A stretch of 64,000 nucleotides of DNA from Coprinellus micaceus (Eukaryota > Basidiomycota > Agaricomycetes > Agaricales > Psathyrellaceae), in contig OX596335.1 in NCBI GenBank assembly GCA_951394405.1, positions 620,001 through 684,000 of the forward strand, given 5' to 3'. Within the stretch, counting starts at the first letter, position 1; each line of letters starts with the position of its first letter. Positions 1-64,000 of this stretch are shown piece by piece. A model generated the notes under the pieces. That model had not been told where the DNA came from, ran no database searches, and saw only the letters and a program-made list of their open reading frames with translations. The position numbers were made by a program, and so were the translations under genes.

Positions 1-720
1 GAAATGGCTTCGACACTGCGCGAATCCGCCGCCGTCGCAACTGCGCGCGCCAAACGAGTCGAGCAGGAGATGCTGGAGGCAGGGTTGATAACCGTAAACC
101 CCACGCCAACCGCTACGCAAGCGTCGATGTCGAAGAAAGCTGGTGGTGGACCACCAGGAGCAAGAGACTCGGTCACAAGCCTATCGTCTACCAAAGGATC
201 GAAGAGCAACGCGGCAGCATCTCAAATCGACGAAGAAGACGAGCCACTGCGCTCCCGCCTCGAAACCATTGGCGTCCAGGTCGGCTCATGCTTTGTCGAG
301 CGCCTCTGTGCACATCGACAACCGTTCGACGATACGCTGGAGGTGATGAAGTTCGTATGTAAGGACGTATGGGTCGCATTGTTTGACAAGCAGGTTGATA
401 ACCTACGAACAAATCGGCGGGGAATGTTCCAACTGAGCGACGCTTGCTTTAAGCCAATACAAAGGGTGAGCTCGTACCTGGGACGGAGTGAGGCGGTAAA
501 GAAGGCAAGGGTATACGCGACGCTGCCGGCGGGTATTGTGAGGGGGATCCTCCAGACGATGGGTTACAGTGGGACGGTAGTACCAGAGATCACATCCGTT
601 CCCCAATGTCAGTATTTCCTGGCGTTTTGGTGGCAGGGGGTGCTTAACACTAACTGAACTTTACTTGCAGGTACACTGAAAGTCAATATCAAGCTACCCA
701 AATCGGAGCTCGCAGTATAA
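1..720 (+). CDS. TRS33: TRAPP complex subunit Trs33/TRAPPC6 (5' end cut by window edge)
   Basis: Bet3-family subunit of the TRAPP tethering complexes, which act in ER-Golgi and Golgi vesicle traffic. The visible part has a low-complexity N-terminal stretch, then the Bet3-like core: GVQVGSCFVERL, a DDTLEVMKFVCKDVW helix, and KQVDNLRTNRRG, which is the signature I recognise for Trs33. Exon 4-607 is followed by a 63-nt intron (608-670, GTCAGT...TTGCAG) and a last exon 671-720 that restores the family C-terminus (PQC|TLKVNIK...) and ends at TAA 718-720. The ATG at 4 is probably not the start: the decayed copy at 2345 carries about 16 further codons upstream (MSGPVDDVAFDNFLAK), so the gene very likely begins left of the window. 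Family assignment is firm; the start is not visible. Confidence 0.85.
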
Positions 721-1149
721 CCGAACTACATTCCCCCATATATCCCCTTCACTACAACGTAACAGACCTAGGGCCCTCTGGTCGCTCTTCCCTCTGCCGC
801 GCGAACTGGGAATGCCCCCCTATGTCCCGCTCCTCGAGCCTTTTGGTATACATACAGGCGCTAGTTTCACAAATAAATCTGTATCGACAGGTCTCGACAA
901 GCAGAAGTATAATTATCTTCGCATGGAGTGACGCGACGAGAGGGCGTACGGACGGCGTTGTAGAGGTTTCGAGCTGCGTACCTACTCTGCCGCCTCCTTG
1001 GATGTCCCAACCCTGCTCGCACCGTCACAGATAGGTCGGCATGAGATCAGACTCCTCGCTGTGGACGGCGGTAGCACAAGAGATCGCAGAATCAGGTTTC
1101 TGAAACTCGTGCGCAATGAATATGGAATACGCCTCGTGAACGTGGTGAT
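721..1149. other. 3' flank of Trs33, partly duplicated
   Basis: I see no gene here. The first 200 or so bases match the stretch after the decayed Trs33 copy (about 3093-3290), including a shared motif around TATACATACAGGCGCTAG, so the duplication extended past the stop codon into the 3' flank. Confidence 0.5.
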
Positions 1150-1650
1150 TCAATAACACTCCGTGCTTTCCGCCGTCGAGCCATCGTGAGGATTGTAGTC
1201 GGTGATGGGGAAGACGTTCATCGTGAACATGTTGCGACGAATGCCTAGGTGCGAGAGGTGTGCGTGTATCGTGCCTCGCCTTGGAAGGAGAAGATTGAAC
1301 AGTTTCAGGGCGTGGTGGGTGGGTCGTGCATGGCCGCGTTGGGAGGAAATCCGCGACTCGCTTTGGAGGTTGGGGTCAGCGGACCGGTTCAGGAGATCCG
1401 TTACAATGTCGGGTGAACCTCCTATACACGCTGCGTTGACGCAGAGCCGTATTCGCCGCCAAAATCTAGTGAGAGAAGCGGGGCTTAGATACAACCGAGT
1501 CGGATAGCGTCTTCAAACTTGAGGGTTACCATTCTTGAGAAGGACGCTGAACATATGAAGCCAGCCGTGCGTGCTGCGTATCAGAAGCGCTCCATGTGCG
1601 TCTAGTGCAATCTCGAGACGCAGCAGTCTTGCCGTAGACATTAAGGAACC
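1150..1650 (-). pseudogene. ankyrin-repeat relic
   Basis: On the minus strand one stretch reads as an ankyrin repeat (ACIGGSPDIVTDLLNRSADP), and upstream of it, after a possible intron, lie MFSVLLKNGNPQV and, in another frame, RLEIALDAHGALL. The pieces are in different frames with stops between them. They resemble the ankyrin exons of the membrane-ankyrin genes elsewhere in the window, but no membrane part is seen here. I read this as a decayed fragment of that family. Confidence 0.45.
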
Positions 1651-2344
1651 TGGCGTTTAATGGCCCCTGAAACCGACGTCTGAGGGCCGAAAGCTGCAAA
1701 TATTCCCGTACCGGGACGGTGAGTTCTTGAAAAGGGACTCGACGCAAATAGAACGAGAGTAACAGAGAGAAGAGGCCAGGGGCTTGAGGCGGAGGTGTTC
1801 GGTCAGAGATGAGGGCGCCGGTGGAACGCTGCTGGCGTTGGGTTGTTGAGACCGTGTTCAGTGCAGCTCGATAACGGAAAAGGCTGTCGCATCCGGAATT
1901 CCAATCTACGTGCGGTTTGAGGCGCACCCCTTGCAGGGGGAGGAGAGACGAGGGGTCGACGAGGTCATAAGATGGGTGGACATAAAGAATTTGGAAGGAA
2001 AGAAAGTCATGGTTGTGGTCAAAGTCAAGCAGAGTGATCCCGCGATCAATAGTTCGTCACTGGGAAGCGATCTTATCTTATCTCGCCAACTACGCATCGC
2101 TTCTTGGCTTTTGGTTCAGCTCTCTCCTTCCTTCTGACCACGACCACCGTTGGTTTCCAAGGCCTCCTCTCGTCATGCTCTTGTCGCATTGTATCTTCCT
2201 CTGGCTGAAAGATCTGCCCCTGCTCGTCCGGGCGCCCTCAACAGGCCAGGGCAACCCGCCCTTCATCGATGGGTTTGAATAAGAGTCGACACCATCCCCA
2301 ACCATGATGCCCTCGTCCATCCCATAGCTCCTGCAACGCTCGAA
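1651..2344. other. no recognisable gene; upstream region of the Trs33 copy
   Basis: Short open frames only, none recognised. The last part precedes the ATG of the decayed Trs33 copy and would be its former promoter. Confidence 0.3.
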
Positions 2345-3092
2345 ATGTCCGGACCCGTCGATGATGTCGCCTTCGACAACTTCCTCGCCAAGGTGGCTTC
2401 GATACTGCGCAAATCCGCCGCCGTCGCCTCTGCGCGCGCCAAACGAGCTGAGCAGGAGGGCAGGCCGATACCCACCCCACCCCTACGCAAGCATCGATGT
2501 CAAAGAAGGCCGGGGGTCGACCACCACGAGTAAAAGTCTCAGTAATAAGCCTATCGTCCAATGCTACCGCATCTCAATCTACGAGGAGGGCCTGAGGACG
2601 AGCCCCTACGCTCTCGCCTCGAAACCATCGGCGCCCCAAGTCAGCTCGTGCTTGGGGGGCGGCCCCGCACACATTGACGACCGTTCGATAATACGCTGGA
2701 GGTGATGAATTTTATATGCAAGGGCCTCTGTTTTGTGTTGTTCGACAAACAGGTTGGTAACCTACGGACGAATCGGAGGCGGGTGCTCAGCCGAGCAACA
2801 CTTGCTTTGAGCCAATACACAGGGTGAGCTCGTAACTTGGGCGGGGCGAGGCGGTGAATAAGGCGAGGGTGTGTATATGCGACGCTGATGGTGGGTTTTG
2901 TGAGAGTTATCTTGTGGACGATAGGCTACAGCGGGACGATAGTACCTTGATAGTACCAGCAACTTGAATCACATCCGTGCTGCAATGTATGTTCGTTCTC
3001 GTTTGGGACCACAGGGTCGTCCAAGCTAGCGCTCACCCTTCCCCAGGTACCTTGAAAGTTAATATAGCTCCCCAAGTTGGAGATGGCGGTAT
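2345..3092 (+). pseudogene. decayed second copy of Trs33
   Basis: Starts with an intact ATG and 16 codons absent from the cut-off copy at the left edge, then follows it codon by codon (SAAVASARAKRAEQE) before an indel shifts the frame near 2460. Later pieces are still visible in other frames, including the equivalents of the EVMKF helix, of KQVDNLRTN and of the terminal exon after an acceptor at 3045-3046. Several stops and frameshifts rule out a Trs33 product. It lies tail-to-tail with membrane-ankyrin gene A, an arrangement repeated at 41.6-42.3 kb with gene E. Confidence 0.8.
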
Positions 3093-3338
3093 GGCCTCAC
3101 ATCTCCTCGTATACCCGGTTCACTGCAAGTCTACGGGCCTGGCACTAGCTCTCTCCCCGCCCTTGCACACGAAGTAAGAACGCACCCCGAATGCCGCTAC
3201 ATCGAGTCCTGTTGTATGCATACACGCACTAGATTTCGCAAGTATAAATGTGACAACAGGTATCCAGACAAGGGGATATAACAGCCGTCTGAGCACATGG
3301 TATTAAACGTTCTTCCTAAGCGTCCATCTCGGGCTACA

Positions 3339-6300
3339 TTAGTCAGTAAGCGGCCACAAGGGATTTGACAGGGCATCGTCATCTATCGCCCCATGCCGTT
3401 GAAGAAGTGCAGTTATTTCGGAAAAGTGTTGAGCCCTCCCAAACGAGTCGTTGACCGCCTTGTCTAAGATTTCACGGAGAAGGGTGGGTGAGCCAGGATC
3501 TAGAATGACGACCATGTAAGCACACTTGAATTAAATCAGAGCGGGTGGCCTGCTACCTCGGATATTGGGATCTGCACCATATTTGAGAAGGACCTGCACT
3601 ATGTCTCCTGAGAAATAATGTGACAAGCAGGCTGCATGAAGTGCTGATCCATAATGCCCACCTGAGGGAGGAGGTCAGACGTGATTTGCACAATTGTGGG
3701 ATGGATTTACCCTGTACATGGGGGTCAGCCTTGTTCTCAAGGAGGACCTTCACAATGTTGAGTGAGCCCCTGGCGCAGGCCGCTTGAAGTGCTGATCCAT
3801 AATGCCCACCTGAGGGAGGAGGTCAGACGCGATTTGCACAACTGTGGGATGGATTTACCCAGTAGATTGGGGTCAGCATCGTTCTCAAGGAGGACCTTCA
3901 CAATGTTGAGCGAGTTGCTGGTACAGGCCGCTTGAAGCGCTGATCCATAATGCCCACCTGAGGGAGGAGGTCAGATGTGATTTGCACAATTGTGGGATGG
4001 ATTTACCCAGTAGATGGGGGTCAGCCTTGTTCTCAAGGAGGACCTTCACAATGTCAAGCGAGCCGCTGGCGCAGGCCGCTTGAAGCGCTGATCCATAATG
4101 CCCACCTGAGGGAGGAGGTCAGATGTGATTTGCACAATTGTGGGATGGATTTACCCTGTACATGGGGGTCAGCCTTGTTCTCAAGGAGGACCTTCACAAT
4201 GTCAAGCGAGCCGCTGGCGCAGGCCGCTTGAAGCGCAAATCCATACCCCCCAGCTGAGGTGGGAGGTTAGACGTGACTTGCGCAATTATGGGGCTAACCT
4301 ACCCTGCAGGTTGGGCTCAGCCTTGTTCTCAAGGAGGACCTTCACAATGTCGAGCGAGCCCCTGGCGCAGGCCGCTTGAAGTGCTGATCCATAATGCCCA
4401 CCTGAGGGAGGAGGTCAGACGCAATTTGCACAATTGTGGGATGGATTTACCCTGTACATGGGGGTCAGCCTTGTTCTCAAGGAGGACCTTCACAATGTCA
4501 AGCGAGCCGCTGGTACAGGCCGCTTGAAGCGCTGATCCATAATGCCCACCTGAGGGAGGAGGTCAGACGCTATTTGCACAATTGTGGGATGGATTTACCC
4601 TGTAGATTGGGGTCAGCCTTATTCTCAAGGAGGACCTTCACAATGTCAAGCGAGCCGCTGACGCAGGCCGCTTGAAGCCCTGATCCATACTGCCCACCTG
4701 AGGGAGGAGGTCAGATGCGATTTGCACAATTGTGGCATGGATTTACCCAGTAGATTGGGGTCAGCCTTGTTCTCAAGGAGGACCTTCACAATGTCGAGCA
4801 AGCTCCTGGCACAGGCCGCTTGAAGCACTGATCCATACTCCCCACCTGAGGGAGGAGGTCAGACACGGTTTGCACAATTGTGGGATGGATTTACCCAGTA
4901 GATTGGGGTCAGCCTTGTTCTCAAGGAGGACCTTCACAATGTCAAGTGAGCCGCTGGCGCAGGCCGCTTGAAGCACTGATCCATAATGCCCACCTGAGGG
5001 AGGAGGTCAGACGCAATTTGCACAATTGTGGCATGGATTTACCCTGTACATGGGGGTCAGCCTTGTTCTCAAGGAGGACCTTCACAATGTCGAGCGAGCC
5101 CTTGGCGCAGGCCGCTTGAAGCACTGATCCATAATGCCCACCTGAGGGAGGAGGTCAGATGTGATTTGCACAATTGTGGGATGGATTTACCCAGTAGATG
5201 GGGGTCAGCCTTGTTCTCAAGGAGGACCTTCACAATGTCAAGCGAGCCCCTGGCACAGGCCGCTTGAAGCACTGATCCATACTCCCCACCTGAGGGAGGA
5301 GGTCAGACACGGTTTGCACAATTGTGGGATGGATTTACCCAGTAGATGGGGGTCAGCCTTGTTCTCAAGGAGGACCTTCACAATGTCGAGCGAGCCGCTG
5401 GTGCAGGCTGCTTGAAGCGCTGATCCATGTTTACCTGGTCAGATATTCTTCAGCCCTCTGATATTGGCCCATATCTACAATCATAAGACACACCTTGGAA
5501 GGCAACATCCAAGTCAGTGTTCGCATTAGCCAAACAATGGACGATGTCCCATCTTTCGTCGTCGGTAGCCACCTCGAGTACTGGCCGGCCGTCTTCTGGT
5601 TGGGACTATTTTGGTAATAGAAGGCGACACAAAAATGAATCAACATACCGGGATGCTTTGTAGCATTAACGTCAGCCCCTGCACCGACAAGGCCTTTGAC
5701 AACTTCCCATTTCTTGTGGACAATGGCCACCTCGAGCGCGGTCTGGCCACCTAGTCCCGTTCAAGGTTGTCTCAGTAGCGAAGAACGGGATTAGCAAACA
5801 AAACGCACCTTGATTCCGAGCATTGATATCTGCCGCTGGACAAAGGACCTCAAGAGTTTCCCAGTCCTCATCGAAAGCGGCTGCTTCCACTGTCGTTCGA
5901 CCGTCTATCGGTGTTTGCGTTAGGGACACTTCCATCCCATTAGATTCCATTGAAAGCCGCTCTTACCATGCAGTAAAAGATTAGCGTCTGCCCCAGCACG
6001 AATGAGTTGAGCCATGGCATCCCTATTCTTCGCTCCAATGGCAACTTCGAGTGCCGTCCGTTGATCTAGAGTGGCGTCGTTTCTGAGGACATCGTGAGTC
6101 AAACCGTACCTGAGCACTTACCTGTAAGGCGTGTCAGAAAAGTGGGGGAGAGGGGATGCATGAGCCTGACTTCACCTCCAGTTTTGGTATTAGGGTCAGC
6201 GACCTTCTCAACAAGGTCAAGAATCCTAGGAATGTTCCCTTCGAGAATAGCCTTTATCCAAGCAGCGTTTAACTCCTGCCGTTTAATCTGTTCTTCCTGA

Positions 6301-7548
6301 CGTCGCTGTCTCCGAGCGACTACCATCTCGATGACGTCTCGGAATGGCAAGAACACGAGCAGCACCGCAAGGATCTGCCCAAATCCCCATTTGGTTTCTT
6401 CCTGGCCCTGGAGTCCTCTATTACGAGCCAGTGTGAGCTCGATGTCGGCAATGAAGACAATGTTGATGGCAAAGAGAAACCCCAAACAGATGTAGATGGC
6501 AAAGACGGGCGACGTCGCGGCAGTGTGGAACTTCTTGGTGATTTGCATGCGAAGGGGCTGCACAGCTGTGTTGGCAGGAGGTTCGGCTTCTGCCAGTGTG
6601 GATTGAGTGACCTTGACCCACCGCGCGCGATGCCAGAGGTAGAGCCCAAGGAATGCCGCCATCGGGAGAAGGAGGTTGATCCCCGGAAGAAGGAATAAAC
6701 TGTAGAATGTCAACGAGAAGATGCGCAAGGCGCCGGAGCTGAATGGCACACGGGCGCCAACGACAGCTAAATGTGCGAAGTCGACCGCGCAGCTGGCGTC
6801 GGAAATGCCGAAGGATCGTGGATCGCTCCACAGCCAGATTCCGAGGCCTGCCATAAGCGTGAGATGGAGGGACCCCAAGAGAAGGGCGACCCGCTTGAAG
6901 AGTACTTTCACCCCGCTCTTTCCGTCTACAGAAACAGAATTTCGTTGAGAGACGTAACTCAGCGAGAAATATCCGTGGCGCACCTTTCCCCTCTGTTCGA
7001 TTGCCCTCAGGGTCAGTGACTCCTGCTTGCTCCCGGTCGCTTACCGCGGCTGGAGGATTGACGGCAGCACCCGGAGAAGCTAGAGACGTCAGGGGAAACA
7101 ATCAGTGAAGCATGGTGGAAATTGGGTACGAATCACACTCGCCAGCTGGAAGAGTAAAAAGTGCTTTGGTCTGATCCTTGACGTGTCGTACCCACGAAGA
7201 CCACTGCGGCGCGACTTGCGGCTTGACTCCTTGGCTCTTGTAGTGGACGTAGAGTAGGAAGTATATAAAGGCGTTCGTGTTATTCATCCACGAGAGGCTG
7301 AGGACGATGGTGGCGTGATAATTGGTGAGGCCGAGGGTCAAGGCTTGGACGATGCATGAGATGAGGATGGCGAAAGCGAGCACCAGATTGGTCGTAGATT
7401 GTGTCTCAGCGGACTCGAGTTCATAGTCGGTCACCTCCCAGTCCAACATCGCCCAGATAGCAGGGATGAAGCCCAAGAGGATCTGGAGGTAGATGGCGAT
7501 GCGAACCCCAATCCCCGATATGTCGGGGTTCGCGGGGACGAGGCACAT
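3339..7548 (-). CDS. membrane-ankyrin protein A, with amplified ankyrin exons
   Basis: Unrecognised family: polytopic membrane part followed by ankyrin repeats. I read 21 exons giving about 1,033 aa. Exon 1 (7548-7143) starts MCLVPANPDISG, the start shared by paralogs B, C and F, and holds about three membrane segments. Exons 2 (7079-6984) and 3 (6925-6176) add about four more, with the family motifs GIWLW, CAVD, FIADIELTL and WGFGQIL. Exons 4-7 (6065-5967, 5904-5809, 5750-5649, 5595-5494) each hold one ankyrin repeat. Exons 8-20 are the 148-bp array (see repeat entry). The last exon (3499-3339) ends in a short tail with HGAIDDDA. Every ankyrin exon is phase 1 on both sides. Intron 1 needs a GC donor (7142-7141) to keep frame. 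No stop or frameshift seen. Membrane location is inferred from hydrophobicity; ankyrin repeats usually bind proteins. Confidence 0.75.
3557..5434 (-). repeat. 13 ankyrin exons in 148-bp exon+intron tandem array
   Basis: The plus-strand landmark CTGATCC (sometimes slightly changed) falls at 3644, 3792, 3940, 4088, 4236, 4384, 4532, 4680, 4828, 4976, 5124, 5272 and 5420: twelve consecutive spacings of exactly 148. On the minus strand each full unit is a 99-nt exon (33 aa, containing GSLDIVKVLLENKADP) plus a 49-nt intron that starts GTAAATCC, has a CTGAC branch-like motif and ends CTCCTCCCTCAG. The first exon (5434-5339) is 96 nt and the last (3661-3557) 105 nt and more diverged. Differences between units concentrate at a few residues: S/R/K after CA, N/H after DP, and L/V then L/Q before the donor. 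The 4236 unit is the most diverged internal one. Confidence 0.9.
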
Positions 7549-8800
7549 TGTGGAGTGGAAGCAGAAAGGTGAGGGAGGGAAAGCGGGGAAGAAAGCGACC
7601 CCAACGCCCAATATACACTCCGTCTTGGGATGACAGGCTGCACCAACGTGCCCTACCCTTCAACCTGAAAGGTATAATGGCGCCCGCTTGGACATCGGAA
7701 GCGAGTAGGGGCCGCATTCAGCACAGCGCCCATAATACAGCTTCCAGAAGTACCCAGCAGGCAACTCATACTCGTTACTCGCACCAATGCCGCACTTCCC
7801 TCTTCCCAGTGCGTGAACGGAGACGACGCTGGCTGGGCGATGGTGGCGAAGAGGGATGGACTAGGTACAGGACGATACGCCAGTCCTTGGTGCATGCCGA
7901 GTTAGCAAGGGGAACCGGAGAACGTGCTGGATGACGGGACACTGTGTCAAGGGGTCAATTAAATGTCACGATAACGACCAAGGGTGTGCCGTTGAATTGA
8001 CAATCCTGTTTTAGGCACTCACCTCACATCATTGCCCCGTCTGGGTAGTGCGACCCGTCCTCAATGCACACCCTTTTTATGCCAACCGAACAGCCTGTTC
8101 ATTTCGCCCTCCTACACCCCATAAGTACCCCGTCCTTGGTGAGCGCCGAACGATATGGATCGGCCAGTTCGTTAGGGATTATATGGGAAAGCAGCCAACA
8201 CCGCCTCGACTTGGACGTTGTGAGGTATCGCGTTTCCTGGATGCCAGCAACCCTCCCTTGTTCATTGCGCTCAACAGGGTTTGAGAATTTGAGTTCGAAG
8301 GTCATGGGTATGGTACTGGTCGTCGTGGTTCTGGATTGAGTTCTGCGTGAGTCCGATCACTTTGCGCACACACTGGGCGCTAATCAGTTCCCAGTCTTGC
8401 AATTCCCCTTTCAAGTTCACGCTCGTTCATCTACCTATGTCAACGATTCGCTGTTGTGGCCTCTGTTTCCGTTTCGTGGTGGATGTTTATTCTCTTTAAC
8501 ATGTCGAACAATTCATGCTACTAGCGATCCTCCCGCCAATTCTCTCAGCTTAGAAGGGATGTCTCCTGATTCAAAATTCGACGAATCGTTGATGACTTTC
8601 AGCATATCGTATTTACCCTCCTACTAAGCTCTCAGCCGGTCCGAAGACTGGACTCTCTAACACGATTGAGAGCATCTACCCTGCTTTTTCCCTGCGGGCT
8701 TGAGGCACGGAATCCCCATATTCTCCTATACAGAGTCGATGTCGTCGCCTCGATTGCAGACCCGAGCGAGCCTTTTCCGAAACGCAGTAGTCGGAGGGCT
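7549..8800. other. 5' flank of gene A; no gene recognised
   Basis: Presumed promoter region of gene A on the minus strand. Short frames on both strands show no family signature and no ankyrin or membrane motif. Confidence 0.3.
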
Positions 8801-8820
8801 ATGGCTGGGGCCGGAACGCG

Positions 8821-9667
8821 TTAGCCTCGAACCCTGGATGAGGAGTAAGTGAAGCAGGGGTACTCGATAGAGACCGTCGTGACACACTCGCTTCGCACCC
8901 ATGGAAGACGGAGGGGAAGATGAAGATGTCGGGCACTAAGGGCGACCCACTTTCGAGAGGAACCTGAGGGATCGTCGCCATACATTCTAGCCTTTGCTAA
9001 GTACAATTGAGGAGGCCGAGAGAAAAGATTCGGAGAGAGCCAGGGGCCTGTTGGTCGTTGATGATCGCCCAACGGGAAGGGGTCCCCTTGAAACCTTGAA
9101 TTTCAAAACTCGTGGTCGACCGATATCTGTAGGCGAGTAGCTAGCATGCCGGAGCGTGAGGTTTTCCCTTAGAACCGGGAGTAGCTGGAGGGAGGTGGTG
9201 GTTCCGCCGGTATTGGGTGCATCGCCTAGCTCGTCCTCCATACTCCGCCTTGAACACTGGGCCTTCGGGACAGCGGAGTTGGGGACCACCCTTCGATAGT
9301 CGACTTGGGAAGGTGTGCCGGAGGGAGATGCTTCATTGGAAGGCAGTAAGGGTCAAGTCATGTCGGGGTTGGGCAGAACTGTTGACTCTTGTCGGCATTA
9401 TTGGACGTAGAGAGGACCTGACATGGCGACGCGCCTCTTGTACGGTGAGTGGACGGAAGGAACGCATCTCTCAACGCTCCCAGAGGCACCACCCATCGAG
9501 AAGGCAATCTGAGGCGCGCAGTCTGCGATCAGAAGGGCAAGAGACGTGCAGTGTGTCAAGTCGAGATGAAGGTCAGAGCAAAGAAATGAATCAATGACAT
9601 CACTCGACAAGCGCGTCGCGCGCTCTTCTCGTCTGATTGTCGATGTCCTCCAGATCTTGACCTCCAT
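8821..9667 (-). other. coding-like relic of an unknown repeated family
   Basis: Minus-strand frame 9667-9398 contains SSDVIDSFLCSDLHLDL and CAPQIAFSMGGASGSV. The same phrases recur, altered, next to the intact E2 gene (27.19 kb, plus) and near 44.03 kb (CAPQITLSMGGGSGSV, plus). As with E2, the relic lies divergently from an E2 copy, so both were probably duplicated as one block. Downstream minus frames (9289-8987, 9072-8821) may be further exons. I do not recognise the family. Confidence 0.35.
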
Positions 9668-9833
9668 CCGCCGTATGAACTGATCCCTCGCTTACTATTT
9701 CTCTCCCCTCCTCTCCTCCTCATCGTCCCTACCGCCGAACAACTCCCTACAACACTGTCCGTCCAGTCCGACCGAAAGCCAACCTTATCATCGAGACCGA
9801 ACGAACAGTATCCGAGACAATAAAGAGGAGATA

Positions 9834-10943
9834 GTGTTGAGAACAGGCGTTTCCGGATCTTCTCAAGCTACCGCCAGCATCGTTCTCTCCGCTGCCAGGC
9901 GCGTAGGTGGAAAGCGTACTGGCCTCGCTTCCCGTCGACCCCTATCTTCGCATTCCACTCTCACCACACTTGCCCGACCTCCGACCAGTCGTCACTCGGC
10001 TTCAAGCTACATAGCGACTCGAAGGACGGCTAACCATGCTCATACGCACCAGAGGCGCGGGTTCCACGCAAGCAGCGTCGTGGAGAAGCGACGGGAAACG
10101 TTCAACCTCGCGGATATAGGAGAGGGTATAACAGAGTGTGAGGTTATCAAATGGTACGCTCTCCTCTCATCTCCTCTCCCCCTTCGTCCCTCTCTCCTTT
10201 CACCCATACCACCACACTAACCCCTCCCCCAGATCCCTCCCCCAGGCACCAGAATCTCCGCCTTCCACCCCCTCTGCGACGTCCAATCCGACAAAGCAAC
10301 CGTCGAAATCACGTCCCCCTTCGACGGCGTCGTCCTCGAACTCCTCGTCAAAGAAGGCGAGATCGCTAAAGTCGGAGCCGGGTTATGCATTATCGAGGTC
10401 GACAACGAGGAGTCTGGAGAGCACGGTTCAGCACCAGCCCCTCCTGTTGCGTCAAACGCCAATACGAGTAGCCATGCAGAGAAGGTCGCTGAAGAGCAGA
10501 ACGCTGCGGTTTCCCCAACCTCGCTAGGGAAGACAGGAGGACCGAGAGCGTAAACGCCCTCTGGACCCTTCCAACCCCGCCCCCGCACAAACTCGGGGAC
10601 CTCTCCCTCGACTCGCACAAGGGCAAGTCCATCTTCGGACCGAACTCGGATAGCTTCAACGATAACGGGCGGCTGCACAGGGTACGTCCGTCTCCCCTTA
10701 ACTTCCCGCCTACTCTGCACACATCTTATCATACGCGTCCTTTCTTCGTTCACATACGGTGGCCCCGTGCACCCCACTCCGCCCCTCCTCCTTCCCTACC
10801 TCTACGTGTTCCTTCCTTCCTTCTCTTCTACCCACCCTCCTCCTATCCGACCGTCGACAAATACCGTTTCCTAACTCCTTCCTCCATAGACTCCTACACA
10901 ACCTCAACTAACGCCTCCACCATCCTCGCACCCCCCTCAAGGT
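9834..10943 (+). pseudogene. truncated copy of the acyltransferase E2 gene
   Basis: Closely follows the E2 gene of 26939-24655 from its first codon: LRTGVSGSSQ, the targeting region, the lipoyl domain start FNLADIGEGITECEVIKW, the same first intron (donor after 10153), then EVQSDKATVE in shifted frames. The initiator ATG has become GTG (9834-9836). Splicing at the equivalent acceptor (AG 10231-10232) creates TGA where the parent has TGG, and later indels break the frame. Similarity ends in the first bases of the subunit-binding exon (about 10943), so that domain and the catalytic domain are missing. No functional E2 can be made. Confidence 0.85.
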
Positions 10944-12580
10944 ATCGGCGGGCTTACACATAACGGCCTACTGGCGTAAGGTTCGTAATTGTTGCGAATG
11001 GCTCTGCGAGGGTGGAGATCAACACAGCCGAGTGGGGGGATGTGAGGTAGCGAGAAGTGCGTCGTCGCAAGATAGTACGGGCCAGGGCCCGAGCCGGAAG
11101 AGAGTCGTAGGAGGGGAAAGACGACGATGGCTCGGGGTATCCCCTCCGATGTACAGGCTATGCACATATTGGCTCTTGAGTTGCTCCTCTTTCGCGCCTT
11201 CCCCACGCTCCAGCCGTCCATAGAGAGCTTACTAGGAGATGGCGGACACTTGAATATCCGTATAGATTCTCCTGTAGGGCCAAGGGTGATATTGTTATCG
11301 AATCATACAACTCTCGCTCCAAGCGATTATTGCGGAGTTGGGTGCTTCGGCAGGCCCTATTAATAAATCGTGTTGTGAGCATTGGGGGTCGGAGCTGCGA
11401 TGTGTGGCGGCCCTCATCTGTACCTTACATTTTATCTGGTACCCTCTTATCCTCGCCGTTCGTCCATCCCCCACTCATACGCCCAGATCTGCTTTCGTCA
11501 ATATAATATTCCTCCATGCGCCTCACATCCGGCGGCGTAGGCTCGATATATTAGGTGTCGAGCCCTGCACCAACGCTTCCCTCCCGGAGTAAAGGAATGT
11601 TGTCGATGAATACTCCGGCACAGGTCGTCCAAGTGCGTCGTGTCTTGGGATCGAAGAATTTCAAAGTGGGCGTATGGGCCGTGCATGGGGAGGGCGGGTT
11701 GGAAGTACGCCCGACAGCGTCGACCGTCCCTCCGCATGCTTAGCTACCGCCTTTTCGGCTCTGGTCATCGTGAATTTCAGACCCCAGGTCATCGCCGCAT
11801 CCCAACGGCCTTCGCGTCCTTCGAGTCTCGATATCCTAGTTTCCAACAACCAACGGCTGCGGCCAACACCCTTAGGTTGGTAGGAGGCTCGCTTGCGATC
11901 GAGCGTTTCCGGGCGTCATGCCCATGGTAGGAGCTCGTAGGAGAGGAAGGTCGACGATGGCCTCGAATGCTTAAATCCCCTACGCCCGGTTTCCCGACCG
12001 TTCATCTGGGACATTGAGCGTTCCTGGAGTTGGGGCGGGCGTATTTTGGAGAGAGAAAATGGGAAGATAGATGCATGGCGTCTAGGGACCCAGTGAGCCT
12101 GAAGAAAAAATACATCAGAGCCAAGTCTTCGTAAGTATGGTGTAAAGCTAGACATACTTTCGTCGACTCCCTTCGCTGTCTCACCGTCTCGAGCTGCCCT
12201 TCCTCCGCGACTTCGCCGCGCTGGGAGTCTCGATCGAGTTCGAGCTGATAGTACTGGCTGGGCCGCCGATCTCGAAAGACCCATCGGATATCGATGGACC
12301 GGTGGGTGCGAATAAAGTTGAACGTATGTCCTGAATAACGTTGTGAGCATTATGAATCGGGGATGCGACGCGCAATTACATTCAGACTGCCCCAACCCAC
12401 TGCTTTCTATTCATACACCCACCCAGATCAGGCTCCTCCCTCAATATAATACCATCCCACCTCGCTCGAGGTTCGCGCCTGACGCCAATATGTAGCTCGG
12501 TATCCTGCCCAGCACCAACATTCGCGTCCTTCGTTCGCCTCCAGCAACTCAGACGCCGCCTTTTGGACGCGTATTTCATG
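10944..12580 (-). other. unassigned; coding-like remnants on the minus strand
   Basis: Minus-strand pieces read like protein but do not join into one gene: GRWDAAMTWGLKFTMTRAEK (about 11.8 kb), FIDNIPLLREGSVGAGLDT and PPDVRRMEEYYIDESRSGRM (about 11.6-11.5 kb, one stop between them), the latter followed by a good donor, GTAAGG. A related, more diverged stretch of about 110 bp lies at 12408-12525 (VGAGQDTELHIG), so this too is duplicated. I do not recognise the protein. The region may hold one decaying gene and a partial copy. Confidence 0.3.
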
Positions 12581-12597
12581 CATTTCGGATTCCAGCT

Positions 12598-13155
12598 TTA
12601 TTCCAGCTCGTTGACATCATCCCAAAGAATCGGCATCGTGAGCGACTCAGACTTGCTAACCTGGATTCCCGACAACCCAAGAGCCGTGTCCGATGGGGTT
12701 GGTTGGCTGGGGGGCTCCGCGATTACGCGTTTCCAAGGACATTGACTACGACGAAGCCTCGAATGAGCTTGAGGACCGCATTCCCATTGCTCTGCAGTTC
12801 CGGGTTTTGTTGAGGTGGTGCGAGGCTGATGACCGAGAGAAGGGAGGGAGCCGATGGAGGCAGCGAACAGTGTACAGAGATGAGCAAACCGGAAAGGTGG
12901 GGAGATAATGGTGGAGATGAGACCCGCCGAGCGAGGGCCAATGAATGGGCCTCGCGGGGCATGGCGGAGAGTGAGGGGCATGGCGGTTGGCCCAGACAAT
13001 GGTGAAAATATCCAATTGGCGGACGGTGAGAGTTGCTGGGTCGCGTCGGAAGATGACGTGGCTTGCCCAAGCAGGACAAGGTGTGAAGATACACGGTTCG
13101 TCGTGGTTGATGTCGTGAATTTGAAGGCGGGGCCGTGACGTTCAACGGAGGTCAA
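12598..13155 (-). CDS. hypothetical protein, low support
   Basis: Open frame of 185 aa, rich in Ser, Thr and Pro, with no domain I recognise. Another minus frame is open over much of the same stretch, which weakens the case. The C-terminal part (MPILWDDVNELE) looks less random than the rest. It may be a small gene, a decayed exon, or a chance frame in GC-rich DNA. Confidence 0.2.
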   Translation of the reverse strand: MTSVERHGPAFKFTTSTTTNRVSSHLVLLGQATSSSDATQQLSPSANWIFSPLSGPTAMPLTLRHAPRGPFIGPRSAGLISTIISPPFRFAHLCTLFAASIGSLPSLGHQPRTTSTKPGTAEQWECGPQAHSRLRRSQCPWKRVIAEPPSQPTPSDTALGLSGIQVSKSESLTMPILWDDVNELE

Positions 13156-14194
13156 GGAGATGGGACTTGACGAGGTTGGAAGGAGGCACGTCAGTGGGCG
13201 GTGCGTTCGTGGCGATGACCCCTAAGAGGGTCTGCGAGGTGCAACTGGAGAGACGATGGGAGGGTGGAGAGGTTGTGGAAGGAGTGGGCATGCCGAGTTT
13301 AGTCGACCAGGGAGTGACGTTGACAGTGAGCGAGAGAGGCCTTTGGGCGCGTCGAAGGGCGTTTCCCGTTTGTGAGGCAGCTACGCGGGTGTGTGGGCGA
13401 GGGTAATGTCACTGGCGATGAGGAAGGAGACCTGTAGCGGGATGAGGCCAGTTCTCGGTGGAGATGTCAAGCGCACACACCTGAGATCGCGACGTAGCCT
13501 TTCCGACTCCTTCTTCGTTTCGTTCTCTCGTCCTCCAAATTACCTCCCTGCCCCTCCAGTCACTTTATAGCCATGCCAACCTTCCAGACCATCGGCGAAA
13601 AGACGCGGCGGTCGAACTGCTAACTCCCAAATTTGAACAGGCATTCATGGTCCATCTGGGAGACGGATTGGTGATGCACGGGGACTGAGAGAACCGCACA
13701 GACATCGAGCACTACCCTCTCCTCCTGAGCGTTGGGGAGCGGAGTGACGCGAGGATATCATGGTTTGGGACAGAAGACTTGAAACAGCCTCGAGCCCGAG
13801 TTGTCGGGGCCATGATCCCAGCATCTTATCTTATCTCCTCGCGCACAGCCACCACCCACTCACCCAACGCCTCCTCCCTTTCGACGATTCGAATGTCCCC
13901 AATTTACTCCACCCCCTCGAGCCATCTCCCTCCCTCCGTTGGCACGGCCTTGAGCGATGCTCTACACCATTATAATTGTGCTTAGTTCAACCCGGGCCTC
14001 ACAAAATCCCCTGGATGGTCGAAATGCTTGACTCGGAGCATACGTACGACCCTTTTGTGCCATATTTTGAGAGCGCTTGAAGCCGACTGAGGTCCCATAT
14101 TCATATCTAACACCACGTATTATCCCATTACGAATGTACCCATACCTGTCGAGGGGAGTCACGTAGGGACATTATTTTTGTGCAACGGTTACTG
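13156..14194. other. no gene recognised; 3' flank of gene B
   Basis: Only short frames, without family motifs. Gene B ends at 14195 on the minus strand, so its 3' UTR and terminator should lie in the last few hundred bases. Confidence 0.3.
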
Positions 14195-17100
14195 CTACGG
14201 TTCCGCACTCTCTGCACGTCTTCGACTGCCGGACTCGACACTCTCTTCATCACCACCCTCACCAGCGTAGTTGCTAGATGCCCCCTGATGGGGGAGTAAT
14301 TCAGCCAGTATATCATCCAGCTCAGCCTCGGCGCTCCTTGAACTAGCGGATTCCTCCATGCTACTTCGACGGGCCAATGCAGAAAACATGTTATCCAGCG
14401 CAGCCCCAATCACCCTTGTTCCAACATATTCCGCCGCCTCGTGTTGACGATACAACCGGGAAAACACCACACCCTTCATCGCCATCTCCAATGTTCGCCC
14501 CCCACTTCTCAAAGTCGCGATTTTTTGAAGAGCAGTAACACCGTTATCATCTGGAGTGAAGGTTAAGTCAGTAAACGATAAGAAAAACGAAGGGCACACC
14601 TTCAGTGTTGGGATCAGCATGGTGGTTGAGAAGGATCCGTATAGCATCGATGCGCCCAAGATCGCACGCTCTATGTAGCGGCGTTCCGTGCTCCCCGCCT
14701 GAAGCCAGGCACAGTTACTAAGGGCTGAACATTGTGAACTAACTGTAACGCACTCTTAACATTGGGGTCAGCGCCCTTCTCCAGAAGGGGCCCGAGAATG
14801 GCAACCGAGCTTGCGCTGCACGCAGCCCGAAGTGGTGATCCATACTTGCCGCCTGAAGCAAGGGTTTAGACATTGGGCAAAACCTTGTAGTCAGAATCTA
14901 CCTCACCCTGAAGATTGGGGTCGGCGCCGCCCTCGAGGAGGACCCGGACAACGTCAAGTGAATTGTTGGAGCAGGCTGGTTGAAGCGACGATCCGTATTT
15001 GCCACCACCTAGAGCCATATCTTAGGATACCAACGCAATCCAGTGATCATATCGGACCTACCCGGAAGGTTCGGGTCGGCGCCGTGCTTGAGAAGGGATC
15101 TGACAACCTCGACCGAATCGTCGTGTTTAGAGGAGCAAGCTGCTTCAAGTGCGAGCCCATTTTCACCGCCTGAAATGAGCGATTAGATGCCATCAACATG
15201 ATTAGTTCAAATTGAGCATACCCTGGAAGTTAGGATCGGCACCGTTCTCGAGTAGAAGGTTGACAACGCCGAGATGGCCCCGTGTACATGCTTGCTGAAG
15301 CGGCGAGCTATAGTCATCTGAAACGAGATTTTAGTGCCAATCAGTGGGGCGATCTTGTCCAGCCTACTCTGAATGTTAGGGTCAGCACCCTTCTCAAGGA
15401 GGAGCTGGACTATTTCGAGTGGACCTCTTGCTAGAGAGCAGGTCGCTTGAAGCGAGAGTTGGGATTCGCCGACTGTAAGCCGAGGGGTTAGCCTACGCCT
15501 ACGTGATTCAGTGCTTTCACTCGGCCTACCCTGAAGATTGGGGTCGGCTCCATGGTCTAGAAGCACCCTGACAATGCCGACTGACCCTTTGGAACAGGCT
15601 ACTCGAAGAGGCGATCCGGATGTGTCACCGAAAGTGTCAGGTGAATACAAAAGCTACAAAAGCTCTAGTGATGAAAGGGGTTCGACGTACCGTCAAGGTT
15701 TGGGTTGGCACCCTTCTCCAGGAGGAACTTGACTATGTCAGAGTCGTGCTCGCTCTCACAGGCAGAGTGAAGGGCCGATTTGTTTCTTGCATTATCTAGA
15801 CAACCGTCAACGCTGCCACACCATACTGGGGAAACTGCGGGCGCACCTGTAAAGGGCACATTGGGCCTAGCGTCCGCATTAACGGGACCATATAACACGC
15901 CAGTTTCCGCAGTCACTCGCCAACTCGAGTGCAGTCCGACCATCTGGTTGTGAAAACACTCTCGGTACTCGAAGGTGAACCAGAATGAGGGGGCATACCC
16001 ATGAATACAACATTGGTATCAGCTCCCAACTTAACAAGGGCTTCGGCAATATCCCAGTTGCGCTGAACGGAGGCTACCTCGAGCGCGGTCTCGCCGGCTG
16101 TGGTCGTAAGGGTCCACAGTATTTGAATGTCAAGACTTATGGGATGAGACTTGCCTTCATTTGTAGCGTTGATGTTGGCTTTCGCGCGGAGAAGCGACTC
16201 TAGTGTTTCCCAGTCCTCCTCGAAGGCGGATACCTCCACACAGGTTCGGCCATCTATATTCGAATCAGTCAGGATGTCCCCGTAGCGCGAGACGATGAGA
16301 TTGCTTGCCATGGAACAATACATTAATATCAGCCCCCCGAGGCGTTGCATTGGCGAGCTCATCAACAGCGTTTGGGCGTCCCTTCAAAGTTGCGACCTCA
16401 AGCGCCGTCCAGCCATCTAGGTTCAAAGGTATTCTCAGCTCACTGGCCAAAACAAGGAACCGTCGTACAGCATACCTGAAAGCGATTCCGGTCAGCAGTT
16501 GCACGGGCTTGTGTTACTAGAGTGAATCATTTCACGCCTTCAGTCTGAACGTTGGGATCTGCACCCTTGCTGAGCAAGTAAAGGATGGCCCCAACATCCT
16601 TCGTCAGAATCGCCCCCTTCCAAGCAGCCGTCAGCTCGTGTTGTCCGATTTGCTGTTCCTGCCGCCGGAGCGGCCGAGCGAGTATCATGTCTACGATATC
16701 TCGCAGCGGCATAAAAACAAGAACCATCGCGAGGATCTGTCCGAACCCCCACTGAGTTTCTTCATTGTCCTCGCTCTGGGGGTCCTTGTTGCGCATCAGC
16801 GTGAGCTCGATGTCCGCAATGAAGACGATATTGATTGCGAATAGCAGGGCCAAGCCAACGCCGATGGGGAACACGGGCGAACCCATGGCCGTTCGGTACG
16901 CCCGAGCGATTCGAGCATGAATCGACGATAGAGCAGTGACGGGCGCCATTGTGGTTGTTGGTGGTACCATCTTGGCCCGCCGTGCGTGGTGCCAAAGGTA
17001 GAGCCCGAGAAAAGCGGCCATAGGGAGAAGGAGGTTGAAACCAGGAAGGAGAAAGAGGCTGTAAATCGTCAGGGAGATGACGCGCAGTGGGTTCGACCCG

Positions 17101-17931
17101 AAAGGCACGCGGGCACCGACAATCGCAAGGTGCGCAAAGTCCACTGCGCAGCTGGCGTCGGAGATGCCAAAGGACCGGGGGTTGCTCCATAGCCAAATTC
17201 CGAGGGCCGCCATGAGCGTGAGGTGGAGGGACCCCAAGAGGAGGGCGATCCGCCGGAAGAGGATTTTTACCCCGCCTTTTCCGTCTGTGAACGATACCTG
17301 GTGGTCGGAGACAGTATGGTTGGACATGAGTTTGCGTGACGCACCTTTCCTTTCCATGAGGTACGTCTCAGCGGCTGCACCGCCCACAGCCAAGTCGGCT
17401 TCCGCTCGCTCATGATCATCACTCACTGCATGAGGATCGATGGTCGTAGCTTGAGGAGCGGCAATTGTAGCTTGAGACACCAGCGTTAGAAGAGCAGTTA
17501 AATATATGGGATGGATTGTTCTCACCAGCCGGGAGAGTAAAGAGCAATTTGGTCCGATTCTTGATGTGCTTGATCCACGAGGACCACCGGGGCGCGACTT
17601 GTGGCTTGACTCCTTGGCTCTTGTAGTGGACGTATAGTAGGAAGTAGACGAAGGCATTGGTATTGTTCATCCATGAGAGGCTGAGGACAATGGTGGTGTG
17701 GTAGTTCGTCAAGCCCAGGGTCAAGGCCTGGACGACGCATGAGATGAGAATAGCAAAAGCGAGCACCAGGTTGGTCGTTGATTGCGTCTCCGCGGACTCC
17801 AGCTCGTAATCGGTGACTTCCCAGTCCCAGATCGTCCAGACGGCGGGGAAGAAGCACAAGAGGTTCTGGAGGTAGATGGCGATGCGGACCCCGATCCCCG
17901 AGATGTCGGGGTTGGAAGGTACGAGGCACAT
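14195..17931 (-). CDS. membrane-ankyrin protein B, damaged in two ankyrin exons
   Basis: Closest to gene F: exon 1 (17931-17526, 406 nt), exon 3 (17284-16538, 747 nt), exon 4 (16416-16309, 108 nt) and exons 5 and 6 have the same lengths. It starts MCLVPSNPDISGIGVR, carries the family motifs (GIWLWSNPRSFG, SCAVD, WGFGQIL), then one ankyrin repeat per exon and an acidic C-terminal tail ending ...RRRAESAEP. Two exons look broken. Exon 7 (15943-15847) is 97 nt where F has 99, giving a frameshift and TAA. Exon 9 (near 15.6 kb) has no AG acceptor that avoids a stop. Because every ankyrin exon is phase 1 at both ends, skipping these two would restore the frame, so I cannot say whether this is a pseudogene. 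Exons 3, 4 and 5 are each followed by a GC donor. Confidence 0.65.
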
Positions 17932-18542
17932 CTCTGCGTCCAGCAGGAAGGCTCAGGAAGAGATGTGATAAGGCGGTTATGGGAAAACGCAAGGTATATG
18001 TACTTGGATGATGTACAACACGCTGCGCTTCCTTTGGCTATGTGGGCACTCCTCGTGTCACTCTGGGGAGCGAAGGGCGGCGACAATGAACTGTTCATTA
18101 GAAATTGTCGAAGTCGGGGCTGTGAAAACTAAACGGTCAGTGGGGGTAACCAGGATAGAGGGACGAATGACCCACCGAAACCAAGTCCTACGCGTTAAGG
18201 CCGCCCACTGTTCCGCGAGAAGAACAGAGCAAAGGATGTGCTAGTGAATGACTGGGAACTTCCGGAGGAGTAGGCCGAACAACTGGTCTGAGTGTTTGTA
18301 TGTATGGGCGTGCAATGTTCAGAATGCTTCGAAAGAATTGAAGCAGTGAACCAGAAGGCGACAAAAGGGTAGATGGCCCCGAGCAGTAGAAGGCGCTTGG
18401 TGAATTAGACGATTTGACAGGAAATTCAGTCGATGCAGCGAATGAGCGCACCGGCCTCCCCACGCAATCGCAAACGGCATTGGGGTCATCAGCATATTGT
18501 ATTATTTTTCTTCACCCACTTGCATCGTCGAGTGTCTACCCT
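17932..18542. other. spacer between the dehydrogenase and gene B
   Basis: Holds the presumed promoter of gene B and the 3' end of the dehydrogenase gene, both on the minus strand. No gene of its own seen. The equivalent spacer before gene F (about 45.4-46.1 kb) has similar length. Confidence 0.4.
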
Positions 18543-19644
18543 TCAATCGTACACCCTGATTGGCTTTCCATCCAGATACGCCAGGACGTTCTCCACCGTC
18601 TGCTCGTAGAACACCTTGTAGTTCGAGTCGCTCACATACGCCGAATGTGGCGTCAACGTGACATTCTTCAAATTCCTCAACTCATGGTCCAGTGGCAACG
18701 GCTCGATGTCGTACACGTCCAGCCCAGCTCCGGCGATCCTCCCCTCTCGCAAAACTTGAAGCAAAGCGGCTTCTTCGACGAGAGGCCCGCGGGAGGTGTT
18801 GATGAGGTGCGCGTGAGCGGGGAGGAGGAGGAGGTCGGAGAGTTTCAATATATGGTGCGTAGATGGTGCATGGACGAGGTGGATCGATAGGATATCCGAC
18901 TGCTTCAACAGCTCATCCTTCGTCGCCACAAACTCGACACCCGCCTTCTCCGCCCGTTCCTTCGTCAGGTTCGGACTCCACCCGATGACCCTCATCCCAA
19001 ACGCCTTCGCGACAGCGGCCACCTGCGATCCGAGCCTCCCTACGCCCAGCAGTCCAAGGGTGCGCCCAGCAAGGGCAATGGGGACGCTCGTCTGCCATTG
19101 AGGGTTTCCGGCTTTCATGTGCGCGTCCTCGAGCACGATTTGGCGTACAGAAGCGAGGATGAGAGCCCAGATGTGGTCGAGAACGGCGTCGCCGCCACCG
19201 CCCGTTCCTGAGACGATGACTCCCCGGGTGCGGGCAAACAGGGTGTCGATGCCCCTATTGTAGATGCCTGTGGATGCGATGAATCTGGTGGAGTGAAGTC
19301 AGTGGGTTGGATCTTGGTTGAAGGCACAAGTGTACGAACTTGAGGTTTGGGAGTCTTTCCAATACTCCTTTGGTAAATTTCGTCCGCTCCCTCATTGCGC
19401 ATATGAGTTCGTACGGTTCTAACCTCTCCGCTATCGCGTCTTGGTCGTGCAGCGTGTCGCGATACACGTCGATCGCCCCCACCCTTTCCTTCACGGCATC
19501 CCAATTGGCCAACGAGAGAGAGACTCCTTGATAGTCATCAAGAATCGCCAGCTTAGGTTTCGAGGTCGTAGAGGAGGTCATCGTCCGGCTAGATGTTGGA
19601 GTCGATTTGAAGACGAGGGAGCGACGAGTGAGGGGCCTTATCAA
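18543..19644 (-). CDS. D-isomer-specific 2-hydroxyacid dehydrogenase
   Basis: NAD-dependent oxidoreductase of the D-2-hydroxyacid dehydrogenase family (relatives of phosphoglycerate and glyoxylate/hydroxypyruvate reductases); the substrate cannot be told from sequence. Exon 1 (19644-19340) and exon 2 (19284-18543) join across a 55-nt intron to give 348 aa. The N-terminus has the fungal LAILDDYQGV phrase. The Rossmann motif is GLLGVGRLGS (G-x-G-x-x-G). The family's catalytic Arg, Glu and His are visible in NTSRGPLV, DVYDIEPLP and TPHSAY. Residues 1-21 are basic and hydroxylated and could be a mitochondrial presequence; a second Met at 22 (MTSSTTSKP) would give a cytosolic form. Length is normal for the family and no lesion is seen. 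A decayed copy sits upstream of gene F. Confidence 0.9.
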
Positions 19645-20559
19645 GATGAACGACGGTCCAAAGAAGCATTGAAGGCCCGTAGGCCAACGTGGGACCTACC
19701 TAAAGATAGCTGGACGATTAGGACTATCCCCGATGGCGTCATCCCTTCCCGAGTTGGTTGCATTCTGGAAGGCGAAGCGTTGAGTTGACCGTAAGCGCCC
19801 GTCCAAGCCCCGCTTGAGCCCCTGATCCAAACACGACCACAACAGTACGCGGTCCGTGCGCACGTCAATTCGTATATAGGGACGTCTCAACCCATTTTTG
19901 ATCCCCATCTCTTGTGCTCGGGCATGTGCTGTTGCCGGTGAGGTTTCTACCGAGGCGCAGCTTTTTGCTGATTGCAAATTACACATCCGAACTCGTCTCT
20001 TAGCTTCGGCTCTGAGCAATTTTTGGAAAAAATCTCACCTCGTATTCTACTTTTCTCGGGTTTCGTGACGCTCCTATAGTGTTGAGCTGAAGACCTTGGA
20101 GAGGGCGACGTGAACAGCTTAGTGTATTGTAGCCAGTGCCAATACAATCCATTTGCTTCCCAAACCTTGGTGTGATCTTCTATTGAGCATTATCTATCAA
20201 TTCCTTGGAAGGTACGACGAGAAGGTGAATGACGCATCAACCAACTAATCGACCCACTCGAGGTATTTATGTTTTTCGAAGATATGCGAGATACTCCCGC
20301 TTAGAAGCCCAGAGGGGGTTGGTCGAGACTCGAACTGGATGTCCCTCGCATGGGGGAAGGGGAAATCACATCACTCAAATAAGCGCCCAACTACTCGAAC
20401 CGGAACCATCTCCGCGTTTGCGAGGCAAGTTGTCCATGTTCACGGCCTCAACCTGGCCCACGGTTGCACTCCTCGCTTTTCACTTCTGGCACCACAATCG
20501 ATTTGAACTCGCGAAAAAACAATCGAAGACGATTATATGACTCCGACCAAGGCCGTTCC
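19645..20559. other. no gene recognised; upstream of the dehydrogenase
   Basis: Contains the presumed dehydrogenase promoter, but only short unrecognised frames. Around 20.32 and 20.40 kb there are TCGAACC-like strings that resemble tRNA fragments, but no cloverleaf forms. Confidence 0.3.
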
Positions 20560-20830
20560 AAGCGCTCCAGATGCCGGAAGGTCCATCACCTAGCGGAGGC
20601 CACGGCTGGTGGATTTATGCACCTCTTTGCCCCCAGTTGTCAGCCTTCGTCCCTCCTGCTCAGTGCTAGCTGACAACCTCATCTTCATCATGGATATCGA
20701 GCTCACTTTGAGGAATGCCCCAACCTCCAGGCCGACGGCGAGGAAGCGCTGGTCTGGTTTGGCCGAAAATATCCTTATGAACGATTCGTTGAGAAGGCTC
20801 TCCACAGGTTATACCTGACCCCAGATCTTT
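20560..20830 (+). pseudogene. relic of a membrane-ankyrin gene
   Basis: The frame containing FIMDIELTLRNAPTS matches the FIVDIELTL segment of genes A, B, E and F, and the next bases (GAGGAAGCGCTGGTCTGG...) still track gene E's codons for EEAEWGFGQ with indels. Nothing else of the gene is recognisable, so this is a short, strongly decayed fragment. Confidence 0.55.
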
Positions 20831-21039
20831 GATGAGCAGGCGGGGTCTTGAAAAAATAGTGCAGGGCTTTTCGGTTTGGGCGATATTTTCAAAGGCGAGT
20901 AGAAAAATAGCCTTGACCTTTCTAATAGCTATAAAATCAAGAAGATGAGGTTCGTGGTTAACGAGAACGGCAGCGAGTTGGGCGAGCCGCCCAAGCATGA
21001 CTAAGCGTTGGGCATTAAACCCCGCTCAGCGATCGCCAC

Positions 21040-22340
21040 AACTCCCCATCTCTTCCTCCCTTCCACCACCATCCCCCGCGCCAGACGTCCCCCACCGATG
21101 CGGCCTCTCACATGCAAATATACCTGATTAGAATGAGGGGGGGCAGGGCCGTCGGCCTCTTCTCTTGGGACGGTATCGCTCGGCTGTGAAGCTCCAATCA
21201 CCAACGGGTTTCGTCGTGGTCTCCTGGGTGCTCGTGAATGTCGCGAAGTAGATCCGACTAGCCCTCTCCTTACTCCAGCCATCCATAGTGCAAAGCGTCC
21301 CTCGTCGATGCGGCCTCTCGCATGCGAAGATACCCGATTAGAATGAGGTGAGACAGGGCCGTCGGTCTCTTCCTCTTGGGACGGTATCGCTACGCTGTGA
21401 AGCTCCAATCCCCGGTGTTCGTCGCGTTCTCCTGGATGTTCTCCATTGGGCGGGGTCGATAAAATCGGTGAGTCGATCCTCCCTCATCTCTATTTCCCTC
21501 CTCTTCGTTTCTGCCTAGAGCCACGACGCCAGACGCCGCCAGACGCTCCTTGGCGATGTGGCCTCTCACCGATTAGGGTGCCCGATTATGAGTGGGAAGA
21601 GACAGGGCTGTCTGTCTCCTCTCTTGGGACGGCACCCTTATTCCGTGAAGCTCCAATCTCGGGGCTCCGTCTCACCCTACTGGATACCCATCACTGGGTG
21701 TGGTCGCCGACTTGGGGCATGTTCCTTCAACTATTCTACTTCCTTTTTTCTTCATCCACCACCGACCATAGCGTTAGACGTTCCCCATTGATGCAGCCCC
21801 TCGCATGCTGAGATGCCCGATTAGGAATGGGGAGAGGCAGGGCCGTCGGCCTCTCTCTTTGGGAAGGCATCTCTACTCTGTGAAGCTCCAATCGTGGGGA
21901 ACCGTCTTGCTCTCCAGGTGTAGTCGCTTTATTTCTTTAGCCCCCTTCTCCCTATTTCTCCACCACCAATTACGACGCTAGACGTCCCTTCACGACGACG
22001 GCCCCTCGCATACGCAAATGCCTGATTAGAATGGGGAGAGACAGGGCTATCGGTCTCTTCCCTTGGGACGGCATCTAAACGTTGTGACGCCTCAGTCTGC
22101 GGGCTCCCCCTCGTTTTTCTAGGTGGCTATCACTGCGCTTGGTAGTGACTAACCTCAAGCCGCTGCCACTTTCTTTCTTCTGATCTTTACTTATATGCCT
22201 CCCACTGTCCCTAACTGATGCGGGCTCTTTCATACGGGGACGCAGGGTCAATGAGAAGAACCAGGGCCTTCGGGTTGATCTTTTGTCCTGTGATGATGTC
22301 CCTATGCTGCAAGGATCCGACCTTCTGGTTCTGCCTCGCT
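21040..22340. repeat. six degenerate tandem units of about 210-240 bp
   Basis: A core consisting of GATGCGGCCTCTCGCATG, CCCGATTAGAATG, CAGGGCCGTCGGCCTCT, CTTGGGACGG and GTGAAGCTCCAATC recurs, altered, starting near 21097, 21313, 21555, 21790, 22000 and 22216 (spacings about 216, 242, 235, 210, 216). Conservation falls towards the last unit. The first two units are open on the minus strand (21408-21001) but later ones are interrupted, so I do not call a gene. Confidence 0.75.
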
Positions 22341-23404
22341 TTCCTGGTTGTTCAGGACCCGGCGTAGCGTAAGAGATTTACACATGGCTCGCCTATACGT
22401 TCCGCTCCCCCTTGCCTTTGCTGCAGCCAGCATCTGTGCATTGCGGTTCTCTTCGTGACCTGGAGTGACATGTCCTCTCACCCTGGAGAAGACTGAACTT
22501 GAAGGTAACTCTGCCATCGTTGAGGCCGCAGCATTTATTTCGGTTACAGGCGGCGCGCCACTAGTAAGAAAGGGTCAGATATCCCAACGGAAGGCCAAAC
22601 CGAAATCCGCGCAGTCCAGGTCTGTGTCCGGTGAAACGACGTCACCGATATTTTCCGCGGAGGCAGCTGTAAATAAAGAGTCGAGGATCACGTCAAAGGA
22701 AAAAGGAATGCGACGGTAGCGCGCAAGACGGGTGGATGCCAGGCCGAGTATATCAGTCTACATACCGCAGCGCTAGTATTGGAAGGGGGCTCTGATGGTT
22801 TCAAGGGCGCGGATGAACGCCAACTTTGGAATATCGTGGATCATAGTCTAGCCCGGCCACATGAGCGTCACTAGCTACTCGTTTCTTCTTCTTTGATGTT
22901 CTTTCATCTTTGGTACTGGCCCCACTCTATTTGAGTGGATCTCCGGTGGGATATGCTTAGGAATAGTTCGGATCCATGAATGGGAGCTGAAATACGAAGA
23001 CTTCAAATTTGGAAGTGCCAACTTTTGTGAACCTCCTTGGTTTCCCCCTGTTATTCCCTTATCGAAGTCGTTCGATCACTCCACCCTCTGCTCAATGCAT
23101 AAAGCGACGCCCCCATGAAATGGCTGTTCCCAAACGCGTTCTCTCGGTTTATTCAAGGAACGTAAATTTAAGCGCCCGTGACGTCATCATGCCTACGCCT
23201 TCGGGCGCTTCAAAGGTTGCATGAAGTCCAAGGGCACGTTGTCCTTCCCCGCTTTACCCGATCGCTCGTGCGAGTGGAAACCAATACTGGGTTGGAAGTA
23301 CGAAATGAGCGCGATGCGTGGCTAGTCTAGGTCCCCACCGCCTAGTCGCATAGCCCCGCTGTAAGTAAGTGGTTCAGAAAGCAGTAAAAGTCAAAGAGTG
23401 AGTA
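22341..23404. other. no gene recognised
   Basis: Only a few short frames without recognisable content between the tandem repeat and the TIR element. Confidence 0.35.
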
Positions 23405-24364
23405 TACTGTTGCCGGTCAGGTAACGGGACAACCAAGGTAACGGGACAAACGCCCATATCTCGGGCAAATCTCCACATTTCTTTATGATCTCTTTTGCGT
23501 ACGACAATAGTATAGTATTGCTATATGGATGCACACATTGTAAAGTTTTCAACCTACTGGAAGGGCTTCAATTGCCAAAATACGTCAACATGGGCAGACT
23601 TTCAGGGTGTCCCGCTCTGATCTAATCGTGATGCTGCTTGAACGGGGGACTATATGTGCAAAGTGGTAGAATGGCGTTGTGGCCAATATTCTGGAAGATG
23701 TGTTTACCAAATCTTATAGAAGTGGCCCCAGAACTGAGGGAAGTATGGCAGATGCATGGCTGAACTCTCAGCTTCCAGGACGCCTGATGATAGCGGAAAG
23801 TCCTGGCTCGCTACTATGAGATGACACTCTTGAGACCTTATGCGCCTGTATCACATATAATTACATACCTTTGCTAGTGTACCTCCATTTATTTGAGAAT
23901 TTCTAGCCTTACGCTAAGCTCAGAACGAGGGTCGAAACGGCGAGCTATGACTGAACACGATCAGGACACGAATTGATGGGACGCTGTCCCGTTGCCTCTC
24001 TCCACGATGTGACAGCCCCCCTGCGCTCATTTGGACATAACTCACTTCCAAAGTAGAAACATCACGTAAAGGTCCACTCTTTTAGAGTATACAAGGGAGA
24101 TTGCGATAGGCATGGGGGTATCTTCCTGTGTTGGTACTTGTTGTTCGCGCCTGTCCCGGTACCCTGATCGGGCTTTGGGGCCAATCAGTGTCACAAAAAT
24201 ATTCCTCTGGACTTAGACCTCTCTCGATTATCCCGAATTCTGAAGTGCACCTTTAAATATACAGAATACATCTACGTGCCAGAGCCGAGAGCGATATCTT
24301 GAGATTTGGACCCAGGAACTCCGAAATACTGTTAGTGTGTCCCGTTACCTGGCCGGACACAGTA
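23405..24364. mobile_element. non-autonomous TIR DNA element (MITE-like), about 956 bp
   Basis: The ends are inverted repeats of about 25 bp: the left end 23407-23431 starts CTGTTGCCGG, and the reverse complement of the right end at 24362 starts CTGTGTCCGG. They share the core CAGGTAACGGGACA and differ at about three positions. Both ends are flanked by TA within TATA (23403-23406 and 24363-24366), as expected for a TA target-site duplication of Tc1/mariner or pogo-type elements. A second GGTAACGGGAC lies just inside the left end. There is no open frame of useful size, so it encodes no transposase and must have depended on an element elsewhere. Confidence 0.75.
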
Positions 24365-24654
24365 TACAAGCAAAATGTTCGACGCGATTGTAAGGGTAGA
24401 TAAGTAGGATATGCATTTCATAGTTCGGTCATTCATCCCCCCTCTTCTCCTTCCCTACCTCTCCTTCCCCTCCGTTCAGCACGCTCTCCTCACCTCCTGT
24501 TCACTCGCCCAAACCCTCCTACCGGGACTCCCAGCATCGGAGCTTATCCCTGATCCTTCCCGCCTACACACTCCTTCCCATACCCGCATTCACACCCAAG
24601 CAGACTCGCCGTACGTCCTCTCAACGGGTTGTTCACCCAACCAAAACCTCAACA

Positions 24655-26939
24655 TCAAACACCCTCCCCAACCAACCTCCCCGGCTTCTCCACCCACCCC
24701 CTCCAACTCTCCACAAACGCCGCCAACTCCGCCCCCTCCACAACTCTATGATCCGCGCTCCAGCTCACAGGCAACTTCAACCTCCTCTCGCCCAATTTCC
24801 CTTTATCTGCGTTGTAATACTGATCAGAGACGTCGAGTGTCCACCGCGCACGCCCGAGCGCGACGATGGCGACGCCCCCGCCGGGGACGAGGACGGGGGA
24901 GGCGTCGTGGCCGGCGCCGATGGCGCCGACGTTGGAGAGGGTGAGGGTGCCGCCGCGGCGGGGCATGTGGGTGGGTGTGAGGGCGCAGGGGACCTAGGGG
25001 TGTGTTGTGGTTAGCGATGGGCGAAGAAGGATGGGGAGGTGGGAAAGGGGGAAGGAGGGTGTTGGGGGAATGAAGAAGTGAAAGCGGAAAAGGGGAAGAG
25101 AAAAAGAAAGGGGTACTCACCTGTCTCCCCAACCAACTCAACTCCTTCACCCGACTCGCCAACTCATACACACTCCTCCCCTCCGCCCCGACCAACGTAG
25201 GCGTGTACAGCCCCGTCGGGGTCGACAGCGCCAAGTTTATATCAGCTCCTTGCCGCACACTAAGCGTCGGTTTACCACTGGCCCCCTCCGTCGGGGAGGT
25301 GATGGAGCTACGGAGGAGAGGCCACTCCATCATGGCTTTGGATAGAGTCTTGAGGAGGATGGGGAGGTACGTGAGTTTCGTGTATTGGCCCGGTTCGTCT
25401 ATTTCCACCTCGCCTAGGGGGCCTTGAGCCTGGACGTCTTTGGGAAGGATAGCGAGCGGGTTAACCATCCCGAACTTGATAGCGGGGGCTTCGCGTTGGG
25501 ACCGGATGGATGGGGGGAGGTACCGCGCGGGTATGTTCTCGTTGAGTAAGGGAAGGAGCGCGTGCAGCTCCGTGATGTCGAGTTCGGTCGTGTACCCGAA
25601 GTGGGGGATGGAAAGCGACTTTTCCATCGCGCGGTACATGTTCCACCTCGTCCTTCCCAGTTCGACGACCACATCCTCTCCCGCTCCCGCTTTTGCGTTG
25701 TTTACGGAAGGGGGAACGCCAGTCTTCGCTTCTGAGGGCGTGGTACTGGACTGATGGCGCGAGAGGTACGCGTCTAGATCGGGTTTCTCGATTCGGCCTT
25801 CTTTACCGGATCCTGGGACGAGGAGGGAAAGGTCGACGCCGAGGGTTTTGGCGAGGTGGCGGATTGAGGGGGGTGCGAGGACGGTGGGGGCGTTTGAGGC
25901 CGATGGGGAGAAACCTGTGAGGGGAAGGCGGTTAGGAGATGGTAGATGTAGAGGGTCAAATCGGGCGTGAACGAAGAAGGGCGCGTATCAGAGTCGAGGG
26001 TAGGATCCGTGCATAGTATCCTAGTGGGAGAATAGAGGTAAGAGAATACACGGACGTACCCTGCGTAGGAGACGTAAGAGACCCGTTATCGTTGAAACTG
26101 TCCAAGTTCCGTCCGAAGAGGGACTTGCCCTTGTGTGAGCCGAGGCGGAGGTCTTCGAGTTTGCGCGGGGCGGGGTTCGAGGGGTCTAGAGGGTGTTTGC
26201 GTTTCTTCTCCTGTGTGGGGCTGGGAGCGGCTGGGGAAGCCGCGAGAGCGTTCTGCTCTTCAGCGAGCTTAGCGTCGAGGCTCGTCGTGTTCGCGTTACT
26301 CTCCACCTCTGTCGACGACGCGGGGTCGGCACTACCGTGCTCCCCAGACTCCTCGTTGTCGACCTCGATGATGCATAGGCCGGCTCCGACTTTAGCGATC
26401 TCGCCTTCTTTGACGAGGAGTTCGAGGATGACGCCGTCGAAGGGGGAAGTGATTTCGACGGTTGCTTTGTCGGATTGGACTTCGCAGAGGGGGTCGAAGG
26501 CGGAGATTCTGGTGCCTGGGGGAAGGGACCTGGGGGTGGGGGTTAGTGTTGGTATGGGTGAAAGGAGAGAGGGATGAGGGGAGGGAGAGAGGAGAGGAGA
26601 GGGGAAGGGAACGTACCATTTGATAACCTCACACTCTGTTATACCCTCTCCGATATCGGCGAGGTTGAACGTTTCGCGTCTCTTCTCCACGACGCTGCTT
26701 GCGTGGAACCCGTGTCTCTGGTGCGTATGGGCATGGTTAGTGGTCCTTCGGTTCGTAGTGTAGCTTGAAGCCGAGTGACGACCGGTCGGAGGTCGGGTGA
26801 GTGTGGTGAGAGTCGAATGCGAAGAGGATAGGAGGCGACGGGAAGCGAGGCTGGTACGTTTTCCACCAACGCGCCGAGCAGCGGAGAGAACGATGCTGGT
26901 GGTAGCTTGAGAAGATCCGGAAACGCCTGTTCTCAACAT
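24655..26939 (-). CDS. branched-chain 2-oxoacid dehydrogenase E2 (dihydrolipoyl transacylase)
   Basis: E2 core of a mitochondrial 2-oxoacid dehydrogenase; the lipoyl domain best fits the branched-chain (DBT) type. Exons 26939-26617, 26529-26060, 25914-25121 and 24993-24655 give 641 aa with consistent phases. Order: basic Ser/Arg-rich presequence; lipoyl domain from FNLADIGEGITECEV with EVQSDKATVE, whose Lys is the lipoylated residue; charged Ser/Pro linker; subunit-binding domain (APPSIRHLAKTLGVDL); acyltransferase domain ending in SWSADHRVVEGAELAAF. The family active-site motif is H-x-x-x-D-G. Here the His is present but the Asp reads Glu (HRVVEG), which could lower activity or mark a specialised form. 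The first intron lies inside the lipoyl domain. A truncated copy is at 9834. The start equals that of the copy, apart from ATG to GTG there. Confidence 0.88.
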
Positions 26940-27227
26940 TATCTCCTCTTTATAGCTTCGGATACTGTCCCTTCTTTCGGCCTCGATGTCAAGTTTCGGT
27001 CGAACTGGACGAAGGGAGAGGGCTGAACGCGATTTCGGTTTTCTTCGGCGCTAGGGGAGAGGAGGAGAGAGAGAAGGAAAAAATAAGCGAGGGATCAGTT
27101 CATATGGCGGAGGGAAGCCAAGATCCGGAGGACACCCGCTAATCAGACGAGAAGAGCGCGCGACGCGTTTGTTGACGGTTGGGGTGATGTCATTGATTCC
27201 TTTTCTTTACTCAACCTCCATCTCGAC
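26940..27227. promoter_or_regulatory. presumed divergent promoter region upstream of E2
   Basis: Separates E2 (minus) from the coding-like X segment (plus). The matching region at about 9.6-9.83 kb, upstream of the truncated E2 copy, shares a GCGCGCGACGCG-type stretch and polypyrimidine tracts, so the promoter was duplicated with the gene. No specific factor site is recognised. Confidence 0.4.
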
Positions 27228-28235
27228 TTGACTTTGGCTGCACGTCTCTTGCCTTCCTCATACCTCCTTCTCATTATGATTCTGGATGCAGTGAACCAAA
27301 CGCCACGCCCCGTCGCTATATCAAGAACTTGTCACCAAAATTCACGAATCCTACCGACCTTTTCTTCCTCGAGCCTCGGAATCCTCTTCTCTCTGAGATC
27401 CTCGCACTCAAGCTTTCCCCACCGTCCAACGATATCAACAACAGTGATTCAGCTATAACCGGCGCCTCGGCATCAGCTTCTCCGCCAACTCTGGACGGGC
27501 GCACTGGATCGCCCGCCTTCCGATTCAGCGTTGTGCTAGGGCCTAGCGTTACCCATGGTAGACTCGAAACCAGTCTTCCTAGGGTGCTTTTGCGATGGGG
27601 GTATTGGCAAATAACCTGGACACATACATAACGGCTGGAATCGAGCCTATACCCATGGCATCCTCGACATATTCCTTCCAGCGATCCTCTCAGGACGGCC
27701 CTCGCCCTCCTACTCGACTACCCGTACGTGGCCTGTCCTTCCCCCTGTCGCGTTGAAGGAAGGGACCTCGCGTACCTGCAACGAGCCTCTCGGTTTCTCT
27801 CAGGGATGTGCCGGGCACTGGGTGGATTACAAGTTGGCAGGATCATCCCCACCCCCAACGCCCTGAGTCTGCTATGCGAAGTCGCCTCAATCGGCACCCT
27901 GGGCCCTGGCCAACCACCTCCCCCACAACCCTCAGGAATCCCTCTAGTCCTAGCCTTTGCGACCCTTGGCCGTTACTGTCAAGGCCCCCTCGTTCTTCGC
28001 CTCACCTAAACGGCCCTCGCAACCTCAACAACCACACGGAAGTAGGCCATCGAGCGAACCCCCCACGCTGATTCCCAGAGGACTTTTGGTGTACCCTACG
28101 CTGCAGTTCCCGCCCTTGCAAGCATGCGGCCTCCCTCTCCCGGTCGACCTCCCGGATCCGTTCGATGCCGAATCTGAGGAAAACAAACCCTTTCCTACCC
28201 GAATCGTGAAAGTGAGATGGAGGAAGACGTAGCTA
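27228..28235 (+). other. decayed unknown family X, copy 1
   Basis: Several plus frames look coding but do not join cleanly: LFFLEPRNPLLSEIL, LKLSPPSNDINNSDSA, DGRTGSPAF and, at the end, PTLQFPPLQACGLPLP with a stop at about 28232. The first phrases match pieces near 31.1-31.4 kb (LNLSPPSSDIDEGHSA, ILDGRTLDLPSFD), and a nucleotide match to the same part lies at 35.9-36.1 kb. The end part (FFASP...TLIP) resembles 32.4-32.5 kb. This is a repeated gene family in decay; I do not recognise it. Confidence 0.35.
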
Positions 28236-28651
28236 TAGCCCACCCCGTTCATATTTGATTTCATGTTTCGGGTGCGTGGATCATTCAACACAGTCGCTCG
28301 AAATCGCGACCACGGGAGTCCGTATCGTGTTTGAAACAAGGGGGAGGCGCCTCGATTAGGGTCCTCCCCCCCTTTTACTCTACCCTGGAATGGGAGATCC
28401 TCAATGCCTCCCCGCCAGCGTCAGTGACGGGGCCAGAATCCACAGCTTGACGATCACCGCACCGTTGGCAGTCTCGATGCCCGCGGCACTTACGGAGGAC
28501 ACACAAGTGCCCGCGAGAAAGCATTTTACCCGAGATCTTAGTATGTTTGACGGTTTTATTTTTGGGAGAAGTCGATTGGAAGTCAAAGAAGAGATAAACT
28601 GCACAACAAATCGGGAGGCACAGGATCACAAATCAAAGTAGAAACCTCGCC
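28236..28651. other. no gene recognised
   Basis: Short frames on both strands without recognisable content; includes the presumed 3' flank of the 28652-30458 gene. Confidence 0.35.
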
Positions 28652-30458
28652 CTACTCGTACCCATAGCGAACTTGCGAAATATGTAGCCTGACGTAGGCG
28701 ACAGGGAGCACCAGAAGGCGCTTCCAAGGCTGAGGCGACGACGATCGTTTCCACTTCCCATGGGCAGTAGCCCGAGCATCCGGGGCTTCCCTCCCAGCTA
28801 GCAACCTCGACGAGTCGTCGTGGTCAACGACTCTTGCTCTAGCTCTGGATGAAGTCAGTCCGAGCAGAAGCTTCGACTTCGAGGAGTTCGGAGAGCGGGG
28901 TTTGCTCGAAGCAGACTCGGCGAAGGCTTTCTTGCCTCGACGATTGGCTTGCCACTGGCGGACTTGTTTCATGGGGAAGGCGTCAATGGCTTGGACGAAG
29001 GTCTCGGGTCTCGAGCCCCAGGAGTCCTGATGGATGTTGGTGGGGGACATGGAGTAGGGGTCGGGGAAGGGATCCGACTCGTAGGCTAAACGGATTATGA
29101 GCCGAGGAACTGAGAGGAGAACCAAAGTGGACTTACTTGGGGCAGAGTACCGCGTCGAGGACGCCTTGGCGGGTTGGCCCGCGAAGACGGCGTTGAGCTG
29201 GGTGGCAGGGTTATGCCGTATGCTGTGCATCGAAGACGATGACGAGGAGGAGGAGGAGCTCGAGAAACCGGTCTCCTTCACATCAAAGTGGGTCCGCCCA
29301 GCGGCAGAGGATGGAAGAGCAGCGCTCTGAGCTGGTATGCTCTCGTGGAATTTCGAGCCGTTGGCTGTAGTGGACGATGAAGGGAGGGAAAAGGCAAGGA
29401 TAGAAAGAAGGGGGGTCGGTGGATGATGAGCCACATGAAGAAGGGATAAACGGAGTCGGAAGTACCTGGACCCATGGATGTGGAACTGTCCATCGAAGTC
29501 AAGGAGGAGGGGAAGGAGGGGATAGAGGAGCTTTGTGACTTGTTGTCGAAGGGATTGCTAACCGAAGGCGAGTCTGTCTCGGTTTCGAACGAGGGGAAGG
29601 TAGAAATCGTGAGACCAGACGATCCAGCAGCGTCGATGGTGTTCTCGGGCACACTTTCGGCTTCGACGTCCTCCACGGTGAGGACGAGACCCGCATCAGA
29701 CATCTCCTCCTCCATGACGGGTGACAAGGGCGACATCTTCCCTACAAATGAGGGGTTGAGAGTTAAACATACGGTTCCAGAACGATAGGAGAACTGAGAC
29801 AACGACGAGGACACTCACGCAAAGAGTCAGGGAAGGCCAACGACTGCTCATGCCGAGCAGGTTCCCGGCGCGCGAGCTCGCAATACGATGGCATCGCCGG
29901 GCTCTCGTCGGGAATGCCGCCCTCTGCCTCCCCCGTAGTAAACGGGGAGAGGTAGAACTTGAGCACTTCTTTGATTTTGGCGGTAGTCTTCTTCTTCTGA
30001 TGGTCTTCCACGGCCTGAGCGAGGTGGCCTTGGAGGTAATGCGGGTAGTGCTCGATCTTCGTGCCGACATAGCGCGCGTCGGTGAGGGTGTCGAAGACGG
30101 AGTCCGTGAAGGTCGGGTCGTACAACGCCGCGAGGGACTTGAAAGCCATCATGAACAGCAGCTCGATATCGTCGTTGAAGGCGACAGCGTTGGGGATGTC
30201 CTTCTTGATAGAGAGGACGACGAGCATGGTGCGGATGACGCAGGACGGCTTGACCTTGGTGTGGCCGCTGGCGACGACCCAGTGAAGAAGGTCCTGGATG
30301 CGGCGGGGGGTGCCCTCGTCCCATGTCATGAACGACGCGGGGGTGCTGAAGTGGTGTATGAAATGGCCGAAGGTCAACTCCGACAGGAGGAAGGTTTGCT
30401 CGTCGAGGAGGGCGGGGCTCTGGGCCCAAAGGTCGCGGAGAAGGTGTGCGAAATGCAT
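28652..30458 (-). CDS. unrecognised protein, 525 aa, helical N-terminal half
   Basis: Four exons (30458-29819, 29741-29466, 29364-29137, 29085-28652) join in consistent phase 1 with standard GT-AG introns. Residues about 1-150 look like a folded helical domain (FLLSELTFGHFIHHF, SCVIRTMLVVLSIKK, LLFMMAFKSLAALYD). Its spacing loosely recalls fungal cyclin boxes, but I see no diagnostic motif and would not name it. The rest is low complexity and probably disordered: an acidic segment (VMEEEMSDAGLVLTVEDVE), a run of 11 serines, then a Ser/Arg/Lys-rich C-terminus. Codon structure and clean splice sites argue for a real gene. There is no second copy in the window, unlike most of its neighbours. Confidence 0.6.
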
Positions 30459-30960
30459 GACGATGGTCGTGGGTTTAGGGAGAGTGTTGTTGGGACGAAG
30501 GCTGGAACGGTTGAGGTTAAAATACTCTCAGCAGGAGTCAGACTCTTAGTGAGATGTCTGGCAGGGTTCGGTTACCCCTTTCCAAACCCCCTCTGAGGCG
30601 AGACATTTGCAGCGGGGAAGGGTGGTGAGCGTGAAGTGGGTAAGACCTGGCATACCTCACCTTCATGTAGTCAGTAGAATGGGGATGCGGTTGAGGAGGA
30701 TGTTCTCCAAACAGCACTGTCTCGGGCTCTTGCGCTCAGAGGTCGGAACCAAGCCCCGGAAAACGATAAAATCAGCGGCAATGGGTGTGCAAAGACCTCC
30801 TCGGTCACTTTTGTCCGGTGCGAGATACATGAAGCAGATCTACAAATCACTTGCGGGTAGTTTGGGACTTGCGCACGCTGAACGGTCTTCTGGCGCTTGG
30901 AGATGGTGGCGTGCTGGCGGGGGAGAGCAGGGGACACCGGGGTGATGTCATCGATGCTTT
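30459..30960. other. no gene recognised; upstream of the 525-aa gene
   Basis: Presumed promoter region of the minus-strand gene. One plus frame (30607-30945) is open but unrecognised. Confidence 0.3.
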
Positions 30961-32650
30961 TCTTCACTCAACCTTCATCGCAACTCCGCTCGCTTGACTT
31001 TCTGCACGTCTCTCGCTCTTCTAATAACAAGATGCGCGCCTCAGATTGCCTCCTCATTAATATTCTGGATGTTGTGAAACGTGCGCAACACCCCATCGCT
31101 ATATCAAGAGCCCTCCGCCGAAACTCTCAACTCACAGACCCTACCGACTTTCTACACCTCGGACCTCGAACCCCGAGGCTCAGAATGTATCTCTCTATGT
31201 GATCCCCGACTTGCATCTCGCACTCAACCTTTCTCCGCCGTCCAGCGATATCGACGAAGGCCACTCGGCAATCCTGGATGGACGCACTTTGGATCTCCCG
31301 TCCTTCGATTGCGTGGGGTACCCCTGGCATCCTCGACCCTTACTTTACGCCGATCCTAACCCAAGAGACTTCTACATCCCACCCGGCCGTTCGTGTGTGC
31401 CAAAGTAGCACCGGTATCTCGTCTCTCGTCCTGTCTTAGCGGTGTGCTATGCGCTTGACGCAATTTGAGTTCCATTGTAACATTGTGGTGCCCCCCTTCG
31501 GTCGAATCCGAGCCGTCGTCGGAGCACCTTCGCCATGTCAAGAGCTTCCCACCGAAACCCCCAACTTCCAAACCCTGCCGAACTCGGTTTCCTACACCTT
31601 CCCATTTCCCCTCACGCTCTCCCTGGCCCCCAGCGATGCCGATGCAAGAATGCCCCAATCAAATGGATCACCCTGCCCAGCGTCTATCCTGTATCATGCT
31701 CCCCAATCCCGGACAACGTACGCAAAATCCAGGATGTCCTGCCCCCTCAACCCATCATCGATCATCCATTACCCTGCCAGGGCTTCTCGATACCCCCTAG
31801 GGTCCACGACCGCTGGCGACTATGGCGCATCCCTTCTTCCATGCTTTACCTGGATTCCCTCTTCTCCGTTAGATCTGCACGAGCAAGGTAGCGTTTTTCC
31901 AGTGAAGCGAATAACAAGGGCTTTACTAGCGAATATAAGCCAAGGCTAAAACGGGCTTCTCTCCTCATCCGCCGAGCCCCCGATGATCCAGCCCTCGACA
32001 CCCGCTCTTATTCTTTTGGACCACCGTCGCTCGGGTGCCCAGGAGAGCCCTCCGTCATTGCCCCCCCCCCCCCCCAGCCCGGGACACCGACCCCACACGC
32101 CCTCCTATGGGATTCAGTGTTTACTGCTCCCTCGCATCGACTATCCTAAATGGATGACCTGACCCACTCTATCTGTACTCCAGCCCGAGTACTCTGCGTT
32201 CTGACGGCGGTACATTGCACTTCCGATTTCATGAGGGATGTCACGACCAGATGGGCTCTCCTCGAAACCCCTTCAGCTCTCTGGTATACCAGTTCCGGGG
32301 GATCAGGTTACTCTTTCTGTACATTCCCCCTGTCATTATTTGTCTTCGCGAGGGACGTCGATTGGGTTCTCCGCTCTCAGGAGTGTACTCGATGGGTGCG
32401 CATGTGGGCCGCGAGGACACCATCCTCCCGCAACGGAAATGCCTGTGGCGTCCTTCTTCGCATCCCCTTCGTCCCTCACACCCTTGGGCGTGTGCGTCGC
32501 TGCATTCGACTCCTCCACGCTTATACCCTCCTCCGAGTAGCGACTCTCAGCGTGGCTATCCCCATGATCGCGATTTTCAAACCTAACGTCCAGCAATACA
32601 CAAGGATACGACGTCAGCCGGGTGACCTAGAGATGACAGGCACCTAGCGG
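30961..32650 (+). other. decayed unknown family X, copy 2, plus further fragments
   Basis: Repeats the X segments seen at 27.2-28.2 kb: a 5' stretch ending in CCCATCGCTATATCAAGA, LNLSPPSSDIDEGHSA, DGRTLDLPSFD, YADPNPRDFYIPPG, and later a frame with MPVASFFASPSSL. Frames change often and no single reading frame or intron set connects them. From 31.45 to 31.95 kb another stretch starts with a similar polypyrimidine plus ATGTCAAGAGC motif, so there may be two stacked partial copies. A run of 15 C lies at 32061-32075. Confidence 0.35.
32061..32075. repeat. run of 15 C
   Basis: A homopolymer inside the decayed family X region; prone to length error in sequencing. Confidence 0.9.
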
Positions 32651-33059
32651 ACATGCAGCGACTCCCATCGATAGATATACGATGTTTGAAGGGGCAAGAG
32701 GTCCACGAAAGGTTGGCTCGTCCGGTCAGGCGCCTACCTTATTTCATTTCCGCTCAGGAACACCGGTTGGAACCCGATGCCATGGCTCATCCACTCCGAC
32801 AATTTCGTGGCCAATTCACCCGCTTGAAACATTGACATACAGCAATTTCTTACTGCATGGTGCGTATTCAAAATCCGACGAATGTAAGCTCCTCCACCTC
32901 ACCCTTGTTCGGCTCTTTCCAGTGGGGGTATTTCAGCGTGTTCTGGGCGAGGTGGAAGCAAGGGTGGGCGACAGACTTCCTACAAATAGTATGATGCCAA
33001 CCCCTCTGACATGCTCATCATTCTCGCTCTGTTCTCCCCTTCCCCTCTCCAGTGACGCC
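32651..33059. other. upstream region of gene C
   Basis: Presumed promoter and 5' leader of gene C. An open frame runs into the gene from 32682, but paralogs start at MCLVP, so the ATG at 33060 is preferred. Confidence 0.4.
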
Positions 33060-35165
33060 ATGTGCCTCGTCCCGTCGAATCCCGACGTATCTGGCATTGG
33101 CGTTCGCATCGCGATATATCTCCAAGTCTTCTTGGGCTATATATTCGCGATATACTTCTTGTGCCGCAAGCCCGTGCTCGAGTTCGAGCTTGGCCTCATG
33201 CGAGATCAGTGCTTAGCAGCGCTCGTCACCGCTTTGGGCCTTATTATCGCTTGTGTCATCCAAGCCGCCACTCAAGATCTGTCGAGCTACCATGTGGCGA
33301 TTGCACTCAGTCTCAGTTTCCTTACCCACGGCAACGTCGTCGCCTACGTCGTTCTCAGGATGCGGGTGATCCAGAGCCTCCGCGAGAGTGGGCAGGTCAA
33401 CCCGCGGCCTGAACGTACAATAGGTTCGCCCGCCACATCTTTCCCGTTGGGTCAATGATTGCTGACGACTGGCGTTTGCTTTCCCCAAGCTCCAAGCGAC
33501 ATCGAGGGTCACCGGTCGTTGGATGGTGAACACCACAATCTGGAAAAGCACAGTAATTCGTTGACACCTCGGACGGACCCGAATCAAGGTACAACCACGT
33601 TCTGCATCGCGCGTTTATCCCCGCCACTGAAAGTCTACCCTTTAGCACTACGGCCTGACTCAAGGCTACGCATTCTTTCCCCCCTGGACCCCATGGTTCT
33701 CATAGCCTTCGGGAACCTCGCATACATGGGGTCTCTTGGAATCTGGCTTTGGCACGAACCACGATCTTTTGGAATTGCCGAATCACGCTGCGCGGTGGAC
33801 CTAATCTACCTCTCATACGCCGGTGCCCGTGTGCGATTTGGGTCTCACGGCCTGAGAGTCTTCTACCTCTTCGCCTATAGCGCGATGATTGTCCCCCCTT
33901 TTGCATGGATGCTGTACCCCGTCTATTTATATCTCAAGTTTCAGCGAACTGGGGAGTTTCGCCCGACACCTCTCAAAGGCCTATCGGTCCTTCCCGCTTT
34001 TATCATCGTGGTGGTTGCGCTCATATTCAGTTGTTTCCTCGTCTACGATATCGAAGCCGCGTTACGATGGAACAGGGAGCTTCAAGACTCTCAGGAGAAC
34101 GTGTGGGGATTCGGTCAGATCCTCGCCATACTCCTCGTGCTCCTTCCTCTGCGAATCCCTTTGTGGGGAAGGAGGAACCTGGAGTTGTGGAAGGAGGCTA
34201 TACGCTCGGGCGATGTTGATGGAATCCTTCGGATCGCCTGGGGTGGAGTTCTCCCGGGTCCAATGGTAGACACCTGGGTCCTGAATCCTACGATTCTCCA
34301 AGTACAGACCGAAGGTGAGTGTGCGACACTCCTTTCTGCGGTACCATTTCGCAGCGAATTGAACTCACACATACGCTTAGATGGCCTGACGGCGCTGGAG
34401 GTGGTGACCCGTGCTAAGAGGTGGGATGCGGTTCGGAGCTTCGTGATTGCCAACGCAGATATCAATAAATTGTTCAAAGGTGCGTCCGCAATGTCGTTTG
34501 TTGAATTCAAGGTGCGATGGAGGCTTACTGTGACCGCGAAGGATCCGAGGATAACATCAAAACTCTTCTCCACGCTGCTTGCCATTACGACCAAAAGGAT
34601 CTTATCTCGATCTTGCTAGAGAAGGGAGCAGACCCGAACATAATACGTTCGTATTCAATTTGTGTGTGTTGATCTACCTCTGCGTTCACTGACGGTGCGA
34701 TTTCTGTCACAGGCCCGTACGACCCAAAAAGGTCCAGTGGTAGGTCCACCTTCGCTTAGCGCCTCTGCGTAGAAGAAACTGTTGACATGCTACTCCAAGG
34801 AACCGGAACTCAGTATGGCTTGCCTCTTCACTATGCGTGTTCTCAGGCTGGTCAAGGCGACGACATCAAGCTTATCAAACAATTGCTTGAGTGTGGTGCA
34901 GACCCAAGCTTGCCGGGTGAGTAACCGAGCAAAAATTACACCCTCCTATGTTGTGTGTATTTATGCGGTTTCTTTAGCATTGTGGGTTTCGTCGGCAGCA
35001 GGACGCTACGGCACAGCGCATGACCTCGCTCGAGAAACGCACGGGGACAACTCCGAAATTGTCCAAGTGCTACGTCGGCGTACGGTGGCTAAAACTTCGG
35101 TTTTGCCCAGTTCCCAGGTAGATGACGGCAGGGAGGGGAATTTGGTGGAGCAGGGTGGGAGATGA
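33060..35165 (+). CDS. membrane-ankyrin protein C, short divergent paralog
   Basis: Exons 33060-33450, 33490-33588, 33646-34314, 34381-34479, 34542-34646, 34713-34739, 34773-34916 and 34999-35165 give about 566 aa without stops. It keeps the family start (MCLVPSNPDVSGIGVR) and the motifs GIWLWHEPRSFGI, RCAVDL, YDIEAALRWNR and VWGFGQIL. Exon 1 differs strongly from A, B, E and F after residue 25. Only about four ankyrin-like repeats follow, one of them interrupted by a 27-nt micro-exon. Exon 7 could begin at either of two AGs three bases apart (34772 or 34775). The 57-nt intron 33589-33645 is a multiple of three without stop, so its retention would also be in frame. Polytopic membrane location is inferred. 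Confidence 0.7.
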
Positions 35166-35725
35166 TCGATGATTCCCCAAGCCCCGAGTGATTTCAGTCA
35201 GCGAGATGTTCTATAGGAGACCTGAACAAGGGTTGCATATTTTATAGACACCGTGCTAGTACCAAATTAGTAGTAGACGAACGTTTACGCAAACCCCTGG
35301 GCAAGACCCTGCGAAGTCGTGGTGCATCCTTGGGAGGGATCGGGTTACCGTCTAAAATCGGGCGCTTAACTGAGCTATGGGACGGGCTCTTCCCTTTGCC
35401 TCGGTGGGGGCGGCGAGACACCCATAATCGTGGGCGCCTATCACTTTGTCACCGTGAGATAAGATAAGATAATTGTTAGATGCCGATGATGCCGCGATCT
35501 GCTCCAATTTCAACGCCTGCCACCGCCGCTTTGACCTCAACCACCTGGCACAAAACCACCACGATGATCTCACGAAATGGCCGACCCGCTCGATATTTCC
35601 TCAAGGAGTGGCTCTAAATAGGCTTTGCGTCCCCGTCCGTCGCCAATCCTTATGATGGACTTGGAACCAAGCATTTCTTTTTCTTGCTTCTTCTCGCCAA
35701 CCGACTGGAGCCATAGGACACGATC
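35166..35725. other. no gene recognised; tRNA-like fragment
   Basis: About 35350-35395 on the minus strand contains TAGCTCAGTTAAGCGC, resembling a tRNA D-arm and A box, but anticodon and T arms do not pair. From about 35.68 kb the sequence is shared with 42.85 kb. Confidence 0.3.
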
Positions 35726-35975
35726 ATGAAGTCTGACGAGGGAGTGCGCGATGCTCAAGAAGGAATCATGGAGAGGTTGCGCAATCCCAGGTGTGTGCCC
35801 TTGACCTGAATTCACCTCCCTTTCCAGGACCAGCAACCCCTCTTTGCCCAAGCACCTAGCGGAAGCGCTTCGAGCATCCGATGATTCCTTTTCTTTACTC
35901 AACCTTCGTGTCGACTCTACTTGCTTGACTTTGCTTCAGATTGCCTTCCGCGCTCCTTTAACTCGAACCGTATGA
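35726..35975 (+). CDS. possible small two-exon gene (70 aa), copy 1
   Basis: Exon 35726-35790 (MKSDEGVRDAQEGIMERLRN) and exon 35828-35975 join across a 37-nt GT-AG stretch to 70 aa, containing SNPSLPKHLAEALRASDD. The same structure, with the same splice sites, is at 42941. Between the two copies the reading frame is kept over about 45 residues despite base changes, which supports coding. The 37-nt intron is short and the family is unknown. The C-terminal part overlaps the repeated 5' sequence of family X, so it could be a chimaeric end. Confidence 0.35.
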
Positions 35976-36170
35976 AACGCCTAGGCCCCATCGTCACACC
36001 AAGAGCTCTTCACCAAATTCAAGAACCCTACCTCCGCCAATAAAATTCCGGACTGGCGCCTCTCTGCGACACTCTACTTTCACCTCGGCCTCGGCCTTTC
36101 CCCACCGTCCAACGATACTGACAAGAGCAACTGAGATAATTGAATCCTCCTTCCTCTCTCTGGCGACACC

Positions 36171-36640
36171 ATGTGCACCGTCCCGTCAAATCCCGACGTA
36201 TCAGGCATCGGCGTTCGCATTGCGAAATATCTCCAAGTCGCCGTTCTTGGGCTATAGTTTCATGGCATACTTCTCGTGGCGCAAACCCGTGTTCGAATTC
36301 GAGCTGGGTGTCGTGCCAGGGCAGTGCTTGGCGACCCTCGTCGCCGCTGTGCGTCATTTAAGCCACCACTCAAGGTCTATCGAGCTATCGTGTGGGGATT
36401 GCACTCAGTCTCGGTTTCCTCACCCCCGGGAACGTCGTCGCCTACACGGGTGATCCAGAGTCTCCGCGAGAGTAGGCGGACCATGTCCGCACAACAGGTT
36501 TGACTGGCACGTCTTTCCTGTGGGGCCAGGATTGATGACGACTGCCCATTGCTTTCCTCAAGTTCCAAGCGACGTCGAAAGTCGTCCGCCAGATGATGGG
36601 GATACCGACACCCCTGTCGCGCCCTCAATGTCCCTCCCCA
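36171..36640 (+). pseudogene. relic D of a membrane-ankyrin gene
   Basis: Begins like gene C (MCTVPSNPDVSGIGVRIAKY) but runs into a frameshift and stop after about 30 codons. Pieces of the rest of exon 1 follow in other frames, as does the start of exon 2 (codons for PSDVES, compare PSDIEG in C). Similarity then ends and no ankyrin part is present. Its upstream sequence comes from family X. Closest to gene C, hence a partial tandem copy. Confidence 0.75.
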
Positions 36641-37635
36641 AATCAGCCCACGCGCTATCCGACCTAGCCTTTCCGATAGAGCCTCCGAGTCCCAAGGAGC
36701 GACACAGCCTACTCCCAAAAACCTCAATCACACGTTCCCACCAGAACTTTCGCCAATCTCAGCTCCATCCAGATACTCTACCCCGATTCGTCCCCCTTAC
36801 TACTTGCCTAACATCTTCACCTTCCCTCTCCCCCGTCGATACCAAGCAAGCATGTCAGGAGTCCTTCAGCATGTGCAGCCCACGTCGGGGCCGCATTCAA
36901 TGGAGAACAGGTGGCGCCAGAGCAGGGACACCACCACCCGGGCCATTGAAATAGGAGCGGATCGTCAGCAGCGTGAAATAGAGCCCAAGGCATGGTCGTG
37001 GTGCCTGCCAGGTCAATGAGGTCGACTCGGAGTGTTTAAGGGACAGGGGGTTTTGCCCTAATGGTCAAAATTTCGAGGTGATGAGGTTAATTTATGGGAG
37101 ACTGTGGGGGTCCCGATCTTCGCTTCGAGGGCAAAGGGGGATCTGGGGATACACACCAGTGGATCACGCTTACGAGGAGTCCCGCGAACTGGCCTCTATG
37201 CGTTTGGGCTAATCTTGAGCGGTCACCAATATGGGGCCGACGTTCAATGTGTGAGTACGTACAAGGCTTATGTGATTTCGAGTGAAACCGTTAGGGGGCC
37301 AATACCGCGAGGGGACAGTTAGTTGGAAGGTCGGCGAGAGCAAATCTCCAGGTTTGAACCCAAACGTGCCCTCACCACGTGTGCCTGAGATGAAAAAGGA
37401 TATGAAGAGCATACTGTGAAACATATGGCAGGAACTAGCGCCGAAGGCTAACGCTTAGCGCCCAGCACTGGGACGCGGGAGGCCATGATCGCATCACGAC
37501 CCTGGTGTTCATTCCCACATCGAGTCTGATGTGAACTTGAGCCAGAACCACAACGACGAGTACGCCACTAACCACGATGAACGTGCTACTAACCAGCCTA
37601 GCTTGTTGCTGTGCCCAGCTCACACGACATCGACA
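36641..37635. other. no gene recognised
   Basis: Short frames only; no continuation of relic D beyond about 36.64 kb. Confidence 0.3.
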
Positions 37636-38285
37636 ATGCCTGCCAAGTTCAAGGAGGGGGTCGATCGGCGGCCTCTTCAAGACATATGGATGCTTTACGC
37701 CTCCTCTATCACGCGAACGGACATTGAAGGAATTGTGTGTACGCCCCTGTTTTTCATCTATTCACCTTGTCAGGGTGTCGGTTTCCAAAACCCAGGAGTT
37801 GGTGGGTTCACGTCGTCCTGAGTTCCAACAGTAATGGGTGGCGTCCGGAGTCTCTCTTGCCACAAATCCATCTCAACTTCCCACTGGCCTTCCTTTGTTC
37901 GACCTAAGCTTTCCGGGTTTCCTCTTCTTCTCCGCTGCCATGGCAGTGTCATGGAATCGTGGGGGGTGTTACTAACCCATCATTGTACCGCAGTATTCGC
38001 GATTAACGCTCGGGAACCTTCAGTTCGGAAGCCAGCAACGAGGGCAAGGGCTCTTGGCGGGTATCGCCCCTACATCCCAATCGTAGTGCTCAAGATTGGA
38101 AAACGGAAGACTTGGATCCGTGGGCTCTAAACGCAGACGGTATTTTCCGGTGGATATACCCCCCGGGATTCGCCATTCTAACGGGAAACGAACGGGTCAT
38201 CGTGCCAAAGGTCAATCATACGTACATACCTTGGTACGCCCCTCTCACCGTTCTCCTGAAACCATTTGGCTTACCCCTTACAGGT
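37636..38285 (+). other. coding-like segment of unknown family
   Basis: From ATG 37636 the frame reads MPAKFKEGVDRRPLQDIWML..., with plausible introns, GVGFQNPGVGG, and an exon with NGWRPESLLPQIHLNFPLAF. Further down 38.0-38.28 kb is open with DPWALNADGIFRWIYPPGF, VPKVNHTYIPWYAPL and LKPFGLPLT followed by a good donor. The IYPPG...VPK phrase resembles DFYIPPG...VPK at 31.37 kb, linking it loosely to family X. No complete gene model can be drawn. Confidence 0.3.
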
Positions 38286-38785
38286 AAGGCCCACTGTCTA
38301 CCATGTCGGGGTTGGGATTATGTCTTGTCCGAACTTATTATAGTCACCGCTTCACCTCGAGGACGAGGTCAGCTCGACGACTGTCAATGGGATACGCACT
38401 GAGAGAATCTGGGTTCTCGTGCGTCGGGAAAAGTCCGCAATCTCTCACTGGATGCCATCTGGAGGTTTTTTTCTGGGCACTTGATGTGATAGCCAGAGGA
38501 GGGTGTCGGCCCCGTTCCTCTACAGGGCCCTACTCGCTTCAAGGGTGCTGAACGCACGAGTCCCAGAAACTTCAGGATCTGCGATCTCTTGATCTACCAC
38601 TGTCCCCAGCAAGGGATCTGACCTCATGTCTACCAATCTGTGACGCTTCATTCCCCCGGAGCACCCGCTCAATATTAATGTGCTGACCGGCGAGCGTCTT
38701 ACCACCGTTTCATCAGCATGCGACCAGCATTGGGAAATCCAAGGAAGCGGCAAGGTTAGGGCGCAGTCAATACATATATACCACC
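38286..38785. other. upstream region of gene E
   Basis: No gene recognised; presumed promoter of gene E. Confidence 0.35.
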
Positions 38786-41573
38786 GTGGCCTCACCCTAC
38801 GACCTCATGTTGTTCCTTCTCTTCCTATACTCGGTGGGTGGCACCTTGTGCTTCATCCCATCGAATTCCGACATATCTGGCCCTGGTGTCCGCGCTGCCC
38901 TCTACGCTCAGAACATTCTGTGCTTCATACCCGCCGTTTGGGCCATCTGGGATGGCAAAGTTACCGACTATGAACTCGAATCGATGGAAACCCAGTCGAC
39001 GACCAACCTCATCCTCGCCTTCGCCATCCTCATCTCTTGCATCGTCCAGGCTCTCGCTAGCGGTCTCACCAACTTCCATGCCAGCATTGTGCTCAGCATG
39101 AGCTGGATGAACAACACGAACGCCTTCGTGTACTTCCTCCTCTACATCCAATACAAGAGTCAAGCCGGTGAAGAGCGTGTCGAGCCCAAGTGGACTGCAT
39201 GGTGGACGCACGTCGTACTCAAGCTTCGGTCCGCCTTGCACCTCCCGAAGGGTGAGAAACACACATAGCCTCGCCGACACCACCCGTGCTGACATTTCAC
39301 CTTCAAGCCATCATACTCGGTGGAGGTTCGAGCGCCGAGGAAGGCCAGGACAGCGAGAGCAATGCGCCGAAGCCAGAGATACCAGGTACGTCACCCCTTA
39401 TCCACCCCTTGCAGGCGTCGATCTGATGCACTTATATCGGACCTTCCAGCGCTGAGGGGCGGGGTCAAGGTAATATTCAGGCGCTTTGCTCTAGTCCTGG
39501 GATCTCTGCACCTGACCCTCATGGCCGCCCTCGGGATCTGGCTTTGGAGCAACCCTCGTCTGTTCGGCACCTCCGACTCGAGCTGCGCGGTTGACTACGC
39601 CCACGTAGCAGTCCTCGGTGCTCCGGTACCGTTCGGGTCGGCCGTGCTGCGCGTCTTTTCACTCGTTCTGTATAGTCTCTTCCTCGTACCGGGAGTGAAC
39701 CTCCTCCTTCCGATGGCAGTCTTTCTGGGGATTTACTTCTGGCACCACTCAAGACACAGAAAAATCGGACCAGCAACCGAGGAGCCTCCATCTCAAGATG
39801 TTCCTCCCGTTCCATCGTCGCTATTCTCACCGGCCTTGAAGATCCTCCGCAAGGGGTACGCCCGGTCGATGAAGTCGCCCATCTTCCCTGTTTGGATTGG
39901 CTTGAGCCTCCTCATTATCATCAACATCATCTTTATTGTGGACATCGAGCTCACCTTGGGTCGAAACCAGGCACTTCAGGACAAGGAGGAAGCGGAATGG
40001 GGATTTGGTCAAATCCTTGCGATGCTTCTCGTGTTCATGCCACTTCGAGATGTTGTCGAGATGATACTCGCTCGGAGACAGCGACGTCAGGAACTACAGA
40101 TTAAACGACAGAAGTTAGAGGCCGCTTGGACCGGGGCTATTCTCGAAGAGAACATGGAGAAGATCTTTGAGTTGATCGAGAAGGGGGCTGACCCTAATCG
40201 TAAAACTGCAGGTGAAATCAGGCTTACGTTCATCATCCCGCCCGCACCTTCCTGACACTTTTTACAGGTAGGTGGCCGAGTACTTTTTGATTCATGGCGT
40301 CCTGAGAAACCACGCCACTCTAGATCAACGGACGGCACTCGAAGTTGCGATTTGAGTAAAGAATAGGGATGCCATGGCTCGACTCATTCATGCCGGGGCA
40401 GACGCTCATGTTTTACTGCATGGTGGGAGTGGCTTTTAACGGAATCTAACAGAATGAATGTGTCGCTAACGCAAGCACCTATAGATGGTCGAACGACGGT
40501 GGAGGCAGTCGCTTTCAATGAGGACTGGGAATTGCTTGGTGTCCTAGGTGCTGATGTAGATATCAATGCTCGGAATCAAGGTCTGTCCTTTTGCTAAATC
40601 TGTTCTTCACTACTGAAACAAGATTGCATGGAACTAGATGGTCAGACTGCACTTGGGCTGGCCGTTCTTCTGGAAAAATGGAATGTCATCAAAGGCCTCG
40701 TCAAAGCTGGGGCGGATGCCAATCTTGCCAAGCATCCTGGTACGTTTGTCCATCTCTGTGTAGCCTTCTATTACCAACATAGTCCCAACGAGGAGACGGC
40801 CGGCCAGTACTCGAGGTAGCGACCGACAACGAAAGATGGGACATCGTCCAGTGCTTGGCTAACACGAACACTGACTTGGACGTTGCCTTCAAAGGTGTGT
40901 CTTATGATTGTAGATATCATATATAGGCCAATATCGGAGGGCTGAAGAATATCTGACCAGGTGAATGTGGATCGGCGCTTCAAGCAGCCTGTTACAACGG
41001 TTTACTCGACATCGTGAACGTCCTTCTTGCGAACAAGGCTGAGCCCAATCTGCAGGGTCGGTCAGCCCACAAATGTGCGAGTCATGTCTAACCTTGCACC
41101 TCAGGTGGAAAGTTTGGATCGGCGCTTCAAGCAGCCTGTGACAACGGTTCACTCGACATTGTGAACGTCCTCCTTGAGAACAAGGCTGACCCCAATCTGC
41201 ATGGTAAGTATCTGTGCTCCGCGAGGCTTCCGTCCCAGAGTCTTAGTGCCACCATTTTTCAGCTGGCAACTTCCGAACAATCCTTCATTCGGTCTGTCTA
41301 CAGCTGCGTGAAGACATTGCACAGACTCTTCTTGAAAACCATGCAGATCCCAATATTCGAGGTGAAGTGACCGACGTTCTGATATAGTTCAAGCGCGTTG
41401 ACATGGTCATCATTCTAGGTCCTGGCTCACCCACCCTTCTCCATGAAACCTTAGATGTGGCGGCGAGGGCAATGTGCACGAAGGAGACATACCCGGTGGA
41501 TCAACGCCTCGGTGCAATAGTTGCACTTCTTCGACAGCATGGGGCGATAGACGACGCCGGCCCAACCGCTTGA
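38786..41573 (+). CDS. membrane-ankyrin protein E, with a nonsense codon in one ankyrin exon
   Basis: Nearest relative of gene A, with the same ankyrin exon order and the same final exon (PGSPTLLHETLD...HGAIDDAG), but only two array-type ankyrin exons where A has 13. Exon 1 (38786-39251) has an extra hydrophobic start (MASPYDLMLFLLFLYSVGG) before the family motif FIPSNSDISGPGVR. Exon 2 is 39308-39385 and exon 3 39450-40211 (GIWLWSNPRLFG, SCAVDY, VDIELTLG, WGFGQIL). Exon 4 (from 40324) contains TGA at 40353-40355 where A has GGA. Exons 5-11 are open, including two array-type repeats near 40.97 and 41.11 kb. As ankyrin exons are phase 1 at both ends, leaving out exon 4 keeps the frame. Whether E is a fresh pseudogene or uses skipping cannot be decided here. 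Confidence 0.7.
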
Positions 41574-41989
41574 TACCAGGCCTACTTCGTTTTCTTTTCT
41601 GGGGGTCCAGCGATTTGCGCCAAATGCGACTAGGGCAGGCATTTAGGTTGGGCGGCTCATATTGCGCGTGGGGGCAGTCAATGTGTATTTTCTTGTCCAT
41701 AGATCTGGTTACAATGCTGCATCTTAGTGCTGGAAACCCGTGCGAGCACGCGTACCAGACGGTTCGGCGTAGCGGACTCGGACTTTGGGGTGTCCTTCCA
41801 TTTCCCGCGTCGGGAGGGAGATCCTGGTCCGTTTGAGTTGCAGGATATATGATGAAATACAGTCGGGTTATACTGCCACCTCTGCTTTGGGTAGCTCGAC
41901 ATTGACTTGCCGCCTTGTATGTACCTGCACGTAAAGCTGTACTAGTTCCTCAACACTCTCCGACAACAAAGGGCCGCAAAATGTAATTT

Positions 41990-42290
41990 CATGTACGACC
42001 GTTGCACTGTACCAATACCGGCATAGTCCCGAGGATCCCCCTCACATCCCCGCCGCGGCAGCGCCACATACACCGTCGCCCTCCCCACTCTCTCGCCTCT
42101 CCCAAGTTACGAGTTCACCCTCCGCGTTGGCGTGATGGAAACATCGCTGAGGTGGTGTCGACCTGACCGGCGAACGGTGCGACCCTTATGAACCTTATCA
42201 CTTCTAACATGTCATTGAATAGTTCAATGTCGGTGCGCACATGGACTCCGAGCGAACGGCGAGTCGACGAAGATGCCAATGATTTCCCTC
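41990..42290 (-). pseudogene. Trs33 relic, third copy
   Basis: On the minus strand ELFNDMLEVIRFIRVAPF and AGQVDTTSAM line up with Trs33 PFDDTLEVMKFVCKDVW and DKQVDNLRTN. Further down, in shifted frames, equivalents of SYLGRSEAV and of the YATLPAGIVRGIL region follow. Small deletions break the frame. It lies tail-to-tail with gene E, mirroring the Trs33 copy and gene A at the left end. Confidence 0.65.
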
Positions 42291-42940
42291 GGAGCGTTCT
42301 GAACAGGTAGGAATCATTCAAATTGCGTTCACCCAGAGGAGACTAATCTGTGACAAGGGTGCATATTTGGGACGAGAGAGCTGATACTGCAGAGCGATAA
42401 TGGTCGTGGTTGGGAGGGGCGCGCTCGATTGTTGGGTCCCTGGTGGGACCATCCACTTGATTCGAACACCTAGAATTCTAGAGATCGGAGGCGCAGAGCA
42501 CGAGCTATGGAATCTAGTCTTGTCAAAAGCTGTGGGAAAGGGGGGTGACTTGGTGACAGTACAAAGCGGAGAGAATGGCGGTCATGGCGTTGTCGGCGCT
42601 GGCGGGAAGAGCGAGCCGGGCGGGGCCGATAAGATAAGATCGTGGATGACACTTCGACTTGGCCCTTGTTTGGACCCAAACCAAGATGGTCGACTCCCGG
42701 CAACGCTCTCAAATCCAGCTGCGCTGTCTTCGCGTCATCCTCCTAGGCTCGTCCCTCGTTGATATTGCCATACCGGTGACCACCGACAAGGATTTTTATC
42801 AACGGTCGACCATGAAGCGACTGGAGCTCCTGAGCGCGGAGTGGGCGGGCGCTTCTTGCTTCTTCTCGCCAACCGACTGGAACGTGGTGCAGTGGGGGAT
42901 GGGCGGGAGCGCGAAGCGACTGGAGCCATAGGACGCGATC
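42291..42940. other. no gene recognised
   Basis: From about 42.85 kb the sequence matches 35.68 kb (CTTGCTTCTTCTCGCCAACC), the upstream part of the small gene that follows. Confidence 0.35.
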
Positions 42941-43169
42941 ATGAAGTCTGACGAGGGAGTGTGCTATGCTCACGAAGGAATCATGTTGAGGTTGCGCAAT
43001 CCCAGGTGTGTGCCCTTAACCTGAATTCACCTCCCTTGCCAGGACCAGCGACCCCTCTTTGCCCAAACACCTAGCGGAACCGCTTCGAGCTTCCGACACA
43101 ACTCTTTCCTTCAACCAAAGCGGGTTATCCATTTCCAAGTATCTACATCGGCTCTCCAACGCGACCTAG
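42941..43169 (+). CDS. possible small two-exon gene (63 aa), copy 2
   Basis: Exon 42941-43005 (MKSDEGVCYAHEGIMLRLRN) and exon 43043-43169 (SDPSLPKHLAEPLRASD...) with the same short intron as the copy at 35726. The C-terminus differs because the sequence after about 43.09 kb is not shared. Function unknown; coding status rests on the kept frame in two copies. Confidence 0.3.
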
Positions 43170-43439
43170 CAGGCTCTCTTTGGAGGTAGCCTTCCACTCA
43201 CCGCCGACCAACGGCTCACTGGCATGCCTCCCTGCTACATGGCTATACCCCGTCCGCTCGACCTCCGCCAAACATCGCTGTGCCTCGAATCGGCATCATC
43301 ACTCACGCCAAACTGCCGTGGCCCAATCCAAAGGCGGCCTGCTGTTCAGCCGTGCCTTCGCCATATTATTGGCATAGACGGATGTAATATTGTAGTTATT
43401 GTAACAGGGAGAGAAGGTATTGGGTAGCAGTAATAGAGA

Positions 43440-43690
43440 CAATCCTACGTGTTTCCGATCCATTGACGCGTACCCTCTCACAACACACGCCAGTAGCGTC
43501 GCACCTTTCACCGTCCCTCCCTTCCCAACGTACGAGTTCACATCACTCGCTGTATCGGTTTGAAGCGTGCACCACTCAGCTGGAATGGCACCTTCCAATT
43601 CGTTCGTAGGTTATCCACCTGCTTGGCGAACGGCGCGACGCATTCGAATTTCACATTTTTGGTCGTAGTGTGCATGAGGCTGGTGAGGCG
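43440..43690 (-). pseudogene. Trs33 relic, fourth copy
   Basis: Minus strand: VKFECVAPFAKQVDNLRTN, then FQLSGARFKPIQRV, an almost exact match to Trs33 (KQVDNLRTNRRGMFQLSDACFKPIQRV). A stop follows at once, and the next part (SYVGKGGTVKGA) is in another frame. The N-terminal half is missing. Confidence 0.75.
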
Positions 43691-45017
43691 AAAGCAGCGA
43701 GTACGAGTGGCATAGAGGCCGTTTCGGTGAGGAAGAGGTCGAATGCGCGGCCATCGACTAGTGTGAACGTTGCAACGGCGGTGGGAGCTAGTAGAGGGAG
43801 AGCGGGGTCATCGTTTCAGATAATGGTGTCGATCCTTTCTGAGCGCTGTTGATAGAGGGGAGCAATAATTGGTGCGGTCGACGATGAACCAAGTTGTTGG
43901 CAGGAAGCAAGGGCCAGATCAAGCTGGCCAGTTGCCTTGGAGATAAGATAAGATTCTCGATGACGCAGACACGGCCCAACAGTGATCATCTCGACTCCCT
44001 TTGAATGCACGTCCCTTCCCTCCTCATAGAAAAATGCGCGCCTCAGATTACCCTGTCGATGGGTGGCGGCTCTGGAAGTGTTAAGAGGTGCTTCAGTCTC
44101 TTATGCTTTGACGCCAACTACAATGACCTGGCCAAGTCGACCCCCGTTCGCACCATCGTTGGAGCTTCAGTAGCTCCCTTTTCCCACAGACGCAGCATAG
44201 CCGCTTGAGGAACGGGCAACATCTTCAAATTCGCACTCGTGGACTGTCGTGATAATCGACGACTGCAACCAACAAGTCTACGCCTCTCTACGACTCGTAT
44301 TGTCCCCAGCAGGCCCTCTTCTCTCTCCCCACTCGTCTCCAACCGAGAAACTCAAATGTACGCCCAGAGGTCGGTTGCTTCGTGGACGTTTCAAGGTGTT
44401 AAACCAATCGCTTACCTCCACTTCCTGGCCCCCTTTCAATTGCCTGCTTGTCGCTTCTAAAAGGCCCCCACGACCACCACGCAGCAGCCGGAGCCCGGAG
44501 GATGGGAGGATGGGCGAACCCACGAAACGAAGGGGGCATCGGGTAAGATACCCAATTTCGAATGTGCGTGTGCCCTTGTCATCTTCGGCGGAAGCTGAGT
44601 TCACCCCGCTTCAGGTCTTCTTTCTCATTGACAGTGGCATCACCTTGGCCTTTTCACCGGCATAGTCACCTACGAACGGGTAACACCTCAACGCGATCCA
44701 GGAATACCTCTCTTCCACTGCCCGCGTGGGTTCTTTGGTCAGCCATCGACTACACTCGACGCGTCGACTCCTCTCCACAACCCTTCCTGCTCTCATTGTT
44801 TCCCCAATTGGACCTAGTCGGCTTAGGGGATATCATCTCCGCTTGCCAACAACACCCGGCCCACTGGAATGCCTCCCACCGACCCAGTCAAGCCGTGCGA
44901 TCCACCCCTGTCATTCAATGCACCGACCCTCGACGACTTCACCTCCTCTGCCGTGGTCTCTCGGTCTTCAATTCCTCGCCCACACGGTCCGACCCACTGA
45001 CGGACGGCGCCTTCTCT
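43691..45017. other. mixed fragments; no gene recognised
   Basis: At about 44.03 kb the plus strand contains CAPQITLSMGGGSGSV, related to the minus-strand segment at 9.5 kb. Near 44.62 kb FFLIDSGITLAF could be a remnant of the DIELTL segment of the membrane-ankyrin genes, but this is too short to be sure. Confidence 0.3.
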
Positions 45018-45395
45018 CACTTGCCGATTGGAGCGTGTCGAAGGTGAAGACGGATGTGATACTAGACGTGTATAACGACACCCTACACAATGACCACACG
45101 GCTGTGAAGCGACTTGAGTCGTACTAGAGCTGTGTCATGGGATGGCGGAAGAAATTATCGAAGGACGCGCTGCAGAGGGCTGCCTAGGCCACGATCTAAG
45201 GGCTGGCGATGCTCAATGACAGATTGGAATGCCGCGAAGGAAAGGGTGGAGACGACAGTAGACTGAAAATGTGCGAGGTTATATGCGCGATGAGAGCGCG
45301 GATGAAGGTCACAAAGGTGGTGTTGAGGGTATCGCCAAACCTCAAGTGCGTAAAGTTGAGCTTCCTACAAAGAACCATCCCGCTGACTCCTCAAT
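45018..45395 (+). pseudogene. decayed copy of the 2-hydroxyacid dehydrogenase
   Basis: LADWSVSKVKTDVI...VYNDTLHNDH and KRLESY match the intact gene's LANWDAVKERVGAI, VYRDTLHDQD and ERLEPY, then a stop. After about 150 unrelated bases VICAMRARMKVTKVVL and SPNLK match ELICAMRERTKFTKGVL and LPNLK in a new frame. Similarity ends near the intron, so the whole NAD-binding and catalytic exon is missing. It stands upstream of gene F just as the intact gene stands upstream of gene B. Confidence 0.8.
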
Positions 45396-46130
45396 GAGCA
45401 GGTTGGGACCCGCGTCAGTCGTGCCCGTTGACTATTTAACCCGTTCCGCAAAGTCAATTCTCCTGCCTAACTAGTTCAGTGAAAGTCGAACGATGACTTC
45501 GTCCCACGTCGACCTCTTCACTCACTGTCAGGTGTTGTGATGGAAGAATGAGAATGAGAGTCCGAGTGGGCTGAGCGATGCCCGCTCCATCGAATCCGGC
45601 CCTATCAAGCTGCTCTATTCGCCAACCTGGCTTCTGCTCAGATCGCAGGTCCTCCCTCCTTTAGTTGCCTTCAGTTCCACTCCTTCAGCACCTGTTGGCT
45701 ATTTCGGACTTTGCACGCCCACACACACAAACACCCAGTCCAGCCAGTCGGGTGGACGAACAGGCCTACTCCTCCCGAAGTTCCTCCTCTTGCCCGTCTA
45801 TCTGTGGCCTTCCCCGGACCTCCTCTGCCTCGCAGGTTATAAGGCTGACCTCCAATGCATCGACTTCGGTGAGTAATACTCCCAACGTTTGTCGACGGCC
45901 ATGTACTCATTCTTAAATTCCGGTCCAGTTTACGTAGCCCCAATGTTTACAGCTTCTAATGAACAATTCATTGTCTCTGAGATCTCAGATAACACTCCCT
46001 TCACTTTCCCTCATCAGATGAAGAAGCGCCTACACGGCCAAAGGAAAAACAATGTGTCACGCATCGCCTTGGTACATATATCTTAGGTGTTACACACAAC
46101 AACCCTGTCACACACCCCTCACCCTCCGCG
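45396..46130. other. upstream region of gene F
   Basis: Presumed promoter and leader of gene F. No gene recognised. Confidence 0.4.
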
Positions 46131-49100
46131 ATGTGCCTCGTACCCTCGAATCCCGACATCTCGGGGATTGGGGTCCGCATCGCGATCTACCTCCAGAATC
46201 TCTTGTGCTTCTTCCCTGCCGTCTGGGCGATCTGGGACTGGGAAGTCACCGATTACGAACTGGAGTCCGCGGAGACGCAATCAACGACCAACCTGGTGCT
46301 CGCTTTCGCTATTCTCATCTCGTGTGTCGTCCAGGCCTTAACCCTCGGCCTCACCAACTACCATGCCACCATCGTCCTCAGCCTCTCGTGGATGAACAAT
46401 ACAAACGCTTTCGTCTACTTCCTCCTGTATGTCCACTACAAGAGCCAAGGGGTTGACCCGCAAGTCGCACCCCAGTGGTCCTCATGGATCAAGCACATCA
46501 AGGATCAGACCAAATCGCTGTTCACACTTCCGTCTGGTGAGTACGGTTCTTCCCCTTATCATACCTGCTTTTCTGATCGTCTCCCCCGCCCCTTCAAGCT
46601 ATGACCGCCGTTCCGCATGCTACGATCGTCAATTCTCAAGCCATGGCTCACACTGGACGGAAAGGTGCGTCGTGCGAGCTCACTTCCCTCCACGCCCTCT
46701 CTGAGTATGCGTTGTTGTCCCCAGACGGAAAAGGCGGGGTGAAAGTCCTCTTCAGACGAATCGCACTCCTCTTGGGCTCGCTCCACCTCACACTCATGGC
46801 GGCCCTTGGAATTTGGCTATGGAGCAATCCCCGGTCCTTTGGCATTTCCGATGCCAGCTGCGCAGTGGACTTTGCGCACCTCGCGATTGTCGGTGCCCGT
46901 GTGCCCTTCGGGTCTAACCCGCTGCGTGTCATCTCCCTGGCGATTTATAGCCTCTTCCTCCTTCCCGGTTTCAACCTCCTTCTCCCAATGGCTGCTTTCC
47001 TCGGGCTCTACCTTTGGCACCACGCACGGCGGGCCAAGATGGTACCATTGGCAGCGGCAGCAACACCCGCCACTACTTCGCTGCCGATTCGTGCTCGTAT
47101 CGCTCGGGTGTACCGAACGGCCATGGGTTCGCCCGTGTTCCCCATCGGCGTTGGCTTGGCCTTGCTATTCGCCATCAATGTCGTGTTCATTGCGGACATC
47201 GAGCTCACGCTGAGGCGCAACAAGGATCTCCAGAGCGAGGAAAATGAAGAAACACAGTGGGGGTTCGGACAGATCCTCGCGATGCTTCTTGTTTTTATGC
47301 CACTGCGGGATATCATCGACATGATACTCGCTCGGCGACTCCGACGGCAGGAGGAGCAGATTAGGCGGCATGAACTGACGGCTTCTTGGAAGGGCGCTAT
47401 TCTGACGAAGGATGTCGACGCGATCCTTCGCCTCCTTAAGGAGGGCGCAGATCCTAATGTTCCAACTGAAGGTAAGGACCACTTCGATCAAACATACACC
47501 TATTTACTAAACTATTCGCAGGTATGGGTCACTGTCACTCCGCGGTCTTTCGTAAGCATGCTAAAATGGGCTTTGATTCCAGATGGCTGGACAGCACTTG
47601 AGGTTGTGACTTCGGAGGGACGTCCGGACGCCGTTGACGCGCTCGCCAATGCGGCGCCTCGGGGCGTTGATATTAATGCATTGTTCCACGGCATGTTATC
47701 TTACTGCCTTACTACGAGGTCCTCACTGATTCGAGCAAAGACGGCCGAACCGCTGTGGAGGTCTCTGCCCTCGAGGAGGGCTGGGAGACTCTGGAAGCTC
47801 TCCTCCACGCGAAAGCCAACATCAACGCTACAAACCAAGGCAAGTTTTATCTATCCCGTGAGTCTGGACGTTGAAATGCTGAGGGCCCTCACAACCACAG
47901 CTGGCAAGACCGCGCTCGAGGTGGCCTCTCTTGCGGACCACTGGGATGTTGTCGAAGGCCTCCTGAAGCTGGGAGCTGATGTCAATGTTGTATTCACAGG
48001 TATTCCCACTCGCTCTGGTACGCTTCCAAATACTGAAAGCGCACCCCACACGTAGATGGTCGGACAGCACTGGAGCTGGCTACTGACTACGGAAGCTGGC
48101 GTACTGTTCAATCCCTTGTTAATGCAAACGCTATGCTCAATGTGCCCTTCAAAGGTGGGCCTGCAGTTTCCAAGCCATGGCGTCAATGCTGACGGTTGGC
48201 TAGATAGCGCAAGAAGCAAATCAGTGCTTCACTCTGCCTGTCAACGCGAGCGTGACCCTGACATGGTTGAGTTCCTTCTCGACAAAGGCGCTGACCCTAA
48301 TCTTGATGGTATGCCCACTCTAACGGCTTTGCTGTGCTGTACGCTTACCACGTCCTCTAATCTTAGGTGGGGTGTCTGGCTCGCCACTTCGAGTAGCCTG
48401 CGACGCAGGGGCCCTTGACATTGTCAAAATTCTTCTCGAGGCAGGGGTCGACCCCAATCGTCAGGGTAGGCCGAGTACGAGCAGTAAATCAGGTTGACCG
48501 TCGTTAATGACTCGTTTTATAGACGTCGAATCAAAACTACCGCTCCAAGCAGCCTGTTCTGCGGGATCATTTCACATCGTAGAGCTCCTCCTTGAGAAAG
48601 GCGCCGACCCCAACCTTCAGAGTAGGCTAAATACAATAGCTGAGTTCTCACAGGCTAACCCATTTTTTCAGATGATTATAGATTACCGCTTCAAACGGCC
48701 TGTGCCAAAGGTTCATTCAAGATTGTCAAGCTCCTTCTTGAGAAGGGCGCCGACCCAAATCTTCAGGGTAGGCCTGGCATCTAGGTTGTGCTGATGGGCA
48801 TCTGACAAGCGCTTATTGCAGGTGGCGAATATGGGTCCGCACTTCAAATAGCCTGCTGCACCTCCCACCAAGCCACGCTCAAGATCGTCAGACACCTTCT
48901 CAGGAAGGGCGCCGACCCCAACCTTCAGGGTAGGCCCACATCCTTGAGCTGTGTGGGTTTATATGTCTAAGATCTTGTTCTAGGTGGTATCCACGGATCG
49001 TCACTTCAAGCAGCCTGCTGTCGTTCTTCCGTTGCTTCCATCGAGGTTGTTCAGGCACTTCTTGAAAAAGGCGCCGACCCAAATCTTCAGGGTAAGATGA

Positions 49101-49845
49101 ATGCGAGCATGGGTTGTGTCGATAGTCACTTAATCCCTCGTTTCAGGCGGCAAGTATGGGTCACCCCTTCAAGCTGCGTGCAACAAGGGCACGCCTGCCA
49201 TTGTCGAGGTCCTTCTACAGAAGGGCGCTAAACCAAACGTGAAGGGTAAGTTTCAGATCGTGTACAATTGCCGAGTTCTTAGCCATGCTTTCTTTCAGGC
49301 GGGGTGAACGGGACACCACTTCATTCAGCCTGTGCCCTCGCTCGCTTCGATGTTATACGGGTTCTTCTCAAATACCATGCCAATCCAATGATTCAAGGTG
49401 AAACTATCTGCCTTCCTCTAATCCAACCGTGAACTCATTCGCCTCAGATGACGATGGAACCAACGCTGTTGAATTGGCCATAACTTTGATGAAACGTGAG
49501 GGGATGCTGCCATATATGTCTGAGTTGTATGGCGTGATTGCTCTTCTGCTCCTTGATAATCTGAACCCAGGAGCAAGCATGGACACTGGGGAGAATTCTG
49601 AACCTGCAGGTCGCAGGAATCCCGAGGCTGAGCTGGACAGCTCGGTAGCTGACTTATTCGGTGTACGCAGGGCGGTAGTCGACGATATTGGCGAGAGAGA
49701 TGGTGGGGGGGACGTCGAAACAGCCAGCCACAGTAGCGACGATAGGCGCACGGACGCATATTTCCGGTCCCATTATGGTGTAACCCTCAGAGAAGCTCGG
49801 GCCATAGGATTGGCCTTGATGGAGAAAAATAAAACCCAGGAATAA
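46131..49845 (+). CDS. membrane-ankyrin protein F, intact
   Basis: Best-preserved member of the family. I read 16 exons and 944 aa: 46131-46536, 46599-46664, 46725-47471, then one ankyrin repeat per exon (47583-47690, 47741-47839, 47901-47999, 48056-48154, 48204-48308, 48367-48465, about 48523-48621, 48672-48767, 48822-48929, 48984-49091, 49147-49245, 49299-49397) and a last exon 49448-49845. All are phase 1. Predicted membrane segments lie roughly at residues 15-36, 52-74, 79-103, 168-188, 217-252, 283-306 and 322-344, with GIWLWSNPRSFG, SCAVD, FIADIELTLRRN and WGFGQIL between. The tail is acidic and Ser-rich. Exons 4 and 5 are followed by GC donors (47691, 47840), as in gene B. The repeats are diverged, not amplified. 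No enzymatic or NTPase domain is seen; the role is unknown. Confidence 0.8.
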
Positions 49846-50519
49846 CGGCTCTGTGGGTGGGCTAAGGGGTTGAACTACTTGTATGTAGTCGTCTAAACAT
49901 CTTTTTTTTTGAGCCTCTTCTTCGCTGAGCCTAGGCCTGAGCAGACAGAAAGCTCAAGGAAAGCAAATGCAGTAGAGATTGGTTGGGCCGGGCTTATTGC
50001 GCTCCACTCAACGGACGCGGTGAGAGGTTGCGACCGATAAGTACACCGCATGGAGCTCGAGCTCCCCTGACACCGAACGACGACGACCTGGGAGGTCCAC
50101 GGACTCATTCTACCCCTTAGGCGCCATGGCCTTCCAACGTAATATGATAACTAAGGCCACCAGGGATACCGTCGTGCTTGAGCCGCAGCACAGCCGCCAC
50201 CCCCAAGTTTGGAGTTGTCGCGTACTGTTGAACTAGCGTTAAACTCAGGCCAGTGGTTGAGACAAAAATCGACCTCTCGTCTGTACTGCTCAACCTTCGA
50301 TTCAACAGACCTGAGACTACTAATTATAATATACATTCAAGTTTGACTTCTTCTACTTTCCATCTCGTCTTCGGTGAACTGAGAAACGGGCACCACCTAA
50401 AAGCCCGTCCGCCACTGGCAGGCCATCTACTTTGGGTGTGTCAGGAACGATACATTCGGAGGGCATGGGCTCACCTTCGTTGCATTTGATAGATCGTGTT
50501 CAAGAAGGCTGTCAGGTGG
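49846..50519. other. 3' flanks of gene F (+) and zinc-finger gene (-)
   Basis: Convergent intergenic region; short frames only. Confidence 0.4.
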
Positions 50520-51907
50520 TCAGGCGGCAAGGTACTTTGAGAACTTCGTCGTCAACAAGGCGAAGCGCTCGAAGATCTCGCCGGCTGAGGCCAGGTTGCA
50601 GGTCCCGTATTCCAAGTGCTGGATGAGACCCGAAACGAGAGCAAAATGGCGTCCGCACTTCGGGTTGGGGCATTTGAAAGCGTCGGGGTCGTGCGCAGGA
50701 GAATTCATGTGTGCGGTAAGCTGGATGGTAGTTCGGAACGTCTTAAAGCACAGACAGCATGCGTGGGGGATCCCTAAGTCCACGAAGCTGTTCGGAATGT
50801 AGGTCGTTGCAGGGTCGAGGGTGGCGGTGGTGTGGAATGCGACGGGGGACGATTCAACGCTGAGTATCACGTTCGATACCGATGAAGCAGGTACAAGAGA
50901 TCCGGGGGAGGAGCCTCCTCTCAGGATAACCCACGACCCATCCATGTCTCCTGTCCCGGGGAAGATGATACGCTTGGGAAGGGAGAAATGGACGAGGGAG
51001 GACTCTCGGTATGGGCCGATGGCTGATATTCGATGCTGGCGGCAAGGGTGATCGGAGGTATCACATCCAGCGCGGTGCGTCCCTGACTCGAGATGCATAG
51101 CATAGTCGCCTGGGGTTCCGAATTCCTTGGAGCAGGTGTGACACTGCACGGGCCCCATGCTCAGCAGCTCCTGCCTGCGTTTCGCAGCCTCCTCCCTCTT
51201 CTTCTTGGCTTTCTCCCGCTTCTTCTGGGCTTTCAACACCTTCCTCCTTCTGCCCATTTCCCTTTCCCATGCTCTCTTTTCTTCATCCAGCAGGCTTGCC
51301 TCTCTCGCTATCTCTTTTTTGAGCCGCCGAACTTCTGGGGACACCAGGGGTGGCAGAAACTCGTGATTATTGCGACAGTGCTGCTCAACGGGTAGAATGT
51401 CAGGACGGCGAGCGGGGGTAATGAGGACAAAAGCAAGACGCACGGCTTGATACAGCTCAATAGTGGGGAAGATGGTGTTGCACAACCCGCGTCCGCAATA
51501 CCGATGTGCGGGGATGTCGACCTCGGTGCAATGCTTTCAAGGAAGGAAGTTAAGTGGGCAGGTACGTAGGTCAGAGTATTGAGAGAGCGTACTCGGTCAA
51601 GCTCTTCCTTTGACGGGAACATGCTCATACACGCGATACACGGCAAGGACCTCCTATGCCCTGCTCCCCTGCAATGTTTAACCATCTTGCGTGCAGAGTG
51701 GCTTTGAAACTTGCAGTCAAAGCATTCAAAGGGGTGGGTCATCCCAAGTTCTCTCTGCGAGGCCGCTGAATCGTCAGCACGAGGAGGCTGGGTAGTCGGC
51801 AGGTCGCTTTCTATTCCGACAAGGGGAGGCGGAACTGTCGGGCTGCCTGGGGCGTCCGCCGCGACAATGCACGTTGGGGGAGGTGCTGACATTTCGGCAA
51901 TTCCCAA
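50520..51907 (-). CDS. C2H2-type zinc-finger protein with basic coiled segment
   Basis: Exons 51907-51593, 51533-51444 and 51383-50520 (all phase 0) give 422 aa. Fingers in order: CFDC-x12-H-x5-H (unsplit); CIAC-x12, then intron, then HC; CGRGLC-x12, then intron, then QHCRNNH; then in exon 3 CHTC-x12-H-x5-H, CCLC-x12-H-x5-H and a final C-x4-C-x12-H-x4-C. Between them lies a Lys/Arg/Glu-rich helix (KAQKKREKAKKKREEAAKRR) likely to be a coiled coil or nucleic-acid contact. Such proteins may bind DNA or RNA; which one cannot be told. The first two exons and the promoter resemble the gene at 60222, so the two genes are paralogs. Spacing of the last finger (ending in Cys) is unusual. Confidence 0.75.
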
Positions 51908-53807
51908 TCAACTGGCTCCCGCAGCGAGGGCGGAAGTTTAGGATGAGGTTGGAAAGGAACAAAATCCACGTATCATGCACCCCACAGGCTTTATCTGAAA
52001 GGTAGATAGGCCTAGAATGGATGCCTTTCTCACCCTAGTTTTGAACCAACGTAAAGGTAAAGAGGAATGTGAAGGGGCGGAGATAGAGCTTAATCTAAAC
52101 GAAGGCCAAACGAAGGCCATCCTACCTTCGAAGAAGGGCGAAACGTGGTGCGTGACCATGGCGCGTCTACCCGCATGGTGAAGTGTGACGCTGTGAACCT
52201 TCGTCTGACAGACGCGTCCCACTCCTTGAGTAAAAGCCTGTGGTATAGCACCATTTCCTGGCCGCCGAGGCCATCAGTTTCACGAAGGGTGCGGTAAAGG
52301 GTGGTTGTGACATGAGATAGAATATTAGACGTCAAAAGGGATGTTAAGTTGTTCTTGTACGGAGACTCACCTTGTGCATCCTCCAGGTATGAGTCGCCTG
52401 TCCGGCCCAAGCTTGGGCGATGACAAGGGACTAAGGAGTCGGTCAGAGCGTGAAGACTGCAAGACCCAAAGCTTGGATGCGGTCCGGGCGTATACGCCGC
52501 AGAATATTCACAGAGCTACAGGGAGAGATCGGCGGATTCAAGACTGAAAGGCTCGAGGATATGAGTATCAAGCCGGAATCACTGAAGGGCCTATTCGTCG
52601 CTAACAGCGAGGGTAGGTGGGGCCTTGGGGCTCATAGAACGGCGTACTGGGCACGGAGTACGCCTGGATCCAATCTTGCTCCGAACTCGGCGAGTAATCC
52701 GCAGTCGGAATCGAGAGCGCGCTCGTCGCACCCCCCTGTGTTTCTGTTGCGGCCGAGGGAATGGCGCGATAAGGAGAGGGCAGGCCAGTTGGTGATCCCC
52801 GAGTCAAGTTTTCATCCTCAGAGAAGGCTGTCGTTGGGGGCGGATTAGTAGCAGGGGCAGCGAGAGACCCAAAAAGGCCTGGTGCATCCGCAGGCTGCTG
52901 CACGTCAAGTTCTAGCGGCGGTCGAGAGCCAGGCAAGACTGGTATAATACGGGGCAATGGAACACCGTCACGGCACCAGCTTCGAGGCCGTGGTCGGGGA
53001 AGAGGTTGTTGATAATATCCCATGGCCGCCTCTGGGTGATGATATAGCTGGATCTACACGAAGCGGTGGTGGGGGATTGATGCGCCAGTGAGATTACCGC
53101 CAGTGAGGCTGCCCTGGCCCACTAACAAGCCTGCTAACCTGGACTCGGGCTTGAGAGAAGACGTGGTGGGCGTAGACTCACACCTCGTCGTGGGGGTCCC
53201 ACTGGGTGCGTGGGCGCTGCATATTGGGTCAGAATCGAGGAAGCCGTCAATGACGGCGCCGAAGTCGTGCTCAAGGCCATGAAATCCACCGCCAGATGCT
53301 CGATAGACTCGGACTGCACGGGGAAGGGCTGCCTCGAATCGTCGAGCAGGTTCGTCGACACCGTGACACCGTCGCGGGCGGCGAAAACGAGGTCATCGGT
53401 AGGCCTGGATAAGCACTGGGTATCGCCGGCGGTGAGCGTATCGAATATGAATAATGGGAGAATAATGGAGACAACAAGGGTTCTGGTTCAGCTGGACTGT
53501 TCAAGTTGTTGCTAAGCGGGTTTCCCACGAACGGATGGTCAGACTCAAAGGCGCGTTGACCAGACATACCAGAGATTCTATCCTAACGAAGGCGGCCGTG
53601 GCCCCGATACCCTCCACGGGAAGCCTTGCAGAGGCGGAGCCCTCAGAATCATCGTCGGTGGCAGGGCACTGACCATTGGCCCTAAGTCTTTCCGACCTTA
53701 ACCTTTGCGAAGCTACGCGCCGTCCCAACTACAACTCTGTGCGTAGCTCGACAAATCGCAATTTATTCAGGTATTCAGGCCCTCCGCAACATACTTTATT
53801 TGGAGGG
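51908..53807 (-). other. possible Pro/Ser-rich gene, not resolved
   Basis: Minus-strand pieces look coding: TDDLVFAARDGVTVSTNLLD (about 53.38 kb), a Pro-rich 140-aa frame 53023-52601 (PRPRPRSWCRDG, PIPL-like motifs) preceded by a plausible acceptor, and a frame near 52.4-52.2 kb with LKEWDASVRRRF. I cannot join them with consistent phases. The part from about 53540 to 53807 is the 3' flank of the next gene and is repeated at 55650-55860. Confidence 0.3.
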
Positions 53808-55445
53808 CTACATGCCACCTTCATTTCCCTCATATTTCCTCTTCGTTCGCCTGTTCGATATATGACTCACCCACCCTCCTTCCTCTTTATCGCATGCGCA
53901 CTGCTGCCTTTTCACCTTCCTCTGTAGTACCCTCTTTTGCATCCTGTTTAAGACCTTGGGTGGTAAGCAGAATTCTTCCTCTGGCTCTTCATTCGCTCTC
54001 CTGTTCCACTCTGACCCAGGTTCCTCCTTCAGGATGCGGAGCAATTGCTTCACCACCACACGCTGGCTTGGATGAGTGAAAGCATGTCTATGCGAAAGGC
54101 CCAGCTCCTGGTACTTGGACTTATGCTAACAATCATGGTGAGTTCACGGGTTTTTCGTGGAACGCGCCATCAACAGGCACTCACAGATTCAAACAGTTCA
54201 CGAGTGTTGAATGTGATTTGGCACCCTCCGCAATGCTTCAAGGCCTCGTTTACGCCAGAGACCCCTCCCAGGCCCTGCAGGGGTCGGGATTTCCCCTTCC
54301 CCTTTCCTTGGATCTTCTTTGCCTTGGTGTGACGGCGTTTCTCTTCCTCTTCCTCTCTTATCCTCTGTCGCTCGGCTTTCTCCCGCCGTCTCCTCGATGC
54401 TCGAGCTAAGTCACCCTCGAAGTCTTTCTACGCGATCGGGAAATATCAGTGGATGACTAGGCAACTGAGGTAAACCGCTTGACATACGTGAACTTTGGCC
54501 TTGTGCTTCCAACCCCAGGGTCAAAAAGCGGAGAGTTAGGCAAGTCTCGAAGGCCCGCTATGTTCTGTCCTCACCTTATGATAACGGGCAGTGGTACTGA
54601 GGGATATCTCGCATATCGGGCAGTACCGGTCTGTCGCGACTGAACCATCGCCGGATGACTGAGAGGAACTGAGGAAACTGTTAGTATTCTGGTGTGCGCT
54701 CCATAGGCCCATGTAGGGTGGTGAGGTGAACCCGCTTGCTGGTTTGACTCGACCGCCTGGGATGATGGCCCGAATCTCGATCGATGAACCTTTCTTGGGC
54801 TGAGGTGTCTTCGTCGTGCTCGGGGTGCTCCTCGAGTTGGCATTGGAATTCTTATTCATCCTCTTGGCTTGCTTCACGATGGGTTGCTCCCAAAATTTGC
54901 ATTCCTCCAACCACTTCTCGTACAGTAGCCTCTCATACACATTCTTCCTCTCCTGCAGCCCGAACTGCTCCTGACTTTCCTGCGTCTCGACGACTGCGTG
55001 TGCCTTGAAGTTGTGCTACAAGTGGCAAGCGGATCGGAAATATGTCAGTATCAGGAGACATAGATGTTGCGAATCTTCTGAACCCACAGTTTCCAGGCGG
55101 CTAATGGTGTTGAAGTACACATTGCACTGCGAGCAGTGTCTCTGATCGGGAGCGTTGATATCTGACCGGTCCTGCGTCTAGGAGGGATTGTCAGATGGCT
55201 GAATGCCGAATCAAAGGAACGCCTCAAAAGGGACTGGCCTCATTGTCTGGAGTAGCTACGCAGGACAGTACGAGCCGCCCAAGGAGTACAGAAATATCCT
55301 TGGACCCGCTCCGCCTGTTGGGCAAACACGAGTGTACATGCCTGAATTCCGATCGCGGAGGAATCAAAGAGACAGATTCTGCTTCGATACATTTACGATG
55401 ATTGAATTGAGCTTCGTAGTCATAGAATGCGAACATGGGAGCCAT
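53808..55445 (-). CDS. intron-split C2H2 zinc-finger protein, tandem copy 1
   Basis: Exons 55445-55338, 55177-55088, 55015-54575, 54505-54488, 54427-54185 and 54125-53808, all phase 0, give 405 aa. Start MAPMFAFYDYEAQFNH is shared with the next copy. Three fingers are each cut by an intron right after CxxC-x12: CSQC...SRLET|HNFKAH, CPIC...RYHK|HKAKVH and CGGC...LFES|HKSKYQELGLSH. The second His pair sits alone on an 18-nt exon (54505-54488). Between fingers 1 and 2 there is a Lys-rich region with IEIRAIIPGGRVKP, also conserved in the paralog; after finger 2 comes a highly charged Arg/Glu/Lys segment. Probably a nucleic-acid-binding or scaffold protein; function unknown. Confidence 0.7.
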
Positions 55446-55860
55446 TTCGACTATCCTTGCAGCCAAATCAGCGGCGGGCGCCTAAACTGATGGGGGCTGC
55501 AGGAGAGAGGGAATGGGGCGAAAGGGAACGAAGAACGCCGCAGTTCTTCCACCGGGTTTATGTGAAAGGTGGGCGAATAGAATTCGCCATGAGGCAGCAA
55601 CGAGTGACGAGATAGTTCTAGAAGTGGGTCACCTGAGGCGAGCAGGTGATCGAGGACAAGAGATTCAAGCCCTATCCCAACGAAGGCGGCCATGACCCTG
55701 ATACCTCCACGGGAGGCCCTGCAGGGGCGGAGCCCTCGGCATCCTCGTCGGTGCCACGCGCGGTGACTATTGGCCCTCAATCTTTCCGAAGCTATGGGCC
55801 TGAACTATAACTTTTGTGCGTAGCTCGACAAATTTCAATTTATTCAGGTATTTAGGGTCT

Positions 55861-57701
55861 CTACGACTCCCTCCACGATGCCATTTTTTGGAGGGCCACA
55901 GGCGGCCTTGGTATCCCTCGTGCTTCCTCCTCGTCTGCCGCTTCAATCTCTGGATCCGCGCCTATCCCCTCATATTTCCTCCTCATCTGCCTCCGAGTCT
56001 TGAATGTTTGGGCCCGCGCCTTTTCCCTCTTCTTGCACTTCTCGCTTTGCACCTTCGTCTGCTTACGTATCCTCTTTTGCATCCTGTTCAAACCTTTGAG
56101 TGGTAAAAATGTCCCTGCCTTTATCGTCTCATTCGGCCATTTTTTCCACCTCGACCCAGTCTCCTCCCCCGTGGCGCGGGCCAATGGCTTCACCACCACA
56201 TGTTGGCTTGGAAGAGCCAAAGCAGGTCCATGCGAAAGCCCCAGCTCCCGATACTTGGACACATGCTAACAATCGTTGTGAGCTCACTAGTCCCCAGTGG
56301 AACCCCCCATCGACAGGCACTCACAGAATAGAACAGCTCCCAAGTTCCGAATGTGATCTGGCAGCCGCAATGCTCTGAGCCCTCATTATTGAGAATGCTC
56401 TGGCGGGGCTCAGTTCCCCCCCTCCTCTTCCCCCTTCTTTGAGACTTATTTGCCTTCCCTTGACGACGCCTTTCTTTCCTTTCCTCTCTTAGTAGTATCT
56501 GTCGTTCGACTTTCTCCCACCGTTCCCTCCATGCTCGAGCTAGGTCGCCCGCGAAATCTTTCTACACAACCGAGAAATGTCAGGGAATGGTCAGACAATT
56601 GAGGTACACGGCTCGACATACGTGAACCTTTTTCTTGTGCTACTCATCCCAGGGTCAAAAAGGGCTGGGTCAGGTGAGGCTCGAAGACTTACTAGATTAC
56701 ATGCTCACCTTATTATAGCGGCCAGCAGTTCCGAAGGATGTTCTGCAGATCGGGCAGTGCCGGTCTGTCATGGCTGGATCATTGTAGCAGGACTGGGGGC
56801 CACAGAGGCAACCGCTAGCACTCGGGCATGGGCCCCGTTCGCCCATGCAGGGTAGTGGGCTTACTGCTTTGACTCGGCCACCTGGGATGATAGCCAGAAT
56901 CTCGATCGATGAGCCTTTCTTGCGCTGTGTGCCCGCCCCATCGTCAGTATCACGTAGTCGCCTCGGCGAGTCGCTATCGCTCTTCTGGACCCCCTTGGAC
57001 TGCTTCGCGACCGGCGCTTTTTGATCCCGAACCTCCTGGACCGCACGCACCTCCGAGCCGAGGGGTCGCTCGTGAACTCTCCATTTCTCCAACCGCTCCT
57101 CGTACAGTAGCCTCTCTCGCTCATTCTGCCTCTCTTGCAGCTCGAACTCCTCCTCCATCGCCCGCTCGATCTCTTGCGTGAGCTGCCCCACGTACTCCCT
57201 CCTAAGCCGGAGCGTGAACTTAATATTCTCTCTCGCCAAACTTTCCTGCACCTCTAGGCTATGTGTGTTGCTGTTGTGCTGTCGCGGGTGGTGGGTGGTC
57301 AGGACTGGAAAATGTGTTTGTAGCGAATAAGCTGAACCCACTGTCTCAAGGCGACTAACGGTGTCGAAATACACATTGCACAGCGAGCAATGCCTGCGCT
57401 CGGGGGTGCTGGTTTCAAACGAATGCTGGCTCTAAGAGGAGCTGTTAGGCGCTGACTGCTGAACGGGGGAATAACCTCAAAAAGATCTGATCTCGTAAGG
57501 CTAAGATACGAAGGACAGTACGAGTGACCCACGGAGCGCAGAAACCTACTCATACCCACTCCACTTCAAGTTGTCGAGCAAACACGAACGTACCTGTTCG
57601 AGTTCCGATCGCGGAGGAATCAAAGAGACAGATTCTGCTTCGGTGCATTTCTGATGATTGAATTGAGCTTCGTAGTCATAGAATGCGAACATGGGAGCCA
57701 T
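55861..57701 (-). CDS. intron-split C2H2 zinc-finger protein, tandem copy 2
   Basis: Exons 57701-57594, 57431-57342, 57278-56709, 56639-56622, 56561-56325 and 56265-55861, all phase 0, give 475 aa with the same plan as copy 1. Fingers: CSLC...SRLET|HNSNTH, CPIC...RYNK|HKKKVH with the 18-nt exon 56639-56622, and a third that reads HCGCQITF, i.e. C-x1-C where copy 1 has C-x2-C, so this finger is probably unable to bind zinc normally. Between fingers 1 and 2 an extra charged helix (QEIERAMEEEFELQERQNER) suggests a coiled coil. IEILAIIPGGRVKA is conserved with copy 1. C-terminus basic and longer. Function unknown. Confidence 0.7.
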
Positions 57702-58092
57702 TTCGACTACCCTCACAGCCAAATCAGCGGCGGGCGCCTAAACTGATGGGGCTGCAAGAGAGAGGGAATGGGGTGAAAGGGAACGAAGAACCCCGCAGTC
57801 CTTCCATTGCCTGTTTATGTGAAAGGTGGGCGAATACAATTCGCCATGAGGCAGCAACGAGTGACGAGATAGTTCTAGAAGCCGGTCACCTGAGCCGTCT
57901 GAACAGGTGATCGACAATAGGCGCCCACACATCGAACGAGGGTCAATGGGTGTCATCTCCTTGAACTGCGTGTCGCCGACAGTATGCTGCAGAATGGCAT
58001 TCAAACTTGTATATATATTATACATTTGTTTCGTTCGCAAGCAATCGCAAGGTTTCATGCATAGCTGCCGGCAGATCTCCGCCCTCAATCCA
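57702..58092. other. upstream region of zinc-finger copy 2
   Basis: The first 200 or so bases match the leader of copy 1 at 55450-55640. The rest, to the end of the neighbouring minus-strand gene, shows no gene. Confidence 0.4.
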
Positions 58093-60222
58093 TCATTTCT
58101 CGCCAACCTCGGCACTCGCCTTCGGGCGCCTGGCTTTCCTCTTCCGCTCTGCCCGTCTCTCCCTCTGCTTCACCTCAGCCGCAGTGGCCCCTGCATTCTT
58201 GGCCCGTCGCCTCCGTCCCATTCTCAGCCTGCGCCGCATTTCCTTAATCTGCACACCTCGAACTTGATGTAACTCCCTCTGCTTCTCGAAGTACTTGGCT
58301 GGCAATGGATAAGGAGGGGCTGTAGAGACGTTGTACTTGATGTCTCGCGCGTTTAACGTCAGCCCCTTGCCTGCGGAGAATGCCGGTCTAGATGGTGTGC
58401 GGATCGTCCGTTGCTTTCGCTTCTTGGGGGCCTTGCAAATCGGTTGTTTTGGCCCTTTCTCTTCACTGGTCTGCTCCAACCCCTCACTCTCCTGTGGAAC
58501 CTCTGCCTCTTTATAGTATCGTTCCTCCTCGCCTCCCTGTCGCCGAAGCTGTGCCCGCCGCCTTGCCTTCTGGCTTTTGGTCAGCTTGACTGGCGTTTCT
58601 GGCGCCTTCGGGTTCCCCCCCTCTCCTGTCCCTTTGGCGTCAACTTGGCTTTCTGTTATCAAATATCCCACTCACTCAATCTCACTCGGTCATAGTGTTC
58701 TTTCATCCTTCTCTCCATTTCCTCGGCCCCATGGATGGTGAGTTTATGCTTCAAAGTCGAATGTACATGATTAGCGTTGTTCAAATATGTTTTGAATCGA
58801 GACGAGCCACTCACCAGCTCGAGTCGCACTACAGTAGGAAAAAATATGTTGCACGCAGCACAATGCCTGTCGTCGAGATCGCAGTTATCGACGTGATTTT
58901 TGTCGACCACAGCTGTAGCCTGAGTAGCATCGTGATCTTCGACTGAACGGGTTCCCGAGAGGATGCCCTAGGGTAGGCGTCAGGTGATGCAACCCACCTA
59001 GAGATAGATCGCGCTTACCGGTTCCACAACCTCAAGGTCCTGGGTGGGACCCTCCGCCTCTCGAATCGCTGATTCAGCTTCCTGTGTTTCTTGTCCCGTC
59101 TCGTCATCGTCCTCTTCTTCCTCGATTTCCTCCTCCCCCAATTTTTCACTTCCCTCCTCCGCTTCTCTCATCTCCGTTCCCCCTACTTCCTCATCTCCCT
59201 CCTTGCCTCCGTCCGCCTCCACTTCGTTTGCTTCCTCATCTCCTCCCTCTCCTTCGTCCGCCTCCACTTTCTCCACTTCTTCACCTCCCTCCTCGCCTTC
59301 GTCCTCACCTTCCTCTGCCTCTTCCGCCACCTCGCCCTCGCCCTGGTATCCCTCCTCCTCCTCCTCCTCCTCCTCTGCTTTATCGCCCTCATCCTGGTAT
59401 TCCTCCGCCCCTTCCGCCCCCTCCTCATCGGACGTGGAAGCGGTATCGGCATCAGCCACTGCTTTTCGGATGGGAGACCATAGGACCCTGCCGGCCACCA
59501 CTGGCGCTTGAACTGCGGCGCGATGTTCAGCTCGGTGGGTTCCCGAGACGGTGTGCCAGGGTAGGCGTCAGGCATTGCGACCCGCTCGGGAAAGTAGTGC
59601 TCACTGGTTCGGCAACCCTGAAAGCCTGGACGGGGACCTCAACCTCTTCTGCGGAATAGTCTCTTGACTGTACCTCTCGTTCTATATCTTCCCCCTCCGC
59701 CTCCTCGCCCTCCTCCTCGCCTTCGTCCTCTCCTTCCTCTGCCTCTTCCGTCTCCTCACCTCCTTCCTCGTTTTCCTCGGGTCCAGCAGTGGTATCAGAA
59801 TCTACCATGGCTGCGCCTGAGGGGATGAGAGGGGCCACGATGCCATGCTCATGACCACGATGCTAACCGTCGAGAGCTTAGACTGGGGCTTGTATCTCGA
59901 ACATGAGATCTATGCTCACCGCCCAATATAACGAAAGGCTCGAAAACAGGAGGTTGCACTCGCCGCAGTACCGGTGTGCTGGTATGTCCACACCTTGACA
60001 ATGCTTCGGGACAGAAGTGAGCCTGAAAACGCATAGTATAAATGCTATTGTAGGTAAGGGACTTACTTGGTTGAACGCTATTTCAGAAGGAAAGGCGGCC
60101 ATGCATGGTAGACACAGCCAGCGCCTTCTGTGTCCTGCGACACCAGGATCACAGTGACCGGTTAGTTCATCCTCAGTACAGCACCTCAAGTCGCAGTCAA
60201 AGCACTTGTAATTTGCCAACAT
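58093..60222 (-). CDS. zinc-finger protein(s) with long Glu-rich middle region
   Basis: Clear exons: 60222-60067 (CFDC-x12-H-x5-H, then CLPC-x12), 60003-59920 (HC...H, then CGEC-x12), and one from 59862 (HRGHEHG, then an acidic stretch). A second, much longer Glu-rich stretch (59501-about 59000), an exon with DDRHCAACNIFF-x9 then an intron and HKLTIH, and a basic, Lys/Arg-rich C-terminus (58671-58093) follow. Splice phases between the two acidic stretches and before the basic end are not certain, so this may be one gene or two. The acidic parts are internally duplicated: VAEPV...LTPTLAHRLG and VVEPV followed by CTGACGCCTACCCT at both places. Acidic and basic blocks suggest chromatin or ribosome-type interactions, but that is only a guess. 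Confidence 0.55.
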
Positions 60223-60912
60223 CGTGACGAAGGTTTCGAAGATTCCCTACAAGCGGAGGACCCAGCGGTGAGGGCGCCTACTAGGAGGGAAGAAACGAAA
60301 AGGGACGAGGCTGGCATGCCCAATCACACGGGCTTTATGTGGATTCGGGAAGAGGGAAGGCCCTGATTGGACGCCATTCTCACCCCATTCCCCCCACCAC
60401 GGGGTGAGGCAAGGGTGAGGTGAAAGGTTAACCGAAATGAATGGGGTACACTTGACCTAGAAGACCGACCGGGCTATTAATCTTATCAGTAACAATCCAG
60501 TCCGGCGGAAATGAGGTGCTCCTCATCCGCAATAGCTCCTGCCCTTCAGATAGGTATTCAGGTCACATATTCTGCCATTGGAGGGGGACAATCGGGGATC
60601 TTGTGATGCTACACGTTGCACTGAAGTGCTCACATTCATTGCCAAGGCTGAAACCGGCAGTGGGCGTTCAAAGTGAATGAACCTGATAGGTAATGGATAG
60701 TATCCAGGGTTTAGACGCCCTAAAGCGGGTCCTGGGGGTACTCTGTCATCCCAAGCTTCAATACCTGACCCCAGACGGGGTGAAGGTGAGAGTTGGAAAG
60801 AAAAACGAAATTATGGGCGCATGTGGGTTCGAATTTGGGTTTCCGGAAAGAAACTCCGCTGTCGCGTCGCCAGATTGGTCTTGACCAGAGATTATACCCA
60901 GCAACGGATGCC
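60223..60912. promoter_or_regulatory. divergent intergenic region: zinc-finger gene (-) and dynein (+)
   Basis: No gene. Around 60.30-60.40 kb the sequence (GGGCTTTATGTGGATTC, GGACGCCATTCTCACCCC) resembles the upstream region of the zinc-finger gene at 51907 (about 51.98-52.04 kb), supporting common origin of the two promoters. The dynein leader must lie in the right part. Confidence 0.4.
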
Positions 60913-63900
60913 ATGGACCTGATACCCTCTACGAACGGCCACTCGGATCTTGCAAATGGGGAGGCCTCCACACCCTTGCCAGCAACGTCAGCGGCGACTT
61001 CCTTCGACCCTGAACTGTTCCGGAACTACCTCCTCGCCCTGCTACCGCCTGTAATCGGTGCTTCACCTGACGACCTGGAATCCCTATTCGATGAGGAGTT
61101 CGATGCAAGAGTAATACGATTTGCGTCGGAGGCAGGAGCAGTTCTGTATGTGGTTAAGTCAAAAGAGGAGTTGGAGGGTGCGTAGCTCGATCTCTGCCTT
61201 GGAAAGAGGATACTGACAACGCGCGTGTCGTGGATAGATGACTCTCCCCCGATGTACTCCTACCACCTTACACCACAACTGACATATCACTCGTCGAACG
61301 TGACGACTCTCGCACTGATCAAACGAGGTCCAACACTAGATCCTTTGACGCCCCTGGCGACGCAACTACACTTCCTGAACCTCTTCGCCGGAGATGAGAC
61401 GCCATACGAGTCACTACACGCGTTGGTGAGCCACGGTGTGAAGCCATGGTTCGACGCCTTTGTGGGGTCAAGAGGGGGAGCGAAGGAAGGAGACACGAAG
61501 CTAGGGATCCCGATGACGAAGAAGAAATTCGCCGAGTTAGAGCTGTCTCTCCTCCACCTGCAGCAGAACGTCGAAATCCCCGAAACCCACCTCATCATCC
61601 ACAACGTCATCCAACGCGCCGTCCAGGAAGCACAGGAGAATAGCGTTCGGCCCAATATATCCCATCTACCCCCTCACCTCCTCTCCGACAGCTCCTTCCT
61701 CAACACACTGCACAGTCACGTCAATTCATGGATCAAGTCCATCCAGGCCGTCACCAAACTCTCTCGAGATGTCTCCTCCGGCACGGCGTCGCAGGAGATC
61801 AACTTCTGGTTATCTCTCGAACGTGCACTCGAAAACATTGAAGCCCAACTACGAACGGACGAAGTGAACATGGTGATGGATTGCCTGCGCAACGCGAAGC
61901 GATTCCATGCGACCGTTAGTTTCATCGCGGATACAGGTCTCAAGGACGCGACCGACCTGGTGCACAAGTACAATCAGCTTATGAAGGACTTCCCGCTCAA
62001 CGAACTGCTGAGCGCCACGGACCTCGACAAGGTTCAGGAGGGCCTCAACCTCATCTTCGGCCATGTAAACCGTAAACTCAAGTTATCGCCATATCCCATT
62101 CGACGCGCCCTTCCCCTCGTCGAAGCCATCTCACGAGATTTCAACGACGTCCTCCTCCACATCCTTACTTCTCACAGACTCCTTTACACTCCTTACGACA
62201 CATTCGAACGACTCATGAACCAGACTTCCAATATCTTTAAGACTTGGGACGACCACATCAAGGAATTCACGTCGATGGCTCGTGAGCTGACGCGCAAGCG
62301 TGTCGAAAAGTTCATTCCCATCAAAATTGCTCCAGCACACGCCAAGCTCCAGAACCGTACACAGTACCTTCGGGAGTGGCGGAAGCAGCACGAGCAGCTC
62401 GCTGTTATGACGGGTCCAACGAGGGGTTTAGGGGCTGGTGCTATCGCAGGGGCCGGTGTAGCCATGGACATTGGCGGTGTTGACATGGAGGAGGAGGTGA
62501 AGGAGGCATATGAGATCATGAAGAGGATCGACGTTCTGGAGGTGTCCGTCGGTGAGTTATACGTGACTAGTTGGTGACTTCACGACTGATCGTTTTGCAG
62601 AGGGCTCGGAAATATGGACTGCTGCGGAGACTGCGTATAATGAACGCGTCTCGAGGGTCGAGAACCAGATCATCGCGCGCCTGAGGGATAGGCTGGGCAC
62701 TGCTCGCAATGCAAACGAGATGTTCCGTGTCTTCAGCAAGTTCAACGCTTTGTTCGTGAGGCCAAAGGTCCGAGAAAATCTTCCGCTCAAGATTGAATCG
62801 TCACTAAAGCCATACTTTATAGATTCGTGGTGCCATCCAGGAATACCAAACACAGCTCATTGACTCGGTGAAAGAGGACATCAAGCACCTGCACGACAAG
62901 TTCAAGACCCAATACCGATACTCAGAAGCCTTCCACATGTCCCAAATGCGTGACCTTCCTCCAATTGCCGGCGCCATCGTCTGGGCACGGCAAATCGAGC
63001 GTCAACTGGTCGCATACATGAAGCGGGTGGAGGATGTCCTTGGGAAAGGGTGGGAGCTCTACGCTGAGGGTCAGAAGCTACAGGCTGAATCACAAGCATT
63101 CCGGAAGAAACTCGACACCCGCGGTGTGTTCGAAGCTTGGCTGCACGATATCAACAGGCGGAATATGGGCGTCGACGGGCGCCTATTCGAAATCGTCAAG
63201 GTCCGTGTAGCTCCCTCCGCAGCCGCCACCGCTGCACCTTCCGGAAACACTGTATCGTCGGGGCAGTACCAGCTGGCGGTGAACTTTGACCCTCAGATCA
63301 TCACCTTGTTCAAGGAGGTGAGGAATCTGCTGTGGTTGAACTTCCAGGTTCCCCATGCGATCACGAACATGGCGAAGGATGCGAAGAGGGTGTATCCTCA
63401 TGCTGTGAGCTTGATGGAGACTGTTAGGACGTACGGCCAGATGCTTGACTTGGTGGAGAAGAACAGAGCGGTTGAGTGGTTGGTCGCCGAGTATAGGAAT
63501 GAGGCTCAACGGATGATTAGTCGAGGTAAGTCTTGTAACGTCAGCTAGCTCGTTTTTGGGTTCCGATTAACGAACCCACGCAGGCATGAACATTCGATGG
63601 GACTACTTCATCAACCAGTACGACACTGCCCGCTACGCTGCTGGTTCTGGGTCTTCCTCGTCCGCCGTTGCCGACAACCGACACATCCAGTTCGTCAGAG
63701 AATTCGCGAGCGTGGTGTCGGTGTTGCAGGACAAAACGAACAGCGTGATCGACCTATACAAGGACGTCATTCTGAGGAATGTCGAGGAGCTAGCCACTTG
63801 TGCTTACACCAGTGAGGCATTCTCGGATTTGCTTGGGAAAGTCCAGGGAGCAGTACGTCGCTCACGATTCTGACTATTGATGTCGTCAACTCATCATATT

Positions 63901-64000
63901 CTGCAGATCGACAAACTGAACCTAGAGGGCTATGCTAACCTTGAACACTGGGTATCAGAGCTCGACAAGCGTATTGAAGGTATCCTCCTTCAACGGCTGA
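60913..64000 (+). CDS. cytoplasmic dynein heavy chain, N-terminal tail (3' end cut by window)
   Basis: Start of the microtubule motor's heavy chain; only the stem-forming tail (DHC_N1 region) is in the window, so the AAA ring and microtubule-binding domain lie beyond the edge. Exons 60913-61177, 61238-62551, 62601-62767, 62823-63525, 63584-63852 and 63907 to the edge join in consistent phases with introns of 49-60 nt. Recognised phrases include [51 protein letters not shown] and [19 protein letters not shown]. The start [12 protein letters not shown] is chosen because the longer frame above it has no family similarity. The tail mediates heavy-chain dimerisation and binds intermediate and light-intermediate chains. 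No lesion seen. Confidence 0.92.

Follow-up and report, generated by a model that had tools for sequence, protein, structure and literature searches.

A tandemly repeated ankyrin exon and its 49-nt intron in an agaric gene for a predicted membrane protein

The stretch of DNA analyzed here, called the window below, has a length of 64,000 nucleotides. It contains five genes with the membrane domain described below, which start at 7548 (gene A, minus strand), 17931 (gene B, minus strand), 33060 (gene C, plus strand), 38846 (gene D, plus strand), and 46131 (gene E, plus strand), and a short sixth match to this domain. The features of gene A and of its sister gene D are listed in Table 1. The shortest exon of the gene A model comprises 96 nt. 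For exon 1 a GC donor (GCGAGT) was selected because it keeps the reading frame, whereas the remaining donors are GT. The exon ends coincide with what we take to be position 1 of the ankyrin (ANK) consensus. We infer both the splicing of gene A in vivo and the direction of the changes discussed below. The left end of the window is occupied by a Trs33/TRAPPC6-like gene (4-757, plus strand), which shares 95% identity with Coprinellus micaceus and 89% with C. aureogranulatus; the source is thus probably a member of Coprinellus or closely related to it. A second, degenerate copy of this gene lies close by, past the 3′ end of gene A (2394-3128, plus strand). The two copies are 74% identical over 593 columns (53 gap positions) and then 71% over 90.

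Table 1. Positions of the features of gene A and gene D in the window
Feature	Position	Strand	Description
Gene A, model	3339-7548	-	21 exons and 20 introns, each intron in phase 1; product of 1,051 aa; spliced model open to the stop
Gene A membrane domain (exons 1 to 3)	6122-7548	-	Exon 1, 7143-7548; exon 2, 6984-7079; exon 3, 6122-6925
Gene A exons 4 to 7	5494-6065	-	Four divergent ANK repeats, one per exon
Gene A array (exons 8 to 19)	3711-5434	-	Twelve ANK exons, separated by 49-nt introns and repeating every 148 bp
Diverged tract	4235-4316	-	From the last part of exon 15 through its intron into the first part of exon 16
Gene A exon 20	3557-3661	-	Chimera; 5′ part unit-like, then terminal ANK exon of the family
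Gene A exon 21	3339-3499	-	C-terminal, with stop, in the spliced model; 69% to gene D over 137 bp
Gene D, two units	40960-41207	+	Homologous to the gene A array

TRF detected a single array at 3627-5428 with a period of 148, 12.2 copies, 90% matches, 0% indels, and a score of 2890, and of the 13 sites predicted by 148-bp steps from 3645 to 5421, 12 carry a motif of the unit and the one at 4237 is mutated. An initial reading of the sequence alone (the sequence-only reading) had described thirteen ANK exons at identical 148-bp spacing, each full unit consisting of a 99-nt exon and a 49-nt intron in which donor, CTGAC motif, and acceptor are kept. Twelve exons indeed follow the period, but the thirteenth, exon 20, is unit-like only over about its first 30 nt. 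The unit lengths were as described for exons 9 to 19 (11 full exon-plus-intron units), but not for exon 8 (96 nt) and exon 20 (105 nt). All 12 introns of the array, the last of which extends to 3662, have a length of 49 nt, are in phase 1, and show the pattern GT...CAG; the CTGAC motif lies at a fixed place but reads CTAAC in one of them. Whole units share on average 90.6% identity (range, 80.7 to 96.6%), and introns proved to be as well conserved as exons, as had been stated (diversity over 12 units of 0.094 for exons and 0.093 for introns). The mean amino acid identity among the 11 full units is 0.834, with 18 of the 55 pairs at 0.85 or above; these are our own pairwise figures and not the product of the procedure used in PMC4986451, where high internal conservation means more than 85% identity among repeats across 100 aa or more.

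Because the identity within the array is nearly the same for exons (0.910) and introns (0.906), the unit must have been copied as DNA. If units 15 and 16 are omitted, the diversity is 0.087 for exons and 0.055 for introns. Unequal exchange or conversion, proposed earlier as the route of copying, is supported by the presence of two units in gene D versus twelve in gene A, by the grouping of the twelve in one cluster, and by failures of the four-gamete test: all four gametes occurred in 106 of 190 informative site pairs and, for two-state sites of the 11 full units, in 77 of 120 pairs, corresponding to at least 8 exchanges. The likeness of units is flat with distance, adjacent units being no closer to each other than remote ones. 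Linkage had a mean r2 of 0.26 at distances up to 5 bp versus 0.07 to 0.12 beyond, with an overall distance trend that was not significant (p = 0.12). The claim that copying was recent can be upheld only in a relative sense. With about 9% difference between units and not a single pair of identical exons, this is an array that was reshuffled over time rather than formed in a fresh burst.

Exchange was not restricted to whole units, as both the 82-bp diverged tract and the chimeric exon 20 have ends inside exons. Compared with the majority of nine other units, the tract differs at 25 of its 82 positions; its identity to gene D, the best match outside the array, is 82%, compared to 73 to 76% for the nine other array units listed. 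Either the tract was left over from an older junction, or it was imported from a D-like gene. Exon 20 was recognized as a chimera by alignment with gene D, by block identities, and by its tree position among terminal exons. As it starts like a unit and ends like the terminal exon of the family, exchange must have reached the terminal exon.

Gene D is co-linear with exons 3 to 9 of gene A (75.5% identity over 1,769 columns) and with exons 18 to 21 (69.4% over 598 columns), with two units between both blocks. The 48-nt intron between the two gene D units aligns with the 49-nt introns of gene A; the last intron of gene D (59 nt) shows by eye no clear likeness to them, whereas the last array intron of gene A is of the array type. 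The two-unit state of gene D is presumably the older one, although gene D may in principle have lost units instead. A tree was calculated from 95 exons of 90 to 108 nt from nine genes, which offer few columns and a bootstrap that had not settled; L028, L030, L034, L035, L036, L040 to L046, and gene C were left out, and the gene D counterpart of exon 4 was not called. In this tree the 12 units of gene A formed one clade (99/95), the two of gene D grouped together (99/93), and the units of L029 and L031 formed another clade (98/95). Exons 5, 6, and 7 of gene A paired with those of gene D with uneven support (100/75, 88/83, and 98/55, respectively), and the terminal exons of seven of the nine genes grouped together (83/98). 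Exon 4 of gene A is 91% identical to gene D (BLAST), and exons 4, 7, and 8 are nearest to this gene, whereas exon 1 is 84% and 85% identical to genes B and E but only 73% to gene D; exons 3 and 6 have no clear preference. These mixed affinities suggest that exchange took place between paralogs, too.

A search of the genome with exon 1 of gene A gave 18 matches, including itself. All 12 loci outside the window (L027 to L038) match the membrane domain, and nine of them have at least three ANK-like exon hits. When 21 sequences (20 loci and the window) were analyzed with TRF, four arrays with a period of about 150 were found, in gene A, L029 (153), L031 (153), and L032 (159). The arrays of 135/270 bp in L030, L035, and L037 are TPR repeats. 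As the L032 array was built from an upstream ANK exon type, its expansion was a separate one; L029/L031 and L032 expanded separately, and arrays have arisen more than once in the family. The identities of exons and introns, respectively, were 0.910 and 0.906 for gene A, 0.816 and 0.772 for L031, 0.787 and 0.778 for L029, 0.777 and 0.713 for L032, 0.589 and 0.422 for gene E, and 0.606 and 0.241 for L027, in a series from which gaps of more than 75 nt between called exons were omitted (for L027, 10 exons and 6 introns). The paralogs thus form an age series within one genome, from young arrays with both exons and introns alike to old ones with only the exons alike. Copying of entire units with subsequent aging would lead one to expect this faster loss of likeness in introns than in exons. 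The exon calls in the paralogs favored 99 nt and multiples of 3, which biases length counts, but the gene A array is independent of these calls.

Several further loci had a different composition. L039 (contig C5) carries two A-like units and no match to the membrane domain. In L030 (3828-5612, plus strand) and L035 (1-1746, minus strand), TPR repeats with periods of 135/270 bp are encoded by open frames that begin about 160 and 50 bp, respectively, past the last called ANK exon, and these two loci may be fused membrane-ANK-TPR genes. L037 has an open frame (3169-6999, plus strand) with matches to NPHP3_N/AAA NTPase and TPR families in an NLR-like layout, adjoining a copy of the membrane domain that contains a stop. 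A second set of ANK genes with one repeat per exon is located on contig C1 between 0.45 and 1.02 Mb (L040 to L046), with no match to the gene A membrane domain at an E value of 0.001.

A homolog search yielded 125 proteins, and the membrane domain was present in 110 of the 120 listed, with up to 69% identity (Coprinellus micaceus P0004). The named homologs belong to genera that we take to be agaricomycetes. A hydropathy scan of the membrane part of gene A revealed six regions, and a structure model of P0004 (mean pLDDT, 85.8) contains, by our own count, seven long membrane-type helices, the last of which runs toward the ANK stack. The gene A product is therefore predicted to be a membrane protein with six to seven N-terminal helices, presumably located in a membrane. 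When the complete protein of 1,051 aa was scanned against Pfam at an E value of 0.001, ANK families were detected and, within the repeats, also a few matches that look like chance; no NTPase was found, and no family matched the membrane part. Among solved folds none matched the membrane domain with confidence; a GPCR was considered in view of the roughly seven helices. The membrane-type helices and the Pfam result agree with the initial view that the repeat is tied to a membrane protein without an NTPase domain. In the Mycena homologs P0098, P0102, and P0105, a membrane domain of this kind precedes HEAT/armadillo repeats, which take the place of the ANK repeats. Judged by sequence, the family would consist of agaric membrane proteins with helices followed by a C-terminal ANK stack, encoded with one repeat per phase-1 exon.

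The changes between units had been said to cluster, and the per-site variation between units confirmed this, with clusters at codons 3, 7, 13 to 15, and 31 to 33; the amino acid differences are found mainly at the ANK positions of these numbers. As the binding face we used six positions that we take to be those randomized in DARPins. At these positions pN was 0.213 in gene A, about twice the pS of 0.102, whereas elsewhere it was 0.059, about 0.6 of pS. Compared with random position sets, this focus had a p value of 0.0063 (0.0061 without units 15 and 16). An excess of pN over pS on the binding face is only suggestive, the bootstrap share at or below pS being 0.074 for all units and 0.040 if units 15 and 16 are omitted. 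In the other arrays the focus was absent (L031, p = 0.39) or weak (L029, p = 0.069; L032, p = 0.090), with a combined p value of 0.018. An earlier test on amino acid differences had given p values of 0.012 for gene A, 0.42 for L031, 0.050 for L029, and 0.35 for L032, the register of L032 being shifted by two residues in the later test and unshifted in the earlier one. As none of the other three arrays was significant when taken singly, the focus is clear in gene A and not shown to be general. The gene A array may have been selected for diversity.

The explanation that we favor, with a probability of about 0.6, is that the 148-bp unit was multiplied and reshuffled by misaligned exchange, likely in the service of recognition. 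The copies of one ANK exon with its 49-nt intron would have risen from about two to twelve, and the array would have been reshuffled again and again as misaligned units exchanged sequence through both unequal crossover and short gene conversion. As the unit comprises 33 codons and has equal splice signals and phase at its ends, gain, loss, and mosaic exchange in register keep frame and splicing, and as the differences gather on the ANK binding face, such exchange would yield stacks with new combinations of binding residues. This layout could allow a probable binding surface to be lengthened, shortened, and rearranged while the gene stays intact. The membrane-tethered protein likely serves to recognize a variable partner, and the array would be expected to vary between strains.

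A neutral expansion, which is possible though on balance unlikely, would make the array a by-product of unstable repeated DNA, with ANK stacks that accept additional repeats, a framework under purifying selection, and exposed residues free to change, and recognition would not be needed. It accords with the whole-exon dN/dS of 0.87 (1.0 without units 15 and 16), with the wide bootstrap range of pN/pS (0.36 to 3.1), with the lack of a binding-face focus in L031, and with the finding that only 6 of 106 other ANK-bearing homologs have at least three adjacent repeat pairs in a run at 70% identity or more. The elevated pN on the binding face of gene A, set against the lowered pN elsewhere, and the repeated origin of arrays in the family argue against it. 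Quite improbable is a purely structural use, in which the longer ANK stack would act as a spring or spacer of the membrane protein, so that its length would matter and its binding residues would not. ANK stacks of other membrane proteins have mechanical roles, and stack length is very different between sister genes, but the differences between units are focused on binding-face positions rather than evenly spread. An artefact, either a misassembled copy number or 49-nt segments that are not introns, is very improbable, as all 12 array exons are distinct, exact repeats reach at most 125 bp and no 126-mer of the array occurs twice, GT-AG borders and a branch motif are present in 12 of 12 introns, reading through the 49-nt segment caused a frameshift and stops in the units checked (9 and 15), and the paralogs carry unlike introns between ANK exons of the same kind. 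Because of the unique 126-mers, reads of modest length could place each unit, and a wrong copy number is on this evidence unlikely.

Gene A has counterparts in several known systems. The likeness to fungal recognition repeats that had been pointed out is reasonable, since PMC4986451 reports variation in ANK repeat number and selection on the binding face in Podospora NLRs; the binding-face placement was found in the ANK repeats of two NLR genes, one from Podospora and one from Chaetomium, and the number varies among Podospora isolates. Gene A has in common with such repeats (Podospora PNP_UDP/NACHT/ANK, PMC4986451; HNWD, PMC2873952 and PMC12222747), very similar repeats within one gene, exchange between repeats, and differences on the binding face. 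It differs from fungal NLRs in that no NTPase (NACHT/NB-ARC) domain was detected, a membrane domain is present instead, and introns interrupt the repeats. In the main text of these three papers the word "intron" does not occur, but the arrays described there may still have introns.

The LRR genes of Tetrahymena (PMC6564038) share with gene A tandem exons that are uniform in length and intron phase, and DNA-level repeats across the intron. Their unit number varies, unequal crossing over has been proposed, and the arrays were linked to a retrotransposon by the authors, who stated that no other eukaryote with exons and introns so uniform was known to them. Tetrahymena has LRRs encoded by 90-bp exons in phase 2 with introns of about 257 bp (T. 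thermophila), whereas gene A has ANK repeats encoded by 99-bp exons in phase 1 with 49-nt introns. The nearest gene architecture is that of the Tetrahymena arrays of 90-bp exons, and in its way of working the array would resemble those of fungal NLRs. The NACHT-ANK (nank) genes of Tuber melanosporum (PMC9815663 and PMC4986451) are likewise fungal and rich in exons, and their splicing could vary the repeat domain, but they encode a NACHT domain and have codon-sized 3-bp exons, in contrast to gene A with a whole repeat per exon and no NTPase family. Human LPA (PMC6314250) also contains an intron-containing coding unit, kringle IV type 2, in many copies within one gene; that unit has 5.6 kb and two exons and varies in copy number between alleles, whereas the unit of gene A has 148 bp and one exon and was read in one genome.

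The rapidly changing fungal repeat arrays that we found described are in NLR genes; gene A puts this pattern on a membrane anchor, and its exchangeable unit is an exon plus its intron. Fixed-length exon arrays, known from the Tetrahymena LRR genes, have another example in the gene A family. A wider reading, which we put forward tentatively and regard as rather doubtful, is that mushrooms possess a second recognition repertoire, tethered to the membrane and outside the NLRs, in which the intron is part of the diversification device and arrays pass through a cycle of expansion, decay, and renewal. A multi-helix membrane anchor would then carry stacks of ANK repeats, or of HEAT repeats in some Mycena. 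Owing to symmetric phase-1 exons and interchangeable splice sites, the stacks would be re-dealt by germline recombination and once more in RNA by in-frame exon skipping. In the course of the cycle, expansion would be followed by decay, with introns decaying first, and by re-expansion, and the whole would have evolved independently of the Tetrahymena LRR genes. Two ideas become testable: that changes in repeat number are more frequent or safer where introns split the repeats than where introns are absent, and that agarics recognize partners through membrane-bound repeat proteins.
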